Source: Nocardia sp. BSTN01 (lineage in GTDB: Bacteria; Actinomycetota; Actinomycetes; Mycobacteriales; Mycobacteriaceae). Taken from it: DNA of 64,000 bases. A program made the translations under genes and the position numbers. The stretch spans positions 62,001 through 126,000 of the forward strand of contig NZ_JADKYP010000006.1 in the NCBI RefSeq assembly GCF_015354405.1, read 5' to 3'. Positions 1 through 64,000 of this stretch are shown piece after piece. Each line of letters starts with the position of its first letter. Position 1 is the stretch's first letter. The notes under the pieces were generated by a model, which was not told the DNA's origin, made no database searches, and was given only the letters and a program-made list of their open reading frames with translations.

Positions 1-243
1 GGCCGTCACCCCGACAGCGACATCTTTCTCGACGATGTCACCGTGTCCCGTCGGCACGCGGAGTTCCGGCAGGACGAGGACACCTTCCAGGTCGTCGACG
101 TGGGCAGCCTGAACGGCACCTACGTCAACCGCGAGCCGGTGGATTCCTCGGAGCTGCAGAACGGTGACGAGGTGCAGATCGGCAAGTTCCGGCTGGTCTT
201 CCTGACCGGGCCGCGGCCGCAGGTCAACGAGCCGAGCGCATAG
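1..243 (+). CDS. garA: GarA FHA-domain regulator, C-terminal part (5' end outside window)
   Basis: Only the last 80 residues are present; the frame is open from base 1. They form most of a forkhead-associated domain, with the phosphothreonine-binding signature SRRHAEF near residue 15, then SLNGTYVN and the closing strands. In mycobacteria and corynebacteria GarA/OdhI is phosphorylated by PknB or PknG in its N-terminal tail, missing here. Unphosphorylated it binds 2-oxoglutarate dehydrogenase and glutamate dehydrogenase. The identification rests on the FHA sequence and on the garA-ftsR-nuclease-MerR gene order, which matches Rv1827-Rv1830. Confidence 0.9.
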   Translation, partial: GRHPDSDIFLDDVTVSRRHAEFRQDEDTFQVVDVGSLNGTYVNREPVDSSELQNGDEVQIGKFRLVFLTGPRPQVNEPSA

Positions 244-264
244 CGGCCGAGGCGGATTCCACTG

Positions 265-1071
265 ATGACTGGCGCAGCGCAATGGACACGCGGAGGAATG
301 TCGATCGGCTCCGTGCTGGACCTGCTGCGTCCGGATTTTCCGGACATCACCATTTCCAAGATCCGCTTCCTCGAATCGGAGGGGCTGATCCGCCCGGAGC
401 GCACGCCTTCGGGATATCGCAGATTCTCGGTCGCCGATGTCGAGCGGCTGAAGTTCGTGCTGACCGCGCAGCGGGATCAGTATCTGCCGTTGAAGGTGAT
501 CAAGGAGCAACTCGAAGCGATCGACCGCGGCGCGGCGACCCTGGGTGTGCGCGAAGCGCGGGCCCGGGCCGACGGCGCCGGTGTGGACGGCTCGGGGCGT
601 GCGCCCGAGTCCACCCGCACGGTGGGTGCTCCCGCGGCGCCCCGGCGGCTGGGCGTGGTGCCCGGTGAGGTGTCGCCGGACGAATTGCGTCTCGATCACG
701 AAATGCGCGTCACGCGTGCCGATCTGCTGGAGCAGGCCGGGATAGATGAGAAATTTCTCACCGAACTGATTCGCGCCGGGCTCATCACGCCCGGCGCTGC
801 CGGATTCTTCGACGCCGAGGCTGTCACCTTGGCTCGCACCGCTCAGGCGATGAGCGAATTCGGTTTGGAGGCACGGCATCTGCGGGCGTTCAAGCTGGCA
901 GCGGACCGGGAGGCGGCGATGATCGCCCAGATCGCCGCGCCGATAGCCAAGAGTCGCGACGCCGATGCCCGGGCCCGCGCGGAGGAGACGGTACGCGAGT
1001 TGGCGGCGCTGTCGCTGACGCTGCATACCAGCTTGGTGAAGACGTCGGTGCGGGCTTCCCTCGGCGGCTGA
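265..1071 (+). CDS. ftsR: MerR-family regulator FtsR
   Basis: 268-residue MerR-type regulator, orthologous by sequence and position to Rv1828 and corynebacterial FtsR, which activates ftsZ. The helix-turn-helix lies at residues 12-80: ISKIRFLESEGLI, then SGYRRFS, then a QYLPLKVIKEQL helix. The C-terminal half (about 145-268) is a second winged-helix-like effector region ending LHTSLVKTSVR. There is no cysteine metal-binding loop, so it is not a classical metal sensor. The ATG at 265 is preferred over the internal ATG at 298 because mycobacterial homologues also carry a short extension before the SIGSVLDLLRPDFP segment. It starts 21 bp after garA and is probably co-transcribed. Confidence 0.92.
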   Translation: MTGAAQWTRGGMSIGSVLDLLRPDFPDITISKIRFLESEGLIRPERTPSGYRRFSVADVERLKFVLTAQRDQYLPLKVIKEQLEAIDRGAATLGVREARARADGAGVDGSGRAPESTRTVGAPAAPRRLGVVPGEVSPDELRLDHEMRVTRADLLEQAGIDEKFLTELIRAGLITPGAAGFFDAEAVTLARTAQAMSEFGLEARHLRAFKLAADREAAMIAQIAAPIAKSRDADARARAEETVRELAALSLTLHTSLVKTSVRASLGG

Positions 1072-1150
1072 ATTCTTCGCCTAGACTCGGTGATACGGCC
1101 TGCCCAGCTGGGCTCGTGCGGGCGGCCGGCGAGTATGGGAGGCCAGTGCG

Positions 1151-1624
1151 ATGAGTGAAATGCGTGTGATCGGCATCCGGGTCGAGCAGCCCCAGAACCA
1201 GCCCGTGTTGCTGCTGCGTGAAGAGTCGGGCGACCGTTATCTGCCCATTTGGATCGGTCAGGCCGAGGCGACCGCCATCGTGCTCGAGCAGGAGGGGGTG
1301 ACCCCGATCCGGCCCCTGACCCACGACCTGATCAAGATCTTGATCCACGACCTCGGCCACACCTTGAAAGAGGTGCGAATCGTGGATTTGCAGGAGGGAA
1401 CCTTCTACGCCGACCTCGTCTTCGACAACGACGTGCGGATCTCCGCGCGTCCGTCGGATTCGATAGCTATCGCCTTGCGGGTCGGTTGCCCGATCTACGC
1501 GGAGGAACCGGTCCTCGAGGAAGCCGGGCTGGTGATGCCCGACGAACGCGAGGACGAGGTGGAGAAGTTCAAGGAGTTCCTCGAGTCGGTGTCACCGGAC
1601 GACTTCAAGGCCACCGACAGCTGA
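1151..1624 (+). CDS. Bifunctional nuclease family protein (DUF151)
   Basis: 157 residues, full length for the BFN/DUF151 family and equivalent to Rv1829. The family signature is clear: LLREESGDRYLPIWIGQAEA near residues 20-40, then DLIKILIHDLG and SDSIAIALRVGCPIYA near 105-120. A plant member has RNase and DNase activity and a Thermotoga structure is known, but the cellular role in actinobacteria is unsettled. A GGAGG motif about 10 bases before the ATG supports the start. The acidic tail ends in DDFKATDS; the stop codon lies in an inverted repeat described separately. Confidence 0.9.
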   Translation: MSEMRVIGIRVEQPQNQPVLLLREESGDRYLPIWIGQAEATAIVLEQEGVTPIRPLTHDLIKILIHDLGHTLKEVRIVDLQEGTFYADLVFDNDVRISARPSDSIAIALRVGCPIYAEEPVLEEAGLVMPDEREDEVEKFKEFLESVSPDDFKATDS

Positions 1625-1631
1625 GCTGTCG
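1615..1631 (+). terminator. Inverted repeat across the stop codon of the nuclease gene
   Basis: CGACAGC (1615-1621) and GCTGTCG (1625-1631) flank the TGA stop codon with a 3-base gap. A 13-base copy of the surrounding sequence, CACCGACAGCTGA, recurs at 1639-1651. The stem is short and no T-run follows, so termination is only possible. It could also be a by-product of a small duplication. Confidence 0.3.
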
Positions 1632-1723
1632 TGGAAGACACCGACAGCTGAACCCGGAATCCTTCATCCGGATCACCGGCTATCGCGCGTGGCGGTCAGG
1701 TGATCCCGAACTGTGCTCTATAC

Positions 1724-1740
1724 CTCACGTAGAGGGTGAG
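1724..1740. promoter_or_regulatory. Possible MerR-type operator upstream of the second MerR gene
   Basis: CTCAC-N7-GTGAG forms an inverted repeat about 115 bases upstream of the GTG at 1854, in the 229-base gap between the nuclease and MerR genes. MerR proteins bind dyads of this kind, so autoregulation or control by FtsR is plausible. No -35/-10 pair was convincingly identified. Confidence 0.3.
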
Positions 1741-1853
1741 AAACACGCCGCACGCGGAGTTTGGCTCCACGCCCGTGCTGCCGAGACAATCGACAGAGTA
1801 GCCTCGACAGTTAGGCCGTTGTTCTTCTTCGGCGATGCAGTGAGGGAGTAGCA

Positions 1854-2444
1854 GTGGGAGACCGACCGCAGCAACCAGCACCCGACCCGCGGCCCACCGC
1901 GGTCGTGCAGCCAGGGCTGTTCCCTGACGACACGGTGCCCGACGAGCTGGTCGGTTACCGCGTCCCCAGCGCATGCCAGGTGGCCGGTATCACCTACCGG
2001 CAGCTCGACTACTGGGCCCGCACCGGGCTCGTCGTCCCCTCGATCCGCAGCGCCACCGGTTCCGGCAGCCAGCGTCTGTACTCCTTCAAGGACATCCTGG
2101 TCCTCAAGATCGTGAAGCGGCTGCTCGACGCCGGCATCTCACTGCAGAACATCCGCATCGCCGTCGATCATCTGCGCAGCCGCGGGGTCGAGGATCTGGC
2201 CGGGATCACGCTGTTCTCCGACGGCACCACCGTCTACGAATGTTCCTCGCCGGAAGAGGTCGTCGATTTACTGCAGGGCGGGCAGGGCGTGTTCGGCATC
2301 GCCGTCAGCGGAGCCATGCGCGAGCTGACCGGCGCGATCGCCAACTTCCCGGCCGAACGCGCCGAAACCCACGAGGCGAGCGACCGGCCCGAGGACGAAT
2401 TGGCCTACCGCCGTAAGGCTCGCGAGAACCGTAAGACCGGATAA
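1854..2444 (+). CDS. MerR-family transcriptional regulator (Rv1830 type)
   Basis: 196 residues, matching Rv1830 in position and architecture. The N-terminal 35 residues are Pro-rich. The MerR helix-turn-helix then begins at VPSACQVAGITYRQLDYWAR and continues through SGSQRLYSFKDILVLKIVKRLLDAG. The C-terminal part carries ECSSPEEVVDLLQGGQGVFGIAV, a segment conserved in this actinobacterial branch. The GTG start is preceded by GGGAG at the right distance. The mycobacterial homologue has been linked to cell division and antibiotic tolerance; the effector is unknown. It is the last gene before the glycine riboswitch. Confidence 0.9.
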   Translation: MGDRPQQPAPDPRPTAVVQPGLFPDDTVPDELVGYRVPSACQVAGITYRQLDYWARTGLVVPSIRSATGSGSQRLYSFKDILVLKIVKRLLDAGISLQNIRIAVDHLRSRGVEDLAGITLFSDGTTVYECSSPEEVVDLLQGGQGVFGIAVSGAMRELTGAIANFPAERAETHEASDRPEDELAYRRKARENRKTG

Positions 2445-2543
2445 TCGTCCCCCGCCGAATGTGACGGAGCCGACTGCGCGCTGAGCTGGGTCGGAAACAT
2501 GGCGTTTACCGCGCACCGCTTAGACTGAGGGTGCGTCGCCGCC

Positions 2544-2738
2544 GTGCGGGAGAGTTCCGGGGTTCGTCCCGGACGCCGAAGGAGCAGCACCTCCCCGTCA
2601 ATCTCTCAGGCATCAGGGACCGTACGGAGTTCGACGCCTCTGGAAAGCGGCGGCCGCACACAATGCGGGCCGCCCGCCCATGGGGAAAGGGATCGCGCGC
2701 GACCCCGAATCTCTCAGGCGCCACGACAGAGGGGGAGG
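2544..2738 (+). promoter_or_regulatory. Tandem glycine riboswitch upstream of gcvP
   Basis: Two consecutive glycine aptamers are recognisable. The first holds GGGAGAG (2548-2554), GCCGAAGGAGCA and AATCTCTCAGGCA followed by GGGAC. The second holds CTCTGGAAAG, GGGGAAAG, AATCTCTCAGGC and closes with GACAGAGGGGG (2725-2735). These are the conserved core blocks of the class, and the two-aptamer arrangement is common. A TAGACT at 2521-2526 could be the -10 element. The RNA ends about 65 bases before the gcvP start, so glycine should switch gcvP expression on, as in other glycine-cleavage leaders. It fills the 357-base gap between the MerR gene and gcvP. Confidence 0.95.
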
Positions 2739-2801
2739 GCCGACAGTCGTCGACGGTGGCACCCGGGGTGCCGGTCGACCCGCCCGAGCCTTGGAGCTGC
2801 C

Positions 2802-5615
2802 GTGACCCGTAGTTTCGCCGACCGCCACATCGGACCCGACACCACCGAACTCGATCGGATCCTCGATACCGTCGGCGTCGGGTCGATGGACGAACTCGCC
2901 GCGCGTGCCGTTCCCGCGAGCATTCTGGATGCCGCCGGCGAGACCGGGCTGGACGTGCTGCCGCCGGCGGTCTCCGAACACGACGCTCTGACCGAGCTTG
3001 CGGCGCTGGCACATTCGAACACCGTCGCCACGTCGATGATCGGCCTCGGTTACTACGACACTCTGACCCCGCCGGTGCTGGTCCGCAATCTGCTGGAAAA
3101 CCCGGCCTGGTACACCGCCTACACGCCGTATCAGCCCGAGATCAGCCAGGGCCGGCTCGAGGCGCTGCTGAACTTTCAGACCATGGTCTCCGATCTGACC
3201 GGGATGGAGGTGGCAGGCGCCTCCATGCTGGACGAGGCGACCGCCGCCGCCGAGGCGATGACGCTGCTGCAGCGCGCCAACCGCAAGAGCACCTCCCAGC
3301 GACTGCTCGTCGATGCCGACCTCTTCCCGCAGACCCGCACCGTGCTGACCACCCGGGCCGAACCGCTCGGCATCACGCTGGTCGAGGCGGATCTGAGTTC
3401 CGGCGAGCTGCCCGAGGGCGATTTCTTCGGCGTCGTCCTGCAGACGCCGGGCGCCTCCGGCCGGATCGCGGACCCGGCCGCGGTGATCGCCGCGGCCCAC
3501 GATCGGGGTGCGCTGGTCGCGGTCGGCGCCGATCTGCTGGCGCTGACGCTGATCACCCCGCCCGGCGAGCTGGGCGCCGATGTCTGTTTCGGCACCACGC
3601 AGCGATTCGGTGTCCCGCTCGGCTTCGGCGGTCCGCACGCCGGATATCTCGCGGTGCGCACAGCGCACGCGCGGCAACTGCCCGGCCGCCTGGTCGGCGT
3701 CTCGGTGGACGCCGACGGCGACCGCGCCTACCGGCTCGCGCTGCAGACCCGCGAACAGCACATTCGCCGTGAGAAGGCGACCTCGAACATCTGCACCGCG
3801 CAAGTGCTGCTGGCGATCGTGGCCGCGATGTACGCCTCCTACCACGGCGACGACGGACTGCGCGCGATCGCCCGGCGGGTGCACGGTCATGCCGAGCGGC
3901 TCGCCACCGGGCTCGGCGACGCGGTCGTGCACGAACGCTTCTTCGACACCGTGCTGGTCTCGGTGCCCGGCGGAGCCGAGGCCGTGGTGGCCAAGGCGAA
4001 GGGACGCGGGATCAATCTGCACCTGGTCGACGCCGATCACGTCTCGGTGGCCTGCGACGAGGCGACGACCGAGGCTCAGGTCGCGATCGTGCTGGAGTGC
4101 TTCGGCGCCGACGCGGTGCCGGAGACGGCCGCGCTGCCCTCGATCGAGACCCGCACCTCGGCCTATCTGACCCATCCGGCGTTCACCCGTTATCACACCG
4201 AAACCGCGATGTTGCGGTATCTGCGGCAGCTGTCGGACAAGGATATCGCCTTGGACCGCAGCATGATTCCGCTCGGTTCGTGCACCATGAAGCTCAACGC
4301 CACCGCCGAGATGGAGCCCATCACCTGGCCCGGTTTCGCGCGGCTGCATCCGTACGCGCCGGTGGAGGACACGCCCGGGATGCTGCGCGTGATCGAGGAT
4401 CTGGAGCACTGGCTGGCCGCGGTGACCGGTTACGACCGAGTGAGTCTGCAGCCCAATGCCGGCAGTCAGGGTGAGTACGCGGGATTGCTCGCGATCCGCC
4501 GCTATCACCTCGACCGCGGCGACACCCACCGCGACACCTGCCTGATCCCCTCCAGCGCGCACGGCACCAACGCCGCCTCGGCGGCCATGGCCGGACTGCG
4601 GGTGGAAGTCGTGAAATGCCGGGACAACGGCGATGTCGATCTGGACGATCTGCGAGCCAAGATCGCCGATCACGCCGACCGGCTGGCCTGCATCATGATC
4701 ACCTATCCGTCCACCCACGGCGTGTACGAGCACGAGGTGGCCGAGTTGTGCGCGCTCGTGCACGATGGGGGCGGACAGGTGTATGTCGACGGGGCGAATC
4801 TGAATGCTCTTGTGGGACTTGCCCGCCCGGGACGCTTCGGCGGTGACGTCTCGCATCTGAACCTGCACAAGACCTTCTGCATTCCGCACGGCGGCGGCGG
4901 TCCCGGTGTCGGTCCGGTCGCGGTGCGCGAACATCTGGCGCCGTATCTGCCGGGCGATCCGCTGCAGCCGGATTCGCACGCGGTGTCCGCGGCGCGGTAC
5001 GGATCGGCCTCGATCCTGCCGATCACGTGGGCCTACATCCGGATGATGGGCGCCGACGGATTGCGCCGGGCCACCCTGACCGCGATCGCCTCGGCCAATT
5101 ACCTTGCGCGACGGCTGGATCCGCATTTCCCGGTGCTCTACACCGGCGAGGACGGCATGGTCGCCCACGAGTGCATTCTGGATCTGCGCGAGATCACCAA
5201 GCGCACCGGCGTGACCGTCGACGATGTGGCCAAACGCCTGGCCGACTATGGATTCCACGCCCCGACCATGAGCTTCCCCGTCGCCGGCACGCTGATGGTC
5301 GAGCCCACCGAGAGCGAAAACCTCGACGAGCTCGACGCTTTCGCCGACGCGATGATCGCGATCAAGGGCGAGATCGACGAGGTCGCCGCCGGGACCTGGC
5401 CGGTGGAGCAGAGCCCGCTGCGCGGCGCCCCGCACACCGCCACCGCCCTCGTCGGCGACTGGAACTATCCGTACAGCCGGGAAACCGCTGTCTATCCGTT
5501 GGGTGTGCACTCCGGACGGCCCAAGGTGTGGCCCGCGGTCCGGCGCATCGACGGAGCCTTCGGTGACCGCAACCTGGTGTGCTCGTGCCCGCCGCTCGAG
5601 GCGTACACCGACTGA
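2802..5615 (+). CDS. gcvP: Glycine dehydrogenase (decarboxylating), glycine cleavage P protein
   Basis: P protein of the glycine cleavage system, the PLP enzyme that decarboxylates glycine and loads the aminomethyl group onto the H protein. From the GTG at 2802 it has 937 residues, normal for a fused homodimeric P protein. It begins [10 protein letters not shown], the usual N-terminus, with TTGGAG just upstream. The PLP lysine is K690 in HLNLHKTF, followed by the PHGGGGPG loop. The frame stays open back to 2544, but that stretch is the riboswitch, so a start there is wrong. gcvT and gcvH are not in the window. The riboswitch should couple expression to glycine supply. Confidence 0.97.
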
Positions 5616-5638
5616 GATACGGGGCCGAGCGCGGGCGG

Positions 5639-6151
5639 TCACTCGCCGGCGGCGACCGCCTGCGCGTAGGCCTCGGCGAGGCGTTGGGTGGCGGTCGGCC
5701 GGCCGGTGTCCGGACGTGCGATGCCGAGATGGCGTTCGCGCAGTTCGTCCATGAATTCCGCCCACAGCTGCGGGCCGCCCGCCTCGAGCAGTTCCGCGCG
5801 TACCCGCAGTTCGTGGGTCGTCGGACGATGTCGCAACCCCCAGGAGGCCAGGGCGACCAGTACCGGAACCAGCTGGATGGCGGGTTCGGTGAGGCTGTAG
5901 GTGGCTCGCTGACCGCGGCGGACCTCGTCGCGGGTCAGCAGTCCGGCGTCGACGAGGGTTTTGAGCCGGTCGGCGAGGATGTTGGAGGCGATGCCCTCTT
6001 CCGACTGTGATTGCAGCTGCCGGAAATGGCGGCGGTCGCCGAACATGATGTCGCGCAGGACCAGCATCGTCCACCGATCACCGACCACCTCGATGGCAGC
6101 GTTGATCGGGCAGCCCGACCGCTGTTCCGCCGGCAGCTGTTCCTCGGACAC
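5639..6151 (-). CDS. HxlR-family transcriptional regulator
   Basis: Winged-helix repressor of the HxlR/MarR-like type. The family signature is present: CPINAAIEVVGDRWTMLVLRDIMFGDRRHF near residues 15-45 and an ILADRLKTLVDAGLL recognition segment. The C-terminal 60 residues are alanine- and leucine-rich. The GTG at 6151 is chosen because AAGGAGG lies four bases upstream; an ATG at 6178 would add nine residues but lacks a ribosome binding site. A strong inverted repeat lies directly upstream, so autoregulation is likely. The convergent neighbour is gcvP. No adjacent target gene is obvious, and the ligand is unknown. Confidence 0.9.
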   Translation of the reverse strand: MSEEQLPAEQRSGCPINAAIEVVGDRWTMLVLRDIMFGDRRHFRQLQSQSEEGIASNILADRLKTLVDAGLLTRDEVRRGQRATYSLTEPAIQLVPVLVALASWGLRHRPTTHELRVRAELLEAGGPQLWAEFMDELRERHLGIARPDTGRPTATQRLAEAYAQAVAAGE

Positions 6152-6182
6152 CGCACCTCCTTCGTCAACTGCTTGCATCCTA

Positions 6183-6215
6183 CTAGCACTAGGGGTGGTT
6201 GCTCTCTAGTGCTAG
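6183..6215. promoter_or_regulatory. Probable operator of the HxlR regulator
   Basis: CTAGCACTAG (6183-6192) and CTAGTGCTAG (6206-6215) are perfect reverse complements separated by 13 bases. Each arm is itself nearly palindromic (CTAG-NN-CTAG). It lies 32 bases upstream of the HxlR start and before the end of the VWA gene. This is the expected form for an operator binding two winged-helix dimers. Confidence 0.65.
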
Positions 6216-6245
6216 CGAATGGCAAGCACTCAACGCGCTGGAGCG

Positions 6246-7919
6246 TTACGGCGTGGTCAGCGCGTGGTTGACGGCGGTGCCGAAGGTCATGTCGTCGGAG
6301 GTGGTGACCTTGGTGTAGGTGCCGCCGGTCTTCTGGGCCAGGTTCTGCAGGGTCTGCCCGCCCTGGCCGCCGATGACGATCACGTCCACCCGCACCGGAT
6401 GCGCGGCGTCGGTGGCGCCGGTGATATCGGAGATCAGCTGGTCCCCGGTCATCGGGGAATTGTCGTTGGGGCCGCCGGTGATGAGCAGAACCGAGTTGGT
6501 CTTACCCGAGGAGTAGTTCTTCACCGCGCTGCGATAGGCGGCCTCGAGCGAGGGGTAGGTGCGGTCGGTACTGGAACCGGCGAGCGTGACATTGCCCAGG
6601 GCCGTGGACAATTCGCTGCGATGCTGCGGGGTGAGGGCCTGGGTGGGCGCGACCATCCGATAGGGGTTGCCGTCGGTCAATTGGTTGGCGTAGATCCAGG
6701 CGCCGGCGCCGAAATCCGGCGGCATGGTGTCGAGGGTCGACTGCACCGCGGCGAGAGCGTTGTTCAATCGCGACATCGACCCGTCGTTGGCGGCCATCGA
6801 CGCCGAGGTGTCGATGAGAATCGTGGCTTGTACGCCCAGCACCGGGTGCGCGAGGACCGACTGCACGCGATCGAGAACCGATTTCGCCGGCACCGCGACG
6901 GGTGTGGCGGCCGCGGCTCCGAAACCATTGTCGGTGAACAGCTTCTGTTGGTCGGGAGCACGCAGGAAGTCGGCGAATACGCCGGCGACTAGGTTCTGGG
7001 TCTTGTCCACCCAGCTTCCGGTGAGCATCGCCGCGGGGTGATCGGCGACCGGCGCCGCACCGGTCGGATGGAACAGAGCGACATTCGGCCGCGTCTTGGC
7101 TTGCTGCTCGGTAACTGCTACGGCGTGGATGGAGGAGTTGGGGCCTTGTGCGGGATCGGCGACCGCGGCCAGCGCGGAGGCGGTGTCGCCGGATTCCGGT
7201 GCGGCGGCGGCCAATCCGGAGATGGCGGCGACGACCTGACCGGACGCGGCGGCCTCATCGGTCAGCGGATCGGAGCCGGAGACGGCCGAGCCGACCGCCA
7301 CCGCGGCGGCCAGCGAATCGTCACCCGGAGGCATCGCCATCCGCAGCGGACCCCAGCTGCCGAGGCCGATATCGCCGAGCGACCCGCGCTGCAGTCGCGC
7401 CAGATCCGACCAGCTGAGGTCGGCCTTCTCCATCGCCTGAGCCAGCGGGGCGGGGGCGGCCACCGCGATCGGGCTGACAGCGATCGACGCCGGGGTGCCC
7501 TGGACCAGTCCCGGCACCCGCATCTGCTCGACCGCGCGCGACGAACTCGGAATCCAGAGACCGGGTTGCGGGCCGAGCTTGGCGTCCCAGTTCGGTGCGG
7601 TGAGCCCGGTCACCATCGCGGCGCTGGTGCGTTCGGTGACGGACACCTTCGCGCAGTGGTCGCGCACCTGGGGGTGCGTGGCGTTGTAGCGGTCGGCGGC
7701 GGCGCGCACGGGAGCGGCGATATCGGGATCGACGGTGACGGCGAGAGTGACCGGACCCTCGATGCACTGACCGGCGGCGCTGCGGTTCTCCGATGCCGAG
7801 CGATTGCTGAGCCAGAACCAACCGGCTACCGCCGCGATCAGCAGCAGGACCGCCACCACGGTGATAACCAAACCTTTGCTGACGCCCCGTGATCCGTCCG
7901 CGCTGCGATGTGTGCCCAC
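6246..7919 (-). CDS. Membrane-anchored VWA-domain protein with substrate-binding-like N-terminal region
   Basis: About 557 residues, related to Rv1836c. One membrane helix (LVITVVAVLLLIAAVAGWFW) follows a short cytoplasmic HRSADGSRG segment also found in the mycobacterial protein. The extracytoplasmic part first resembles a periplasmic-binding fold (residues about 50-330). It then carries a von Willebrand A domain with the MIDAS motif DTSASM and a later ITGGPNDN segment. The start is uncertain: GTG codons at 7919, 7940 and 8015 are all in frame and none has a good ribosome binding site. 7919 is chosen because homology begins there. The gene follows the WhiB gene on the same strand. The role is unknown; the family is cell-envelope associated. 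Confidence 0.82.
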   Translation of the reverse strand: MGTHRSADGSRGVSKGLVITVVAVLLLIAAVAGWFWLSNRSASENRSAAGQCIEGPVTLAVTVDPDIAAPVRAAADRYNATHPQVRDHCAKVSVTERTSAAMVTGLTAPNWDAKLGPQPGLWIPSSSRAVEQMRVPGLVQGTPASIAVSPIAVAAPAPLAQAMEKADLSWSDLARLQRGSLGDIGLGSWGPLRMAMPPGDDSLAAAVAVGSAVSGSDPLTDEAAASGQVVAAISGLAAAAPESGDTASALAAVADPAQGPNSSIHAVAVTEQQAKTRPNVALFHPTGAAPVADHPAAMLTGSWVDKTQNLVAGVFADFLRAPDQQKLFTDNGFGAAAATPVAVPAKSVLDRVQSVLAHPVLGVQATILIDTSASMAANDGSMSRLNNALAAVQSTLDTMPPDFGAGAWIYANQLTDGNPYRMVAPTQALTPQHRSELSTALGNVTLAGSSTDRTYPSLEAAYRSAVKNYSSGKTNSVLLITGGPNDNSPMTGDQLISDITGATDAAHPVRVDVIVIGGQGGQTLQNLAQKTGGTYTKVTTSDDMTFGTAVNHALTTP

Positions 7920-8024
7920 GATTTTCCAGTGTATGGTCACGCGAAAACCGGCGCTCGACCAGGATCGGTCGTGCGCCGGCTCGCGGATCGTGCGAGTGGC
8001 GTGGACCACTCGCACGTCTCGTTG

Positions 8025-8285
8025 TCAGTCGCGGAGCAGCTTGCCGCGGTCGAATTCGTGACCGCCCCACACACCGGACTGGCCGGTGGTGGCCGCGAAT
8101 TCCGCGCACTGCCGGCGAATGGGGCAGCCGGCGCAGATTCCGCGCGCGTAGTCGAAGTCCTGCGACGGGTACGGGAACCACGCATCGTGGTTCGGGTCAC
8201 CCTTGCAGGCCGCCTGGTCCCAGGTCTGTGTATCCGAGACCGGGAGCAGATCCACCAGGGTGAGTGCCGGAGTCGTAGTTGTCAT
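8025..8285 (-). CDS. WhiB-family iron-sulfur transcriptional regulator
   Basis: 86 residues with the complete Wbl signature: a first cysteine in AACKGD, then ICAGCPIRRQC giving the CxxC and fourth cysteine, then the GVWGG turn. These four cysteines hold a [4Fe-4S] cluster in characterised WhiB proteins, which act by binding the sigma-factor SigA. The basic C-terminal tail is short (HEFDRGKLLRD), so DNA contact may be limited. AAAGGAGGG sits at good spacing before the ATG. It lies between an HNH endonuclease gene and the VWA gene, all on the minus strand. Which WhiB subfamily it belongs to cannot be fixed by eye. Confidence 0.93.
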   Translation of the reverse strand: MTTTTPALTLVDLLPVSDTQTWDQAACKGDPNHDAWFPYPSQDFDYARGICAGCPIRRQCAEFAATTGQSGVWGGHEFDRGKLLRD

Positions 8286-8340
8286 ATCGGATCCCTCCTT
8301 TCTCGGGATATGGGGGTATTCGCTGTGTGCCGGAGGCTGT

Positions 8341-8901
8341 TCACTGTGCGCCGGAGGCGACGAGGTCCTTCCAGATCCGTCGCTGCCGTCGCTGCATGTC
8401 GGTGGGCGCCTTGGGTTCCCAGAGCAACCGCATCCCGGCCTCGTCCGGGGTGCGGTCCGCCTTGCGGGTGTTGCACGGTCCGCACGCCGCGATCAGGTTG
8501 TTCCAGGTGTTGGGTCCGCCCCGGCTGCGCGGGCGGATATGGTCGACGGTGCGCGCCCAGCCGGCGCAGTATCCGCACCGGTGCTCGTCGCGCCGCAGTA
8601 CGCCCGCGAGGGTGGCCCGGCTCTCGTCGTGCACGAGCACGCTGTGCTCGAGGTAGACGTAGCGCAGCAGCCGAATCGTCTGCGGCAGAGCGATTTCCAA
8701 ATGCTTGGAACGAATCGGGAAATGCGGTTGCCGCTCGGCCACGGTCTCGGCGGTGCCGCTGATCACCAGCACCACCGCGCGGTCGGCGCCGATGTCGGTC
8801 AGCGCCTCGTAGGAGGCGTTGAGGACCAGCACCTGGGCGTGTATCCAGTTGTCGGGAGTAAGGGGTCTTTCGGCGTGACGAGACAGCATGGGAGTCACCA
8901 T
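8341..8901 (-). CDS. HNH endonuclease domain protein
   Basis: 186 residues from the ATG at 8901; an ATG at 8889 gives 182 residues and is equally possible. The C-terminal half is an HNH domain with two zinc-type cysteine pairs: HRCGYC, the catalytic TVDHIRPRSRGG, then NTWNNLIAACGPCNTRK. The N-terminal part (VLVLNASYEALTDIGADRAVVLV) is the conserved region of the single-domain HNH proteins found across actinobacteria. Those are not linked to restriction systems, and their biological role is poorly defined. It lies 55 bp upstream of the WhiB gene and 40 bp downstream of a very small gene, suggesting one transcript. Confidence 0.88.
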   Translation of the reverse strand: MVTPMLSRHAERPLTPDNWIHAQVLVLNASYEALTDIGADRAVVLVISGTAETVAERQPHFPIRSKHLEIALPQTIRLLRYVYLEHSVLVHDESRATLAGVLRRDEHRCGYCAGWARTVDHIRPRSRGGPNTWNNLIAACGPCNTRKADRTPDEAGMRLLWEPKAPTDMQRRQRRIWKDLVASGAQ

Positions 8902-8941
8902 GTTTCGTGAAAGGCGGAACGAGAAGGAAGGCGGGAGCCGG

Positions 8942-9073
8942 TCAGGCTTGCTGGAAGAGGGGGCCGGATTCCCGGTCGGCGTGCCGCAGCATGTGCTGCG
9001 ACCGCTCGACGCCGGTCGAAAGTCGCTGTCCGGCAAAACTGTTCATCTCGTCGCGCATACTCTTCGAATACAT
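8942..9073 (-). CDS. Very small protein (43 residues) with strong ribosome binding site
   Basis: The ATG at 9073 is preceded by GGAAGGAGGAGGTGG, one of the best Shine-Dalgarno sequences in the window. The frame runs 43 codons from MYSKSMRDEMNSFAGQRL to a stop at 8942. The product is polar, mixed charge, without signal peptide or membrane helix, and has no family I recognise. It lies 40 bp upstream of the HNH gene on the same strand, so it could be a small partner protein or a translational-coupling leader peptide. The strong start signal makes chance unlikely; the function is unknown. Confidence 0.6.
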   Translation of the reverse strand: MYSKSMRDEMNSFAGQRLSTGVERSQHMLRHADRESGPLFQQA

Positions 9074-9327
9074 CCGCCACCTCCTCCTTCCCGTTACTCG
9101 TCGAGTGGTCCCGCTGTGCCGGCGGGACCGGTTGATCATCGTTGTCATGGTGACACAGCGTTACCGCCGTTGTCGGGTCATTTTTTTCGCCGCCGCAGGC
9201 GATCCGGCGGGCAACGCGAACCCCCCGGCGCGGAGATTACAGCGCGGGCGGTGTTCGAACTATTCCCTGATCTCGCGGGGTCGTGTGTGTGCGTTCGGCC
9301 ACTTCGTGACCGCCGCAGGGTGCCGGA

Positions 9328-10116
9328 TCAGTGGGTTCGGTCTCCGGCCGGGTGCATATCTCGGCCTGCGCGGTGCAGCCCGAATCCGCTCGTGTCGCGG
9401 CCCAAGCCGTCCCGGAGTCGCAGGCTGCGGTCGTAATCGCCGCCGGCCTGGGTGCGGTAGGGAATCGGTTCGATCTTCTCGATCCGACTCAGTCGTTCTC
9501 GCAGGTCGGCGGCGATATCTGCGAAGCGGCCGGAGTCGACCCGGATGGTGCCGTGGACGAGGAACGGCGGCAGCACATCCATGCCGGGGTAGTAGAGGAT
9601 GCCGTGGTGGATCGGAAAGAGCAGGTCATCGATGTGGCCGTTGATGCCGCGTTCGGAGTAGGCCGGTTCCCGTCCGCCGATGGATACCACCAGCATGGCT
9701 CGCCTCCCGCTCAGCGCGCCCGCGCCGTATCGGGGCAGCGCGGTGCTGCCGGACCCGTAGGCGAAGCCGTTGGTGAACACCCGGTCCACCCAGCCCTTGA
9801 GGATGGCCGGCATCGAGTACCACCACAGCGGGAAGTGCATCAGCACCACCTCTGCCCAGCGCAGTTTGTCCTGTTCGGCCCTGATATCGGCGGCCAGCGT
9901 GCCGTTGCTGTACGCCTCGCCGGAGGCCTGCATGAAGGTGCCCGCACCGGATTCGCCGAAATCGGTGGCATCGGCCTGCGCCTTCCACCCCATCGCATAC
10001 AGATCGCTGACCACGACCTCATGCCCGGCATCGCGAAGGTGGTGCACCGCAACATCTTTGAGAGCTCCGGTGAGCGAATCGGGTTCGGGATGCGCGTACA
10101 CGATCAGAATTCGCAT
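9328..10116 (-). CDS. NAD(P)H dehydrogenase (quinone)-like flavoprotein
   Basis: 262 residues with a flavodoxin-like fold. It starts MRILIVYAHPEPDSLTGALK, the FMN/FAD pyrophosphate-binding strand and loop of the NQO1/MdaB/KefF family. HFPLWWYSMPAILKGWVDRVF follows near residues 95-115, then GILYYPGMDVLPPF near 195. These match two-electron quinone reductases that avoid semiquinone formation. The frame extends upstream to 10176, but the extra residues are not family-like. About 30 C-terminal residues after YDRSLRLRDG look variable. A perfect hairpin separates it from the upstream malate synthase gene, so it probably has its own promoter. Confidence 0.88.
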   Translation of the reverse strand: MRILIVYAHPEPDSLTGALKDVAVHHLRDAGHEVVVSDLYAMGWKAQADATDFGESGAGTFMQASGEAYSNGTLAADIRAEQDKLRWAEVVLMHFPLWWYSMPAILKGWVDRVFTNGFAYGSGSTALPRYGAGALSGRRAMLVVSIGGREPAYSERGINGHIDDLLFPIHHGILYYPGMDVLPPFLVHGTIRVDSGRFADIAADLRERLSRIEKIEPIPYRTQAGGDYDRSLRLRDGLGRDTSGFGLHRAGRDMHPAGDRTH

Positions 10117-10171
10117 ATGTGCCGACAACGGTTCGACGCCGCCGCGCATTCCCGCGCAATCCCGGAGACGG

Positions 10172-10206
10172 CGCAACCCCGGTCGCCGACGACGACCGGG
10201 GTTGCG
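10172..10206 (-). terminator. Hairpin terminator after malate synthase
   Basis: CGCAACCCCGGTCG (10172-10185) and CGACCGGGGTTGCG (10193-10206) form a perfect 14-bp stem with a 7-base loop, 45 bases beyond the glcB stop codon. There is no T-run, but GC-rich actinobacterial terminators often lack one. Confidence 0.65.
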
Positions 10207-10250
10207 ATGCCGGGCGAGTTCGCCGCGACAGAGTCACGACGAGTCTCGGA

Positions 10251-12434
10251 TCAGCCCTTCGCGGCGAGTGCCTTCGCCTCGCGGCGGCGGCGGTGCAGGA
10301 TGGGCTCGGTGTAGCCGTTGGGCTGGCAGGTGCCCTCGAGGATCAGTTCCTTGGCGGCCTGGAAGGCGATGCTGCCGGAGAAGTCGGGGGCCATCGGCTT
10401 GTAGGCCGGGTCGCCGGCGTTCTGCCGGTCGACGACGGGAGCCATCCGCTCCAGGCTCTCGACGATCTGCTCTTCGGTGACGATGCCGTGGCGCAGCCAG
10501 TTCGCCATCAGCTGGCTCGAAATACGCAGGGTCGCACGGTCTTCCATGAGTGCGACATCGTTGATGTCGGGCACCTTGGAGCAGCCGACGCCGTGGTCGA
10601 TCCAGCGGACCACGTAGCCGAGGATGGACTGCGAGTTGTTGTCCAGCTCGTTGCGGATCTCCTCGGCCGACCAGTTGGTGTCGGTGGCGAGGGGGATCTC
10701 GAGGATCTGGTCGACGGTAGCGCGGGCCCCGCCCTTGGCGATCTCGGCCTGGCGCTTGAACACGTCCACCAGGTGGTAGTGGGTGGCGTGCAGGGTGGCG
10801 GCGGTCGGGGAGGGAACCCAGGCGGTGGTGGCGCCGGCGCGCGGGTGGCCGATCTTCTGCTCGAGCATGTCGTGCATCAGATCCGGCATGGCCCACATGC
10901 CCTTGCCGATCTGCGCCTTGTGCGGCAGTCCGTCGGCCAGGCCGTTGTCGACGTTCCAGTCCTCGTAGGCGAGGATCCACTGCTGCTTCTTCATCTCGGC
11001 CTTGCGGATCATCGCGCCGGCCTCCATGGAGGTGTGGATCTCGTCGCCGGTGCGGTCGAGGAAGCCGGTGTTGATGAAGACCACGCGGTCCTTCGCGGCC
11101 GCGATGCAGGCCGCCAGGTTGACCGTGGTGCGGCGCTCCTCGTCCATGATGCCGACCTTGAGCGTGTTGCGGGCCAGGCCCAGCACATCCTCGACCCGGC
11201 TGAACAGCTCGTTCGCGAAGGCGACCTCGTCGGGGCCGTGCATCTTCGGCTTCACGATGTAGACCGAGCCGGTGCGCGAGTTGCTGACCTTGGCGTTGCC
11301 GTTGAGCGAATGCACCGCGATCAGCGAGGTGATCAGGCCGTCGAGGATGCCCTCGGGAACCTCGTTGCCCTCGGCGTCGAGGATCGCGTCGGAGGTCATC
11401 AGGTGGCCCACGTTGCGCACGAACAGCAGCGAGCGGCCGTGCAGCGTCACGTCGTTGCCGTCGAGGCCGGTGTAGACGCGGTCCGGGTTCATGGTGCGGG
11501 TGAAGGTCTTACCGCCCTTGCTGACCTCTTCGGCCAGATCACCCTTCATCAGGCCCAGCCAGTTGTGGTAGCAGAGCACCTTGTCCTCGGCGTCGACCGC
11601 AGCGACCGAGTCCTCGAAGTCCATGATGGTGGTGACCGCGGACTCCAGCACGACGTCCTTGACGCCGGCGTCGTCGGTCTTGCCGATCGGCGATTCCGGG
11701 TCGATCTGGATGTCGATGTGCAAACCGTTGTGGCGCAGCAGGATCGAGCTCGGTGCGGACGGATCGCCCAGGTAGCCCACGAGGGCCGAGGAATCGGCCA
11801 GGCCGATGTCGGTGCCGTCCTCGAGGGTGACCTCGAGTTCACCGTCGACGATCTTGTAGGCCTTGGAGCCGACGTGCGAACCGGTGATCAGCGGCACGGC
11901 GTCGTCGAGGAAGTTGCGCGCCCACTCGATGACCTTGTCGCCACGGACCTTGTTGTAGCCGGTGCCCTTCTCCGCGCCGTTGGCTTCGGAGATGGCGTCG
12001 GTGCCGTAGAGCGCGTCGTAGAGCGAGCCCCAGCGCGCGTTGGCGGCGTTGATGGCGAAACGCGCGTTGCTCACGGGCACCACCAGCTGCGGGCCGGCGG
12101 TGGAGGCGATCTCGTCGTCGACGTTCTGGGTGTCGATGGCGAAGGGCGCGGGCTGCTCGCGCAGGTAACCGATCTCGGTGAGGAACTGCTTGTATGCGGC
12201 CTTGTCGTAGCCGGCGCCGGGGTTCTCGGCGTGCCAGGCGTCCAACTTGCCCTGGATCTCGTCGCGTTCGGCCAGCAGGGCGCGGTTGCGGGGAGCGAGA
12301 TCGTTGATGACACTCTCCGCACCGGTCCAGAACGCGGCGGAATCTACGCCGGAGCCGGGGAGCGCCTCGTTCTCCACGAAATCGTGAAGAACCTTGGCCA
12401 CCTGGAGCCCGCCGACCTGAATCCGCTCTGTCAT
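10251..12434 (-). CDS. glcB: Malate synthase G
   Basis: Condenses glyoxylate with acetyl-CoA to malate in the glyoxylate shunt. 727 residues, the length of isoform G (the Mtb enzyme, Rv1837c, has 741). Recognisable segments include [14 protein letters not shown]-type sequence near residue 270, [15 protein letters not shown] near 335, [15 protein letters not shown] and [18 protein letters not shown] near 455. The last contains the catalytic-region aspartate and glutamate. The ATG at 12434 has GAGGCAG upstream. A monocistronic unit is likely: a hairpin follows it and about 360 bases without an intact gene precede it. Confidence 0.97.
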
Positions 12435-12589
12435 CTACTGCCTCATTTCGAGAAAGCCGGATGGAAAAAGTACGCCTGTCATGTTACCCGTGGGTAGTTG
12501 CGTGGTCGCGGTCGGCATCGATCGAGCAGGGCCGATTGTATCGTGGGCCACAACTGCGGTCGGGTGCCCCAAGGTACGCGGCGGGTTCG

Positions 12590-12796
12590 TCACGCGGGAG
12601 GCAGCGTCCAGACCAGCGCCATGCTGAACGGATGGCCGAGCAGATCCGTCCATTTCGGCTTGGTCGCGAGCCAGGCCTCCTCGACCAGCGCCTCCGCGGC
12701 CTCGTCCAGGCGCCGGCTCGATGTCGCCCAACGACAGCGGTTTCGCTCCGCCTGATCGAGACAGAAGGGACCTCGCAGACCGGACGGGCCCGGCTC
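12590..12796 (-). pseudogene. Probable remnant of a gene: coding-like frame without a start codon
   Basis: A 68-codon open frame follows the TetR stop codon in the same frame and ends at TGA 12590-12592. Its last 45 codons read SSRRLDEAAEALVEEAW...KWTDLLGHPFSM..VWTLPPA, with third positions almost all G or C, as in real genes here. There is no ATG, GTG or TTG before the internal methionine near the end. It may be the 3' end of a deleted gene, or in-frame read-through of the TetR stop. No family was recognised. Nothing else was seen in the 12435-12796 gap. Confidence 0.4.
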
Positions 12797-13366
12797 TTAT
12801 CCCCGCATCGGCGGTGAGATCAGGGTTGTGACCGCGTCGAGCACGAGGCTACGGCGTTGGGATTCGGGTACCAATCGCGCGATGTCTTCCGCGGGCTGAT
12901 GCCACATGTTCGCGACTGTCAACACCAAGGCCAGGATGTGCGCGGCGGGTTGTGCTGTGGTGACCGTCCCGCGTTGTTGAGCCTGTTCGATGGCCTCGAC
13001 CTTCGCTCGCATCGACTCGGCCACCGAAGCGCGCTGAGCGGAGTCGCCGCGCAGCAGGTGGTACCACATCAGGAACCGCATGACCTCGGGATGGGCCCGT
13101 CCGGCATCGTAGAGCTGACCTGCGTATTCGGGCAGTCGGTCGGCGTCCAGCGGTACGGATGCCACCGTCGTGTCCACGATCATGTCGAAGATGGCGTCGA
13201 ACAGTTCGTCTTTGCCCTTGTAGAACGAGTACACCAAACCCGCGCTGATTCCCGCGCGCTTGGCCAGTCGATCGATGCGCGCGCCGGCCAGGCCGAACTC
13301 TGCGAACTCGGTCAGCGCGGCGTCGAACAGTTGCTGTCGTTTCGCTTCGGGATTCCTGGTGGGCAC
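12797..13366 (-). CDS. TetR-family transcriptional regulator
   Basis: 189 residues from the GTG at 13366. The helix-turn-helix covers residues about 8-50: RQQLFDAALTEFAEFGLAGARIDRLAKRAG then LVYSFYKGKDELF. The C-terminal half resembles the TetR C-terminal ligand domain with the MWYHLLRGD segment. It is divergent from an SDR gene, and two TGAACNTTCA motifs lie in the shared promoter region, so it very likely represses that SDR and itself. In-frame upstream extension to 13489 would run over the operators, so the shorter start is chosen. No ribosome binding site is visible, so the mRNA may be leaderless. Confidence 0.88.
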   Translation of the reverse strand: MPTRNPEAKRQQLFDAALTEFAEFGLAGARIDRLAKRAGISAGLVYSFYKGKDELFDAIFDMIVDTTVASVPLDADRLPEYAGQLYDAGRAHPEVMRFLMWYHLLRGDSAQRASVAESMRAKVEAIEQAQQRGTVTTAQPAAHILALVLTVANMWHQPAEDIARLVPESQRRSLVLDAVTTLISPPMRG

Positions 13367-13384
13367 ACCGTCAACGGTAGTTAT

Positions 13385-13439
13385 TGAACGTTCATTTGAC
13401 AAAGCTCGGTCAGCGTCAGATGCTACTAATGAACATTCA
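13385..13439. promoter_or_regulatory. Paired TetR operators between the TetR gene and the SDR gene
   Basis: TGAACGTTCA at 13385-13394 is a perfect 10-base palindrome. TGAACATTCA at 13430-13439 is the same motif with one change. They sit 45 bases apart in the 97-base divergent promoter region. TetR regulators with this helix-turn-helix typically recognise TGAAC-type palindromes. Confidence 0.65.
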
Positions 13440-13463
13440 TTCAACAAGGAAGATGTGATCTGC

Positions 13464-14372
13464 ATGGTCCAGTGGACACCGGACGACATCCCTGATCAGA
13501 CCGGCCGCACCGCCCTGGTCACCGGCGCCGGCAGTGGGATCGGCCTCGAGACGGCCCGCGTTCTGGCCAGGTGCGGCGCGCGGGTCCTCCTGGCCGGCCG
13601 TAACCAGGCCAAGCTCGATGAGGCGGTCGGCATCGTGCGCGCCGCGGCACCGCAGGCCGAGACCGACACCCTGCTCCTGGATCTGTCCGACCTCGCCTCG
13701 GTGCGCCACGCGGCCGAGCGAATCGCCGAAACCGAGACCGTCGACCTGTTGTTCAACAACGCCGGGGTGATGAACCTGCCCACCCGGGTGACCACCCGCG
13801 ACGGGTTCGAGATGACCGTGGGCACCAACCACCTCGGGCACTTCGCCTTCAACGCTCAGGTCTGGCCCGCGCTGCGCCGCTCGGCCGGAGCTCGCGTCGT
13901 CACCGTCAGCGCGATCGCCGCACGCTGGCCCATCGGCACGCTCGACGACCTGATGAGCGAGAACCGCTACCGTGGCATGGCCGCATACGCAAAGTCCAAG
14001 CGCGCCAACATCGTCTATACCCTCGAACTCGCCCGTCGTACCGCCCACATCCCCGTCGACGCCGTCGTCGTTCACCCCGGGGCGGCGATGACCGGCCTCC
14101 AGCAACACGGCACAGGACCGCTGACGCGCCTGTTCACTCCGCTCGCAGCGCGCCTGCTGATGGGTTCCGCCGCCGGGGCCGCCTGGCCCTCGCTCTACGC
14201 CGCCACCAGCCCCGATGTCACCGGCGGAGAATTCATCGGTCCGGCCGGACGCGACCAGACCTCCGGCACCCCCAGGCCCGTGAAACTCCCGAAAGGCATC
14301 GTCGATACCGAACTGGGCGCGCGATTGTGGGCCGACAGCGAACGACTCACCGAAGTCACCTTCGAGCCCTGA
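13464..14372 (+). CDS. Short-chain dehydrogenase/reductase
   Basis: 302 residues, an NAD(P)-dependent SDR of the retinol-dehydrogenase-like or protochlorophyllide-reductase-like branch. The cofactor motif TGAGSGIG is near residue 20 and LFNNAGVM near 95. The catalytic Tyr-Lys is in YAKSK near 175, with the preceding serine in VTVSAIAA. AAGGA precedes the start region; GTG at 13455 and ATG at 13464 are both possible, and ATG is taken. It is transcribed divergently from a TetR gene with shared operators. The substrate cannot be inferred. Confidence 0.9.
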   Translation: MVQWTPDDIPDQTGRTALVTGAGSGIGLETARVLARCGARVLLAGRNQAKLDEAVGIVRAAAPQAETDTLLLDLSDLASVRHAAERIAETETVDLLFNNAGVMNLPTRVTTRDGFEMTVGTNHLGHFAFNAQVWPALRRSAGARVVTVSAIAARWPIGTLDDLMSENRYRGMAAYAKSKRANIVYTLELARRTAHIPVDAVVVHPGAAMTGLQQHGTGPLTRLFTPLAARLLMGSAAGAAWPSLYAATSPDVTGGEFIGPAGRDQTSGTPRPVKLPKGIVDTELGARLWADSERLTEVTFEP

Positions 14373-14441
14373 GCGAGACGCCCCACCGCCGCGGGTTCAA
14401 CTGCTCAGCTCTTGCGGCACAGCGAGGGGAGTGCGGGGTAA

Positions 14442-15449
14442 TCACGCCGTCCGGGCGAGCTGCGCGGGTGTGGCGTCGTGCGCTTGATCGGGAAGGTCGC
14501 GGGTTCGCCGGGGAAGAATTGCCAGCAACAGCCCACCCGCAGCCCAGCAACTCAGCACCGCCAGCGCCGCTGCCGAGCCCGAGCCACCGAAATAGGCGGT
14601 CGAGCGTAGGGCGGTGGCGGCCGCGCCGGGCGGGAGCAGGGTTCCCAGGGTGCCCCAGCCGGTCGGCAGCAGTTCCGGTGCGGACATGGCGCCGGAGAGT
14701 GGAATGCCCAGTGCGACAAAGGTTGCCGCGCCCAAACCGATCCCGGCGAGGCCGAGCACGGCACGCAGGCCGAGCAGTGTCAGTGCGGTCGCGCCGATCG
14801 CCAGGGCAACCACTCCGGCGTTGACGAGGTAGTTCCCGGTCAGCACGTCGAGCCAGGTTTGTAGGACGGCGGTGACCGCGAATCCGGCGACGAGTGCCAC
14901 GGCCACGGCCGCGCCGATCCGGGCCGCTCGGTCCAGCGTCAGCAGTGACAGGGCGGCGCCGGTCAGCAGGCCGCCGATGACCATCGGAACCAGGGTGAGG
15001 CCGAAGACCGCGCCGCGCGGATCGGCGGCCGGTGCCGCGACCACATCGGTGATCACCGGAGTCGGCGAAAGCTGTTGCGGCGCAGCGGTTCGGCTCATGC
15101 CGCGAGCGGCTTCGCTCAGGGCTTGGGCGACAGCCGGACCGGCCGCGGAGGCGGTCAGCACCTCCGGTCCGTTCGCGCCGATCACGATGGCGCCGTAGAT
15201 ATCGCGATGCTCGATGGCCTGAACGGCCGTCGAGCGGTCGGGATACGTCGTCGTGTCGATCGCCGAATCCCCGAGGGCGCCGAGCCCTTGGCGCACCTGT
15301 TCGACGGCGGGGGCCGGGCCGGCCAGGCCGACCGGGAGGTGGCGTGGGGCCAGGTTGCTGGTCGGCCAGGCGAAGGCCGTGACCAGCACGGTGATGAGGG
15401 CGGACAGGGCCAGAACCGGTCCGAGAACGGTGGCGGGCGACGGTCGCAT
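14442..15449 (-). CDS. Polytopic membrane protein, ABC-2/YhgE-like
   Basis: 335 residues. One N-terminal helix (about 10-30) is followed by an extracytoplasmic region of about 130 residues, then five or six hydrophobic helices from about 165 to 310 and a short cytoplasmic tail. This layout matches YhgE/Pip-like and ABC-2-type permease proteins, often exporters controlled by TetR regulators. No ATPase gene is adjacent. The ATG at 15449 has TTGGAG five bases upstream; the frame extends to 15518 across an operator, which argues against that start. It is divergent from a TetR gene with shared GAACGTTC palindromes. Export of a toxic compound is inferred from context only. Confidence 0.8.
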   Translation of the reverse strand: MRPSPATVLGPVLALSALITVLVTAFAWPTSNLAPRHLPVGLAGPAPAVEQVRQGLGALGDSAIDTTTYPDRSTAVQAIEHRDIYGAIVIGANGPEVLTASAAGPAVAQALSEAARGMSRTAAPQQLSPTPVITDVVAAPAADPRGAVFGLTLVPMVIGGLLTGAALSLLTLDRAARIGAAVAVALVAGFAVTAVLQTWLDVLTGNYLVNAGVVALAIGATALTLLGLRAVLGLAGIGLGAATFVALGIPLSGAMSAPELLPTGWGTLGTLLPPGAAATALRSTAYFGGSGSAAALAVLSCWAAGGLLLAILPRRTRDLPDQAHDATPAQLARTA

Positions 15450-15467
15450 CGCAACTCCAAAGAGAAG

Positions 15468-15530
15468 GAACGTTCTTTTTGTGGTTCGAGCATGCGCGCG
15501 CAGACGAGTGATTGTCAAGAACGAACGTTC
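15468..15530. promoter_or_regulatory. Paired TetR operators between membrane protein and TetR gene
   Basis: The palindrome GAACGTTC occurs twice, at 15468-15475 and 15523-15530, each in an A-rich left and T-rich right context. The second copy ends 16 bases before the TetR start. The spacing of 55 bases places one copy near each divergent promoter. Confidence 0.65.
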
Positions 15531-15546
15531 TTTTTATGATGCGGTG

Positions 15547-16143
15547 ATGCCGCGACTGACCGAAGAGCGTCGTACTGCCCGGCGCGACCAGCTCATCGCC
15601 GCCGCCGTGCGGTGTGTGGCCCGCGAGGGATTCCACAAGACGACGATGTCCGCGGTCATCGCCGAATCGGGGATGTCGGCCGGTGCGGTCTACGGCTACT
15701 TCGCCTCCAAGAACGACATCATCCGCGCGATCGCCGACTCCGTACTCGGCCGGATGACCGCGAATCTGGCGCGGCTCACCGAAGGGGCGACCCCGGTGGC
15801 GCCGATCGACGCGCTGGAGTCGGTGCTCGGGCAGATAGCGGAACTCGCCCGCGACGGCGATATTCCGCGCGTCGCGGTGCAGGCGTGGGCGGAGGCCGGA
15901 CGGGACGAGGCGGTTGCCGGGATCGTCCGCGAACGGCTGACTCAAGTCCGGGCCGCCTGGCGGGAGTTGCTGCTGCGCGCCTGCGAGGCCGGATTGCTCT
16001 CCGCGGCAACCGATATCGACGCTCTCGCCCAGGTCATGCTCGGCGCGATGATGGGATTTCTGCAGCAGTACCTGTTGATGGGCGACGTTCACCCGAAGGC
16101 CTACGCCGCTGCCTACCGCAGTCTGGCGGGCGCTGGAGAGTAG
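15547..16143 (+). CDS. TetR-family transcriptional regulator
   Basis: 198 residues with a canonical N-terminal helix-turn-helix: RRDQLIAAAVRCVAREGFHKTTMSAVIAESGMSAGAVYGYFASKNDII. The C-terminal part is an all-helical ligand-binding domain ending GAMMGFLQQYLLMGDV. Operators directly upstream and the divergent membrane-protein gene indicate local repression of that gene. A GTG at 15544 is also in frame. The start is 16 bases from the operator, so the transcript is probably leaderless or very short-leadered. Confidence 0.92.
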   Translation: MPRLTEERRTARRDQLIAAAVRCVAREGFHKTTMSAVIAESGMSAGAVYGYFASKNDIIRAIADSVLGRMTANLARLTEGATPVAPIDALESVLGQIAELARDGDIPRVAVQAWAEAGRDEAVAGIVRERLTQVRAAWRELLLRACEAGLLSAATDIDALAQVMLGAMMGFLQQYLLMGDVHPKAYAAAYRSLAGAGE

Positions 16144-16166
16144 GCGAACGCGAGACGGGAGAAACG

Positions 16167-16880
16167 CTACTGCCGGGGCTCGATCCACAATGCTTCGGCC
16201 AGGACGCGCAGATCGCCCTTCGGCGTGGAAATGGCCACGCCGACAGTGTGTTTGCGTCCCGACGCGGCGATCGGCCAGGACCACACGAGGTATTTCTCCC
16301 CGGCGCGCACCGGTCCGATGCGACGGGTGGTGAGGGCGGCCGTGAGGCCCCCGGGGGACATTCCGGACAGTTCGATGGCGGCCCAGCCGCCGGGACAGTC
16401 GACGGCCGACCAGATATTCTCCGTGGTCAGATGTCCACCGGGCCCGGCCAATTCGGCATCGGGAACCCAGGCGGCCGCGACGAGGTCCTGGTCGCGCAGC
16501 CGCCACGGATACAGCCGCAGGCCCCGGCCCGGCGTATTCGTGGTGCCGCAGCCGTAGCAGTCGGCGACGGCACGGCCGGCGGCGAACGAATCGCGCGACG
16601 CGGCGACCGCATCCTCCCAGGTGGGTGGCGGCGTGACGGCCAATTCCACCGAACCTGGACTTGCCTCGGTGAGGACCGTACCGTCGGAATCGGTAAGCAC
16701 ACAGCCCGATTCGGTATCGGTGATCTGCACCGGCGTCCGGACCGGAACACCGCGCCGGAAGTCGACACGCACCTCACCGCCGACACGATCGGCGAGCATG
16801 CCCGCCACGTAGCCGCCGAACGCCAGATCCGGATAACCGTGGATATGCGTGGGAATGGTGATCGCCGTACCGACAGTCAT
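16167..16880 (-). CDS. Hotdog-fold thioesterase-like protein
   Basis: 237 residues. The middle contains DCYGCGTTNTPGRGLRLYP (from about residue 107), the cysteine-rich hallmark seen in PaaI-like hotdog proteins (CFxCG-NP-GL-L). Two hotdog-like halves seem to be present, before and after that segment, as in acyl-CoA thioesterase-like proteins of actinobacteria. The first half holds the GGYVAGMLAD helix. The ATG at 16880 is chosen because conserved sequence begins there. It is convergent with the TetR gene and upstream of the LVIVD/DUF305 pair on the same strand. The substrate is unknown. Confidence 0.65.
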   Translation of the reverse strand: MTVGTAITIPTHIHGYPDLAFGGYVAGMLADRVGGEVRVDFRRGVPVRTPVQITDTESGCVLTDSDGTVLTEASPGSVELAVTPPPTWEDAVAASRDSFAAGRAVADCYGCGTTNTPGRGLRLYPWRLRDQDLVAAAWVPDAELAGPGGHLTTENIWSAVDCPGGWAAIELSGMSPGGLTAALTTRRIGPVRAGEKYLVWSWPIAASGRKHTVGVAISTPKGDLRVLAEALWIEPRQ

Positions 16881-17042
16881 TCGCGTCCGAACCTCTCGAT
16901 TGTGTGCCGACCCAGGGACCATAGCGGCACCCACCGACATATCTGCGCCGGCCGGGAAGTCACTCCGGCCCACCGGCCGTTTCGCGAGCTCACCGAGCGG
17001 GCGGACACCGCAGCCGTGTGTGCCTGCCACCGTGCCGGAAGC

Positions 17043-17690
17043 CTAGGGCAGTGGTTGTGCGCCGCGCTGGTTCAGCATCAGCGCGATCAAACCGGTCTCC
17101 TGACTCTGGGCGATGAGCATGGCCCGGGCCTGCTCCTTCACCGGACCCGAGGTGATCTGCTGATCGGCGGCGCGAGCCATCGCGACACCACCCTGGTGGT
17201 GGCGGTACATCAATTGCAGGAACAGCACTTCCGCATCGCGTCCGCGAGCGGCCGAGAGCCGATCCAATTCGGCCATGGTCGCCATCCCCGGCATGCCGGG
17301 TGAGGTGGCAGGAGGCGTTGTGCTCATCGAATGATGATGAGCCGCAGTCGTATCCGGGGTCATCCAGGCCATCGGCCGGTCCGCTGTCGGAGCGGCGTTC
17401 GCCAGGCGCAGCCATCCGAGCATCGTGCCGATCTCCACCCGCTGTGACTGGTCGATCTGCTGCGCCAGCCGCGATACCTGGGGGTCCACACCGGGATCCA
17501 GACGTTGCACCATCTGGATCGCCTGCTGGTGATGAGCCGTCATATCCTGGGCGAAACCGATCTCGGTGGCATCGAGAACCGGTGCGGCGGTGTGTTTCTC
17601 GGGCAGAACGACCGGGCGCAACGCGGCGCCGATCACCAGCAGGATCAACGCCGCGGCCGCGTAGGACCCCCAGCGTAGCCACCGCGACAT
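17043..17690 (-). CDS. DUF305 membrane-anchored protein with His/Met-rich insertion
   Basis: 215 residues. A membrane anchor (residues 8-28) precedes two DUF305 repeats carrying the typical double-histidine motifs, DMTAHHQQAI (49-58) and LMYRHHQGGV (160-169). Between them, residues 106-139 contain AAHHHSMS and PGMPGMATM, a His/Met-rich stretch of the sort found in copper-binding proteins. DUF305 has a ferritin-like helical fold and often occurs near copper-resistance genes. The ATG follows directly on the TAG stop of the upstream LVIVD gene, so translation is probably coupled. Copper or silver binding is an inference. Confidence 0.88.
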   Translation of the reverse strand: MSRWLRWGSYAAAALILLVIGAALRPVVLPEKHTAAPVLDATEIGFAQDMTAHHQQAIQMVQRLDPGVDPQVSRLAQQIDQSQRVEIGTMLGWLRLANAAPTADRPMAWMTPDTTAAHHHSMSTTPPATSPGMPGMATMAELDRLSAARGRDAEVLFLQLMYRHHQGGVAMARAADQQITSGPVKEQARAMLIAQSQETGLIALMLNQRGAQPLP

Positions 17691-19268
17691 CTAGGACCCC
17701 ACGATCGACTGCTGGTCGGCGGGGGGTGAATACACGTCGTTGTCCAGTTGCAACACCATGAAACCGTTGTCGTTGCAGGAGGTCCACAGCTGGCTGCCGT
17801 GCCATTCCGGGGGCGCGAAACACCAGTCGGAGGACACGTCACCGAAGGCCAGCATCCCGGTGCGCGGCGACAAGGCCTGGGCCGGATCGAATTTGCCGTC
17901 CAGAATGGCGCGCGCCACCGAAAAGCCCTCCAGCGCAGGCGGTCCGATCAGCGAACCCAGCGCGTGCGGGGAATTCCACAGTTGCAGATTCTGCGCCGTG
18001 CGGGCCGGAGGATTGAAGTAGGCGATCTCGTGCACCCGGAACGGATCGCGCACATCGAATACCCGGATGCCCGACGATTCCCAGCCGCAGGCCAGCGCCG
18101 TCGGATTCTCGGGACGGTCGGCCGCGCAGTAGTGCGGATCGTAGGAGAACACCGACCCACCCATCGAGGAGGCGAGCATGCTGTCCTGGTTCTCCGGCAG
18201 ATCGATCCGCAACTTGATCTTCTCGACGACCTTGGGATTGTTCTCGTCGGAGATGTCGACCAGTTTCACCCCGCCGGCTCCCGCCTCGTCGACGGTGAAC
18301 AGATACGGTGTGCCGTCGTAGCTGACCGGCACGCTGTGCTGGGTCGCCCAGCCGTCGGTCCAGAACACCCGGCCGATGTGGTTGACCTGCGGATTCGGAT
18401 CGCGACGCTGAACCGCGCTGATATCGAGCACGGTGAATCCGGCCAGTGCCGACAGATACATGCGATTGCCGTCGGGGCTGATGCCGAAGCCGTGCGCCTC
18501 GATGCCGGTGAGCCCCTGCCAGATCACGTGGGGGTTCGCCGGATCGGTGAGGTCGACCGCGCTGACGAAGCCGGGGGCGATACCCGAGGCCCAGTAGGTG
18601 CGGCCGTCGGGGGAGAAGCCGCCCTCGTGGGTGGTGATGGGCAGGGGCATGGCCAGATTGGTGCCGGGTCCCGGGTTGAGCAACCGCGGATGTGCACAGT
18701 CGGAAATGTCATAGACCGACAGGTAGCCCGTGCCCTCCAGGAACGGAACTCCGGTGCCCACCAGCAGTTTCCGTGCGGTGTTGACCTTCAGGCTCTCCCA
18801 GGTGCCGGCCATCATCGCCGGTTCCGTGAGGGTGGTGCTCAACACCGGATGCGCCGGGTCCGAGGCGTCGATCACCTGCACACCCTGAGCGGGACCGAGC
18901 AGATCGCCGGGGAAGAACGAGCCGGTGTAGGAGCAGTGGTCGTAGGTGGTCGAGGTGATACCGGCGCCGTGCCCGGCATATCCGCCGACGAACGACATAT
19001 TGCAGGTATAGCCCTGCGTGCTGCGACCGGAGGCGCGGTCGGCGGCCGGAACGTCGCCCTGCATACCGGTTTCCGCCCGCGAGCCGGGACCGCAGTCGGC
19101 CGGGGGCACCGCGACCTTGCCGATATCGAGGAATTCCTGCACCTGGGTGGCGATATCGGATTGCAGATCCGCCGACGCGCCGCCGACCGGCAGGATCGCG
19201 GCCGCGAGTACGGCCGCGGCCGCCGCGATGAGTGGTTTGGGCGTGCGTCTGCCAAAGCTCCGCGCCAT
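17691..19268 (-). CDS. Secreted LVIVD-repeat beta-propeller protein
   Basis: 525 residues with a Sec signal peptide (hydrophobic 14-34, cleavage after GGASA). The mature part has repeated beta-propeller blades of LVIVD type: GVQVIDASDPAHPVL, YLSVYDISDCAHPRLL, FVSAVDLTDPANPHVI, GVKLVDISDENNPKVV and IRVFDVRDPFRVHEI. Several cysteines and a GHGAG segment suggest an extracellular scaffold or binding protein. The ATG at 19268 is preferred over GTG at 19289 because a GTGGGGG sequence lies before it and the signal peptide begins there. The stop codon abuts the DUF305 ATG. The exact function is unknown. Confidence 0.85.
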   Translation of the reverse strand: MARSFGRRTPKPLIAAAAAVLAAAILPVGGASADLQSDIATQVQEFLDIGKVAVPPADCGPGSRAETGMQGDVPAADRASGRSTQGYTCNMSFVGGYAGHGAGITSTTYDHCSYTGSFFPGDLLGPAQGVQVIDASDPAHPVLSTTLTEPAMMAGTWESLKVNTARKLLVGTGVPFLEGTGYLSVYDISDCAHPRLLNPGPGTNLAMPLPITTHEGGFSPDGRTYWASGIAPGFVSAVDLTDPANPHVIWQGLTGIEAHGFGISPDGNRMYLSALAGFTVLDISAVQRRDPNPQVNHIGRVFWTDGWATQHSVPVSYDGTPYLFTVDEAGAGGVKLVDISDENNPKVVEKIKLRIDLPENQDSMLASSMGGSVFSYDPHYCAADRPENPTALACGWESSGIRVFDVRDPFRVHEIAYFNPPARTAQNLQLWNSPHALGSLIGPPALEGFSVARAILDGKFDPAQALSPRTGMLAFGDVSSDWCFAPPEWHGSQLWTSCNDNGFMVLQLDNDVYSPPADQQSIVGS

Positions 19269-19458
19269 TGCGGGACCCCCACTTTCCACAGTGAAACGGG
19301 CTGGGCGTCACCGCCGCCGAGATAGTCGGTACCACCGGTTGCGGGCAACGCATCGAAACGGTAGCTCAGCCACCTTCTCATCGGGTCGGTTTTCGGAGAA
19401 AGCGGTCCGGGTGCTCCGAGCTGTTGCGCCGCAGCAACACGTGAGACAAACTCTGCGC

Positions 19459-19899
19459 ATGGGAATGAAACACGTTGCAGTCATATCGGGTGCGGTGGCT
19501 GCCGCGTTGAACGCCGGAGCGGGAATGGCTGCGGCAGCACCGAATCCGGCCGATACGCCCCGGCAGGCCGTCGCCCGCGCATATATCGACGCGCTGGTTT
19601 CACACGATGCGAGTGCCGTACCGTTCGCGCCGGACGCCACCCGTGTCGAAGCCGGGCTGCAAACGGGCTATTCGGGGCCGCAGCTGACTCAGGAGCTGAA
19701 TCACGGCGTCCAGTATTCGGTGATTCAGGACATTCGCGATGTGCGGATGACCGAATGCGGTGATGTGGTGACCGCACGGTATCTGCTCGACTCCGGTGTC
19801 GCCGGAGTGCGGCTGATGACCGTCGACATCACCGAAACCTTCGTCATTCCCGACGGCACCATCCACACCATCAACGCCACCATCGACCCGGTGGTGTGA
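19459..19899 (+). CDS. Secreted NTF2/SnoaL-like protein
   Basis: 146 residues. The N-terminal 27 residues form a signal peptide with an AAAAP end. The rest resembles a SnoaL/NTF2-like cone fold: AVARAYIDALVSHDASAVPFAPDATRVEAG, then MTVDITETFVIPDGTIHTI. Homologues of this type are common in Nocardia and Mycobacterium and have no known activity. A GTG at 19441 would extend it by six residues. It is divergent from the LVIVD gene, and the 190 bases between them hold both promoters; no clear operator was seen. Confidence 0.75.
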   Translation: MGMKHVAVISGAVAAALNAGAGMAAAAPNPADTPRQAVARAYIDALVSHDASAVPFAPDATRVEAGLQTGYSGPQLTQELNHGVQYSVIQDIRDVRMTECGDVVTARYLLDSGVAGVRLMTVDITETFVIPDGTIHTINATIDPVV

Positions 19900-19957
19900 C
19901 CGCGCGCGGCGCGGGATCGGAAAGCACCGGAATTCAACCGGAGAGCGAGGAAAAGGT

Positions 19958-20431
19958 ATGTCCGACAACGACGAACCGCGCGCGGTAGTGCTGCGGCTGT
20001 GGGCGGCGCTGGCCCGGCGCGACTGGGACGCGGTGGCCGCATCGCTCACCGAGGACTGTATCTACCTCGACGTGCCGACCGGTCCCACGCTGGCGGCGAA
20101 GGGCCCCGCCGACACCGTCAAGCGCCTGCGCATCGGGCTGGCGGGGCTGGCCGAATACACCAATCACGACGGTCTGCTGGTCGCCGAGGGACCGGACGTG
20201 ATCTACGAGCACTCCGAAACCTGGGTGTGGCCGACCGGCGAGCGCGCCGAACTGCCCTTCGTCTCGGTGCACCGCGTGCGCGACGGGCGCGTCTCGTTGT
20301 GGAAGGACTACTGGAACTTCGAGACGCTCACCTCGGCGGCGCCGTCCACCTGGCTGACGGATTTCGCGGCGGCGGATATGTCGTGGATCTACGACGCCAC
20401 GGCGGAATTGAGTATCCGGCGCGCGAGCTGA
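19958..20431 (+). CDS. NTF2-like / SnoaL-like domain protein
   Basis: 157 residues, cytoplasmic, in the SnoaL/limonene-epoxide-hydrolase-like superfamily. It shows the usual opening VLRLWAALARRDWDAVAASLTEDCIYLDVPTG and the later ELPFVSVHRVRDGRVSLWKDYWNFETL strand pair with a conserved D-W. GAGCGAGGAAAAGG precedes the ATG. It follows the secreted paralogue by 58 bp and may share its transcript. Catalysis cannot be assigned from the fold alone. Confidence 0.8.
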   Translation: MSDNDEPRAVVLRLWAALARRDWDAVAASLTEDCIYLDVPTGPTLAAKGPADTVKRLRIGLAGLAEYTNHDGLLVAEGPDVIYEHSETWVWPTGERAELPFVSVHRVRDGRVSLWKDYWNFETLTSAAPSTWLTDFAAADMSWIYDATAELSIRRAS

Positions 20432-20447
20432 ACCGCTCACCGCGCGG

Positions 20448-21350
20448 TCAGGACGACGCGAGCAGGGCCCGGCAGCGGGCGAGCAGTTCGGTGCGCAGCG
20501 GCTCGGCCCGCCGGGCCAGCTCGGATTGAGCGCGGACGTATTCCGCACGGCCGCCGGGGGTTTCGATGGCGATCGGCCGATAGCCGTAGTCGGTGAGATC
20601 GTAGGGGCTGGCGCGCATATCGATCTCGCGGGCGGCGCAGGCGAGGGCGAAACAGTTCAGCAGCAGATCCGCATCGATCAGCGGCACCAGTTTGAACGCC
20701 CACTTGTACAGATCCATGCCCGCGTGCAGGCAGCCGGGCTGTTCCCGGCGGACCTGGTCCTCGCGGGTGAGTCGTTCGGTATTGCGTGGCGCGGCCTCGG
20801 GGGTGAAGAAGCGGAAGGCGTCGAAGTGCGTGCAGCGCAACGACATCGACTCGACCACGGCATCGGTGCCGGCACGTCCGAGCCGCAGCGGGACCTGCCG
20901 GTGGCGCACGTCGTCGCTGCGGTAGACCATCGCCCACTCGTGTAGTCCGAAGCAGGACAGGTGCGCCGGCCGGTCCGCGGTCGCCGACAGCAGGGCCGCC
21001 ACGAATTCCACGGTGTCGCGGCGGCGGTCGAGAAAGGCCGGGTCGGCGGTATGGACCGGTCCGCCGGGCGTCTCGACCCGGTGGTAGCCGCGGCGCTGCG
21101 CGTACTCCTCGGCGTCGGCGAGCGCCACGCCGAAACCGGGATGCCAGCGGCGCAGCTGGGCCGGTTTGTGACCGTAGTAGGTGAACAGGAAGTCGATCAC
21201 CGGATGTTTGCCGCCGTGGGCGCGTTGGCGCAGGTACGGGCCGACCATATCGTCGACCCGTTCCCGATGCGCCTGCGCGCGGGCCCGCCACCGGTCCGGC
21301 GGCAGGACCCGAAGCGCTTGCGCCGCAGCCGGTGTCGCGTCCACGGTCAT
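20448..21350 (-). CDS. Conserved actinobacterial protein, often labelled 3-methyladenine DNA glycosylase
   Basis: 300 residues. Recognisable blocks are KHPVIDFLFTYYGHKPAQLRRWHPGFG, SCFGLHEWAMVYRS, and a central CTHFDAFRFFTPEA followed by PGCLHAGMDLYKWAFKL. This full-length pattern is widespread in high-GC Gram-positives and is commonly annotated as a 3-methyladenine DNA glycosylase, but I see no helix-hairpin-helix GPD motif to support that name. The conserved His, Cys and Asp residues suggest an enzyme. The ATG overlaps the stop of the upstream CNNM gene (ATGA), so it is the last gene of that operon. Confidence 0.75.
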   Translation of the reverse strand: MTVDATPAAAQALRVLPPDRWRARAQAHRERVDDMVGPYLRQRAHGGKHPVIDFLFTYYGHKPAQLRRWHPGFGVALADAEEYAQRRGYHRVETPGGPVHTADPAFLDRRRDTVEFVAALLSATADRPAHLSCFGLHEWAMVYRSDDVRHRQVPLRLGRAGTDAVVESMSLRCTHFDAFRFFTPEAAPRNTERLTREDQVRREQPGCLHAGMDLYKWAFKLVPLIDADLLLNCFALACAAREIDMRASPYDLTDYGYRPIAIETPGGRAEYVRAQSELARRAEPLRTELLARCRALLASS

Positions 21351-22411
21351 TCCGCCACCCGGTGGGTGGCATCGCGCACGGTGCCCACGAACTCTTCCAC
21401 CAGATCCTCGAGCGCGACGATGCCGACGGTATTGCCGCGGGTATCGATGACCCGGCCCAGATGGCTGTTGGTGCGGCGCAACCGGGCCAGCGCCTCGTAC
21501 AGCGTGGTGCCCATGCTCAGCGTCGGCAGCGGCCGGATATCGGTGCGCGGGATCGGTGTCGACGGTCCGGCCGAATCGTCGGCCACCTTGTCCAGCACGT
21601 CCTTGACATGCAGATAGCCCACCAGCGAGCCGTCGCCGGCGCGCACCGGATAGCGGGAGAAGCCGGTTTCGGCGACCGCGGATTCGATATCGCCGAGGGT
21701 GGTGCCGTCACCGCGCAGCGGCACACACCGCGTCTTGGCCAGCGGCACCATCACATCGGCGACGATGCGGTCGGTGGTTCCCAGCGCCTGGGTGAGGCGG
21801 CGGTGCTCCTCCTCGTCGATGAGCCCTTCCGAGCGGGATTCGCCGATCATCTCCGCCAGCTCCACCGACGACACCGTGGCGTCGAGCTCGTCCTTGGGTT
21901 CGATGCGCAGCGCGCGCAGGGTGAGATTGGCGGCCAGGTTGTACAGGCCGATCAGCGGGCGGGCCAGGCGCAACCACCACAGCATGATCGGGACCAGCAG
22001 CAACGCCACCCGCTCCGGCCCGGCCAGGGCGATGTTCTTCGGAATCATCTCGCCCATCAGCATGTGCAGGATCACCACGAGTCCCAGGGCCAGTGCGAAT
22101 CCCACCGGATGCAGCAGCTGATCCGGCACACCGACCAGATCGAACGGGCGCTCGAGCAGATGCGCGATCGCCGGTTCGCCGATGCGGCCCAGCAGCAGCG
22201 AGCAGATGGTGATGCCCAGCTGAGCGGCGGCCAGCATCATCGACAGATGCTCGGCCGCGCCGATCACCGTGCCGGCTCCCCGCTTACCTTGGGCGGCAAG
22301 GGTTTCCAGCCGGTCGCGGCGGGCGGAGATGAGCGCGAACTCGGCTCCGACGAAGAAAGCGTTGGCGCCGAGCAGGACGACGGTCAGCAACAGTCCGAAC
22401 AGATCACCCAT
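21347..22411 (-). CDS. CNNM/HlyC-type membrane protein with CBS pair (Rv1841c type)
   Basis: 354 residues. The N-terminal CNNM transmembrane domain covers residues 1-165, with NAFFVGAEFALISARRDRLE and AAAQLGITICSLLLG. A CBS-domain pair follows (about 205-350: MVPLAKTRCVPL, GFSRYPVRAGDGSLVGYLHVKD, VGIVALEDLVEEFVG). Unlike its partner it lacks the C-terminal CorC_HlyC domain. CNNM/CorC proteins export or regulate magnesium or other divalent cations. It overlaps the upstream paralogue by 8 bp, so the two are co-translated and may form a heteromeric unit. Confidence 0.92.
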   Translation of the reverse strand: MGDLFGLLLTVVLLGANAFFVGAEFALISARRDRLETLAAQGKRGAGTVIGAAEHLSMMLAAAQLGITICSLLLGRIGEPAIAHLLERPFDLVGVPDQLLHPVGFALALGLVVILHMLMGEMIPKNIALAGPERVALLLVPIMLWWLRLARPLIGLYNLAANLTLRALRIEPKDELDATVSSVELAEMIGESRSEGLIDEEEHRRLTQALGTTDRIVADVMVPLAKTRCVPLRGDGTTLGDIESAVAETGFSRYPVRAGDGSLVGYLHVKDVLDKVADDSAGPSTPIPRTDIRPLPTLSMGTTLYEALARLRRTNSHLGRVIDTRGNTVGIVALEDLVEEFVGTVRDATHRVAE

Positions 22412-23795
22412 GGCTGAGCTCCCACGTCGTCACCGCATCGGCGTCCACCGGCTGCATCAGCACCCGGTCGATGCGTCGTCCGTCCATTCGTTCCACCCGG
22501 GCCAGCCAGCCGCCGTGGGTATGCGGTTGCATCGCGTGCCCGTTGGTCGAACTGGGGGTGGGCAGCAACACCTCGTCGCCGGCCACCGGAATCCTGCCCA
22601 AGGTGGTCAGGACCAGTCCCCCGAGGGTGTCGTATTCACCCTCGGGCGCGTCGTAGCCGGTGGCCCGCGACACCTCGTCGATGCGCAACAGGCCGGAACA
22701 GTTCCAGCCCAGGGCGGTGCGGCGCACGTCGAGTTCCTCCTCGTCGTGCTCGTCGCGGACGTCGCCGAGGATCTCCTCGATGATGTCCTCCATGGTCACC
22801 AGGCCCGCGGTGCCGCCGTATTCGTCGACGACCAGCGCGAGCTGCATCCCGTCGGCGCGCACCCGCTCGAGCACGGTGTCACCGTCGAGGCTGGCGGGCA
22901 CGATCGGCACCGGCCGCGCGATCGAGGACAGCGCGATCGTGCCGCGCTGCGCGCCCGGATACAGGAACGCCTGTTTGACGTGCACGATGCCGAGGGTGTT
23001 GTCCAGATCGCCGTCGATGACCGGAAAACGCGACAGTCCGGTGCGGCCGGCGGCGGCGATGAGATCGGTGATGGTGTCGTTCTGATCCAGCGTTTCGATC
23101 TTCACCCGCGGCGTCATCAGGTCTTCGGCGCTGCGCTCACCGAACAGCAGCGAGCGATCCACCACGAGGGCGGTGCGCTGATCGAGCGAGCCGCGCATGG
23201 CGGAGGTGCGCACCAGCGAACCCAGCTCTTGAGGTGAGCGCGCCGACCGCAATTCCTCGGCCGGTTCGATGCCCAGCCGGCGGACCGCCCAGTTGGCGGC
23301 GCCGTTGAGCAGTTTGATCAGCCAGGAGAAGGCCGTGGTGAACACGATCATCGGACCGGCCGTCCACCGGGCGGTGGTCAGCGGTTTGGCGATCGCGATG
23401 TTCTTGGGGACGAGCTCGCCGTAGGTCATCGACAGCGAGGTCGCCAGCACGAGCGCGATCACCAGCGAAATGCCCTGGGCGGTCCCGGGGCCGACGCCGA
23501 GCGCGGTGCAGATCGGCTCGATGAGCCGGGCCAGCACCGGTTCGGCGATATAACCGGTGACCAGGGTGGTGATGGTGATGCCGAGCTGCGAGCCCGACAG
23601 CTGGAACGACAGGGTGCGATGCGCGTGGCGAACCTGACGGGCGCGACGGTCACCCTCGCGGGCGTGCGCCTCGACGGTGCTGCGCTCGAGTGCGGTGAGC
23701 GAGAATTCGGCAGCGACGAAGATCGCCGTGCCCGCGGTGAGCGCGATGAATCCCAGCAGGCTGACGATGGTGAGCACTACGGACACGATCGGCAC
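22404..23795 (-). CDS. CNNM/HlyC-type membrane protein with CBS pair and CorC domain (Rv1842c type)
   Basis: 463 residues. It has a CNNM transmembrane domain (AIFVAAEFSLTALERSTVE, SGSQLGITITTLVTGYIAEP) and a CBS pair (MTPRVKIETL, LSRFPVIDGDLDNTLGIVHVKQ, GTAGLVTMEDIIEEILGD). A C-terminal CorC_HlyC/FAD-like domain (about 350-440) contains GEYDTLGGLVLTTLGRIP. It is the full-length partner of the downstream gene. Divalent-cation efflux or sensing is the family role; the old name hemolysin is historical. The GTG at 23795 is preceded by a structured leader, suggesting cation- or RNA-based control. Confidence 0.92.
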   Translation of the reverse strand: MPIVSVVLTIVSLLGFIALTAGTAIFVAAEFSLTALERSTVEAHAREGDRRARQVRHAHRTLSFQLSGSQLGITITTLVTGYIAEPVLARLIEPICTALGVGPGTAQGISLVIALVLATSLSMTYGELVPKNIAIAKPLTTARWTAGPMIVFTTAFSWLIKLLNGAANWAVRRLGIEPAEELRSARSPQELGSLVRTSAMRGSLDQRTALVVDRSLLFGERSAEDLMTPRVKIETLDQNDTITDLIAAAGRTGLSRFPVIDGDLDNTLGIVHVKQAFLYPGAQRGTIALSSIARPVPIVPASLDGDTVLERVRADGMQLALVVDEYGGTAGLVTMEDIIEEILGDVRDEHDEEELDVRRTALGWNCSGLLRIDEVSRATGYDAPEGEYDTLGGLVLTTLGRIPVAGDEVLLPTPSSTNGHAMQPHTHGGWLARVERMDGRRIDRVLMQPVDADAVTTWELSHG

Positions 23796-23825
23796 CGCCC
23801 ACCGGGTAACGGAGGATCTGCGGAG

Positions 23826-23886
23826 ACGGAGGCGCCGGGTTGGTCACCCGGCTCGGTAGAGGAGCCCTCCTGTGTGGCGCCCTCGG
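23826..23886 (-). promoter_or_regulatory. Structured 5' leader of the CNNM operon (three-way-junction candidate)
   Basis: Read on the minus strand, GAGGGCGCC and GGCGCCTCC can close an outer stem (23876-23885 with 23829-23836). Inside it lie two hairpins: AGGAG..CTCCT and GCCGGGT-gacca-ACCCGGC. The element ends about 30 bases before the GTG at 23795. It does not match the conserved M-box or yybP-ykoY cores as I know them, so it is either a new leader RNA or chance GC pairing. Confidence 0.4.
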
Positions 23887-23948
23887 ACGCGGGTGACAAC
23901 TGGTTCCTTTCGCAAGTGGACGAGCCGAAACAACAACGCAATGCCGGT

Positions 23949-23964
23949 CGGCGGAGCTCCGCCG
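23949..23964 (-). terminator. Perfect palindrome after guaB1, possible terminator
   Basis: CGGCGGAGCTCCGCCG is a perfect 16-base palindrome, 90 bases past the guaB1 stop and before the CNNM leader. As RNA it can form a GC-rich stem. A protein-binding site for the CNNM promoter is an alternative. No T-run follows. Confidence 0.4.
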
Positions 23965-24053
23965 GTCGGCACAGCCTATGTTACCGGGATCCTCGCGGCG
24001 CGACCGAGCGGTACGGCGCGCCGCGACCCCTCCGGCGCCGATCGTGGCGGGCC

Positions 24054-26012
<1,959 letters not shown>

Positions 26013-26016
<4 letters not shown>

Positions 26017-26549
26017 GCGGCGCCGGGGCGGTCGCGGCGGAGCAGTCGGCGCCACCACGGCGGGCGGTTTCGGCCGCCGTCCCGATGCCGGGTGGAAGGG
26101 CTTGCGGGAGAGGTCTTTCCGCTTCCGGAGGTCGGCCGTTGCCGGATGCGCCGGTCGGCGCGCCAGCGTGCGACGACCTCGTCGGCTCGCGCGGGTGCGA
26201 GGCGGACGTGCGGTCCGTGCGGCATCCGGATCCATTCCACGATGCGATGGTTGAGATCGGAGACGTAGGCGCGGACCTCGGCCTCGGAGTCCATCTCCGC
26301 GACCCGCTCGGGCAACCGCTCCAGATCGCGGCGCAGTGACAGCGAGGTCGGCAGCAACGCCTCACCGCCGACCCCCTCGCGGCGCAGGTAGTTGTTCAGC
26401 CACCAGTTCTCGTCGTACGGCTCGCCCATGCCGGGCAGGGGTTTGCCGGTCCCGGCCAGATTGTCGAATTCGCCGCGCTCGGTCGCCTCGCGGATCTGCT
26501 TGTCGATCCAGGATTCGAATCCCATGCGGGCCGGTTTGCGTTCGGTCAT
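26013..26549 (-). CDS. DUF1992 (DnaJ-homologue subfamily C member 28-like) protein
   Basis: 178 residues. The DUF1992 domain fills residues 8-75: SWIDKQIREATERGEFDNLAGTGKPLP then YDENWWLNNYLRREG. A helical stretch follows and then a basic, Pro/Arg-rich tail with no predicted fold (from about 130). GGGAGG precedes the ATG. The domain occurs in bacteria and in human DNAJC28 without an established function; no J-domain is present here. Confidence 0.9.
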
Positions 26550-26694
26550 GCGCGCCTCCCGTACTGTCGGAGTGCTTACCCGATCGTAACGCGTTGGGAC
26601 ATAACGGACATCGCAGGGTGCGGGCGCGGCGGTACGCTGGCAGCCACCACCGGCGGTGAGGGTGGACAGGACGCGCGTATCCGGAGGAGACCCG

Positions 26695-28107
26695 ATGACG
26701 CGGTATCAGCAGACCCTCCACGGCCGGACCTACGCCTTCGACGGGCTGGTCGACCTGCTGGCGAAGGCGACACCGCTGCGCAGCGGCGACGAACTGGCCG
26801 GGTGCGCCGCGAGTTCGGACGCGGAGCGCGCCGCCGCGCAATGGGCGCTGGCCGAGGTGCCGTTGCGCGAATTCCTGAACGATCCGGTGGTGCCGTACGA
26901 GACCGACGAGGTCACCCGGCTGATTCTCGACAACCATGATCGTGCCGCCTTCGCGCCGATCGCGCGACTGTCCGTCGGCGGGCTGCGGGACTGGCTGCTC
27001 GCGGTGGCCGCCGGATCGGAGCCCGCCGCGGTATTGCGTTCGGTGGCAGCGGGATTGACGCCGGAGATGGTGGCGGCGGTGAGCAAACTGATGCGCAATC
27101 AGGATCTGATCGCGGTCGCGCGGGCCGCCGAGGTGCGCTCCGGTTTCCGCACCACCATCGGACTGCCGGGGCGGCTGGCCACCCGGTTGCAGCCCAATCA
27201 CCCCACCGACGATCCGCGCGGTATCGCCGCGGCGGTACTCGACGGATTGCTGCTCGGCTGTGGGGATGCGGTGATCGGCGTGAATCCGGCCACCGACTCG
27301 CCGCGAGCCGCCACCGAGCTGCTGACGCTGCTCGACGAGGTGCGGACCCGATTCGACATCCCGGTCCAATCCTGCGTGCTCGCCCATGTGACCACCACGC
27401 TGAGGCTGATCGAGGCGGGGGCGCCGGTGGACTTGGTCTTCCAGTCGGTCGCGGGGACCGAGGCCGCGAATGCGAGTTTCGGGGTGAATCTGTCGCTGCT
27501 GCGCGAGGCCGACGCCGCCGGACGATCGCTGGGTCGCGGAACCGTCGGCGACAACGTGATGTATCTGGAAACCGGGCAGGGCTCGGCATTGTCGGCGGGC
27601 GCGCACCTCGGTACCGGCGGCAGACCCGTCGATCAGCAGACACTCGAGGCGCGAGCGTACGCCGTCGCGCGGGAACTGGAGCCGTTACTGGTCAACACTG
27701 TCGTCGGGTTCATCGGCCCGGAATATCTGTACGACGGCAAACAGATCGTGCGAGCCGGACTGGAAGATCACTTCTGCGGCAAACTGCTCGGCCTGCCGAT
27801 GGGCGTCGACGTCTGCTACACCAACCATGCCGAAGCCGATCAAGACGATATGGACACCCTGCTCACGCTGCTGGGCGCGGCCGGCGTCGCGTTCGTGATC
27901 GCGGTGCCCGGGGCCGACGACGTGATGCTCGGCTACCAGAGCCTGAGCTTCCACGACGCGCTGTACGTGCGCCGGCTGCTGGGACTCGCGCCCGCGCCGG
28001 AGTTCGAGCAGTGGCTGGTGGGGCTGGGAATGCTGGACGCGGCGGGCGGTATCGCCGCGGTGGAACCACTGAGCTCGCCGCTGCGGGAATTGGCGGGGCC
28101 TCGATGA
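26695..28107 (+). CDS. eutB: Ethanolamine ammonia-lyase large subunit
   Basis: 470 residues. Catalytic alpha subunit of the adenosylcobalamin-dependent enzyme converting ethanolamine to acetaldehyde and ammonia. Family blocks seen are KLMRNQDLIAVARAAEV, DGLLLGCGDAVIGVNPATDS, VPIQSC-type IPVQSCVLAHVTT, FQSVAGTEAANASFGVNL, YLETGQGSALSAGAHLG and MGVDVCYTNHAEADQDDMD. GGAGGAG precedes the ATG. It overlaps eutC by ATGA. No microcompartment gene, EutA reactivase or cobalamin riboswitch is present in the window, so this is the simple non-compartment type; the acetaldehyde may be removed by enzymes elsewhere. Confidence 0.96.
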   Translation: MTRYQQTLHGRTYAFDGLVDLLAKATPLRSGDELAGCAASSDAERAAAQWALAEVPLREFLNDPVVPYETDEVTRLILDNHDRAAFAPIARLSVGGLRDWLLAVAAGSEPAAVLRSVAAGLTPEMVAAVSKLMRNQDLIAVARAAEVRSGFRTTIGLPGRLATRLQPNHPTDDPRGIAAAVLDGLLLGCGDAVIGVNPATDSPRAATELLTLLDEVRTRFDIPVQSCVLAHVTTTLRLIEAGAPVDLVFQSVAGTEAANASFGVNLSLLREADAAGRSLGRGTVGDNVMYLETGQGSALSAGAHLGTGGRPVDQQTLEARAYAVARELEPLLVNTVVGFIGPEYLYDGKQIVRAGLEDHFCGKLLGLPMGVDVCYTNHAEADQDDMDTLLTLLGAAGVAFVIAVPGADDVMLGYQSLSFHDALYVRRLLGLAPAPEFEQWLVGLGMLDAAGGIAAVEPLSSPLRELAGPR

Positions 28108-28916
28108 GCGTGGAGCATCGGGATGGGAGTCGGCCGAGTGCGGGCAGCGAACTTTTCTGGCGGGAATTGCGTGGGGTGACCCAGGCACGGATCGGGCTCG
28201 GGCGCACCGGTGATGCGCTGCCCACCGCGCGGGTACTGGAATTCCGGGCCGCGCATTCGGTGGCGCGCGACGCCGTGCACACCTCCGTGGACGTGGATGC
28301 GTTGAGCGAACGGATCGCCGCGCTGGACATCGGGACGCCGATCCGGGTGCGCAGCCGGGCGCGCGACCGCGCGGAGTATCTGCGCAGGCCCGATCTCGGA
28401 CGCGAACCCGAGGACTCCCCGGAGATACGAAAGCCCTTGTCGCCCAGTACTTTCGACGTGGGATTCGTGCTGGCCGACGGTTTGTCTCCGCGTGCGCTCG
28501 CGACACACGGCCCGAATCTGCTCGCTGCCCTGATCGACGAACTCGCCCCGCACTACGCGCTGGCCCCGCCGGTGATCGCGACGCAGGCGCGGGTGGCGAT
28601 CGGCGACCCTCTCGGCGCCGCTCTCGGCGTACGCACCGTGCTGGTGCTGATCGGCGAACGCCCCGGCCTGTCGGTGGCCGACAGTCTCGGCATCTACCTC
28701 ACCCACCACCCTCGCCCCGGCCGCACCGACGCCGAACGCAACTGCGTGTCGAATATCCACCCGCCCGAGGGCCTGGGGTATCGGCAGGCCGCGGCGGTGG
28801 TCGCGGGTCTGGTCGCGGGTGCGCGTGCGCTGGGACGATCCGGCGTGGACCTGAAGGACGGGTCGGGCGCCGATGCGGTGAAATCCGCTGTGGTGGAAGG
28901 TATTTCGAAGGGCTGA
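28104..28916 (+). CDS. eutC: Ethanolamine ammonia-lyase small subunit
   Basis: 270 residues. The beta subunit binds adenosylcobalamin with EutB. Typical segments are TQARIGLGRTGDALPTARVLEFRAAHSVARDAVH, FVLADGLSPRALATHG, QARVAIGDPLGAALGV, LVLIGERPGLSVADSLGIYLTH and the cysteine-containing RNCVSNIHPPEGLGY. The ATG at 28104 overlaps the eutB stop (ATGA). The 120 bases after it, up to the helicase gene on the other strand, contain nothing recognised. Confidence 0.95.
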   Translation: MSVEHRDGSRPSAGSELFWRELRGVTQARIGLGRTGDALPTARVLEFRAAHSVARDAVHTSVDVDALSERIAALDIGTPIRVRSRARDRAEYLRRPDLGREPEDSPEIRKPLSPSTFDVGFVLADGLSPRALATHGPNLLAALIDELAPHYALAPPVIATQARVAIGDPLGAALGVRTVLVLIGERPGLSVADSLGIYLTHHPRPGRTDAERNCVSNIHPPEGLGYRQAAAVVAGLVAGARALGRSGVDLKDGSGADAVKSAVVEGISKG

Positions 28917-29037
28917 CGCCGCAGTGACGCTGCACGGTCGAAAGCCGTTCTCTGCAAGTCGCAGTCGGAAACTGGGTCCGACGTCGGTGGTTGGCACGCT
29001 GCCGAGTCGATGGGGTGGGGTTGTCCCGGTAGGTGAT

Positions 29038-30882
29038 TCAGTTGGCGCGGCGGTTGCGGGAGTGTGGCGGCCGGTTATTTCGCCGGGGCCTCGCGCGTGT
29101 GTCGGCTTCTTGCGTGTCGACCGCCCGAGCCGGGGCGGCGGCCGGATCCGGGAGCGGGCGTCCGGTCGGCGGGCGGGCCCCGGCCAAGTCGGCGAGCCGG
29201 GAGTCGCCCGACCGCGCGCGCAGCTGCTCGAACGGCACCGCGGCGTCGCGGAGCACGGTTTCGGTGCCCGCATCGGTGCTGATCGTGATGATTGTTCCGG
29301 CCGCGCCGGCGCGGCCCGTGCGGCCGGAGCGATGCAGATAATCCTTGGCGTCGGCGGCGGGATCGACATGGACCACCAGCGTGACGTCGTCGACGTGGAT
29401 ACCGCGCGCGGCCACATCGGTGGCGACCAGCACCGGTGCCACCCCGGAGGAGAAGGCCGCCAGGGTGCGGGTGCGCTGCGCCTGACTCAGCCCGCCGTGC
29501 AGCGCGACGGCTCCGACCCCAACCTCCCGTAGCCGCCGCGCGAGTTTGTCCGCGCCGTACTGGGTGCGCACGAAAAGCAGGGTGCGCCCGTCCCGTGCGG
29601 CGATCTGCGTGACCACGGCGCGCTTGTCGGATGCTCGCACCTGTACGAGGTAGTGGGCGACCTCGGCTGTGCCGGAAGGGGAGAACCCACCGAACTCGCT
29701 GCCGGTGCGCGGGCTACCGGCACTGTCGGCACTGTCGGCCGGAGGGAGGTCGGCAGTCGTGTTCGCACCGGCAGCCGGAGCGTCGGCCTTCTCGGGCGCA
29801 GCCGCCGAATCCCTTGCCTCGAGGCGAGATTCGGTCCGAGATGCACGTGCGGCTCGTCCTTGTGCCGATCCGGCCGGCCGCCCGGACGTCCCGGAATCGG
29901 TGCCGGTTTCGGACGCACCCGGCGCGCGCGCCGAGTCCCCGGTCGCGCGCCGTGCCGCGGTCGTCGTCACGTCGTGGTGGACGGGGTCGTTCAGATAGGT
30001 GTCGACCAGCGTGTCGACGGCGGCGTCCAGGGTTGCCGAGAAGAGCAGGTGCTGGGTGTCGGCGGGGAGGAGGTCGAGGATCGCGCGAATCTGGTCGATG
30101 AAGCCCAGTTCGGCCATGTGGTCGGCCTCATCGACCGCGACCACACGGACCCCGTCCAGGCCGACCTTGCCCTGGTCGATGAGGTCGGTGAGCCGGCCGG
30201 GGGTCGCGACCAGCAGGTCCACGCCGCGGGTCAGGCGATCGGCTTGCCGTTTGATCGGTACGCCGCCGACGGCGGTCGCCACTCGCAGGCCCAGCGACAG
30301 CGCCGCCTCGTCGAGGGCGGCCTCGATCTGCGCGGCCAGCTCTCGGGTCGGGGCGAGGACGAGGGCCCGAGGACGACGTGGTGCCGACGCCCCGCGCCGC
30401 AGCCGGACCAGCATCGGCAGGCCGAAGGCCAGTGTCTTGCCGGAACCGGTGGCGGCGCGTCCCAGCACATCGCGACCGGCGAGCACATCCGGAATCGCCG
30501 CGGCTTGAATGGGAAAGGCAGTCTCGAGACGTCCGCGCCGCAATGCCTGAACCAGTTCGACCGGCAGGCCGAGGTCCGCGAATCCGGGCCCTGCGAGCGT
30601 GGTCCGTGAGGCGGCCGGATCCCGAGCACCGTGCTCGCCCGGCGATGAGGTCGACGCTTCGGTAACGCGGGCGGCCCGGCGACCGTCCTTCGGTGCCCGG
30701 TCTTCGGCGCCGGACGTGCGGTCCGATCGTTCTATGCGCTCGCCCGTCGGCCGCCCGCCCGCGGTCCGCCGGGAACTTTCCGAGGATCGCGCGCGCTGAG
30801 GTCCGCCGCGTCCGAAAGGCTTGTCGCCGCGGTTGTTCGACTGCCGGCCGCGCGCTCCCGGTGAACGCCGTCGCTCAGGCAC
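29038..30882 (-). CDS. DEAD-box RNA helicase with a long inter-lobe insertion
   Basis: 614 residues with all helicase motifs: Q-motif FPIQ, Walker A ATGSGKT (144-150), PTRELA, TPGRL, DEAD (251-254), SAT (282-284), HGGLSQAQR, ATDVAARGI and HRSGRTGRAG. Unusual are a basic, disordered N-terminal tail (1-95) and an Ala/Ser/Thr/Gly-rich insertion at about 309-405, between the two RecA-like lobes. The C-terminus is also basic and disordered. Related cold-shock helicases act in ribosome assembly or RNA decay. The GTG at 30882 overlaps the end of the M56 gene by 8 bp. Confidence 0.92.
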   Translation of the reverse strand: MPERRRSPGARGRQSNNRGDKPFGRGGPQRARSSESSRRTAGGRPTGERIERSDRTSGAEDRAPKDGRRAARVTEASTSSPGEHGARDPAASRTTLAGPGFADLGLPVELVQALRRGRLETAFPIQAAAIPDVLAGRDVLGRAATGSGKTLAFGLPMLVRLRRGASAPRRPRALVLAPTRELAAQIEAALDEAALSLGLRVATAVGGVPIKRQADRLTRGVDLLVATPGRLTDLIDQGKVGLDGVRVVAVDEADHMAELGFIDQIRAILDLLPADTQHLLFSATLDAAVDTLVDTYLNDPVHHDVTTTAARRATGDSARAPGASETGTDSGTSGRPAGSAQGRAARASRTESRLEARDSAAAPEKADAPAAGANTTADLPPADSADSAGSPRTGSEFGGFSPSGTAEVAHYLVQVRASDKRAVVTQIAARDGRTLLFVRTQYGADKLARRLREVGVGAVALHGGLSQAQRTRTLAAFSSGVAPVLVATDVAARGIHVDDVTLVVHVDPAADAKDYLHRSGRTGRAGAAGTIITISTDAGTETVLRDAAVPFEQLRARSGDSRLADLAGARPPTGRPLPDPAAAPARAVDTQEADTRARPRRNNRPPHSRNRRAN

Positions 30883-31852
30883 TCAGCAACCGGTTCAATT
30901 CGACCAGCCACGGAATCGCCACCGCGAGGGTCGGAACCACCAGGATCGCGGCGGCCGTCACATAGGCCGCGGTCGCGACGCGCAGATCGCCGAGCGGACC
31001 GGTCAGGCGTTGAATCCGGATGAGTGTCGTGGGCCCGCCGGCGGCCATGGCTCCCTGCGGGGCGGTGGAATTCGAGCAGGTCACCAGGGCGCGGGCCAGC
31101 GGTGTCGGGCCGGTGACCTTGACGGCGGAATCGTCGGCGAGCAGTTCGATCAGCAGTTTCGCCGAATCCAGTGCGGATTTGCTGCGCACCACCCGCGGGA
31201 ACGCCTCGTGCGCGGCGGTGAACGCCTCCAGCACCAGGTCGTGGCGCGCCCGCAGATGCGAACGCTCGTGGCTCACGATCGCGGTCAGCTCGGATTTCGA
31301 CAGATTCGCGAACGTGCCCTGGCTCAGCACCACGCGCCGGCGCAGACCGGGCAGGCAGTAGGCGATGGGTTCGGCGGCGGCGAGGACGCGGATATCCGCG
31401 GCTCGGGTACCGGCCAGTGGTGAGGTCGCGATCAGATCGTCGTGGGTCGGGTCGCCACCCTGGTCGAGCAGGTCGACAAGCATCCGGTGCCGGGCGCGGC
31501 GGCGGCGGGTGTGCACGCCGACCCGGATCGCGGCATAGATCAGGCGCGCGCCGACCAGCAGGGTCAGCGCGAAGACGACGACGTAGATCAGCCAGAGCCC
31601 CAGACCGAGCGCGTCGATCTCCTTGGTCGGGGAGGTGGTGGGGCGGCCGTCGGGTCCCGGGACGAGCAGCAGGCTGGCGATGGCCAGCCCGGATCCGAAT
31701 GCCGACAGCACCGCCGCCAGCGCGACCGCCTGCCACAACACCAGCGCCGCGCGGGGTGTCCGGTACGGCCAGGTGGCTCGGCTGAGCAGAGCCGGGACCG
31801 GTCCCGCGAGAAGCAAGGCGAGACCGGCGAAGACCGGCGCGGTTGCGTTCAT
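30875..31852 (-). CDS. M56-family (BlaR1/MecR1-like) membrane metallopeptidase
   Basis: 325 residues, equivalent to Rv1845c. Two N-terminal helices (4-20 and 33-62), a third at 85-105 and a C-terminal helix surround a cytoplasmic zinc-protease domain. That domain contains VSHERSHLRARHDLV, an HExxH site near residue 190. It has no C-terminal penicillin-binding sensor domain, unlike staphylococcal BlaR1. Together with the upstream BlaI gene it forms the mycobacterial-type BlaI-BlaR pair that responds to cell-wall stress and beta-lactams. The stop overlaps the helicase start by 8 bp. Confidence 0.92.
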   Translation of the reverse strand: MNATAPVFAGLALLLAGPVPALLSRATWPYRTPRAALVLWQAVALAAVLSAFGSGLAIASLLLVPGPDGRPTTSPTKEIDALGLGLWLIYVVVFALTLLVGARLIYAAIRVGVHTRRRRARHRMLVDLLDQGGDPTHDDLIATSPLAGTRAADIRVLAAAEPIAYCLPGLRRRVVLSQGTFANLSKSELTAIVSHERSHLRARHDLVLEAFTAAHEAFPRVVRSKSALDSAKLLIELLADDSAVKVTGPTPLARALVTCSNSTAPQGAMAAGGPTTLIRIQRLTGPLGDLRVATAAYVTAAAILVVPTLAVAIPWLVELNRLLSA

Positions 31853-31915
31853 ACTCAGCTCACTGCGTTGTGGGGCCAGGGGCCCGAGATCGCGGCGGCG
31901 GAGAGCACCACGCAG

Positions 31916-32353
31916 CTACTGCGGCGGGGCGACTCCGTTGTCGTCGGACGCGGTGTTCTCGTCCTCGGACGGGGTGCGCGCGGTCTCGGTTGCTTCGAGC
32001 TTAGCGAGTGCATCCCGGAGTGCGGCAGCCTCGTCCTTTCCGACCTGTTCGACGAAGTGCACGAGCGCGGCGCGCCGGGAACCGACTTCGTCGGCCTGCT
32101 GCAGCGCGTCGACCATCAGACTGGCCACGAGTTCGTCGCGCGTGTGCACGGGCGCGTATCGATGTGCCCGGTCGTCGCGCTGCTGCACGACCAGATTCTT
32201 CTTCGCCAGCCGCTGTAGCACCGTCATCACCGTGGTGTACGCGAGCTCGCGGCGCGCGGCGAGGGCTTCGTGGACCTGCCGTACCGTCTGCGGTTCATCG
32301 GCCGACCACAACTGGTCCATGACCGCTTTCTCGAGTTCACCAAGACCTGCCAT
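31916..32353 (-). CDS. blaI: BlaI/MecI/CopY-family repressor
   Basis: 145 residues, equivalent to Rv1846c. The winged helix covers residues 5-75: LGELEKAVMDQLWSADEPQTVRQVHEALAARRELAYTTVMTVLQRLAKKNLV. The C-terminal dimerisation region holds DELVASLMVDALQQADEVGSRRAALVHFVEQV, where M56 proteases cleave family members. The last 20 residues are acidic. In Mtb this repressor controls beta-lactamase and ATP-synthase genes. It lies 63 bp upstream of the M56 gene on the same strand. No TACANNTGTA-type operator was confirmed upstream. Confidence 0.93.
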   Translation of the reverse strand: MAGLGELEKAVMDQLWSADEPQTVRQVHEALAARRELAYTTVMTVLQRLAKKNLVVQQRDDRAHRYAPVHTRDELVASLMVDALQQADEVGSRRAALVHFVEQVGKDEAAALRDALAKLEATETARTPSEDENTASDDNGVAPPQ

Positions 32354-32430
32354 CCCTCCAGCTTACGGAGGCAACGACACAAATGCGTACTACAGTTCGT
32401 CGTAACCGGTCGGTAGCTGTGTGGGATTTT

Positions 32431-33321
32431 TCATAGCGCGGTCGGGGAACTCGTCTCGGCGTCGGCCGCACGGGGCCCGCCGATCGCGCCGACTACGTGG
32501 CGCGCGCCGATCGGCACGATCATCGGGCGCTCCGATACGGGATCGGTGTGCACCTCGGCACGCAGCCCGAAGACCGTCCGCAACAGTTCGGTGTCGATCA
32601 CCTCGCCCGGCGCGCCCTGGGCGACGATGCGGCCCTCGCGCATGACGATCAGCCGGTCGCTGTAGCGGATGGCCAGATTCAGATCGTGCAACACCATGAC
32701 CACGGTCCGGCCCAGATCGTCGTGCAGCCGGTCGACGAGGTCGAGGACCTCGAGCGAATGGGCCAGATCCAGATAGGTGGTGGGCTCGTCGAGCAGCAGG
32801 ATGTCGGTGCCCTGGGCCAGCGCCATGGAAATCCACGCCCGCTGGCGCTGTCCGCCGGACAGTTCGTCGAGGGTGCGGTCGGCCAGTTCCGCCACGCCGG
32901 TCTGGGCGAGGGCGTGCGCGACCTCGGTTTCGTCGTCGGCCGACCACTGGCGCAGCCAGGACTGATGCGGATGGCGCCCGCGCGCGACCAGATCGGCCAC
33001 GGTCAGGCCTTCCGGTGCGACCGGGGTCTGGGGCAACATGCCGACGATGCGGGCGACGTCGCGGGTTTTCATGGTGGCGATCGCCTTGCCGTCCAACAGG
33101 ACTCGGCCCGCGTTCGGCCGCAGCAGGCGGCCCAGCCCGCGCAGGAGTGTGGATTTGCCGCAGCCGTTCGGTCCGATCACGGTGGTGATGAGGCCGGGCT
33201 CGATATCGACGCTGAGGCCGTCGACGATGACGCGGCCGCCGTAGCCAAGGGTGATGTTCTCCGCGGCGAGGCGGTGCGCGTCGTCGTTGCCGGTGCTCCG
33301 GTGCGGGGTTCGGGTGCTCAC
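32431..33321 (-). CDS. Iron-siderophore ABC transporter ATP-binding protein
   Basis: 296 residues of FepC/FecE type. Walker A GPNGCGKST is near residue 48, a Q-loop PQTP follows, then signature LSGGQRQR, Walker B DILLLDEPT and the H-loop VLHDLN. About 20 extra C-terminal residues are variable. The GTG at 33321 overlaps the permease stop by GTGA; the frame stays open far upstream but that region is the permease gene. With the two FecCD permeases it makes a Fe(III)-siderophore importer. No substrate-binding lipoprotein lies in the operon, so it must be encoded elsewhere. Iron control is likely from the box at 35681. Confidence 0.93.
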   Translation of the reverse strand: MSTRTPHRSTGNDDAHRLAAENITLGYGGRVIVDGLSVDIEPGLITTVIGPNGCGKSTLLRGLGRLLRPNAGRVLLDGKAIATMKTRDVARIVGMLPQTPVAPEGLTVADLVARGRHPHQSWLRQWSADDETEVAHALAQTGVAELADRTLDELSGGQRQRAWISMALAQGTDILLLDEPTTYLDLAHSLEVLDLVDRLHDDLGRTVVMVLHDLNLAIRYSDRLIVMREGRIVAQGAPGEVIDTELLRTVFGLRAEVHTDPVSERPMIVPIGARHVVGAIGGPRAADAETSSPTAL

Positions 33322-34601
33322 AATGTCGCCTTCCGGTTCACGCGTATCAGCAGCAACAGCAGGAACGGTCCGCCGAACGCGGCGGTGACCAGGCCGACCG
33401 GCAGATCGACCGGTACGACGGTGCGGGCCGCGACATCGGCGGCGACCACGATCAGCGCGCCGGTCAGGGCCGAGCCGATCACGGGCTCGCCGGGAGTGCG
33501 CAGCAGCCGGCGCGCGATCTGCGGCGCGGCCAATCCGACGAAGGCCAGCGGGCCGACCGCCGCGGTGGCCAGCGCGGCCGCCGCCACCGCGGCGCCGATC
33601 AGCACCAGCTGCTGCGCCTGCACGCGCACACCGAGCGCGCGGGTGGTGTCGGAGCCGAAGCGCAGCGCGGCGAGAGTGCGCGCCGAGCCCGCCGCGATGG
33701 CGACCACGACGACGAGTCCGGCGGCCGCGGCCGCGGTCCGATTCCAGTCCGCGCCGTTGAGCGAGCCGGTGAGCCACAGTTGCGCCCGGGTGGCGTCATC
33801 GAGGCTCGCCCGCGTGACGAGCCAGTTGATACCGGCCAGCAGCAGTGCGTTGACCCCGATCCCGATGAGGATGAATCGCATTCCGCTCAGCCCGGTGTCG
33901 CCGCCGCTGTTGCGCCCCAGCGCCAGAACGCCGATGAGTGCGGCGGTGCCCAGCCCGCCTGCCAGCGCCGCGAGCGGAACACCCAGCGACGCCACGATTC
34001 CGGTGGCGGTGCCACCCGCTCCGGCCAGGACCGCCACCGCGGCGAAGCTCGCTCCGGAGGTGATGCCGAGGACGTCGGGACTCGCGAGCGGATTGTGCAG
34101 GATCGACTGGGTGATCGCGCCCGCGATGCCGAGCGCCGCCCCGGCCACCAGCGCGGTCACCGCGCGCGGCAGTCGCGATTCCATGACGACGTAGCGCTGC
34201 GAGCGGGTCCCGCCGCCGGTCAGCACGTCGAGCACCCGCCCGAGCGCGATGTGATAGTCGCCGACGGAGATGTCGACCACGAACAGCACCACGATCGCGG
34301 CGGCCAGGGCCAGCAGCGTCAGCAGCATCGAAAGACGAAGGACCGCAGACATTCCGGCGATTCGCACGGCCGGCCGGACCCGGGTCAGCTGCGCGCCGGA
34401 TCGGCCCACGTCGGGAGCGTTGCTCGAATCGCCGACGGAGCCGGACGCCGCCTCGACAGCACTGGGGGAGCCGTCGCCGCCGAAGCCGGACACCGCCTCG
34501 GTGCCGGCGTCCACGGTTCGTTCGTCTCCGGTGGTCCCCGCCCCGGTATTCGATTCCATGCCGGTGGAGTCCGGAGTGCGGATATCGCTGCGCGCGTTCA
34601 C
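33318..34601 (-). CDS. FecCD-family siderophore permease, N-terminally extended
   Basis: 427 residues. The FecCD permease domain starts near residue 85 with about ten helices. It shows SRLPRAVTALVAGAALGIAGAITQSILHNPLASPDVLGITSGA and, near the end, GPLAFVGLAAPQIARRLL and PVIGSALTGALIVVAADVAARTVV. The first 80 residues are low-complexity, rich in Gly, Ser, Thr and acidic residues, and not part of the family. The GTG start overlaps the upstream permease stop (GTGA), supporting the long form. It pairs with the other permease as a heterodimer. Confidence 0.92.
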   Translation of the reverse strand: MNARSDIRTPDSTGMESNTGAGTTGDERTVDAGTEAVSGFGGDGSPSAVEAASGSVGDSSNAPDVGRSGAQLTRVRPAVRIAGMSAVLRLSMLLTLLALAAAIVVLFVVDISVGDYHIALGRVLDVLTGGGTRSQRYVVMESRLPRAVTALVAGAALGIAGAITQSILHNPLASPDVLGITSGASFAAVAVLAGAGGTATGIVASLGVPLAALAGGLGTAALIGVLALGRNSGGDTGLSGMRFILIGIGVNALLLAGINWLVTRASLDDATRAQLWLTGSLNGADWNRTAAAAAGLVVVVAIAAGSARTLAALRFGSDTTRALGVRVQAQQLVLIGAAVAAAALATAAVGPLAFVGLAAPQIARRLLRTPGEPVIGSALTGALIVVAADVAARTVVPVDLPVGLVTAAFGGPFLLLLLIRVNRKATL

Positions 34602-35668
34602 AGTTCGGCCACCTTCCGCCGGCGCACGAGGGCGATGAAACAGGGTGCGCCGATCGCGGCGAGCACGATACCGGCCTGCAACTCCCCGGGTGGTGCGATC
34701 ACCCGGCCGACGACATCGGCCAGCAGCAGCACGATCGCGCCGAGCAGCGCCGAATACGGAATCAGCCAGCGATGATCGGGGCCGGTGATCATGCGGCCCA
34801 GGTGCGGAACGACCAATCCGAGAAAGGCGATCGGGCCGACCGCGGCCGTCGCGGCGCCGGTCAGCAGCACCACCGCGGTCAGGCCGATGGCGCGGTTGCG
34901 CGCGATGTTCACCCCGAGTCCGCGCGCCACGTCCTCGCCGAGTCCGATCGCGTTGAGCCCGGGCGCGGCCAGGATCGCCAGCACCGCTCCCGCGAGGATG
35001 AACGGCGCCACCTGCGCCGCCACCGCGGGTTCGTGCCCGGCGGGTGTGCCGACCACCCAGAAGCGGTAGGTGTCCAGCGCGGCCGGATCGAGCAGGATCA
35101 CCGCGTTGGTCAGCGCCTGTAGCAGTGCGGTGACCGCCGCCCCGGCCAGGACCAGCGTCAACGGGGTGGATCGGCTGCCGCCGGTCGCCGCGGCGCCGAA
35201 CACCACCACACCCGCCACCAGCGCCCCGGCGAAGGCGAACCAGATGTACTGGCTCGGCTGGGTGAGCGCGAACAGATGGATGCCGAGCGCGGCCAGGAAC
35301 GCCGCGCCCGCGTTGAGGCCCAGCAATCCGGCATCGGCGAGCGGATTGCGCGTGTAGCCCTGGATCAGCGCGCCGGCGATACCGAGTGCGGCGCCGGTCA
35401 GCAGCGCGAGAACCGTTCGCGGCAACCGCAATTCGCGCACGATCCGATCGGCCTGCCCGTCCGCCGGGCAGGTGAACGGCACGCCGTCCGGGCAGGAGAC
35501 GGCGTGCCAGATCTCGGCGGGGGACAGGGATTTCGCGCCGACGGCGAGTCCGGCGACGACGGCGAGCAGCAGCACCCCGGCCAGGAGTGCCAGGCCGGTC
35601 GCGCGGCGACGGGGGGTGATGACTGCGGCGGACACGGCGGCGAACGACTCCTGGGTGACGCGTTTCAT
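34598..35668 (-). CDS. FecCD-family siderophore permease
   Basis: 356 residues, first gene of the importer operon. Typical FecCD motifs are RELRLPRTVLALLTGAALGIAGALIQGYTRNPLADAGLLGLNAGA and GPIAFLGLVVPHLGRMI. The periplasmic segment AVSCPDGVPFTCPADGQ with two cysteines is inserted after the first helix. Hydrophobic segments cover the rest of the protein. The ATG at 35668 lies only 12 bases beyond an IdeR-type iron box, so repression by iron-loaded IdeR is expected. Confidence 0.94.
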   Translation of the reverse strand: MKRVTQESFAAVSAAVITPRRRATGLALLAGVLLLAVVAGLAVGAKSLSPAEIWHAVSCPDGVPFTCPADGQADRIVRELRLPRTVLALLTGAALGIAGALIQGYTRNPLADAGLLGLNAGAAFLAALGIHLFALTQPSQYIWFAFAGALVAGVVVFGAAATGGSRSTPLTLVLAGAAVTALLQALTNAVILLDPAALDTYRFWVVGTPAGHEPAVAAQVAPFILAGAVLAILAAPGLNAIGLGEDVARGLGVNIARNRAIGLTAVVLLTGAATAAVGPIAFLGLVVPHLGRMITGPDHRWLIPYSALLGAIVLLLADVVGRVIAPPGELQAGIVLAAIGAPCFIALVRRRKVAEL

Positions 35669-35680
35669 GGCGATAACAAG

Positions 35681-35699
35681 TCTGGTAAGCCTAACCTAT
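35681..35699. promoter_or_regulatory. IdeR/DtxR iron box between the FecCD operon and the FhuF-like gene
   Basis: TCTGGTAAGCCTAACCTAT matches 15 of 19 positions of the IdeR/DtxR consensus TTAGGTTAGGCTAACCTAA, counting G or C at the centre. It lies in the 72-base divergent region and can control both directions. Confidence 0.85.
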
Positions 35700-35740
35700 C
35701 TTCCGTTGTCGACCGTAATGCCGAACGTTGAGGGGGTTCG

Positions 35741-36448
35741 ATGTCCGAACCAGTGACGATTTTCCCGGCTCGCCGTCTCGAGCCGGCGTTCGAACAGATC
35801 TGCGTCCGGCTGCGCGCGTTGCAGCCCGGTCATCCGCGGGTCTACGCCATGGCGGCGATGGCCGAACAGGGTCGCCGGCGCTGGTGGCGATTGGCCGAGG
35901 GGGTGCGCGAAGGTCGCATCGAGTTGATGTATCGCCGGCATGCCGCGGAGATGGTCAGCCCCGGGATCGCCGCCGAGGTGGTCGCCACCGCGCTGATCCA
36001 TGCCGTGGTCGGCCGGGTGGTCGCGCTGGCGGTCTGTGACAACCGGGCTTGGGATCCCGGGCTCGAGAATCTGTGGGTGCACACCGACAACGACGGCGGG
36101 CTGGACTGGGCGGGCCTGTCCGACACCACGATTCGCGTGGTGGCGGGTGATCCGCTGGCCGGGCGCCCGGGGGTGGTGACGCTGCCGTGCGATCGGGCGC
36201 TGTCGGTGTGGCTGGCCCATCGCTGCGAGGCGGCGCTGACGCTGGTGTGCGAAAGCCTGTACCGCTGTGCCGGGCTGAGCCGGGCGCGATTTTGGAATCT
36301 GGTGGGCGAATCCATCGTCGGCGCCGCCACTTACGTGCCGGAACTGGCGCGGACCGGCGCGGATGCCGGGACCGAGCGAGGGCAGGCGCTGCTGCTGGCG
36401 CTGGCCGATCGAGGGTTGCCGGTACGTCGCTCTTGCTTGGTTAGGTAA
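35741..36448 (+). CDS. FhuF-like siderophore-iron reductase lacking the C-terminal [2Fe-2S] motif
   Basis: 235 residues. The body resembles FhuF-type ferric-siderophore reductases: an N-terminal helical region, LCDNRAW-like CDNRAWDPGL, and near 190 the segment LSRARFWNLVGESIVGAA that in family members precedes the iron-sulfur domain. FhuF proteins normally end in RRSCC-L-Y-R...C-DC. Here the frame stops as RRSCLVR, so only the first cysteine of the motif remains. The stop codon lies in an iron box. GAGGGGG precedes the ATG. It is divergent from the siderophore importer and shares an iron box with it. The protein may be inactive as a reductase, or act as a binding protein. Confidence 0.7.
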   Translation: MSEPVTIFPARRLEPAFEQICVRLRALQPGHPRVYAMAAMAEQGRRRWWRLAEGVREGRIELMYRRHAAEMVSPGIAAEVVATALIHAVVGRVVALAVCDNRAWDPGLENLWVHTDNDGGLDWAGLSDTTIRVVAGDPLAGRPGVVTLPCDRALSVWLAHRCEAALTLVCESLYRCAGLSRARFWNLVGESIVGAATYVPELARTGADAGTERGQALLLALADRGLPVRRSCLVR

Positions 36449-36462
36449 GCCTGACCTACACT
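36433..36462 (+). promoter_or_regulatory. Orphan iron-regulated promoter (-35, IdeR box, -10)
   Basis: TTGCTT (36433-36438) and TACACT (36457-36462) are spaced by 18 bases. The gap contains TTAGGTAAGCCTGACCTAC (36441-36459), 16 of 19 matches to the IdeR consensus, better than the box upstream of the importer. The direction is plus, and no protein gene follows on that strand. Confidence 0.75.
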
Positions 36463-36468
36463 CAACTC

Positions 36469-36566
36469 GGCGTCCGGATCGAGCGAGAGTCCCGAGGGCT
36501 GCGGTCGACTCCCCGGTCCACTGCCCGCGGCGGGCCCTTCGTCAGGAAGGGTCCGCCGCGTCGTTT
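36469..36566 (+). ncRNA. Candidate iron-responsive small RNA (MrsI-like)
   Basis: A transcript from the orphan promoter would start near 36469 and end at the T-rich TCGTTT after the hairpin at 36526-36560, giving about 98 nt with no credible reading frame. An internal single-stranded-looking GACTCCCCGG (36507-36516) is complementary to GGGGAG-type ribosome binding sites. Mycobacteria encode an IdeR-controlled sRNA of similar size, MrsI (ncRv11846), beside Rv1846c. Here the candidate lies between the Rv1846c and Rv1847 homologues. Homology at sequence level was not tested. Confidence 0.6.
36526..36560 (+). terminator. Strong hairpin terminator of the candidate sRNA
   Basis: CGCGGCGGGCCCTTC (36526-36540) pairs with GAAGGGTCCGCCGCG (36546-36560), a 15-bp stem with one G-U pair and a 5-base loop GTCAG. 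TCGTTT follows. It also ends any read-through from the FhuF-like gene. Confidence 0.8.
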
Positions 36567-36621
36567 CCGAGGCGTCCACTCGCGGATCCCGATGTGCCGG
36601 TGCGTGTTTCGCAGACACGAC

Positions 36622-36662
36622 GATGCCCGGCCCACCGCCGGGATGGCGGCGAACCGGGCATC
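36622..36662 (-). terminator. Hairpin terminator after metY
   Basis: GATGCCCGG (36622-36630) pairs with CCGGGCATC (36654-36662), and an inner CCGCC/GGCGG stem strengthens it. It lies just beyond the metY stop codon (36671). Confidence 0.65.
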
Positions 36663-36670
36663 GGCGAGAA

Positions 36671-37996
36671 CTAGTGGGTGGCGGCGAAACCGGTCCGCAG
36701 GTCGGCGAGGATGTCCTCGATCCCCTCGATACCCACCGCGAGCCGGACCAGGCCCGGCGTCACACCCGCGGCCAGCTGCTCCTCGGGAGTCAACTGTGAA
36801 TGCGTGGTCGAGGCCGGGTGGATGACCAGCGAACGCACGTCGCCGATATTGGCGACATGGCTGTGCAGGGTCAGCGCGTCGACGAACCGCTTACCGGCGT
36901 CCACACCGCCCGCCAGCTCGAAGCCGACGATGGCGCCGGTGCCCTTCGGGGCCAGCTCGCGGCCGCGCTCGTACCACGGCGACGACGGCAGACCCGCGTA
37001 GAAGACGTTGGTCACCTCCGGCTGCTCGGTGAGGAATTCCGCGACCGCCTGCGCGTTCGAGACGTGCCGCTCCACCCGCAGGCTCAGCGTCTCGAGACCC
37101 TGGCTGATCAGGAACGCGTTGAACGGCGCCACCGCGGAGCCGAGGTCACGCAGCAACTGCACCCGCGCCTTCAGCGCGTAGGCCGGCGCCCCCAGATCGG
37201 CGAACACCGCGCCGTGGTAGCTGGGGTCGGGGGTGGTGAAGCCGGGGAAGCGCGAGTTGCCCTGTTCGTCGGTCACCGTCCAGTCGAAGGTGCCACCGTC
37301 GACGATCACGCCGGCGATCGCCGCACCGTGGCCGCCCAGGTACTTCGTCGCCGAGTGCACGACGATGTCGGCACCGTGCTTCAGCGGCTGGATCAGATAC
37401 GGGGTCGGCACGGTGTTGTCCACGATGAACGGCACACCGGCGGTGTGCGCGACCTCGGCCAGGCCCGGCAGGTCCAGGATGTGGTTCTGCGGGTTGGACA
37501 CCGTCTCGCCGTAGATCGCCTTGGTGTTCGGGCGGATCGCGGCGCGCCACTGATCCAGATCGTCGGGATCTTCGACGAACGACACCTCGATGCCCAGCTT
37601 CGGCAGCGTGTAGTGGAACAGGTTGTAGGTGCCGCCGTAGAGGCGCGGACTCGACACGATGTGGTCACCGGCGCCCGCGATGTTGAGGATCGCGAAGGTT
37701 TCGGCGGCCTGGCCCGAGGACAGCAGCAGCGCCGCCACACCACCCTCGAGGGCGGCGATGCGCTGCTCGACCGCGTCCTGGGTGGGGTTCATGATGCGGG
37801 TGTAGATGTTGCCGGGCTCGGCCAGACCGAACAGCGCCGCCGCGTGATCGGTGTCGCGGAAGGTGTAGGAGGTGGTCTGGTAGATCGGCAGCGCGCGAGC
37901 GTTGGTGGTGCCGTCGGGAATCTGGCCGACGTGGACCTGCTTGGTTTCGAAGCTCCAGTTCTGCGCCGGATCGTTCGGCTCGACGGAGTCGGTCAT
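36671..37996 (-). CDS. metY: O-acetylhomoserine sulfhydrylase (bifunctional O-acetylhomoserine/O-acetylserine type)
   Basis: 441 residues. A PLP enzyme forming homocysteine from O-acetylhomoserine and sulfide, the direct-sulfhydrylation route to methionine; Mtb calls its homologue metC (Rv3340). Cys/Met-metabolism family motifs are PIYQTTSYTFRDTDHAAALFGL near residue 42, YTRIMNPTQDAVEQRIAALEGG, YGGTYNLF and VHSATKYLGGHG with the PLP lysine near 215. The ATG at 37996 is preceded by TTGGAG; the frame extends to 38065 without a better signal. No metX or SAM riboswitch is adjacent in the window. Confidence 0.93.
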   Translation of the reverse strand: MTDSVEPNDPAQNWSFETKQVHVGQIPDGTTNARALPIYQTTSYTFRDTDHAAALFGLAEPGNIYTRIMNPTQDAVEQRIAALEGGVAALLLSSGQAAETFAILNIAGAGDHIVSSPRLYGGTYNLFHYTLPKLGIEVSFVEDPDDLDQWRAAIRPNTKAIYGETVSNPQNHILDLPGLAEVAHTAGVPFIVDNTVPTPYLIQPLKHGADIVVHSATKYLGGHGAAIAGVIVDGGTFDWTVTDEQGNSRFPGFTTPDPSYHGAVFADLGAPAYALKARVQLLRDLGSAVAPFNAFLISQGLETLSLRVERHVSNAQAVAEFLTEQPEVTNVFYAGLPSSPWYERGRELAPKGTGAIVGFELAGGVDAGKRFVDALTLHSHVANIGDVRSLVIHPASTTHSQLTPEEQLAAGVTPGLVRLAVGIEGIEDILADLRTGFAATH

Positions 37997-38086
37997 GGGT
38001 TTCAGCTCCAAAAGGTGTAGATGGGATGGGTCGTCGCGCATGAGGCGGCGGTGCGCCGCCCCCAAGGATGCCCGATTCGCGAAGAA

Positions 38087-38629
38087 TCAGGCGGGAACTG
38101 TGGAGTTTTCCAACTCGGCAGTGATCAGTGTGGTCAGCACGGGCGTCGGCCCGGTGGAGATGTCGAGAACCGGGCAGTGGGCGTCCACGGCGGCCTGCAG
38201 TTCAGCGTAACGCTGCGCCGGTTCCGGGCCGTCGATGTGCACCGTCACCCGGACCTGCTGGAATCCGGCGCGCACGGTATCGTCGAGGCCGAAGAAGCCG
38301 CGCACGTCGAGGTCGCCCTCGGCGTCGATGCGCAGACCGTCGACGACGATGCCCAGCCGCTGTGCCCAGAACCGGTAGGTCACCACCTGACACGAGATCA
38401 GCGCCGCGAGATAGAACTCGACCGGATTGGGCGCCGTGCCCGCGCCGCCCAGCGCGGCCGGCTCGTCCACCCGGACCGTATAGGTGCCGGCCGTGACGGC
38501 GCTGCCGACGGCGCCCTCCGCGATTCCGGCGGCGGAAAACAGGACCTGCGCCTTCGCCGGATCGCCGGCCACAGCCTGTGCGGTGGCGTCGACGATATCG
38601 TTGAGCGGAGTGTCCGATGCGGCTGTCAT
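38087..38629 (-). CDS. OsmC-family peroxiredoxin-like protein
   Basis: 180 residues of the OsmC/Ohr fold. The two redox cysteines are present: one in ALISCQVVTYRF near residue 82 and one in VDAHCPVLDIS near 158. The opening part has NPVEFYLAAL. OsmC proteins reduce organic hydroperoxides using thiols. The ATG at 38629 is taken; a GTG at 38638 adds three residues. It lies 90 bp upstream of metY on the same strand, so the two may share a transcript linked to sulfur and redox metabolism. Confidence 0.88.
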   Translation of the reverse strand: MTAASDTPLNDIVDATAQAVAGDPAKAQVLFSAAGIAEGAVGSAVTAGTYTVRVDEPAALGGAGTAPNPVEFYLAALISCQVVTYRFWAQRLGIVVDGLRIDAEGDLDVRGFFGLDDTVRAGFQQVRVTVHIDGPEPAQRYAELQAAVDAHCPVLDISTGPTPVLTTLITAELENSTVPA

Positions 38630-38843
38630 GGCCGCCACGGTAGGGGCGCGCGGGTGCGGGAGCGAGGGTTGCGCTCGCCGTGATCACAACCGTAGCCGGA
38701 TCGCTGTGAGTGCGTATACCCCTGCGGTACAACGATTTTCACATGTTATCACCAGGTGTGCTGCTCGATTACCGGGCCCGCGCGCGCCCTGGGGCGCGGC
38801 ACCGCCGTACCGGCCGGTACTCAGGTGGTGTAAGTGTTTTTCC

Positions 38844-39302
38844 ATGACACAGCACGACCGATTCGAGGCTCGCTCCCTGGCGGATGTCACGCCCGAGCAG
38901 ATGACCCGCTACAGCGAGGGGACCTTCACCGACCTCATCGGTCTGAAGTACACCGAGGTCCGGCCCGATCGCGTGGTCGGGGAGTGGGTGGTCTCGCCGC
39001 AGCTGCATCAGCCGGCGGGCATCGTCAACGGCGGGGTGTACTGCACGATCATCGAAACCCTGGCCAGTGTCGGCGGCGGTGTCTGGTTCGGCGACCGCGG
39101 ACATGTGGTCGGCGTCAACAACAACACCGACTTCCTGCGCGCGGTCCGCGAGGGCAGTCTGCGCGGTGTCGCCACCCCGATTCACCAGGGCCGATCGCAG
39201 CAACTGTGGCAGGTGCAGATCACCGACGAGCAGGACCGGGTGGTCGCGCGCGGGCAGGTGCGGCTGCAGAACCTCACCGCGGACGGGGCGGCCAAGAGCT
39301 AG
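38844..39302 (+). CDS. PaaI-type hotdog thioesterase (Rv1847 homologue)
   Basis: 152 residues with the PaaI-like hotdog signature: [20 protein letters not shown], then [22 protein letters not shown], which holds the catalytic-region Asn-Gly-Gly, and [14 protein letters not shown]. The family cleaves acyl-CoA thioesters; the substrate is unknown. In Mtb this gene also directly precedes ureA. It starts a plus-strand run into the urease genes, with 94 bp before ureA. Confidence 0.92.
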
Positions 39303-39396
39303 CGCCGAAGCCGAGCGCCGACCCGACGACGAGCGCACCCGGTACGGCCGTGCCAAGATATCGAGCACCGTACGTCCGAGCAGCCGAGGAGGCGAT

Positions 39397-39699
39397 GTGC
39401 GTCTGTCACCGCACGAGCAGGAACGGCTGATGCTCAGCTACGCGGCCGAACTGGCGCGGCGGCGGCAGGCGCGCGGGCTGAAACTCAACCATCCCGAAGC
39501 CGTCGCGATCATCACCGACCACGTCCTGGAGGGCGCCCGCGACGGCCGCACCGTCGCCGAGTTGATGTCCTCGGGCCGCACCGTGCTCACCCGCGACGAC
39601 GTGATGGCGGGTGTGCCGGAGATGATCCCCGACGTGCAGGTCGAGGCCACCTTTCCCGATGGCACGAAACTGGTGACCGTGCATCACCCGATCGGCTGA
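39397..39699 (+). CDS. ureA: Urease gamma subunit
   Basis: 100 residues, the standard UreA length. The start is a GTG with GAGGAGGCG upstream. Motifs are [55 protein letters not shown] and [26 protein letters not shown]. It is a structural subunit of the nickel urease that hydrolyses urea to ammonia and carbamate. It is followed by ureB after 9 bp. Confidence 0.97.
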
Positions 39700-39708
39700 G
39701 GGGCACCG

Positions 39709-40092
39709 ATGAGCGCGATATCCGCCGGGAGCGGCCCGGTGCCGGGAGAGTATCTGCTCGGCGCCGACCCCATCGAGATCAACGCCGGCGCCGACCGGAT
39801 CGAACTCGAGGTGGTCAACACCGGCGACCGGCCGGTGCAGGTGGGCAGTCATGTGCACTTCCCGCAGGCCAACACCGCCCTCGAATTCGACCGGGTCGCG
39901 GCACACGGCCGCCGCCTCGACATTCCGGCGGGGACGGCGGTGCGCTTCGAACCGGGTCTGGCGCAGCGCGTTTCGCTGGTGCCGCTGGGCGGCAGCCGCG
40001 AGGTGTACGGGATCGGCCCGGAGGCGCCGGGGCCGCTCGGCCCGGTGGTGAACCGGTCCGGTGAGACGGACGGAAGGCCGGTCGACCGATGA
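39709..40092 (+). CDS. ureB: Urease beta subunit
   Basis: 127 residues. The UreB core runs from [15 protein letters not shown] through [45 protein letters not shown] and [14 protein letters not shown]. The last 20 residues are a variable tail. The stop overlaps the ureC ATG (ATGA), giving coupled translation. Confidence 0.96.
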
Positions 40093-41810
40093 CGGAACTG
40101 TCCCGCGCTCGTTACGCCACACTCTTCGGCCCCACGGTCGGGGATCGAATTCGCCTGGCCGACACCGATCTTCTGATCGAGATCACCGAAGACCGCTGCG
40201 GCGGACCCGGCCTGGCCGGTGACGAGGCCGTCTTCGGCGGCGGCAAGGTCCTGCGCGAATCGATGGGCCAAGCTCGTGCCACCCGCGCCGAGGGCACGCC
40301 GGACACCGTGATCACCGGGGCGGTGATCGTGGACTACTGGGGAATCATCAAGGCCGACATCGGCATTCGCGACGGCCGCATCTGCGGGATCGGCAAGGCC
40401 GGAAATCCGGAGACCATGGACGGCGTGCATCCGGATCTGGTGGTGGGCCCGTCGACGGAGATCATCGCCGGCAACGGCCGCATCCTCACCGCCGGCGCGA
40501 TCGACTGCCACGTCCACTTCATCTGCCCGCAGTTGCTCGACGAGGCGCTCGGCGGCGGTATCACCACCCTGATCGGCGGCGGAACCGGGCCGGCCGAGGG
40601 CTCCAAGGCCACCACGGTCACTCCCGGCGCGTGGCATCTGGGCCGCATGCTGGAGGCCACCGACGGCTGGCCGGTCAATATCCTGCTGCTCGGCAAGGGC
40701 AACACCGTGCGTCCCGAGGCGATGTGGGAGCAATTGCGCGGCGGCGCCGGCGGATTCAAGCTGCACGAGGACTGGGGGACCACCCCGGCAGCGATCGACG
40801 CCTGCCTGCGGGTGGCCGATGCCGCCGGAGTTCAGGTCGCGCTGCATTCCGATACGCTCAACGAGGCCGGATTCGTCGAGGACACTCTCGCCGCGATCGC
40901 CGGGCGGGCCATCCACTCGTATCACACCGAGGGCGCCGGCGGCGGGCACGCGCCGGACATCATCACCGTCGCCTCGCACCCGAATGTGATGCCCAGCTCG
41001 ACGAATCCGACCCGCCCGCACACGATCAACACTCTCGACGAACATCTGGACATGCTGATGGTGTGCCACCATCTCAATCCGGCCGTGCCCGAGGATCTCG
41101 CCTTCGCCGAGAGCCGGATCCGGCCCTCCACCATCGCCGCCGAGGATTTGTTGCACGATCTGGGCGCGATCTCGATGATCGGCTCCGATTCCCAGGCGAT
41201 GGGCCGCATCGGGGAAGTGGTGATGCGGACCTGGCAGACCGCGCACATGATGAAGGTCCGCCGCGGCGCGCTGCCCGGCGACGGGGCCGCCGACAATCAT
41301 CGGGTGCGTCGCTATATCGGGAAATACACGATCTGCCCGGCGGTGACACACGGTCTGGACCACGAGATCGGGTCGGTGGAAGTCGGCAAATTGGCCGATC
41401 TGGTGCTGTGGGAGCCGGCCTTTTTCGGTGTGCGCCCGCATGCGGTGCTCAAGGGTGGCGCCATCGCCTGGGCCGCGATGGGTGATGCCAACGCCTCGAT
41501 CCCGACTCCGCAGCCGGTGCTGCCGCGGCCGATGTTCGGCGCCGCGCCGGTGGTCGCGGCGGGGACGTCGCTGCATTTCGTCTCCCCGCAGGCCGTCGAG
41601 GACGGACTCGCCGAGCGGCTGCGGGTCCGGCGCACACTCGTCCCGGTGGCCGATGTGCGCCGCCGGACCAAGAGCGATCTGCCGCTCAATGACGCGATGC
41701 CGCGCATCGAGGTGGAACCCGACACCTTCACCGTGCGCATCGACGGCGAGGTGTGGGACCAGCAGCCGGCCGGCGAGCTGCCGATGGCGCAGCGCTACTT
41801 CCTGTTCTGA
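40089..41810 (+). CDS. ureC: Urease alpha (catalytic) subunit
   Basis: 573 residues, full length. The nickel ligands are in place: HVHF (H141, H143), the carbamylated lysine K224 in [36 protein letters not shown], and the aspartate of GSDSQAMG. The flap MVCHHL includes catalytic H327. Nickel loading requires UreF, UreG and UreD, which in this genome are 8.7 kb further on rather than adjacent. ureE is absent, as in mycobacteria. Confidence 0.98.
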
Positions 41811-41889
41811 GCCCGCGCGGCGCTGCCGTGAGGGTGCCGCCGACGGCGCTGCGCTGCACGGGCCGGATGGCGGTGGCACACTGGCCGAT

Positions 41890-42552
41890 ATGACGAATGC
41901 CGAATGGGGCGCGGTCGACCGCTACGTCGTGGACACTCTGATCGGGGACGCCGATTCCGATGTGGCGCAGGCGAACTCCGAGGCGGGGCTGCCGCCCATC
42001 GACGTCTCGCCGGCGCAGGGCAAATTCCTGTATCTGCTCGCACTGTCGGCCGGGGCACGGCGTGTCCTCGAGATCGGCACGCTCGGCGGGTTCAGCACCT
42101 TGTGGCTGGCGCGTGCGGTGGGACCGCAGGGGAGCGTCGTGACCCTGGAATACGATCCGCACCACGCCGAGGTGGCCCGAGCCAACCTCGATCGCAAGGG
42201 TGTGGGGGAGCGGGTGGAGATCCGGGTCGGTGCGGCGCTGGACACCCTGCCCGCGGTCGCCGAGGACCACGGCGAGCCCTTCGACCTGGTCTTCATCGAT
42301 GCCGACAAGGTCAACAACGCCAACTATGTGCGGTGGGCCTTGCGGCTGACCCGGCCCGGTTCGGTGATCATCGTCGACAATGTCGTGCGCCGCGGTGCCC
42401 TGGCCGACGGCGATCCCGGCGATCCCGCGGTCCGCGGGGCCCGGGAAGCGCTGGGACTGCTCGCCGACGAGCCGCGGCTCGAGGCCACCGTGCTGCAGAC
42501 CGTGGGCAGTAAGGGCTGGGACGGATTCGCCTACGCCGTGGTCACCGGCTGA
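41890..42552 (+). CDS. Class I SAM-dependent O-methyltransferase
   Basis: 220 residues of the caffeoyl-CoA/catechol-O-methyltransferase type. The SAM motif RVLEIGTLGGFSTLWLARA is near residue 58, VTLEYDPHHAEVARANL near 85, DLVFIDADKVNNANYVRWAL near 133 and the metal-binding IIVDNVVRRG near 160. The pattern of two Asp and one Asn suggests a metal-dependent enzyme acting on a catechol-like group. It is the first gene of the block separating ureC from ureF, and its last 11 bases overlap the convergent PadR gene. Confidence 0.9.
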   Translation: MTNAEWGAVDRYVVDTLIGDADSDVAQANSEAGLPPIDVSPAQGKFLYLLALSAGARRVLEIGTLGGFSTLWLARAVGPQGSVVTLEYDPHHAEVARANLDRKGVGERVEIRVGAALDTLPAVAEDHGEPFDLVFIDADKVNNANYVRWALRLTRPGSVIIVDNVVRRGALADGDPGDPAVRGAREALGLLADEPRLEATVLQTVGSKGWDGFAYAVVTG

Positions 42553-43111
42553 CCGGCGCCGAATCGCCGTGCCCGACCCGGTCGGGACGGTCGGCGAGTT
42601 CGGTCCAGAAATCCACGTACGCCTGTTCGTGGCCGATGCCGAGTTCCAGGATGCGGGAACGGGATTGGGCGCGCACGGTATCGGCCGGGTCGATCTCGGC
42701 GTGCATGGCGCGGTAGCGGTCGAGCCAGCGGCGGTGCTCGGCCGCCTGGCGGCGCGCGAGGGCGACCACGTCCTCCGGTGCGCCGAGATCGGCGAAGAAC
42801 AGTTTCACCTGCGCCGGATCACGCGTCTCCGGCGGCGGGCACCCGGGGTCGGCCAGCCACGCGCGTAACGCCTCGCGTCCGGCGTCGGTGAGCTGGAACA
42901 CCCGGCGCCGGCGGCCGGTCTCCTCGGCGTCCTCGTGCAGTAGGCCACGCTCGGCCAGCCGGGCCGGAATGCGATAGAGCTGCGCATGCGGCACCGGCCA
43001 GAAGTAGTCGACGCTTTCCTCCATGCGCGCTTTGAGTTCGTAGGGGGTGAGCGGGCCGTGCCGGGCGATGAGCCCGAGCACGATATGGTCCTGCGCTCCC
43101 AGATCCGCCAT
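42542..43111 (-). CDS. PadR-family transcriptional regulator
   Basis: 189 residues. The winged helix is at about 5-80: IVLGLIARHGPLTPYELKARMEESVDYFWPVPHAQLYRIPARLAERGLL. The C-terminal helical dimerisation domain has FFADLGAPEDVVALARRQAAEHRRWLDRYRAM. The W-P-V-P-H-A-Q-L-Y segment is diagnostic of PadR. GTG at 43135 is an alternative start. It is divergent from a small SnoaL-like gene, and repeated GAGAC-containing motifs lie between them. Confidence 0.9.
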   Translation of the reverse strand: MADLGAQDHIVLGLIARHGPLTPYELKARMEESVDYFWPVPHAQLYRIPARLAERGLLHEDAEETGRRRRVFQLTDAGREALRAWLADPGCPPPETRDPAQVKLFFADLGAPEDVVALARRQAAEHRRWLDRYRAMHAEIDPADTVRAQSRSRILELGIGHEQAYVDFWTELADRPDRVGHGDSAPVSR

Positions 43112-43162
43112 GGTCGTCAGCTTTCGGTTCGGCACGTCTCGGTTCGGAACGGCATTGACACG

Positions 43163-43214
43163 GTCTCACTGAGACTATAGCTTCATATCTGCCATACCGT
43201 ATCAATGAGACTAT
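43163..43214. promoter_or_regulatory. Candidate PadR operator and repeat
   Basis: GTCTC-ACT-GAGAC (43163-43175) is an inverted repeat. The overlapping TGAGACTAT (43170-43178) recurs as a direct repeat at 43206-43214, just before the SnoaL-like gene. Both lie between the divergent PadR and SnoaL-like genes. Confidence 0.5.
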
Positions 43215-43224
43215 TGGAGTGGAC

Positions 43225-43623
43225 ATGCGTGCGTACGGAATCGAACTCTTCGACCGGTGGACGGCGATGTGGAACGGGGAACTGGAGCTCGCGAATCGAA
43301 TCATGGCTCCGCACTTCACACTTCGGTACGCCCAACCGGGCGCGGAGGCATACGACACCATCCACGATCCGGAGACGTTCGCGCGGCAGATCGCGGCCTT
43401 CCGCGCGGCCGCGCCCGGGCAGCGATTCGAAACCCAGGGCGAGGCGGTCGTCGAGATCGACGACCGCCGTACCGGGACCGTGGCGCGGCCCTACGGTTCG
43501 CGCCGGCCGGTCGCGGACGGTGAGATCGCCGTGAGCGGCACCGATATCCTGCGCGTCCAGGACGGACTGATCGTGGAGGTCTGGTCGGTCTCCGGCGGGA
43601 TCGAGGGCCGGTCGTACTACTGA
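43225..43623 (+). CDS. SnoaL-like domain protein
   Basis: 132 residues in the SnoaL/NTF2-like superfamily: LFDRWTAMWNGELELANRIMAPHFTLRYAQPGAEAYDTIHDPETFARQIAAFRAA, then ISGTDILRV-like AVSGTDILRVQDGLIVEVWSVSGG. The ATG at 43225 has GGAG at good distance; GTG at 43219 is also in frame. It is probably controlled by the divergent PadR regulator. An isomerase or hydrolase acting on a small aromatic or polyketide-like molecule is one guess; activity is not assignable. It ends overlapping the convergent TetR gene by 7 bp. Confidence 0.8.
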   Translation: MRAYGIELFDRWTAMWNGELELANRIMAPHFTLRYAQPGAEAYDTIHDPETFARQIAAFRAAAPGQRFETQGEAVVEIDDRRTGTVARPYGSRRPVADGEIAVSGTDILRVQDGLIVEVWSVSGGIEGRSYY

Positions 43624-44348
43624 GCTCCGGGTCGGTTGTGGCGTGCGGCGAAACCGTCGCACATCGCCGACAGGCCCGAATGCAATTGCCGCACAGGATC
43701 GAGCAGATCGCCGAGTCCGGTGCCTTCGAGGGGCGCCAGCGCGGGCGGGCTCGGCCAGCGCGGGGTGCCCTCGAGAAGTGCCGTCAGGCCGGAGGATTCG
43801 TCGTGCTCGTCCTCGCGGGCGGCCAGAATGGTGGCGCTGACCTGCTGGAGAGCGATCCCGGCGATATAACTCCAGACCTCGAGAGCCATCGCGGTGGCCT
43901 CGCGGCGATCATCGGTCAGTTCGAGTAGCCCTTCGGTCAGCCAGCCCAGACACGCCAGGCTGTGTGGGCCGAAGTTGTAGCGTGGCACCGCGAAGGTGAA
44001 CAGCACCCACGGGTGGAGCCGGTAGAGCTGCCAGTCGATGTCGGCGGCCGCGCGCACCCGGTCGCGCCAGGTCCAGCCCGCGTCCGGCGCCGGGTACGGA
44101 TAGCGGCGCGCGACCTCGTCGGTCATATCGGCCAGCAGTGCGTCCTTGTTCGGTACGTGCCGATACAGCGACATCGCGCCCACGCCCATCCGCTCGGCGA
44201 TGCGGCGCATGGACAGTCCGTCGATGCCGTCCGCATCCGCGAGTGCGATGGCGGTGTCGACGATCGCCGCTCGCGTCAGCCGCTCGGGCTGGGGGCGACT
44301 CGGAGAGTCCGAAGGTGCCGGTGAGGAGGGGTGGGAAGGTTTCGGCAT
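43617..44348 (-). CDS. TetR-family regulator (TetR_C tetracycline-repressor-like C-terminus)
   Basis: 243 residues. The first 20 are Pro/Ser-rich. The helix-turn-helix follows: RAAIVDTAIALADADGIDGLSMRRIAERMGVGAMSLYRHVPNKDALL. The C-terminal domain (WRDRVRAAADIDWQLYRLHPWVL ...) is of the tetracycline-repressor type usual for regulators of MFS pumps. AAAGGAAAG precedes the ATG. It is divergent from an MFS transporter gene with a palindromic operator between them, the classical repressor-pump arrangement. Confidence 0.92.
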   Translation of the reverse strand: MPKPSHPSSPAPSDSPSRPQPERLTRAAIVDTAIALADADGIDGLSMRRIAERMGVGAMSLYRHVPNKDALLADMTDEVARRYPYPAPDAGWTWRDRVRAAADIDWQLYRLHPWVLFTFAVPRYNFGPHSLACLGWLTEGLLELTDDRREATAMALEVWSYIAGIALQQVSATILAAREDEHDESSGLTALLEGTPRWPSPPALAPLEGTGLGDLLDPVRQLHSGLSAMCDGFAARHNRPGAQ

Positions 44349-44398
44349 CGAAACTCGCTTTCCTTTCTGCGGCCGGATGCGTACGCTGTACCCGGGTC

Positions 44399-44413
44399 GC
44401 GTACGACGTACGC
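44399..44413. promoter_or_regulatory. Operator between TetR and MFS genes
   Basis: GCGTACGACGTACGC is a perfect 15-base palindrome, 20 bases before the MFS start. A related GCGTACGCTGTAC occurs at 44379-44391. Both lie between the divergent TetR and MFS genes. Confidence 0.7.
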
Positions 44414-44432
44414 ACGAGATGAAGGATAGGTG

Positions 44433-45959
44433 ATGGTCGGCATTGAGACCTCGGCGGCGGGCTACACCGCGCCGAGCGCAACCCCCCGGCGGGCGTGGCT
44501 GGGTCTGGCGGTGTTGATTCTGCCCGTGCTGCTGGTGTCGATGGACATGTCGGTGCTGTACCTGGCGATGCCGACGCTGACCGAGCATCTGGACCCCTCG
44601 GCCGAACAGCAGCTGTGGATTCTCGACATCTACGGATTCATGATCGCCGGACTGCTGATCACCATGGGCAATCTCGGTGACCGCATCGGCCGGCGCAACA
44701 TATTGCTCGCCGGCGCAACGGTTTTCGGCATCGCCTCGCTGCTGGCGGCCTTCGCGCCCAGCGCCGGGGTGCTGATCGCGGCGCGCGCGCTGATGGGTGT
44801 CGGCGGTGCGACGCTGCTGCCGTCGAGCCTGGCGCTGATCTCGAGCCTGTTCCCCGATGCCCGGGCCCGCGGCACCGCGATCGGCATCTGGACGGCGTTC
44901 TTCGCGGGCGGTTCGGCGGTGGGACCGGTGATCGGCGGCCTGCTGCTGCACAAGTTCTGGTGGGGTTCGATCTTCCTGATCAATACGCCGGTCTTGCTGG
45001 TGCTGCTGGCGCTGGGACCGCTGCTGCTGCCCGAACATCGCTCCGTCGGTCGCGGACCGCTCGATCCGGTGAGCGTGGTCATGTCCATCGGCGGCATCCT
45101 GCCGCTGGTGTACGCGGTGAAACGGGCCGCGGCCGAGGGCGTCGACGCGGTCTCGGTGGTGCTCGGACTCGCCGGTATCGCGATCCTGGTGGCGTTCGTG
45201 CGGCGCCAGCGCACCCTCGCCGAACCGCTGCTGGATCTGAGCCTGTTCCGGCGCGGACTGTTCCGGGTGGCGATCGGGTCCTCCACGGTGGGCATGATGT
45301 CGCTGGCCGGCATGAGCTACCTGACCAGCATGTATCTGCAGTCGGTGGCCGGACGCGACGTTCTGGGCGCGGCACTGCTGGGTATTCCGGCGGCGATCGC
45401 GGTGTTCGTGTGCTCGATGGGCGGGGCGCGGGTGGCGCGCCGGCTCGGCACGCGCGGCTCGTTCGTGCTGGCGTTGAGCGCGGCCGCGGTCGGCAATCTG
45501 CTGTTGCTCGGCATCGGCGTCGACGGCGGAATCGGCTGGTACATCGCCGGATCCACCATCGCGGGTCTGGGCTACGGCATCGTGTTCACTCTGGTGTCGG
45601 AGGTCGCGGTGTCCTCGGTTCCGGCCGAACGCGCGGGATCAGCGGTCGGTATCTCCGAAACCAGTTTCGAACTGGGTAACGCCCTGGGGTTGTCGCTGCT
45701 GGGTTCGCTGGCGGCGCTGGTGTTCCGATCGGGTGGCGATTTCGCCGACACGCTCGGCGAGACGCTCGTGCGCCACAGCGGCGATTCGGCCGTGATCCAT
45801 GCCGCGCAGAGCTCGTTCGTCACCGGAATGCACACCGCGCTGGCGGTCGGTGCGGCATTGCTGATCATGATGGCGGTGACGGCGGCGGCGACCTCGGGCC
45901 GGCGGCGACGTCGCGCGGTCGCGGTGGATGCCGCGTCCGCGGCGGCGGCAGGGCGCTGA
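44433..45959 (+). CDS. MFS drug exporter, DHA2 (14-helix) family
   Basis: 508 residues with about 14 hydrophobic helices. DHA2 motifs are LDIYGFMIAGLLITMGNLGDRIGRRN (motif A, GNLGDRIGRR) near residue 80, ARALMGVGGATLLPSSLALI (motif B region) near 120, and GIWTAFFAGGSAVGPVIGGLLL (motif C) near 160. Such pumps expel quaternary cations, dyes and antibiotics; homologues include QacA/LfrA-type proteins. AAGGAT precedes the ATG. Control by the divergent TetR regulator is expected. It belongs to the block inserted in the urease locus. Confidence 0.94.
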   Translation: MVGIETSAAGYTAPSATPRRAWLGLAVLILPVLLVSMDMSVLYLAMPTLTEHLDPSAEQQLWILDIYGFMIAGLLITMGNLGDRIGRRNILLAGATVFGIASLLAAFAPSAGVLIAARALMGVGGATLLPSSLALISSLFPDARARGTAIGIWTAFFAGGSAVGPVIGGLLLHKFWWGSIFLINTPVLLVLLALGPLLLPEHRSVGRGPLDPVSVVMSIGGILPLVYAVKRAAAEGVDAVSVVLGLAGIAILVAFVRRQRTLAEPLLDLSLFRRGLFRVAIGSSTVGMMSLAGMSYLTSMYLQSVAGRDVLGAALLGIPAAIAVFVCSMGGARVARRLGTRGSFVLALSAAAVGNLLLLGIGVDGGIGWYIAGSTIAGLGYGIVFTLVSEVAVSSVPAERAGSAVGISETSFELGNALGLSLLGSLAALVFRSGGDFADTLGETLVRHSGDSAVIHAAQSSFVTGMHTALAVGAALLIMMAVTAAATSGRRRRRAVAVDAASAAAAGR

Positions 45960-46023
45960 CCGGTTCCCGGTCGCGGTGACGATTCCGGCCCGCGGGGCCG
46001 AGCGGCCCAATACAGTTTCGGCT

Positions 46024-46890
46024 GTGACAGATACCGCCTCACCGGGCCGTCCGCTGGCCGAGCGGGTCGCGACGCGGTTGTTGTATCCCACGTCGCGACC
46101 CCGGGACGCGGCGTTGCGTGACGCCGTGTCCGGGCGGGTCGTGCTGGTGACCGGAGCCTCACACGGCATCGGGAAGGTCGCCGCCGCCAAATTCGCCGCC
46201 GCCGGAGCCGTGGTGGTGATGGTGGCGCGCTCGGCGGCGGAGCTGGAGGCCGTGGCCGACGACATCACCGCGGGCGGCGGCATCGCACACACCTACAGCA
46301 CCGACCTGACCGATATGGACGCGGTGGACAGCTTGGCCCGCGACATCCTCGCCACGCACGGGCGGGTGGATGTGGTGGTCAACAACGCGGGCCACTCGAT
46401 TCACCGCTCGATCGAGCAGTCCTACGACCGCTTCCACGACTTCACCCGGACCATCGATATCAACTACCTCGGGCCGGTGCGATTGCTGCTGGCCCTGCTG
46501 CCGGCGATGCGGCAGCGTGGCCGCGGACATATCGTCAACATCTCCACCTGGGGGCTGCGCATGCCGCCGGCGCCGCGGTGGGCCGCCTACGGCGCGTCGA
46601 AGGCGGCGTTCGACCAGTGGTTGCGCACGGTGGCGACCGAGGTGGCGGCCGACGGCGTGACCGCCACATCGATCTACATGCCGCTGGTGCATACCCGCAT
46701 GAGCGCGCCCACCGATTTCGGCTCCATGCCGGGGCTGACCGCCGCCGAGGCCGCGGATCTGGTGTGTCACGCCGTCGTCGCGAAACCGGTGGAGATCTCA
46801 CCGTGGTGGAGCGGTCCGCTGCAGGCGTGGACGGATCTGACCCGCGGTCCGATGCAGCGGCTGATGGCCCGCAGCATCCGATTCACCTGA
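46024..46890 (+). CDS. Short-chain dehydrogenase/reductase
   Basis: 288 residues. TGASHGIG (about residue 42) binds NAD(P), NNAGHS lies near 120 and the active site has ISTWGL and YGASK near 185. A 35-residue N-terminal region precedes the Rossmann fold. The C-terminal part (ISPWWSGPLQAWTDLTRGPMQRLMARS) may associate with membrane; similar actinobacterial SDRs act on fatty-acid or ketone substrates, but this is uncertain. The GTG start lies 64 bp after the MFS gene on the same strand. Confidence 0.88.
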   Translation: MTDTASPGRPLAERVATRLLYPTSRPRDAALRDAVSGRVVLVTGASHGIGKVAAAKFAAAGAVVVMVARSAAELEAVADDITAGGGIAHTYSTDLTDMDAVDSLARDILATHGRVDVVVNNAGHSIHRSIEQSYDRFHDFTRTIDINYLGPVRLLLALLPAMRQRGRGHIVNISTWGLRMPPAPRWAAYGASKAAFDQWLRTVATEVAADGVTATSIYMPLVHTRMSAPTDFGSMPGLTAAEAADLVCHAVVAKPVEISPWWSGPLQAWTDLTRGPMQRLMARSIRFT

Positions 46891-46899
46891 ACCGCTCGC

Positions 46900-47727
46900 T
46901 CAGCTCTGCAGGAACGCCAGCAGATCGGCGTTGAAACGCTCCTTGTCGCCGGGGACCAGGGCGATGCCGTGCGAACCGCCCTCGTAGACGGTGAGCGTCG
47001 CGTCCGGGATGATCTTCGCCGCCTTGCGGGCGGTGGCGTCGATGGGCACGATCTGATCGTCGTCGCCGTGCACGATGAGCGTCGGCACATCGAACTTCTG
47101 CAGGTCGGCGGTGAAATCGGTGTAGGCGAAGGCGTCGACACAGCGCACTCCGGCCTCGATCGCCTCGTGCATCGCCATGAACCAGAACGCGTCGCGGTTG
47201 CCCTGGGTGGCTCTGGTGCCCGGCCGGTTGGCGCTGAAGAAGCCCTCGGAGGTGTCGCGCCAGAACTGCGAGCGTTCGGTGAGAATGCCCTTCTTGATCT
47301 GATCGAACACCTCGTCGGGCACGCCTTCGGGGTTGTCGGTGGTGCGCGCCATCAGCGGCGGGATAGCCGACAGCAACACCGCGGACCGCACGCGTCCGGT
47401 GCCGTGGCGGCCGATGTAGCGGGCCAGTTCGCCACCACCCATGGAGTGCGCCACCAGCGTCACATCGCGCAGGTCCAGCCGGGTGAGCAGATCGTTGAGA
47501 TCGTCGGCGAAGGTGTCGAAGTCGTATCCGCCCCACGGCTGCGCCGACCGGCCGTGTCCGCGGCGATCGTGCGCGATACCGCGAAAACCGTTGTCCGCGA
47601 CGTGTTTCAGTTGATCGTCCCAGGCATCGGCGTTGAGCGGCCAGCCGTGGATGAAGACCACGGGGCGGCCCGAACCCCAGTCCTTGTAGTAGATGTCGAC
47701 CTCGTCACGCGTCGTGCACACAGGCAT
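46900..47727 (-). CDS. Alpha/beta hydrolase of the non-heme chloroperoxidase type
   Basis: 275 residues, the length and sequence of cofactor-free haloperoxidases and related esterases. The oxyanion segment is FIHGWPLNADAWDDQL, the nucleophile serine is in AHSMGGGELARY near residue 96, the acid is in VHGDDDQIVPI near 225 and the histidine in GGSHGI near 255. DRRGHGRSAQPWGGYDFDTFADDL is characteristic. GGAGGAGG precedes the ATG. Real function is usually esterase or perhydrolase rather than halogenation. Confidence 0.92.
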   Translation of the reverse strand: MPVCTTRDEVDIYYKDWGSGRPVVFIHGWPLNADAWDDQLKHVADNGFRGIAHDRRGHGRSAQPWGGYDFDTFADDLNDLLTRLDLRDVTLVAHSMGGGELARYIGRHGTGRVRSAVLLSAIPPLMARTTDNPEGVPDEVFDQIKKGILTERSQFWRDTSEGFFSANRPGTRATQGNRDAFWFMAMHEAIEAGVRCVDAFAYTDFTADLQKFDVPTLIVHGDDDQIVPIDATARKAAKIIPDATLTVYEGGSHGIALVPGDKERFNADLLAFLQS

Positions 47728-47865
47728 GGACGAAACCTCCTCCGCGTGCGCCCGCCGGCCTCGGTCGCGGGCCGTGAGAACGAGACGCGACCTCCAGCGT
47801 AGGAGCTGCGACCGAGGCGAAGGGCTACGAATCGGTTACGCCAGCAATCGGTCAGCTACCGATAG

Positions 47866-48843
47866 TTACGGCTCGAGGACGACCTTGCCGACGGTGGCGC
47901 GATCCTCGAGGGCCCGGTGCGCGGCCGCGGCGTCTGCGAGGGCGAACCGGTGCACCGCCGGGCGCAACCGCCCGGATCCGGCGGCGGCCAGGGCGCGCGT
48001 CTCCAGCGCCGCGATTCCGCCGCCCCGTTCGAGCATTTCCGGGCCGAGGACCGATCGTGAGGTGATGCCGCGGGCGGCGAGCTCATCGGGTGCGAATTCC
48101 AGTGCGGCATCGCTCCAGCCGAAGACGAGATGGGCGCCGCCGGGTGCGAGCAGCTCCACCGCGGCCCGGCCGGCCGCGCCGCCGACCCCGTCGAAGACCC
48201 AGTGCGCGGGCCGCTCGCCGAAGCGTGCGCGCACCGCGTCCGGCCAGCCCGGGTCGGTGTAGTCGAGGGCGAGGTCGGCGCCGTTGTCTTCGACCGTGGC
48301 GACCTTGGCCGCCCCGCCGGCCAGTCCGACGACGGTGAGTCCGGCGGCGCGCAGATACTGCACGAGCAGGGTGCCGATTCCGCCCGCCGCGGCCGGCACC
48401 ACCGCGAGCTGTCCCGGCTCGATGTCGCCGGCGAATCCCAGGATGCCCAGGGTGGTTCGGCCTGTGCCGATCATCGCCACCGCCGCGGCCGGATCCAGTG
48501 CGTCCGGAATCCGGTGCAGCCGTTGCGCATCCGCGACGGCCAGTTCGGCGTAGCCGCCCGGCGCCGCGCCCAGGTGGGTGACGACCGGAGTGCCCAGCAG
48601 CTCCGCGTCGACGCCGGAGCCCACGGACTCGACGACGCCCGCGACTTCCCGGCCGGGGATCGTCGGCAAGGGCGGACGTGGGTAGGGGCCCGGCAGGCCG
48701 CGGCGTAACTGCGTGTCCACCAAGTGGATTCCCGCCGCGGCGACGGTGATCCGGACCTGTCCGGCTCCCGGCGGTGGGTTGGGGACCGTCTCGTACCGCA
48801 GGTTCTCGGCCGGGCCGAATTCGTACAGGCGTATCGCTTTCAT
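47866..48843 (-). CDS. Zinc-free MDR-family NADPH:quinone oxidoreductase
   Basis: 325 residues. The medium-chain dehydrogenase/reductase fold is clear: MKAIRLYEFGPAENLRYE start, GIHLVDTQLRRG near 40, TIPGREVAGVV near 65 and the NADPH-binding VPAAAGGIGTLLVQYLRAAG near 150. It lacks the structural-zinc cysteine cluster, as expected for quinone-reductase/zeta-crystallin types. The ATG at 48843 begins the conserved sequence. It lies 34 bp downstream of a TetR gene on the same strand and is probably co-regulated with it. Confidence 0.92.
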   Translation of the reverse strand: MKAIRLYEFGPAENLRYETVPNPPPGAGQVRITVAAAGIHLVDTQLRRGLPGPYPRPPLPTIPGREVAGVVESVGSGVDAELLGTPVVTHLGAAPGGYAELAVADAQRLHRIPDALDPAAAVAMIGTGRTTLGILGFAGDIEPGQLAVVPAAAGGIGTLLVQYLRAAGLTVVGLAGGAAKVATVEDNGADLALDYTDPGWPDAVRARFGERPAHWVFDGVGGAAGRAAVELLAPGGAHLVFGWSDAALEFAPDELAARGITSRSVLGPEMLERGGGIAALETRALAAAGSGRLRPAVHRFALADAAAAHRALEDRATVGKVVLEP

Positions 48844-48876
48844 GAGCACAGCCTGCAACCTCGATCATTGTTGAGG

Positions 48877-49455
48877 TCAAGTGCGGGCGGACATGTCGCG
48901 CTCGGCGCCCACGCCGCGCAGCAGGGTGTCGACCACGATGTCGGCCGCGCGGGCGGGATCGAGGTAGGGGAGATTCTCGGCGGCGTTGACCATCAGCTGT
49001 GCCAGCAGAGTCGATACCCAGCCCTCGGGGAGGCCGGGGCGGAGCAGGCCTTCGTCGGTGGCCCGGCGCAGAAAGGCGTCGACCTCGGCGATCAGCGGTG
49101 CGCGGCGTGCGCGAATCGTCTCGTCGGCCACCAGTCTCGCCGTCTGCACCGGCCAGCGGCGGTTGACCCCGATGACGGCTTCGACGTACCGGTGCAGGGC
49201 GACCGCGACCGGCGCCTCCCGGAGCCGGGCGCTCGCGACGGCTTCCTCGACCGCGTCGTATCGAGCCTGATAGACGGCCGCGAGAAGTTCGTCGCGCGAG
49301 GCGAACCGGCGGTAGACGGTGCGCCTGTCCACGCCGGCTTCGGCGGCGATGGCCGACAGGCTCGCGGACGGATCGCCGGCGAGCAGCCGGGCGCCGGTGG
49401 TCAGCACCAGTTCGATATTGCGGGCGGCGTCAGCTCTCACGGCTTCAATGTACAC
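48877..49455 (-). CDS. TetR-family transcriptional regulator
   Basis: 192 residues. Helix-turn-helix: ARNIELVLTTGARLLAGDPSASLSAIAAEAGVDRRTVYRRFASRDELLAAVY. The C-terminal domain carries NRRWPVQTARLVADETIRARRAPLIAEVDAFLRRATDEGLL. GTG at 49440 is an alternative start. It is divergent from an SDR gene and upstream of the quinone oxidoreductase gene, so it may control both. No clean palindrome was found in the 132-base divergent region. Confidence 0.9.
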   Translation of the reverse strand: MYIEAVRADAARNIELVLTTGARLLAGDPSASLSAIAAEAGVDRRTVYRRFASRDELLAAVYQARYDAVEEAVASARLREAPVAVALHRYVEAVIGVNRRWPVQTARLVADETIRARRAPLIAEVDAFLRRATDEGLLRPGLPEGWVSTLLAQLMVNAAENLPYLDPARAADIVVDTLLRGVGAERDMSART

Positions 49456-49587
49456 AGCTATGCAGCGGAACTACCAAAAATCGCCCCGTCGAAGCAGCGA
49501 AACTTGACATAAGTGCTACATTGATGTGGCAGTTGAAATTGGCCGGTCGCGCCGACAGCGCCCGGACCGGAGGACGGAGAAGAGAAC

Positions 49588-50442
49588 ATGGCCGGAACAT
49601 GGCTGATCACCGGTGCGTCGCGGGGCCTGGGACGCGAGCTGACCGAGGCCGCCCTGGCCGCCGGGCATCGGGTCGTCGCCGGTGCGCGTCGCCCCGAACA
49701 ACTCGACGAGGTGGTCCAGCGCTACGGTTCGCGGATCCTGCCGGTGCGATTGGACGTCACCGACCCGGCGGCGGCCGAGGCCGCCGTGCGCGCGGCCACC
49801 GAGACCTTCGGCTCGCTCGATGTCGTGGTCAACAACGCCGGATACGCCGACAGCGCCCCGATCGAGGAGATGGCCGCCGACGATTTCCGGGCGCAGGTCG
49901 AAACCAGCCTGTTCGGCGTCGTGCACGTCACCCGCGCCGCGCTCCCGGTACTGCGGGCCCAGCGCTCGGGGACCTTCGTGCAGATTTCCTCGATCGGCGG
50001 CCGTGTCGGTGGTTCGCCCGGGCTGGGCGCCTATCAGACAGCGAAATTCGCGGTCGAGGGATTCTCCGAAGTGCTGGCGAGCGAGGTGGCCCCGTTCGGG
50101 GTGCGGGTCGTGATCGTCGAGCCGGGCGCCTTCCGCACCGACTGGCAGGGCGCCTCGATGACCATCCATCCGGTGGGCGCCGACTACGAGGCGAGCGTCG
50201 GCGCCGTCCACCGTTTCCGCCGCGACAACGACGGATCCCAGCCCGGCGACCCCGCTCGCGCAGCCCGCATCATCGTCGAGGTGGCCGCCTCCGACGAACC
50301 GCCACGCCGCCTGCTGCTGGGCAGTGATGCGCTGGCCGCGGCCAGGTCGGCCGGACAGGTCCGGGCCGAGGAAACCGAGAAGTGGGCCGCGGTGAGCGCC
50401 TCGGCGGACTTCGCCGCCGCGGGCCGACCCGCGCGGTTCTAG
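49588..50442 (+). CDS. Short-chain dehydrogenase/reductase (classical SDR)
   Basis: 284 residues. The cofactor motif TGASRGLG is at 8-15, NNAGYAD near 90 and the catalytic set ISSIGGRVGG, YQTAKFAVEGFSE near 150. The sequence AFRTDWQGASM is typical of the 17-beta-HSD-like or oxidoreductase SDRs common in actinobacteria. GGAGGACGGAGAAGAG lies before the ATG. It is the last gene of the block inserted between ureC and ureF; ureF starts about 34 bp after its stop and may depend on its promoter. Confidence 0.92.
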   Translation: MAGTWLITGASRGLGRELTEAALAAGHRVVAGARRPEQLDEVVQRYGSRILPVRLDVTDPAAAEAAVRAATETFGSLDVVVNNAGYADSAPIEEMAADDFRAQVETSLFGVVHVTRAALPVLRAQRSGTFVQISSIGGRVGGSPGLGAYQTAKFAVEGFSEVLASEVAPFGVRVVIVEPGAFRTDWQGASMTIHPVGADYEASVGAVHRFRRDNDGSQPGDPARAARIIVEVAASDEPPRRLLLGSDALAAARSAGQVRAEETEKWAAVSASADFAAAGRPARF

Positions 50443-50476
50443 GATCGGAGATCGTGCCCGGCCGCAGGAGATGTCC

Positions 50477-51109
50477 ATGAGTCTCGCGATGGTGATGTCG
50501 CTCGCCGACTCGCGGCTGCCCATCGGCGGGCATGTGCATTCGGGCGGGGTCGAGGAGGCCATCAGCTCCGGGCTCGTGCGTGACCTCGACACGGTGGCGG
50601 CCTATCTGCGGCGCCGGATCCGCACCACGGGTCTGGTCACGGCGTCGCTGTCGGCGGCGGTCTGCGCGGAAGCCCTGCGGCCCTCGGCGGCCGAGGCGGA
50701 AGCCGATGCCCGTACCCCGGCACCGGCGGCACGCACGGCGTCTCGGGCACAGGGGCGCGGACTGTTGCGGCTAGCGAAACAGGTGTGGCCGCAGCATGAT
50801 TGGCCCGCCCTGGGCATGCGGCCGCATCTGTCCACGGTCTTCGGTGTCGTGGGCCTGGCCGCAGGGGTGCGGCCGGTGGAGATCGCCGGGGTCGTGGTCT
50901 ATACGACGATGACCGGAGCCGCCACCGCGGCACAACGACTGCTCGCCCTCGACCCGGCCGCGGTCGCGGCGATCACGCTGGAGCTGGCTCCACTGTGCGA
51001 CGACACTGCCCGCACGGCCACGATGGGCCCGGCCGCCCTCTCCGATCCGCTCGGTGACGTGCTCGCTCAGCGCCACCTCGACCGCGAGATGCCGCTGTTC
51101 GCGTCGTAG
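50477..51109 (+). CDS. ureF: Urease accessory protein UreF
   Basis: About 210 residues. UreF helps form the UreD-UreF-UreG complex that carries nickel to urease. Family sequence includes SLADSRLPIGGHVHSGGVEEAISSGLV at the N-terminus, HLSTVFGVVGLAAGV near 120 and the C-terminal LAPLCDDTARTATMGPAALSDPLGDVLAQRH. The second ATG (50477) fits GCAGGAG spacing better than the first (50471). It follows an SDR gene by 34 bp, which is unusual for the family in actinobacteria. Confidence 0.94.
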   Translation: MSLAMVMSLADSRLPIGGHVHSGGVEEAISSGLVRDLDTVAAYLRRRIRTTGLVTASLSAAVCAEALRPSAAEAEADARTPAPAARTASRAQGRGLLRLAKQVWPQHDWPALGMRPHLSTVFGVVGLAAGVRPVEIAGVVVYTTMTGAATAAQRLLALDPAAVAAITLELAPLCDDTARTATMGPAALSDPLGDVLAQRHLDREMPLFAS

Positions 51110-51220
51110 CCCGCGCGGCGGAGCGACCGCCGGCCGGACATTCGCCGCCCGGGAGGTAACACCGGGTTCACATGAATCGGCCACGATGATCGTCGAGAGT
51201 CGACGCCCGAAGGAGAGCAC

Positions 51221-51934
51221 ATGCCGCCCCATCTGATCGACGGCGAACCGCACGATCACGCCCACGACCGTCCCAAGCGGGTGCGGACGCCGGGGGAGCC
51301 GGTGCGCATCGGGATCGGCGGGCCGGTCGGATCCGGGAAGACGGCGCTGGTCGCGGCGCTGTGCCGGCAGCTGCGCGCGGAACTGTCGCTGGCCGTGCTG
51401 ACCAACGACATCTACACCACCGAGGACGCCGACTTCCTGCGCCGGCATGCGGTCCTTCCCGACGAACGTATCAGCGCGGTGCAGACCGGCGGCTGCCCGC
51501 ACACCGCCATTCGCGACGACATCACCGCCAATCTCGACGCCATCGACGATCTGATCGAGGCGAATCCGCCGCTGGATCTGATTCTGGTCGAATCCGGCGG
51601 CGACAACCTCACCGCCACCTTCTCCGCGGGCCTGATCGATGTGCAGATCTTCGTCGTCGACGTGGCCGGCGGCGACAAGGTGCCGCGCAAAGGCGGTCCG
51701 GGCGTGACGTTCTCGGATCTGCTGGTGATCAACAAGACCGACCTGGCGCCGATGGTGGGCGCCGACCTCGAGGTGATGCGCCGCGATTCCGCGGCGGTGC
51801 GCGCGGGCCGCCCGTTCGTCTTCAGCTCGCTGACCGAGGATCCGGCCGCGACACCGGTGCTGGCGTGGGTGCGCGATCAGCTGGGGGCGGTGGCGGCCGC
51901 CGAGGCCGCCGGGGAAAGCGCTGTTGCGCACTGA
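51221..51934 (+). CDS. ureG: Urease accessory GTPase UreG
   Basis: 237 residues. SIMIBI-class GTPase that drives nickel insertion. P-loop [14 protein letters not shown] near residue 30, [13 protein letters not shown], the nickel-binding CPH in [12 protein letters not shown] near 90, [12 protein letters not shown] and the base-specificity motif [10 protein letters not shown] near 170 are all present. A His-rich N-terminal stretch (HDHAHD) may store nickel. AAGGAGAGC precedes the ATG. It overlaps ureD by 11 bp. Confidence 0.97.
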
Positions 51935-52613
51935 GATTCGCATCGTCGCGCGTGCCGGGGCCCGGCCGTGGTCGGCGGCCACCGGCGCGCTGGCGGTCCG
52001 CTGCACCGGACCGGATACGGTGCATCTGATCGGTGCCGCGGCCACGCCGCTCGGCGGGGACGAACTCGATATCCGCATCGTGGTCGAGCCCGGTGCGCGT
52101 CTGATGGTTCGCTCGGTCGCGGCGACGATCGTGCTCCCCGGTCGCACGACCCCGTCGTCCACGGCATCGTGGACGTTCGACGTCGGCGCGGGCGGGGAAC
52201 TCGATGTCGATCCGGAACCGACGGTCGTCGCCGGGGGAGCCTGCCATCGTGCCGTCACCCGGGTGCGGCTGGCCGCCGACGCCCGGGTCCGTATTCGCGA
52301 ACGCGTGCAGATCGGCCGCACCGGCGAGGATCACGGCGGCTGGTGCGGCGACCTCATCGCCGACACGTCGACCCTGCCGCTGCTGCGGCATCGCCTGGAA
52401 CTCGGCGCCGGCACCGCCGCTGACGACCTGCTGTCGGCCCCCCGCGCGCTGTCCAGCGAGCTGCGATATCCCGACGACGCCCCCGCCGCCACCATCGGTG
52501 TGGCCGCCGCGGTGCTGCCGCTGGCAGCCGGGGGTTCGCTGTCGACGTGGACGGGCGCGCGGCTGTCCGACACTCCGGCGAACCTTCGCTGTCGCGCCGC
52601 CGCAGCGGGGTGA
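51924..52613 (+). CDS. ureD: Urease accessory protein UreD
   Basis: 229 residues, last urease gene. UreD (UreH) is the scaffold for the UreF-UreG complex on apo-urease. Family sequence includes [30 protein letters not shown] near residue 44, [23 protein letters not shown] near 90 and a final [11 protein letters not shown] region. The start is TTG with GGGGAAAG upstream. It overlaps ureG by 11 bp. Confidence 0.93.
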
Positions 52614-52682
52614 GCCGGGACATCGGGCTCGCTCCGGGAACCGGGGAATCGATCGTGCTTTCGCGGCCGATGCGAATGCACA

Positions 52683-52712
52683 AGGGCCGCAAGCGCTTCG
52701 GCTTACGGCCCT
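52683..52712. terminator. Bidirectional hairpin terminator between ureD and ndh
   Basis: AGGGCCGCAAGC (52683-52694) pairs with GCTTACGGCCCT (52701-52712), one C/T mismatch that is a G-U pair in RNA, 6-base loop GCTTCG. The convergent ureD and ndh genes flank it. Confidence 0.75.
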
Positions 52713-52742
52713 CGGTAGTGCTCTGGTGAACAGGCGGAGTCG

Positions 52743-54281
52743 TCAGCCCGCCTTCGGCTGCGACGAGCCGGAGGTAGTCGACTCGTTCGAAGCACCGGAC
52801 TGGCTCGTCGCAGTGGACTCGCTCGAGCCCGCGGCCTTTTCGCCGTCCGGCGTAGTGGCCGCCGGTTTCGCCGGCGGCTCACCCGGTGCGGCGGGAGGCG
52901 TCGTGTTACCGACCTCGGCCTCCACTTCCCGGGCGTCGGTTTCGTTGCCGTTCATGGCCTCGAGTGCCAGCCGGGCGAAGACCCACTGTTCGGTGGCCGC
53001 CATCTGCCCGCGGTTGCGGCCGAGGAAGGCGACGAACCACTGGAACACGGTGACGGTCCGGCTGCGGTAGCCGATCAGGTAGTACAGGTGCAGCACCAGC
53101 CAGATGAGCCACGCGAGGAAGCCGGAGAACTCCAGCTTGCCGATCTGACAGACGGCGTTGAACCGCGACACCGTCGCCATGCTGCCCTTGTTGAAGTACT
53201 TGAACGGCTTGCGCTGATCCGGGGTCTGCTTACCGGCGACCTCGGCCTTGATCTGCTTGGCCGCGTAGGTGGCGCCCTGGATGGCGCCCTGCGCCTGGCC
53301 GGGGACGCCGGGCACCGCCATCAGGTCGCCGACGACGAAGACGTTCGGATATCCCTTGATGGTCAGATCCGGTTCGACCACGACCCGCCCGGCGCGGTCG
53401 GTTTCGGTGCCCTTGGACCGTTCGGCCAGCATCTTGCCCAGTTCGCTGGCCTGCACTCCGGCCGACCACACCTTGCACGCCGATTCGATGCGACGCTCGG
53501 TGCCGTCCTTGTCCTTGACCGTCACGCCGCGGGCGTCGACATCGGTGACCATGGCGTTGAGCTGGATTTCCACGCCCATCTTCTCGAGGCGGCGCTGCGC
53601 CTTGCCGCCGAGTTTGGGTCCCATGGGCGCGAGCACCGCACCGGCGCCTTCGACCAGCAGGACGCGCGCGTCGCGCGGATCGATGTTGCGGAAGGTGCCG
53701 ACGAGGGTGCGGTCGGCGAGTTCGGCGATCTGGCCGGCCAGTTCGACGCCCGTCGGTCCGGCGCCGACCACGACGAAGGTCAGGAACCGGTCGCGTTCCT
53801 CCTGGGTCTTGGCCAGTTCGGCCTCCTCGAACGAGCCGAGGATGCGCGCGCGCAGTTCCAGCGCGTCGTCGATGGTCTTCATCCCCGGCGCGTAGGTGGC
53901 GAACTGGTCGTTGCCGAAATAGGACTGCTGGGCGCCGGTCGCGACGATCAGGCTGTCGAAGGAGGTGACGGTGTCCTGGTTGAGCAGTTTCGACGTCACG
54001 GTCTTGTTCACCAGGTCGATATCGTGGACCTCGCCCAGGATGACCCGCGTGTTGTGATGTTTACGCAGCACGATGCGGGTGGCGGGGGCGATCTCACCGG
54101 TGGACAGGATGCCGGTGGCGACCTGGTAGAGCAGCGGTTGGAACAGGTGCGTGGAGGTCTTGGAGATCAGTACGACATCGACGTTGTCGTGCTCGAGATG
54201 TTTGCACGCGAACAAGCCGCCGAAGCCGGATCCGATCACCACCACGCGGTGGCGTCGGTTCTCGACAGTTTCGGTTCCCAT
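52743..54281 (-). CDS. ndh: Type II NADH dehydrogenase (NDH-2)
   Basis: 512 residues, equivalent to Rv1854c, which also follows ureD. It transfers electrons from NADH to menaquinone without proton pumping. FAD-binding VVVIGSGFGGLFACKHL starts near residue 12, TFVVVGAGPTGVELAGQIAEL (NAD site) near 168, and VFVVGDLMAVPGVPGQAQGAIQGA near 325. A C-terminal amphipathic/hydrophobic part (GFLAWLIWLVLHLYYLIGY, about 390) attaches it to the membrane. The last 60 residues (from about 450) are low-complexity Ala/Ser/Thr/Pro/Glu, likely disordered. GAGGAGC precedes the ATG. Confidence 0.96.
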   Translation of the reverse strand: MGTETVENRRHRVVVIGSGFGGLFACKHLEHDNVDVVLISKTSTHLFQPLLYQVATGILSTGEIAPATRIVLRKHHNTRVILGEVHDIDLVNKTVTSKLLNQDTVTSFDSLIVATGAQQSYFGNDQFATYAPGMKTIDDALELRARILGSFEEAELAKTQEERDRFLTFVVVGAGPTGVELAGQIAELADRTLVGTFRNIDPRDARVLLVEGAGAVLAPMGPKLGGKAQRRLEKMGVEIQLNAMVTDVDARGVTVKDKDGTERRIESACKVWSAGVQASELGKMLAERSKGTETDRAGRVVVEPDLTIKGYPNVFVVGDLMAVPGVPGQAQGAIQGATYAAKQIKAEVAGKQTPDQRKPFKYFNKGSMATVSRFNAVCQIGKLEFSGFLAWLIWLVLHLYYLIGYRSRTVTVFQWFVAFLGRNRGQMAATEQWVFARLALEAMNGNETDAREVEAEVGNTTPPAAPGEPPAKPAATTPDGEKAAGSSESTATSQSGASNESTTSGSSQPKAG

Positions 54282-54419
54282 CAGCGCTCCTCGCCGGACG
54301 TTCGGTCTACGACAGGCTCAACGGTAGTCGGCTGCCCGGAGGCAGTCACGACGAGCACCGAATGTCGGCGCGTCCGCGCCTCGGGCCCCGGTTTCGGCCC
54401 GCGCGGGGCGGGTATGCGT

Positions 54420-55085
54420 TCATTTCGGCACCGGCTCCGCCGCGCCCACCAGCGGCCCGACGAGGCGGTCGCCGCCGATGCTCTCCACGGTCGGCCACAG
54501 GAAGGCCGCGAGCTGGTCGACGAAGTCGGCGCGGGAGCGGCTCGGCTGCTGTATCCAGGCCTCGGCCGACATCAGAATGGCGCCGACGGTGGCGGTCGCC
54601 CAGATCCGCGCCAGCGCCGGGTCGGCGTCGAGGCGGCGCAGGATGATGTCGAAAATCGATGTCGCCCAATCGGTTACGCGGGTGAAGAACGGCCGGTGCT
54701 CGGCGTCGCCGCGCTCGAGCCGCTGCATCATGACGTGGTGCAGGTTGGGATTGGCGTCGACGAAATCGCACATCAGGGTCACCACCGCCCGCAGCAGCTG
54801 TTGTGCGGGTAGCGGCTGGGCCAGCAGGCGGTCGGCGGCGGCGATGATCGCGTTCATATGTCGCTCGGCCAGCGCATCGATCAGCGCCGGGAGGTCCGGG
54901 AACACCGCGTACACCGCGGTGCGCGCGTATCCGGCCTCGGCGGCGACCTGCGCGATCGTCATGCGCGCTCCGGAGCCGGCCACCACCCGCTCGGCCGCGT
55001 CCAGGATCTCCGCGCGCCGGCGGCCGGGATCCCGGGGTGGCCCGGGCGGCCGTCCTGGACGCCGAATTTCTGTGTCCCTTGTCAC
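54420..55085 (-). CDS. TetR-family transcriptional regulator
   Basis: 221 residues. A basic Pro-rich N-terminus precedes the helix-turn-helix: RRAEILDAAERVVAGSGARMTIAQVAAEAGYARTAVYAVFPDLPALI. The C-terminal region is a helical ligand domain with MQRLERGDAEHRPFFTRVTDW. The start is a GTG. It is divergent from a cytochrome P450 gene. GTAC half-sites in the shared region suggest that it represses the P450. The 138 bases before ndh on its other side hold no recognised feature. Confidence 0.9.
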   Translation of the reverse strand: MTRDTEIRRPGRPPGPPRDPGRRRAEILDAAERVVAGSGARMTIAQVAAEAGYARTAVYAVFPDLPALIDALAERHMNAIIAAADRLLAQPLPAQQLLRAVVTLMCDFVDANPNLHHVMMQRLERGDAEHRPFFTRVTDWATSIFDIILRRLDADPALARIWATATVGAILMSAEAWIQQPSRSRADFVDQLAAFLWPTVESIGGDRLVGPLVGAAEPVPK

Positions 55086-55105
55086 AGCGCGATTCTACCT
55101 CTAAT

Positions 55106-55118
55106 GTACGAGGTGTAC
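55106..55118. promoter_or_regulatory. Possible TetR operator upstream of the P450 gene
   Basis: GTAC-N5-GTAC (55106-55118) is a short inverted repeat 21 bases from the TetR start codon and 55 bases from the P450 start. Short and AT-moderate, so only a candidate. Confidence 0.35.
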
Positions 55119-55172
55119 TTTTCTTGCGGCCGGGCGGCGTGGCGCGGCCGCTGTGTTCGGGAGGCATCAGTC

Positions 55173-56636
55173 ATGGTCAGCGTCGACCCGCGTCCCTCCG
55201 CCGCCGAGCGAGAGAACATCGGCTTCATCGAAATTCCGGACGGCCATCCCATCGACCGGCTGCTGCACCGATTACCGGCCCGGGAGCAGGTCCTGGCGAC
55301 ACCGCCGCGGGGCAGTGCGGCGTCGGCCGTGCGCGGCGACGCCGGACTGCCGGTGCTGGGCCGTTCGCTGCAGTATCTGCGCTGGGGTCCGGCCGAGATG
55401 TACGACCGCTACCGCCGCTACGGCCCGGTCAGCTACAACAAATCCTTCGGTATCGACCGCGTCCTGGTCGCCGGTCCGCAGGCCGTCGACGAGGTACTCG
55501 GCAAGCGGCGCAACGATTTCGGGCAGGGCTGGGACTTCCTGATCGGCTCGTTCTTCCGCCGCGGACTGCTGCTGCTGGAATTCTCCGAGCACATGTTCCA
55601 CCGGCGCATCATGCAGCAGGCGTTCACCCGCGAGCGGCTGGAATCGCATCTGGCGCAATTGAGCCCGGTGGTCGAGGCCGCGGTCGAGCGCTGGAGTCCG
55701 GCAGGTGCGCGCACCCTGCGGCTGTATCCGACGGTGAAAGATCTCACTCTGGAGATCGCCACCGAAACCTTCATGGGCGTCGATGCCGGACCGCAACGGC
55801 ATCAGCTCGGACAGGCCTTCCTCGACTGCACCCACGCACCGCTGGCCCTGGTGCGCTATCCGGTGCCCGGCGGTGCGTGGCGTGCCGGCCTGCGCGGCCG
55901 CCGGACGCTCGAGGAGTATTTCACCGCGATGGTGCCGCACAAGCGTCGCGAGGAGGGTGCGGATTTCTTCTCCGCGCTGTGTCACGCGCGCGCTGAGGAC
56001 GGTGCGATGTTCTCCGACGCCGATGTGGTCAACCACATGATCTTCCTGATCATGGCCGCCCACGACACGACCACCACCACCGCGACCTCGGTCGCCTACT
56101 ATCTGGGCCGCCACCCCGACTGGCAGCAGCGGGTGCGTGCCGAGGCGCAGGCACTGTTCGACGAACTCGACGGCGCGCCGCCGACGATCGCCGACCTGGA
56201 TCGCCTGCGGGATCTGGATCTGGTGATCAAGGAGAGCCTGCGGCTGGTACCGCCCGTGCCGGGCCTGGTGCGCCGCGCCGTGCGCGATACCGAGGTGGCC
56301 GGTCACTACATTCCGGCCGGCACCCACGTCGACGTCGCCTACGGCGTCAACCACCTGATCCCCGAATTGTGGTCGCATCCCGCGCGTTTCGATCCGGAGC
56401 GATTCACCGAGGGCCGGCGCGAGGACAAATCGCACCGGCTGGCGTGGATGCCGTTCGGCGCGGGAGCGCACAAATGTATCGGCATGCATTTCGGCACCCT
56501 CGAGGTGAAGGTGGTCATCGCGGCGATGGTGCGCGCCTACCGCTGGCACATCCCCGACGACTACCTGATGCCGTGGGGCTTCAACACCATCCCGTTCCCG
56601 CGCGACGGGGCGCCGATGCGGCTGTCGCGGCTGTGA
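55173..56636 (+). CDS. Cytochrome P450
   Basis: 487 residues, longer than typical bacterial P450s (about 400), because of about 60 extra N-terminal residues. Signatures are the I-helix AAHDTTTTT near 290, ExxR in KESLRLVPP near 355 and the haem loop FGAGAHKCIG near 430 (FxxGxxxCxG). The CIGMHFGTLEVKVV helix follows. The fold pattern is closer to CYP51-like or eukaryotic-type P450s than to class I CYP101-like ones. GGGAGG precedes the ATG. Regulation by the divergent TetR gene is likely; the substrate is unknown. No ferredoxin gene is adjacent. Confidence 0.93.
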   Translation: MVSVDPRPSAAERENIGFIEIPDGHPIDRLLHRLPAREQVLATPPRGSAASAVRGDAGLPVLGRSLQYLRWGPAEMYDRYRRYGPVSYNKSFGIDRVLVAGPQAVDEVLGKRRNDFGQGWDFLIGSFFRRGLLLLEFSEHMFHRRIMQQAFTRERLESHLAQLSPVVEAAVERWSPAGARTLRLYPTVKDLTLEIATETFMGVDAGPQRHQLGQAFLDCTHAPLALVRYPVPGGAWRAGLRGRRTLEEYFTAMVPHKRREEGADFFSALCHARAEDGAMFSDADVVNHMIFLIMAAHDTTTTTATSVAYYLGRHPDWQQRVRAEAQALFDELDGAPPTIADLDRLRDLDLVIKESLRLVPPVPGLVRRAVRDTEVAGHYIPAGTHVDVAYGVNHLIPELWSHPARFDPERFTEGRREDKSHRLAWMPFGAGAHKCIGMHFGTLEVKVVIAAMVRAYRWHIPDDYLMPWGFNTIPFPRDGAPMRLSRL

Positions 56637-57527
56637 CTAGCGACCGGCGAACAGCAGCTGCGCGACGTGGGTGGTGGTCTCCTCGCCGTCGGTGTAGCCG
56701 CCCTGGTCGCCGAGCGAGTTCATCACCGCGAGGGTGTAGCGCTCACCGGGCCCGGCGAAGCCGACCGAGTTGACCACCCAGCCGCCGTTCTCGTCGGACC
56801 AGCCGTTCTTGAGGCCGGGGTGGTTGGCATCGCCGGCGCCCCATACGCCCCAGTGCTGGTTGGTGTCGACCTTGCGCATCCGATCGAGCAGATAACCGCG
56901 GTCGTCGGGGTGCATGTGGTCGAGCACGTTGCTCATCAGCCGGTCCAGATCCGACGGCGTGCACTGCTGAAAACCCCAGTCCGGGAACAGATGTCCGTTG
57001 CCGTTGGTCGGGCGCGGCACCAGGCCGGTCATCCCGTTGGCACGGAAGGCGTTGTTGAACGCCTGCCGGTCCGGGCCCGCGTACTTGTTCCACAGGAAGT
57101 CCGCCGCGGCGTCGTTGGAGGTCGCCAGCATGGACTCCATCTGGGTGCGGTCCTCGGGCGTCAGCGCGATCGCGCCGACGCGCGCCCGGTTGAGCAGATC
57201 CTCGGCGATCGCCAGTTTGATGGTGGAGGCGGTCCAGAACAGGGTCTCGGCGTTGCCGTTGGCATAGGTGCCGCCGGTGACGCGGTCGCGCACCACATAG
57301 CCGGTGACGCCGGGCCGGGAGGCCAGATAGTTGTCGACGGCCGCGATCCGGCTGCTCATATCGCAGTCGAAGCCGTCGCGGCAGCCCTGCATACGCAGCG
57401 GGACGGCGGCGGCCGGAGCGGGATCCAGCACGGGGGTGCCCGCCATCAGCGCGGCGGCGACGACGCAGGCACCGGCGGCCAGGCGGGTGGTTCGAATGCC
57501 GCGCGACGCGGTCCGGGGATAACGCAC
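56637..57527 (-). CDS. Secreted class A beta-lactamase-like serine hydrolase
   Basis: About 296 residues with a signal peptide (hydrophobic 17-33, AAAVP). The SxxK catalytic motif is in TASTIKLAIAEDLL near residue 97 and an SDN-equivalent SND in LATSNDAAADF near 135. The third motif is KNGW where KTG is usual. Two cysteines (CRDGFDC) lie early in the mature part. The family includes beta-lactamases and beta-lactamase-like proteins of Mycobacterium with weak or no lactamase activity. GTG at 57527 is chosen because the signal peptide starts there; TTG at 57548 would add seven residues. It is convergent with the P450 gene. Confidence 0.82.
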   Translation of the reverse strand: MRYPRTASRGIRTTRLAAGACVVAAALMAGTPVLDPAPAAAVPLRMQGCRDGFDCDMSSRIAAVDNYLASRPGVTGYVVRDRVTGGTYANGNAETLFWTASTIKLAIAEDLLNRARVGAIALTPEDRTQMESMLATSNDAAADFLWNKYAGPDRQAFNNAFRANGMTGLVPRPTNGNGHLFPDWGFQQCTPSDLDRLMSNVLDHMHPDDRGYLLDRMRKVDTNQHWGVWGAGDANHPGLKNGWSDENGGWVVNSVGFAGPGERYTLAVMNSLGDQGGYTDGEETTTHVAQLLFAGR

Positions 57528-57653
57528 GGTGAGCCACAATAGCCACAAATGCGCCGATCACGCACGTCTTGAGGTCGGCCTGCGGATGTGCTAGCTACGC
57601 GGAGATCGTTGCAGGCCAGCGCATTTCGGCCATATCGACCGCAACGGCGCAGG

Positions 57654-57860
57654 TCAGGGGAATGCCGCGAGCAGTTCCTCGACGCTGCGGCCGTTGAGCC
57701 GATAGCAGTGCTCGAAGGCCTCGGAATGTTCGTCGCGAGCCCAGCTGTGCAGCACCACGCCGCGGCCGTAGTGCCGGGAGTTGATCAATTCCCACGTCTC
57801 GCCCGATCGCCGTACCGTGAACCCGGATCTGGGTACGAGGGGGACCACCGTCGCAGACAT
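57654..57860 (-). CDS. Small hypothetical protein
   Basis: 68 residues from ATG 57860: SATVVPLVPRSGFTVRRSGETWELINSRH..., ending EELLAAFP. It contains RSGETWELINSRHYGRGVVLHSWARDEHSEAFEHCYRL, with a pattern of hydrophobic and aromatic residues typical of a small folded domain. No family is recognised. AAAGG lies about 14 bases upstream. Gap 57861-58223 (363 bases) before recC holds its promoter region and nothing else I recognised. Confidence 0.6.
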   Translation of the reverse strand: MSATVVPLVPRSGFTVRRSGETWELINSRHYGRGVVLHSWARDEHSEAFEHCYRLNGRSVEELLAAFP

Positions 57861-58223
57861 GAATCGAACCAGCCTTTCGATACCGCTTCTCCCGAAACCT
57901 CCCCGCGGAGCACTGTGGCACACGACGGACCCGGTGTGCGGGTGACACGCGGTGGCGAATTGCGTTCGTGATAGCCGAATGGTCATGATGGCCGGATTCG
58001 ATTGTGTTGCCGAATGTTTGGTGACATGCTGCGAAGAGCGGCAAATCGGTGGTAACGGGCGGTGACGGATCGGTTGCGGATGGCTCGTACCACCGCATCG
58101 GCACGGTGCGGCGCTCCGAGACGGGTCGGTGCCGCCGGGAGCGGTGGCCGGGTTTGTAGGATCGGGCGCGCCGCATCACCGCGACAAAGGATCGCGCGCG
58201 AGGGACAGAGAGGCGGTGCGCAG

Positions 58224-61200
58224 GTGCTGCACATCCACCGGGCCGAGTCGGCGCGCACGCTCGCCGACGCGCTCGCCGCGATGCTGTCGCACCCGCTGCC
58301 GGATCCCTTCGCCGCCGAGGTCGTCGCGGTCGGCGCGCACGGCGTGCAACGCTGGCTCAACCAGCGGCTCGCGGTGACCCTGGGCGCGCGGAGCGGTGAC
58401 GGCGTGGCCGCCAACATCGACTATCCGACCCCGGCGTCGCTGGTCGCCGACATCTCGGCCACGGCCTCCGATATCACCGCCGACGCCGACCCGTGGGCAC
58501 CCGACCGGCTGGTGTGGCCGGTACTGGCGGCGATGGACGCCGCGATCGGCGAGCCGTGGGCGGCGGTGCTGGCGCGGCATCTGGGCGTGGGCGCCGGCCC
58601 GGCCGAGGCGTACCGGGCGGGGCGGCGGCTGAGCACCGCGACGCATATCGCGACCCTCTTCGACACCTATGGCACCACCCGCCCCGCCCTGATCGCCGAC
58701 TGGGCCGACGGCGCCGACACCGATGGCTGCGGCGCCGACCTGCCCGACGATCTGCGGTGGCAGCCGCGACTGTGGCGGCGGGTGCGCGAGGCGATCGGCA
58801 TTCCCGCACCCGCGCAGCGGCTCGACGCCGTCTGCCGCCGGCTGCGCACCGACCCCGCGAGTATCGATCTGCCGCAGCGTCTTTCGGTTTTCGGACTGCC
58901 TCGGGTCGCGGCCGCGCAGCTCGCGGTACTCGAGGCGGTGGCCGAACACCGGGACGTGCACCTCTGGCTGGTCCATCCCAGCCCGGCGCTGTGGGAGCGG
59001 TTGCGGTCCGGCACGGCTGCCGCGGCGGAGGGTGCCGAGGTCGGCCGTCCGGCGGCAGGTGGCGTGGCCGGATACGACGAGACCGCGGCAGGCGCGGTCG
59101 GGCTCGCGGGTGCGGCGACGATCGTGCGAACCCGTTCCGCCGCCCCCCGGCGGGTGGTGGCCGATCCGATCGCCCGCCATCCGCTGCTGGCGGCGCTGGG
59201 CCGTGACGTGCGCGAGGTGCAGCACAGGCTGGCGACCGTGGATTTCGTCGACCAGCACCACCAGCCGGGCTCCGGTGTCGAAAAGGGTTCGGGCACAGTG
59301 CTTTCCGAGGTCCAGGAGGCCATCCGCGCGGACCGCTGGCCGCCGGTGGCGTGCGACGCCGACGACAGCGTGCAGATCCACGCCTGCCACGGCCCCGCCC
59401 GGCAGGTGGAGGTGTTGCGTGATGTCCTGCTCGGCCTCTTCCAGCGCGATCCCACCCTCGAACCGCGCGACGTGATCGTGCTGTGCCCCGATCCCGACGG
59501 CTACGCCCCGCTGGTGCGGGCGGCCTTCGGCCAGGGTCCCGCCGCTCTCGACGACCCCGACGCGAACCCCGCCCACGGCTTACGGGTGCGCCCCGCCGAA
59601 CGCAGTGCCGGCGCGGCGAATGCGGTGCTCGCGGTGCTGGAGGATCTGCTGGCGCTGGCCGAGGGACGTGTCGGGGTCACCCAGGTGCTCGACCTCGCCG
59701 CGACCGAACCCGTCCGGTGTCGCTGCGGATTCGACGACGACGATATCGAGCGGCTGCGCGAATGGGCCGCCGAAACCGGCGCCCGCTGGGGGATCGGGCA
59801 ACGGCAGCGGCAGGCCTTCGGACTCGCCGAATTCGGCCAGAACACCCTCAACGCGGCGGTCGATCGCATTCTCCTCGGCGTCGCCGCGGGGGAATCGGGG
59901 GAGGACTGGCTGGATCTGGCGCTGCCGCTCGACGACGTCGACTCCGGCGATGTGGATCTGGCCGGGCGTTTCGCCGAATTCGTCGACCGGCTCGCGGTGT
60001 GCGTGCGCGATCTGAGCGGTCCCACCCCGGCCGAACCCGCCGGCACACCGCGCCCCGCCCGGCAGTGGCTGCAGATCCTGCATCGCGCGCTCGATCTGCT
60101 CACCGATCTACCGGCCGCCGCGGCCTGGCAGGGAGTGCAGGCGCGCCGGGAGCTGGCCGCCGCCTTCGAGCACGCGGATGCGGCCGAGTTGCGGCTGCCC
60201 GATGTGGTCGCCGCCCTGCGGGCGCGGTCCCGGGCCCGGGCGCCGCGCTCCAATTACCGCACCGGTGAGCTCACCGTCTGCGCGCTGGCGCCGATGCGGT
60301 CGGTGCCGCATCGGGTGGTGGTGCTGCTCGGGCTCGACGACGAGGTGTTCCCGCGCACCGGCGGCATCGACGGCGACGACGTCACCGCGCGGGAACCGCT
60401 TGTCGGAGAACGTGATCCGCGCAGCGAGGATCGCGGGCTGCTGCTCGATGCCGTTCTCGCCGCCGAACAGCATCTGGTGGTGCTCTACACCGGTGCCGAT
60501 CCGGTGACCGGTACGTCCCGGCCGCCGGTGACACCGCTCGCGGAACTGATCGACGTGGTGCGCGCCCACCGCGGGACCGGTGAGGTGGTGCGCCGGCATC
60601 CGCTGCAGGCCTACGACGGCCGCAATTTCGACGCGTTCGACCCCTTCGGTTTCGACACCCTCGCGCTGGCCGCGGCCCGCGCCGCGGCCCGCCCCGCCCA
60701 ACCGAGCCCGCCGTGGCTGCCCGGCCCACTGCCCGCCGTGGCGCGCACGGATGTGGAACTGGCGGAACTGGTGTCGTTCGCCGAACATCCGATCCGGGCC
60801 TTCCTGTGGCAGCGGCTGGGCATCCGGGTGCCGGAGGAGGACGAGGACATCGACGAGCGCCTGCCCATCGAACTGACCGGGCTGGCCACCTGGAACATCG
60901 GCGAACGCATGCTGGCGGCCCGGCTCACCGGCGCCGATCCGGGCGCCCTGCGCGCCGCGGAATGGCGGCGCGGCACCCTGCCGCCGTTCGGTCTCGGCGC
61001 TTCGGTGCTGGCCGAGGTGGAGTCCACCGTCGACCGGCTGGCGCAGGTCGCCGCGCCCCTGCAGCAGGCGCCGGCGCGCACCATCGATATCGCGGTGGAC
61101 CTGGGGTCGGGGCGGCGGCTGACCGGGACGGTCGCCGATGTGCACGACGACGCCGTCGTGCGCGCCACCTATTCGCGGCTCGCGCCCAAACATCGGATGG

Positions 61201-61688
61201 CGGCGTGGGTGCGGCTGCTGGGCCTGGCCGCCACCGAACGCCATCAGGGCTGGCAGGCCGTGAGCATCGGGCGCGGCAAGTTCGGCCGCCCGGCCTGGCG
61301 TTCGTCGCTGACCGCACCGGCCCCCGCGCTCGCCGCGGACCTGCTGCGCGAGCTGGCCGACCTGCGCGAGGAGGGCTTGGCCGAACCGCTGTCGTTCGCG
61401 CCGTCGGCCTCGGCGGTGTATGCCGAACGGCGCTGCCGCGGAGCCGATCTCGACTCCGCTCGCGCCGCCGCGGAAGAGGAGTTCTACGGCGGGCCGAAGG
61501 GGCCGCGCCCGTTCGGTGACCACACCGACCGCTACCTGACCTACATCCGGGGCCCCGAACCGACCTTCGAGCAACTGGAAACCCCGCTGCCCGAACCGGA
61601 CCGCTACGGCGAGACCACCACGTTCGGCTCGGTGGCCCGTCGACTGTGGAATCCGCTGCTGGCCAACGAATCCCAGGGGCAGCCATGA
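58224..61688 (+). CDS. recC: Exodeoxyribonuclease V gamma subunit (RecC)
   Basis: 1154 residues from GTG 58224, typical for RecC. Structural subunit of RecBCD, which splits DNA ends and recognises Chi. The N-terminus LHIHRAESARTLADALAAMLSHPLPDPFAAEVVAVGAHGVQRWLNQRLA is characteristic, with degenerate helicase lobes following. MRSVPHRVVVLLGLDDEVFPRTGGIDGDDV near 750 and LVSFAEHPIRAFLWQRLGI near 850 are RecC landmarks. The frame stays open to 58062, but AGAGAGGCG and the family start fit 58224. ATGA overlap with recB. Confidence 0.94.
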   Translation: MLHIHRAESARTLADALAAMLSHPLPDPFAAEVVAVGAHGVQRWLNQRLAVTLGARSGDGVAANIDYPTPASLVADISATASDITADADPWAPDRLVWPVLAAMDAAIGEPWAAVLARHLGVGAGPAEAYRAGRRLSTATHIATLFDTYGTTRPALIADWADGADTDGCGADLPDDLRWQPRLWRRVREAIGIPAPAQRLDAVCRRLRTDPASIDLPQRLSVFGLPRVAAAQLAVLEAVAEHRDVHLWLVHPSPALWERLRSGTAAAAEGAEVGRPAAGGVAGYDETAAGAVGLAGAATIVRTRSAAPRRVVADPIARHPLLAALGRDVREVQHRLATVDFVDQHHQPGSGVEKGSGTVLSEVQEAIRADRWPPVACDADDSVQIHACHGPARQVEVLRDVLLGLFQRDPTLEPRDVIVLCPDPDGYAPLVRAAFGQGPAALDDPDANPAHGLRVRPAERSAGAANAVLAVLEDLLALAEGRVGVTQVLDLAATEPVRCRCGFDDDDIERLREWAAETGARWGIGQRQRQAFGLAEFGQNTLNAAVDRILLGVAAGESGEDWLDLALPLDDVDSGDVDLAGRFAEFVDRLAVCVRDLSGPTPAEPAGTPRPARQWLQILHRALDLLTDLPAAAAWQGVQARRELAAAFEHADAAELRLPDVVAALRARSRARAPRSNYRTGELTVCALAPMRSVPHRVVVLLGLDDEVFPRTGGIDGDDVTAREPLVGERDPRSEDRGLLLDAVLAAEQHLVVLYTGADPVTGTSRPPVTPLAELIDVVRAHRGTGEVVRRHPLQAYDGRNFDAFDPFGFDTLALAAARAAARPAQPSPPWLPGPLPAVARTDVELAELVSFAEHPIRAFLWQRLGIRVPEEDEDIDERLPIELTGLATWNIGERMLAARLTGADPGALRAAEWRRGTLPPFGLGASVLAEVESTVDRLAQVAAPLQQAPARTIDIAVDLGSGRRLTGTVADVHDDAVVRATYSRLAPKHRMAAWVRLLGLAATERHQGWQAVSIGRGKFGRPAWRSSLTAPAPALAADLLRELADLREEGLAEPLSFAPSASAVYAERRCRGADLDSARAAAEEEFYGGPKGPRPFGDHTDRYLTYIRGPEPTFEQLETPLPEPDRYGETTTFGSVARRLWNPLLANESQGQP

Positions 61689-64000
61689 CCGAGGAACTGT
61701 TCCCCGTCACCGATCTGCGCGCCCCGGAAGCGGCGGCGCACACCACCACCCGTCGCCGACGCACTCGCGATGCCGATGAATCGGCCGATGCCGCTGAACT
61801 TTTCGCCATCGACGAGGTCGATCCGGGGAACGGTGCGGACCTTCCCGATACGGCTGATGAGCCCTCCGGCGCCGGGGCCGACAGCGGTGCCGAAGACCAG
61901 CGCAGCGGTGGCTCGGAGGTCGCCCGCCGTGTCCCCGACGCCGACAACGCCGGGGCCGCTCTGACCGACGAGCGTGCAGATGCAGGGAAGGTCCAATCCG
62001 AGACGGACAGAAACGCTTTCGCTGTGGCCCCGGACGCATCGGGTCGCGCCGCCGACACCGATGCCGACGGGCGGCGCAGTGGTGGTGAATTCGAGCTCGC
62101 CGACTGCGAACCGGGAACAGCGAATGCCGAGAAGCGCTCGGCCGGCCGCGGTGCCGATGACGTGCCACATGCGGATGGTCGTGTGGCCGTGCGATACGTC
62201 GCCGTGGAACCCGAACCGGCGCCGGTCCGCTCGCCGTCGAACGGCCGTGACACTGCCGCAGGAAATACCGGGCGCACGAACGCGCGGCGTTCGGCGGGCG
62301 TCGCCGCACGGCGTTCCGCCTCGTTCGGCCAATTCGATCTGTGTGGTGACTTGCCCACGGGGACAACGGTTCTCGAAGCCAGCGCGGGGACCGGCAAGAC
62401 CTACGCCATCGTCGGGCTCGCGGTGCGGTTCGTCGCCGAGGGGCTGGTCGACATCTCGCAGCTGCTGCTGGTGACCTTCAGCCGGGCGGCGACCCAGGAG
62501 TTGCGGGAACGCACGCGGGAGCGGTTCGTCACGGTCGCGGCCGCGCTCGACGATCCGGAGGCCGCGCGCGCCGGAACCGACGAGCTGATCGCCCATCTGG
62601 CCGCTGCCGATCCGGCCGAGGTGGTGCGGCGGCGCCGGCGGCTGGTCGCGGCGCTGTCGGATTTCGATGCCGGGACCATCTCCACCACGCACGGGTTCTG
62701 TCAGCGCATGCTCGACGAACTCGGCATCGCGGGCGAACACGATCCGCGGGTGCGGCTGGTCGAGGGCATCGAGGAACTGGTGAGCACGGTCGCCGAGGAC
62801 CTGTACCTGGCCCGTTACGCCCGTGGCGGCGCGCCGATGCCGGTGCGCCAGGCACTGTCGCTGGCGGCGGCCGCGGTGGCGGACCGGCGCGCGCGGCTGG
62901 TGCCGGGGGAGGAGCTCGGCGATCACCCGGCGGCCGAGGCGGCGGCGTTCGCGGCCGCGGTGCGCGCGGAAGTCGATCGGCGCAAACGGCTTTCGGGCAT
63001 CCGCGACTTCGACGACCAGCTGGTGCTGCTGCACGACGTACTCGCCGACCCGGTGCACGGCGAGCGCGCGTGTCGCCGCATCCGCGACCGCTTCCGCGTG
63101 ACACTGGTCGACGAATTCCAGGACACCGACCCCCTGCAATGGGACATCCTGCGGCGGGTCTTCCACGACCACACCACCCTGGTGCTGGTCGGCGATCCGA
63201 AACAGGCGATCTACGCCTTCCGCGGCGCCGAGGTCCTCAGTTACCTGGACGCCGTCGCCCACGCCGACACCCGCCGCGAACTCGATACCAACCGCCGCAG
63301 CGACGCCGGTCTGCTGGCGGCACTGCACCACATGCTCGGCGGCGCCGCCCTCGGACATGCGCAGATCACGGTGCCGCCGGTCACGGCGGTGCGTCCGCAC
63401 AGCCGGCTCACCGGGCCCGGCGGCGCGGCGGTTCCGTTGCGGCTCAGGTGCTTTCCCCGCCAGGGCGCGGGAGCGTTGAACGGCAGCGGGTTCCCGGTGG
63501 TGGGCCGCCAGCGCGATCGGGTGGCCACCGACCTCGCCGCCGATATCGTCCGCACCCTCGAGTCCGGCGCGCGCATCGGCGACCGTGCGCTGGGACCCGG
63601 CGATATCGCCGTGCTGGTCCGCACCCGCGCGCAGATCGACCTGGTGCGCGCGGAACTGGACCGCGCCGGAGTCGCCTCCGTACTCGCCGGTGGCGCCAGC
63701 GTTTTCGCCACCCGCAGCGCCACCGACTGGCTGTGGGTGCTGCGCGCGCTGGAACAACCGCACCGCGGTGACCGGGTGCGGCTGGCGGCCACCACCCCAC
63801 TGCTCGGACTGTCCGCGGCCGATATCGACGCCGGTGGCGCGGATCTGGTGGGCCGGCTCAGCACTCAACTGCGCGATGCGGCCCGGCTGTTCGCGCGCTC
63901 CGGTTTCGCGGCGGTGTTCGACCGGCTGTCCGCCCAGGCCCAGCCCGCGCCGCGACTGCTGGCCCAGAGCGGCGGCGAACGGCGCCTGACCGATCTGCGG
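61685..64000 (+). CDS. recB: Exodeoxyribonuclease V beta subunit (RecB), N-terminal part, truncated by window end
   Basis: 772 residues are visible; the gene continues beyond the window. The helicase motifs are clear: Walker A EASAGTGKTY (around residue 233), LLLVTFSRAATQELR, TISTTHGFCQRML, VDEFQDTDPLQWDILRRVF near 477 and LVGDPKQAIYAFRGAE near 500. The first 215 residues are low-complexity, rich in Ala, Asp, Glu, Gly and Arg, with no RecB-like sequence. In usual RecB the Walker A lies near residue 25. The ATGA overlap with recC supports this long start. The nuclease domain is not in the window. Confidence 0.92.
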   Translation, partial: MTEELFPVTDLRAPEAAAHTTTRRRRTRDADESADAAELFAIDEVDPGNGADLPDTADEPSGAGADSGAEDQRSGGSEVARRVPDADNAGAALTDERADAGKVQSETDRNAFAVAPDASGRAADTDADGRRSGGEFELADCEPGTANAEKRSAGRGADDVPHADGRVAVRYVAVEPEPAPVRSPSNGRDTAAGNTGRTNARRSAGVAARRSASFGQFDLCGDLPTGTTVLEASAGTGKTYAIVGLAVRFVAEGLVDISQLLLVTFSRAATQELRERTRERFVTVAAALDDPEAARAGTDELIAHLAAADPAEVVRRRRRLVAALSDFDAGTISTTHGFCQRMLDELGIAGEHDPRVRLVEGIEELVSTVAEDLYLARYARGGAPMPVRQALSLAAAAVADRRARLVPGEELGDHPAAEAAAFAAAVRAEVDRRKRLSGIRDFDDQLVLLHDVLADPVHGERACRRIRDRFRVTLVDEFQDTDPLQWDILRRVFHDHTTLVLVGDPKQAIYAFRGAEVLSYLDAVAHADTRRELDTNRRSDAGLLAALHHMLGGAALGHAQITVPPVTAVRPHSRLTGPGGAAVPLRLRCFPRQGAGALNGSGFPVVGRQRDRVATDLAADIVRTLESGARIGDRALGPGDIAVLVRTRAQIDLVRAELDRAGVASVLAGGASVFATRSATDWLWVLRALEQPHRGDRVRLAATTPLLGLSAADIDAGGADLVGRLSTQLRDAARLFARSGFAAVFDRLSAQAQPAPRLLAQSGGERRLTDLR

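Follow-up and report, generated by a model that had tools for sequence, protein, structure and literature searches.

Does the interval between blaI and the Rv1847-type thioesterase gene in Nocardia encode a counterpart of MrsI, the iron-sparing small RNA of mycobacteria? The question arose from an earlier note, which had read a candidate MrsI homologue from the letters of one stretch of DNA; the window analyzed here is the whole of that stretch, 64,000 nucleotides from Nocardia sp. BSTN01. In the published accounts, MrsI (ncRv11846) is placed between blaI and Rv1847 (PMC8628891), in agreement with the neighbourhood that the earlier note gave for its name. It is described there as an RNA of about 100 nt with an IdeR box, a 6-8 nt seed, a 7-nt apical loop and bfrA as a target (PMC8628891, PMC11188477). 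Very probably, in our view, MrsI has its Nocardia orthologue in this element, which would be a trans-acting small RNA of about 98 nt under IdeR repression. The sequence evidence on locus, size, structure, the match between loop and bfrA leaders, and the conserved box and hairpin supports the candidate of the earlier note. Homology was established with the RNA at the same locus in one related genus (g29), and MrsI of M. tuberculosis was compared by its published description only.

The features of the locus are collected in Table 1. The 19-mer TTAGGTAAGCCTGACCTAC between the two promoter elements is identical at 16 of 19 positions to TTAGGTTAGSCTAACCTAA, which we take to be the IdeR box consensus. 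It is the sole site in the 64 kb with three or fewer mismatches, and 100 shuffles yielded none. The promoter hexamers, the box that fills the gap between them and the hairpin followed by TCGTTT had all been reported in the earlier note and were found again as described. Its claim of a transcript without a gene was borne out insofar as no convincing gene overlaps the transcribed region; the 3' end of the FhuF-like ORF, however, lies inside the promoter and box. This ORF ends in RRSCLVR, its last codons overlapping the sRNA promoter; FhuF proteins usually end in a C-terminal cysteine motif.

Table 1. Positions in the window of the predicted small RNA, its control elements and the neighbouring genes.
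Feature	Position	Strand	Remarks
BlaI (Rv1846c-type), left syntenic anchor	31916..32353	-	Pfam Penicillinase_R; sole solved relative 2g9w, E 1.6e-56
FhuF-like gene	35741..36448	+	Weak match to Pfam FhuF (22 bits vs. cut-off 25.2); 3' end overlaps box
Promoter, 18-nt spacer	36433..36462	+	-35 TTGCTT 36433-36438, -10 TACACT 36457-36462; read from sequence
IdeR (iron) box, predicted	36441..36459	.	16/19; occupies -35/-10 spacer
Small RNA, ~98 nt	36469..36566	+	Start inferred from -10, end from hairpin
5' stem-loop domain	36476..36519	+	Outer stem GGATCG/CGGTCC, inner stem GTCCCG/CGG..GAC
7-nt apical loop AGGGCTG, proposed seed	36495..36501	+	
Terminator-type hairpin and TCGTTT	36526..36566	+	Hairpin 36526-36560 (15 bp, 5-nt loop), TCGTTT 36561-36566
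4HBT thioesterase (Rv1847-type), right syntenic anchor	38844..39302	+	Pfam; followed by ureABC

RNA starting at about 36469 was predicted to fold with a z-score of -2.54 (2 of 200 shuffles equally good), the predicted fold having an apical loop of 7 nt and a terminal hairpin of 15 bp. A generic E. coli-type scan of 36300-36700 detected no sigma-70 consensus promoter and no T-rich terminator, so both the promoter and the U-tract are weak by E. coli rules. At the gathering score no Rfam 15 family matched 36433-36566, and the window's two matches lay elsewhere. On the plus strand a glycine riboswitch (RF00504, 2537-2632) stands at the start of an ORF of 1023 aa. On the minus strand an 80-bit match to 5_ureB_sRNA (40251-40543) runs antisense to the gene for the urease alpha subunit; it may reflect conserved urease coding sequence, not a true antisense RNA. 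The metY-type gene converges on the small RNA, and the inverted repeat at 36621-36663 that separates them (CGATGCCCGG / CCGGGCATCG), the second at this locus, is probably the terminator of that gene.

The earlier note had placed the element between homologues of blaI and Rv1847. Both do flank it, but here they share the interval with further genes: an ABC/FecCD transporter, fhuF, a gene for a Cys/Met-metabolism PLP enzyme (metY as a working label) and osmC. The best solved relative of the window thioesterase is 3s4k ('Putative esterase Rv1847/MT1895', E 1.3e-37), and 2g9w, the relative of the window BlaI, is presumably Rv1846c. A second IdeR-like sequence, with four mismatches by eye, lies at 35681-35699, where the FecCD transporter gene and fhuF diverge, and the whole cluster is therefore probably iron-regulated.

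Gene order was compared among the relatives. For g29, 33 loci (L107-L139) were used, made up of the 30 best matches and three from a further search. In every one blaI and fhuF lay upstream of the element and the thioesterase directly downstream, its match starting 76-185 nt past the core; ureA was present in 30. One g29 thioesterase that was checked matched 3s4k (Rv1847/MT1895, E 5.6e-50), and one BlaI matched 2g9w (E 1.7e-69). Because BlaI and thioesterase are closest to solved M. tuberculosis proteins, and from PE-family matches (17 and 24 in two genomes, some with stops), we infer that g29 is Mycobacterium. Across 30 Nocardia loci of about 3 kb, fhuF was upstream in 29 and blaI in 5, and the downstream gene was the thioesterase in 17 and metY in 13. 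The thioesterase lay 104-245 nt past the core in 15 of these loci and 1.2 kb past it in two more. Among 19 loci from other genera of the family (L061-L079), the thioesterase was downstream in 18, blaI upstream in 13 and fhuF upstream in 7.

The nearness of the thioesterase in g29 and in half of the Nocardia loci would suit a leader or attenuator acting in cis on the thioesterase and urease genes downstream. We find this hardly credible: in the window and its close relatives the next gene, metY, is encoded on the opposite strand, and the 3' end of the element is a strong hairpin.

The upstream side suggests another explanation. For most Nocardia copies about 40-65 nt separate the end of the fhuF match from the core, and fhuF transcripts could stop at the hairpin; the element might then be only a fhuF 3' untranslated region with its terminator, the box being fortuitous or decayed and no separate RNA being made. 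This is very unlikely given the other genera, where 12 of the 19 loci have no fhuF within about 4 kb upstream and yet keep box and core, blaI being the gene found upstream in most of the set. Moreover, a box matching at least 13 of 19 positions lay within 150 nt upstream in 134 of 136 unique copies carrying the core motif, vs. 14 of 311 random windows from the same loci, some of which may themselves be genuine boxes. The two copies without such a box were L141 and L142. Conservation of the loop and stems also far exceeds the needs of a terminator.

That conservation was assessed in two sets. When loci were taken by their coordinates and not by motif, the loop AGGGCTG was present in 151 of 154, these being best-scoring loci with some genomes represented twice. 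The three loci lacking it were two degraded ones from small genomes (L140 and L144) and a chance-level match (L143). In two Nocardia loci (L054 and L060) the loop was kept and the stem beneath it rebuilt as CGG/CCG. The second set, for covariation, comprised 57 different 5' domains. They were selected with a core motif in which part of the inner stem and loop is prescribed, so that loop invariance in this set is partly built in. Of 60 distinct sequences, two trimmed one base short and one without the 3' arm were dropped; three copies missed by the extraction pattern and the degraded L140, L142, L144 and L154 are also left out.

In these 57 domains 99.7% of cells pair, and sliding the partners cuts pairing to 18-53%. 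Cells changed on both sides numbered 46 and the covariation score was 0.179; shuffles gave 18.2 and 0.102, and none of 500 attained either observed value. There was no excess of pairs changed on both sides (2 vs. 1.6 shuffled) or of further pair types (7 vs. 8.0). The two covarying pairs are both U-A/C-G, one in the outer stem and one adjoining the loop-closing pair; the latter may be a single event, since the change splits Nocardia from the rest. Comparison of 29 Nocardia copies showed eight pairs of the terminal hairpin with both partners changed. The 5' domain varies in length by single bases, which argues against coding. The earlier note had suggested scanning other Nocardia for the box together with the hairpin: in the relatives, the two are conserved together.

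By DNA similarity the element was found in 145 of 149 Nocardia genomes, many of the matches spanning about 36432-36535. Within the family, a covariance model built from the 29 Nocardia copies (R1) matched 284 of 401 genomes, representing 21 of 31 genera. A second model built from 50 copies across genera (R2) matched 336 of 396 g29 genomes. In an order-level sample under strict filters, R2 matched 35 of 249 genomes, all 35 within the window's own family. Sixty of the 396 g29 genomes had no R2 match; ten of them were searched again, yielding nothing in four (E up to 10), a chance-level match in three and a degraded or cut-off copy in three.

Several single loci deserve mention. One genome (G130) carries two copies about 17 kb apart (C64:172017-172108 and 189025-189115), 84% and 80% identical to the window. 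L020 has a long G run in the terminator's place after the core, most likely a sequencing or assembly artefact. In L142, L144 and L154, from two genomes of about 3.3 Mb (G559 and G591), and in L140, from one of 3.1 Mb (G781), a box-like sequence and an altered core persist. The terminal hairpin is absent in the two 3.3-Mb genomes, and blaI but not fhuF is present at L142, L144 and L154. The RNA looks to have decayed in these four copies from reduced genomes.

Within the conserved RNA, two segments came into question as the part that pairs with targets. The earlier note had proposed that ACTCCCC pairs with ribosome binding sites; the sequence is indeed present (36508-36514), but the loop GGGCUG is the likelier seed. 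The complement of GGGCUG (36496-36501) is CAGCCC. Of 49 unique bfrA leaders from outside Nocardia, 24 have it within the last 60 nt before the gene (14 of 24 in g29, 10 of 25 elsewhere), and it is missing from the other 25. The 29 other arrangements of the same letters occurred in 2.34 leaders on average, and the next best, CCAGCC (14), overlaps CAGCCC. Three of 62 leaders had been dropped as duplicates, and ferritin loci without the ELTAINQY signature were left out. At two sites the predicted loop duplexes reach 8-9 pairs. ACTCCCC was set aside as the main seed, its ACT being variable while its C-run, on the 3' side of the inner stem, is nearly invariant.

A nearly invariant C-run is also what would be expected of an iron-responsive RNA that is no relative of MrsI, sits at the same locus by coincidence and acts mainly through this C-rich run on Shine-Dalgarno sequences, as is reported for FsrA (PMC9410917). 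We regard such an RNA as extremely improbable, for the gene neighbours, box, size and 7-nt loop are those described for MrsI and the enrichment of CAGCCC at bfrA points to the loop. The orthologue of MrsI is likewise favoured by what the two RNAs have in common, namely a position of the blaI/Rv1847 type, the IdeR box, a length of about 100 nt, a 3' hairpin and an apical loop of 7 nt. A further common point, seen in several genera besides g29 and in g29 itself, is a bfrA gene preceded by the loop complement. The two RNAs differ in that the pair adjoining the loop-closing pair is C-G in most Nocardia copies and U-A in other genera, in the fhuF, transporter and metY/osmC genes nearby in this species, and at bfrA itself. 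CAGCCC was found in none of ten Nocardia bfrA leaders, several of which look leaderless, and from these sequences bfrA appears not to be an MrsI target in Nocardia. Since bfrA is a target published for mycobacteria, the loss of this one target need not mean that the RNA falls outside MrsI.

A pattern search of 12 Nocardia genomes pointed to a candidate target elsewhere. In all 12, CAGCCC is present at the sufR-sufB junction, starting 44 nt before sufB. SufB was confirmed by TIGR01980 (720 bits vs. a cut-off of 346), and the ORF upstream of it is SufR-like (65.5 bits, under the curated cut-off of 178.8). The site lies in the variable tail of this ORF, as the codons CAG CCC. Among 22 conserved proline columns of the SufR-like and SufB ORFs, its proline alone is fixed as CCC, a codon that makes up 103 of the 357 proline codons counted there. 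Apart from the hexamers of the ribosome-site hairpin block, CAGCCC and AGCCCG, which overlap, are the only ones that all 12 genomes share within the 107 nt before sufB. The family was picked for having CAGCCC, and chance coincidence among thousands of genes is possible. The search as a whole gave 151 sites vs. 94 for the reversed pattern, which is no matched control for a ribosome site; the patterns covered neither other ribosome sites nor GTG starts. Catalase-, ferredoxin-, peroxiredoxin- and NDH-2-like genes had the site in one to three of the 12 genomes, among the matches listed. In the window's own genome the pattern CAGCCCT-GGA-ATG gave 27 sites vs. 31 reversed, with no genome-wide excess and no obvious iron genes. 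On these comparisons, the sufR-sufB junction ranks first as a candidate MrsI target in Nocardia.

The mechanism that we propose would run as follows. With iron plentiful, Fe-IdeR would occupy the box between -35 and -10, as the position of the box suggests, and block transcription. As iron falls, the structured RNA would be transcribed and ended by the 3' hairpin, and the conserved stem would hold out the 7-nt loop AGGGCUG. Iron-related mRNAs that carry CAGCCC around their translation start could then pair with the GGGCUG of the loop, and the pairing would lower or reshape their expression.

For sufR-sufB, simple repression would be odd, since the M. tuberculosis suf operon is induced under iron limitation according to two papers (PMC10270350, PMC6034842). 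By analogy, uncoupling of SufR from SufB, as RyhB does for IscR, would fit better. RyhB of Escherichia coli is likewise an iron-starvation sRNA; within iscRSUA its reported pairing site lies ahead of iscS, and iscR is spared (PMC5040110), a layout that resembles the proposed sufR-sufB site. The two RNAs share no common locus, and the regulator is Fur for RyhB and IdeR here. A further source describes RyhB as Hfq-dependent and M. tuberculosis as lacking Hfq (PMC9410917). It presents FsrA of Bacillus and IsrR of Staphylococcus as Gram-positive iron-sparing sRNAs, with neither synteny nor sequence in common with MrsI or RyhB. We offer it as a tentative proposal, possible but short of probable, that Nocardia MrsI has left bfrA for the sufR-sufB junction, where its loop would pair with CAGCCC and separate SufR expression from that of Fe-S assembly.

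In the open-licence literature, outside which most subscription papers lie, we found no report of MrsI beyond the mycobacteria. What is new here is the family-wide range, the nearly invariant loop with its match at bfrA, and a possible, testable target switch to sufR-sufB. If the switch is true, MrsI would have converged at sufR-sufB on the kind of role that RyhB has on iscRSUA, and the loss of the bfrA site together with the conserved sufR-sufB site would show cleanly how an sRNA can exchange targets and keep its seed. With homologues in Nocardia, in Gordonia and in the majority of the family's sampled genera, MrsI would be an old iron-response RNA, and its nearly invariant seed loop should make targets predictable by cross-species comparison.
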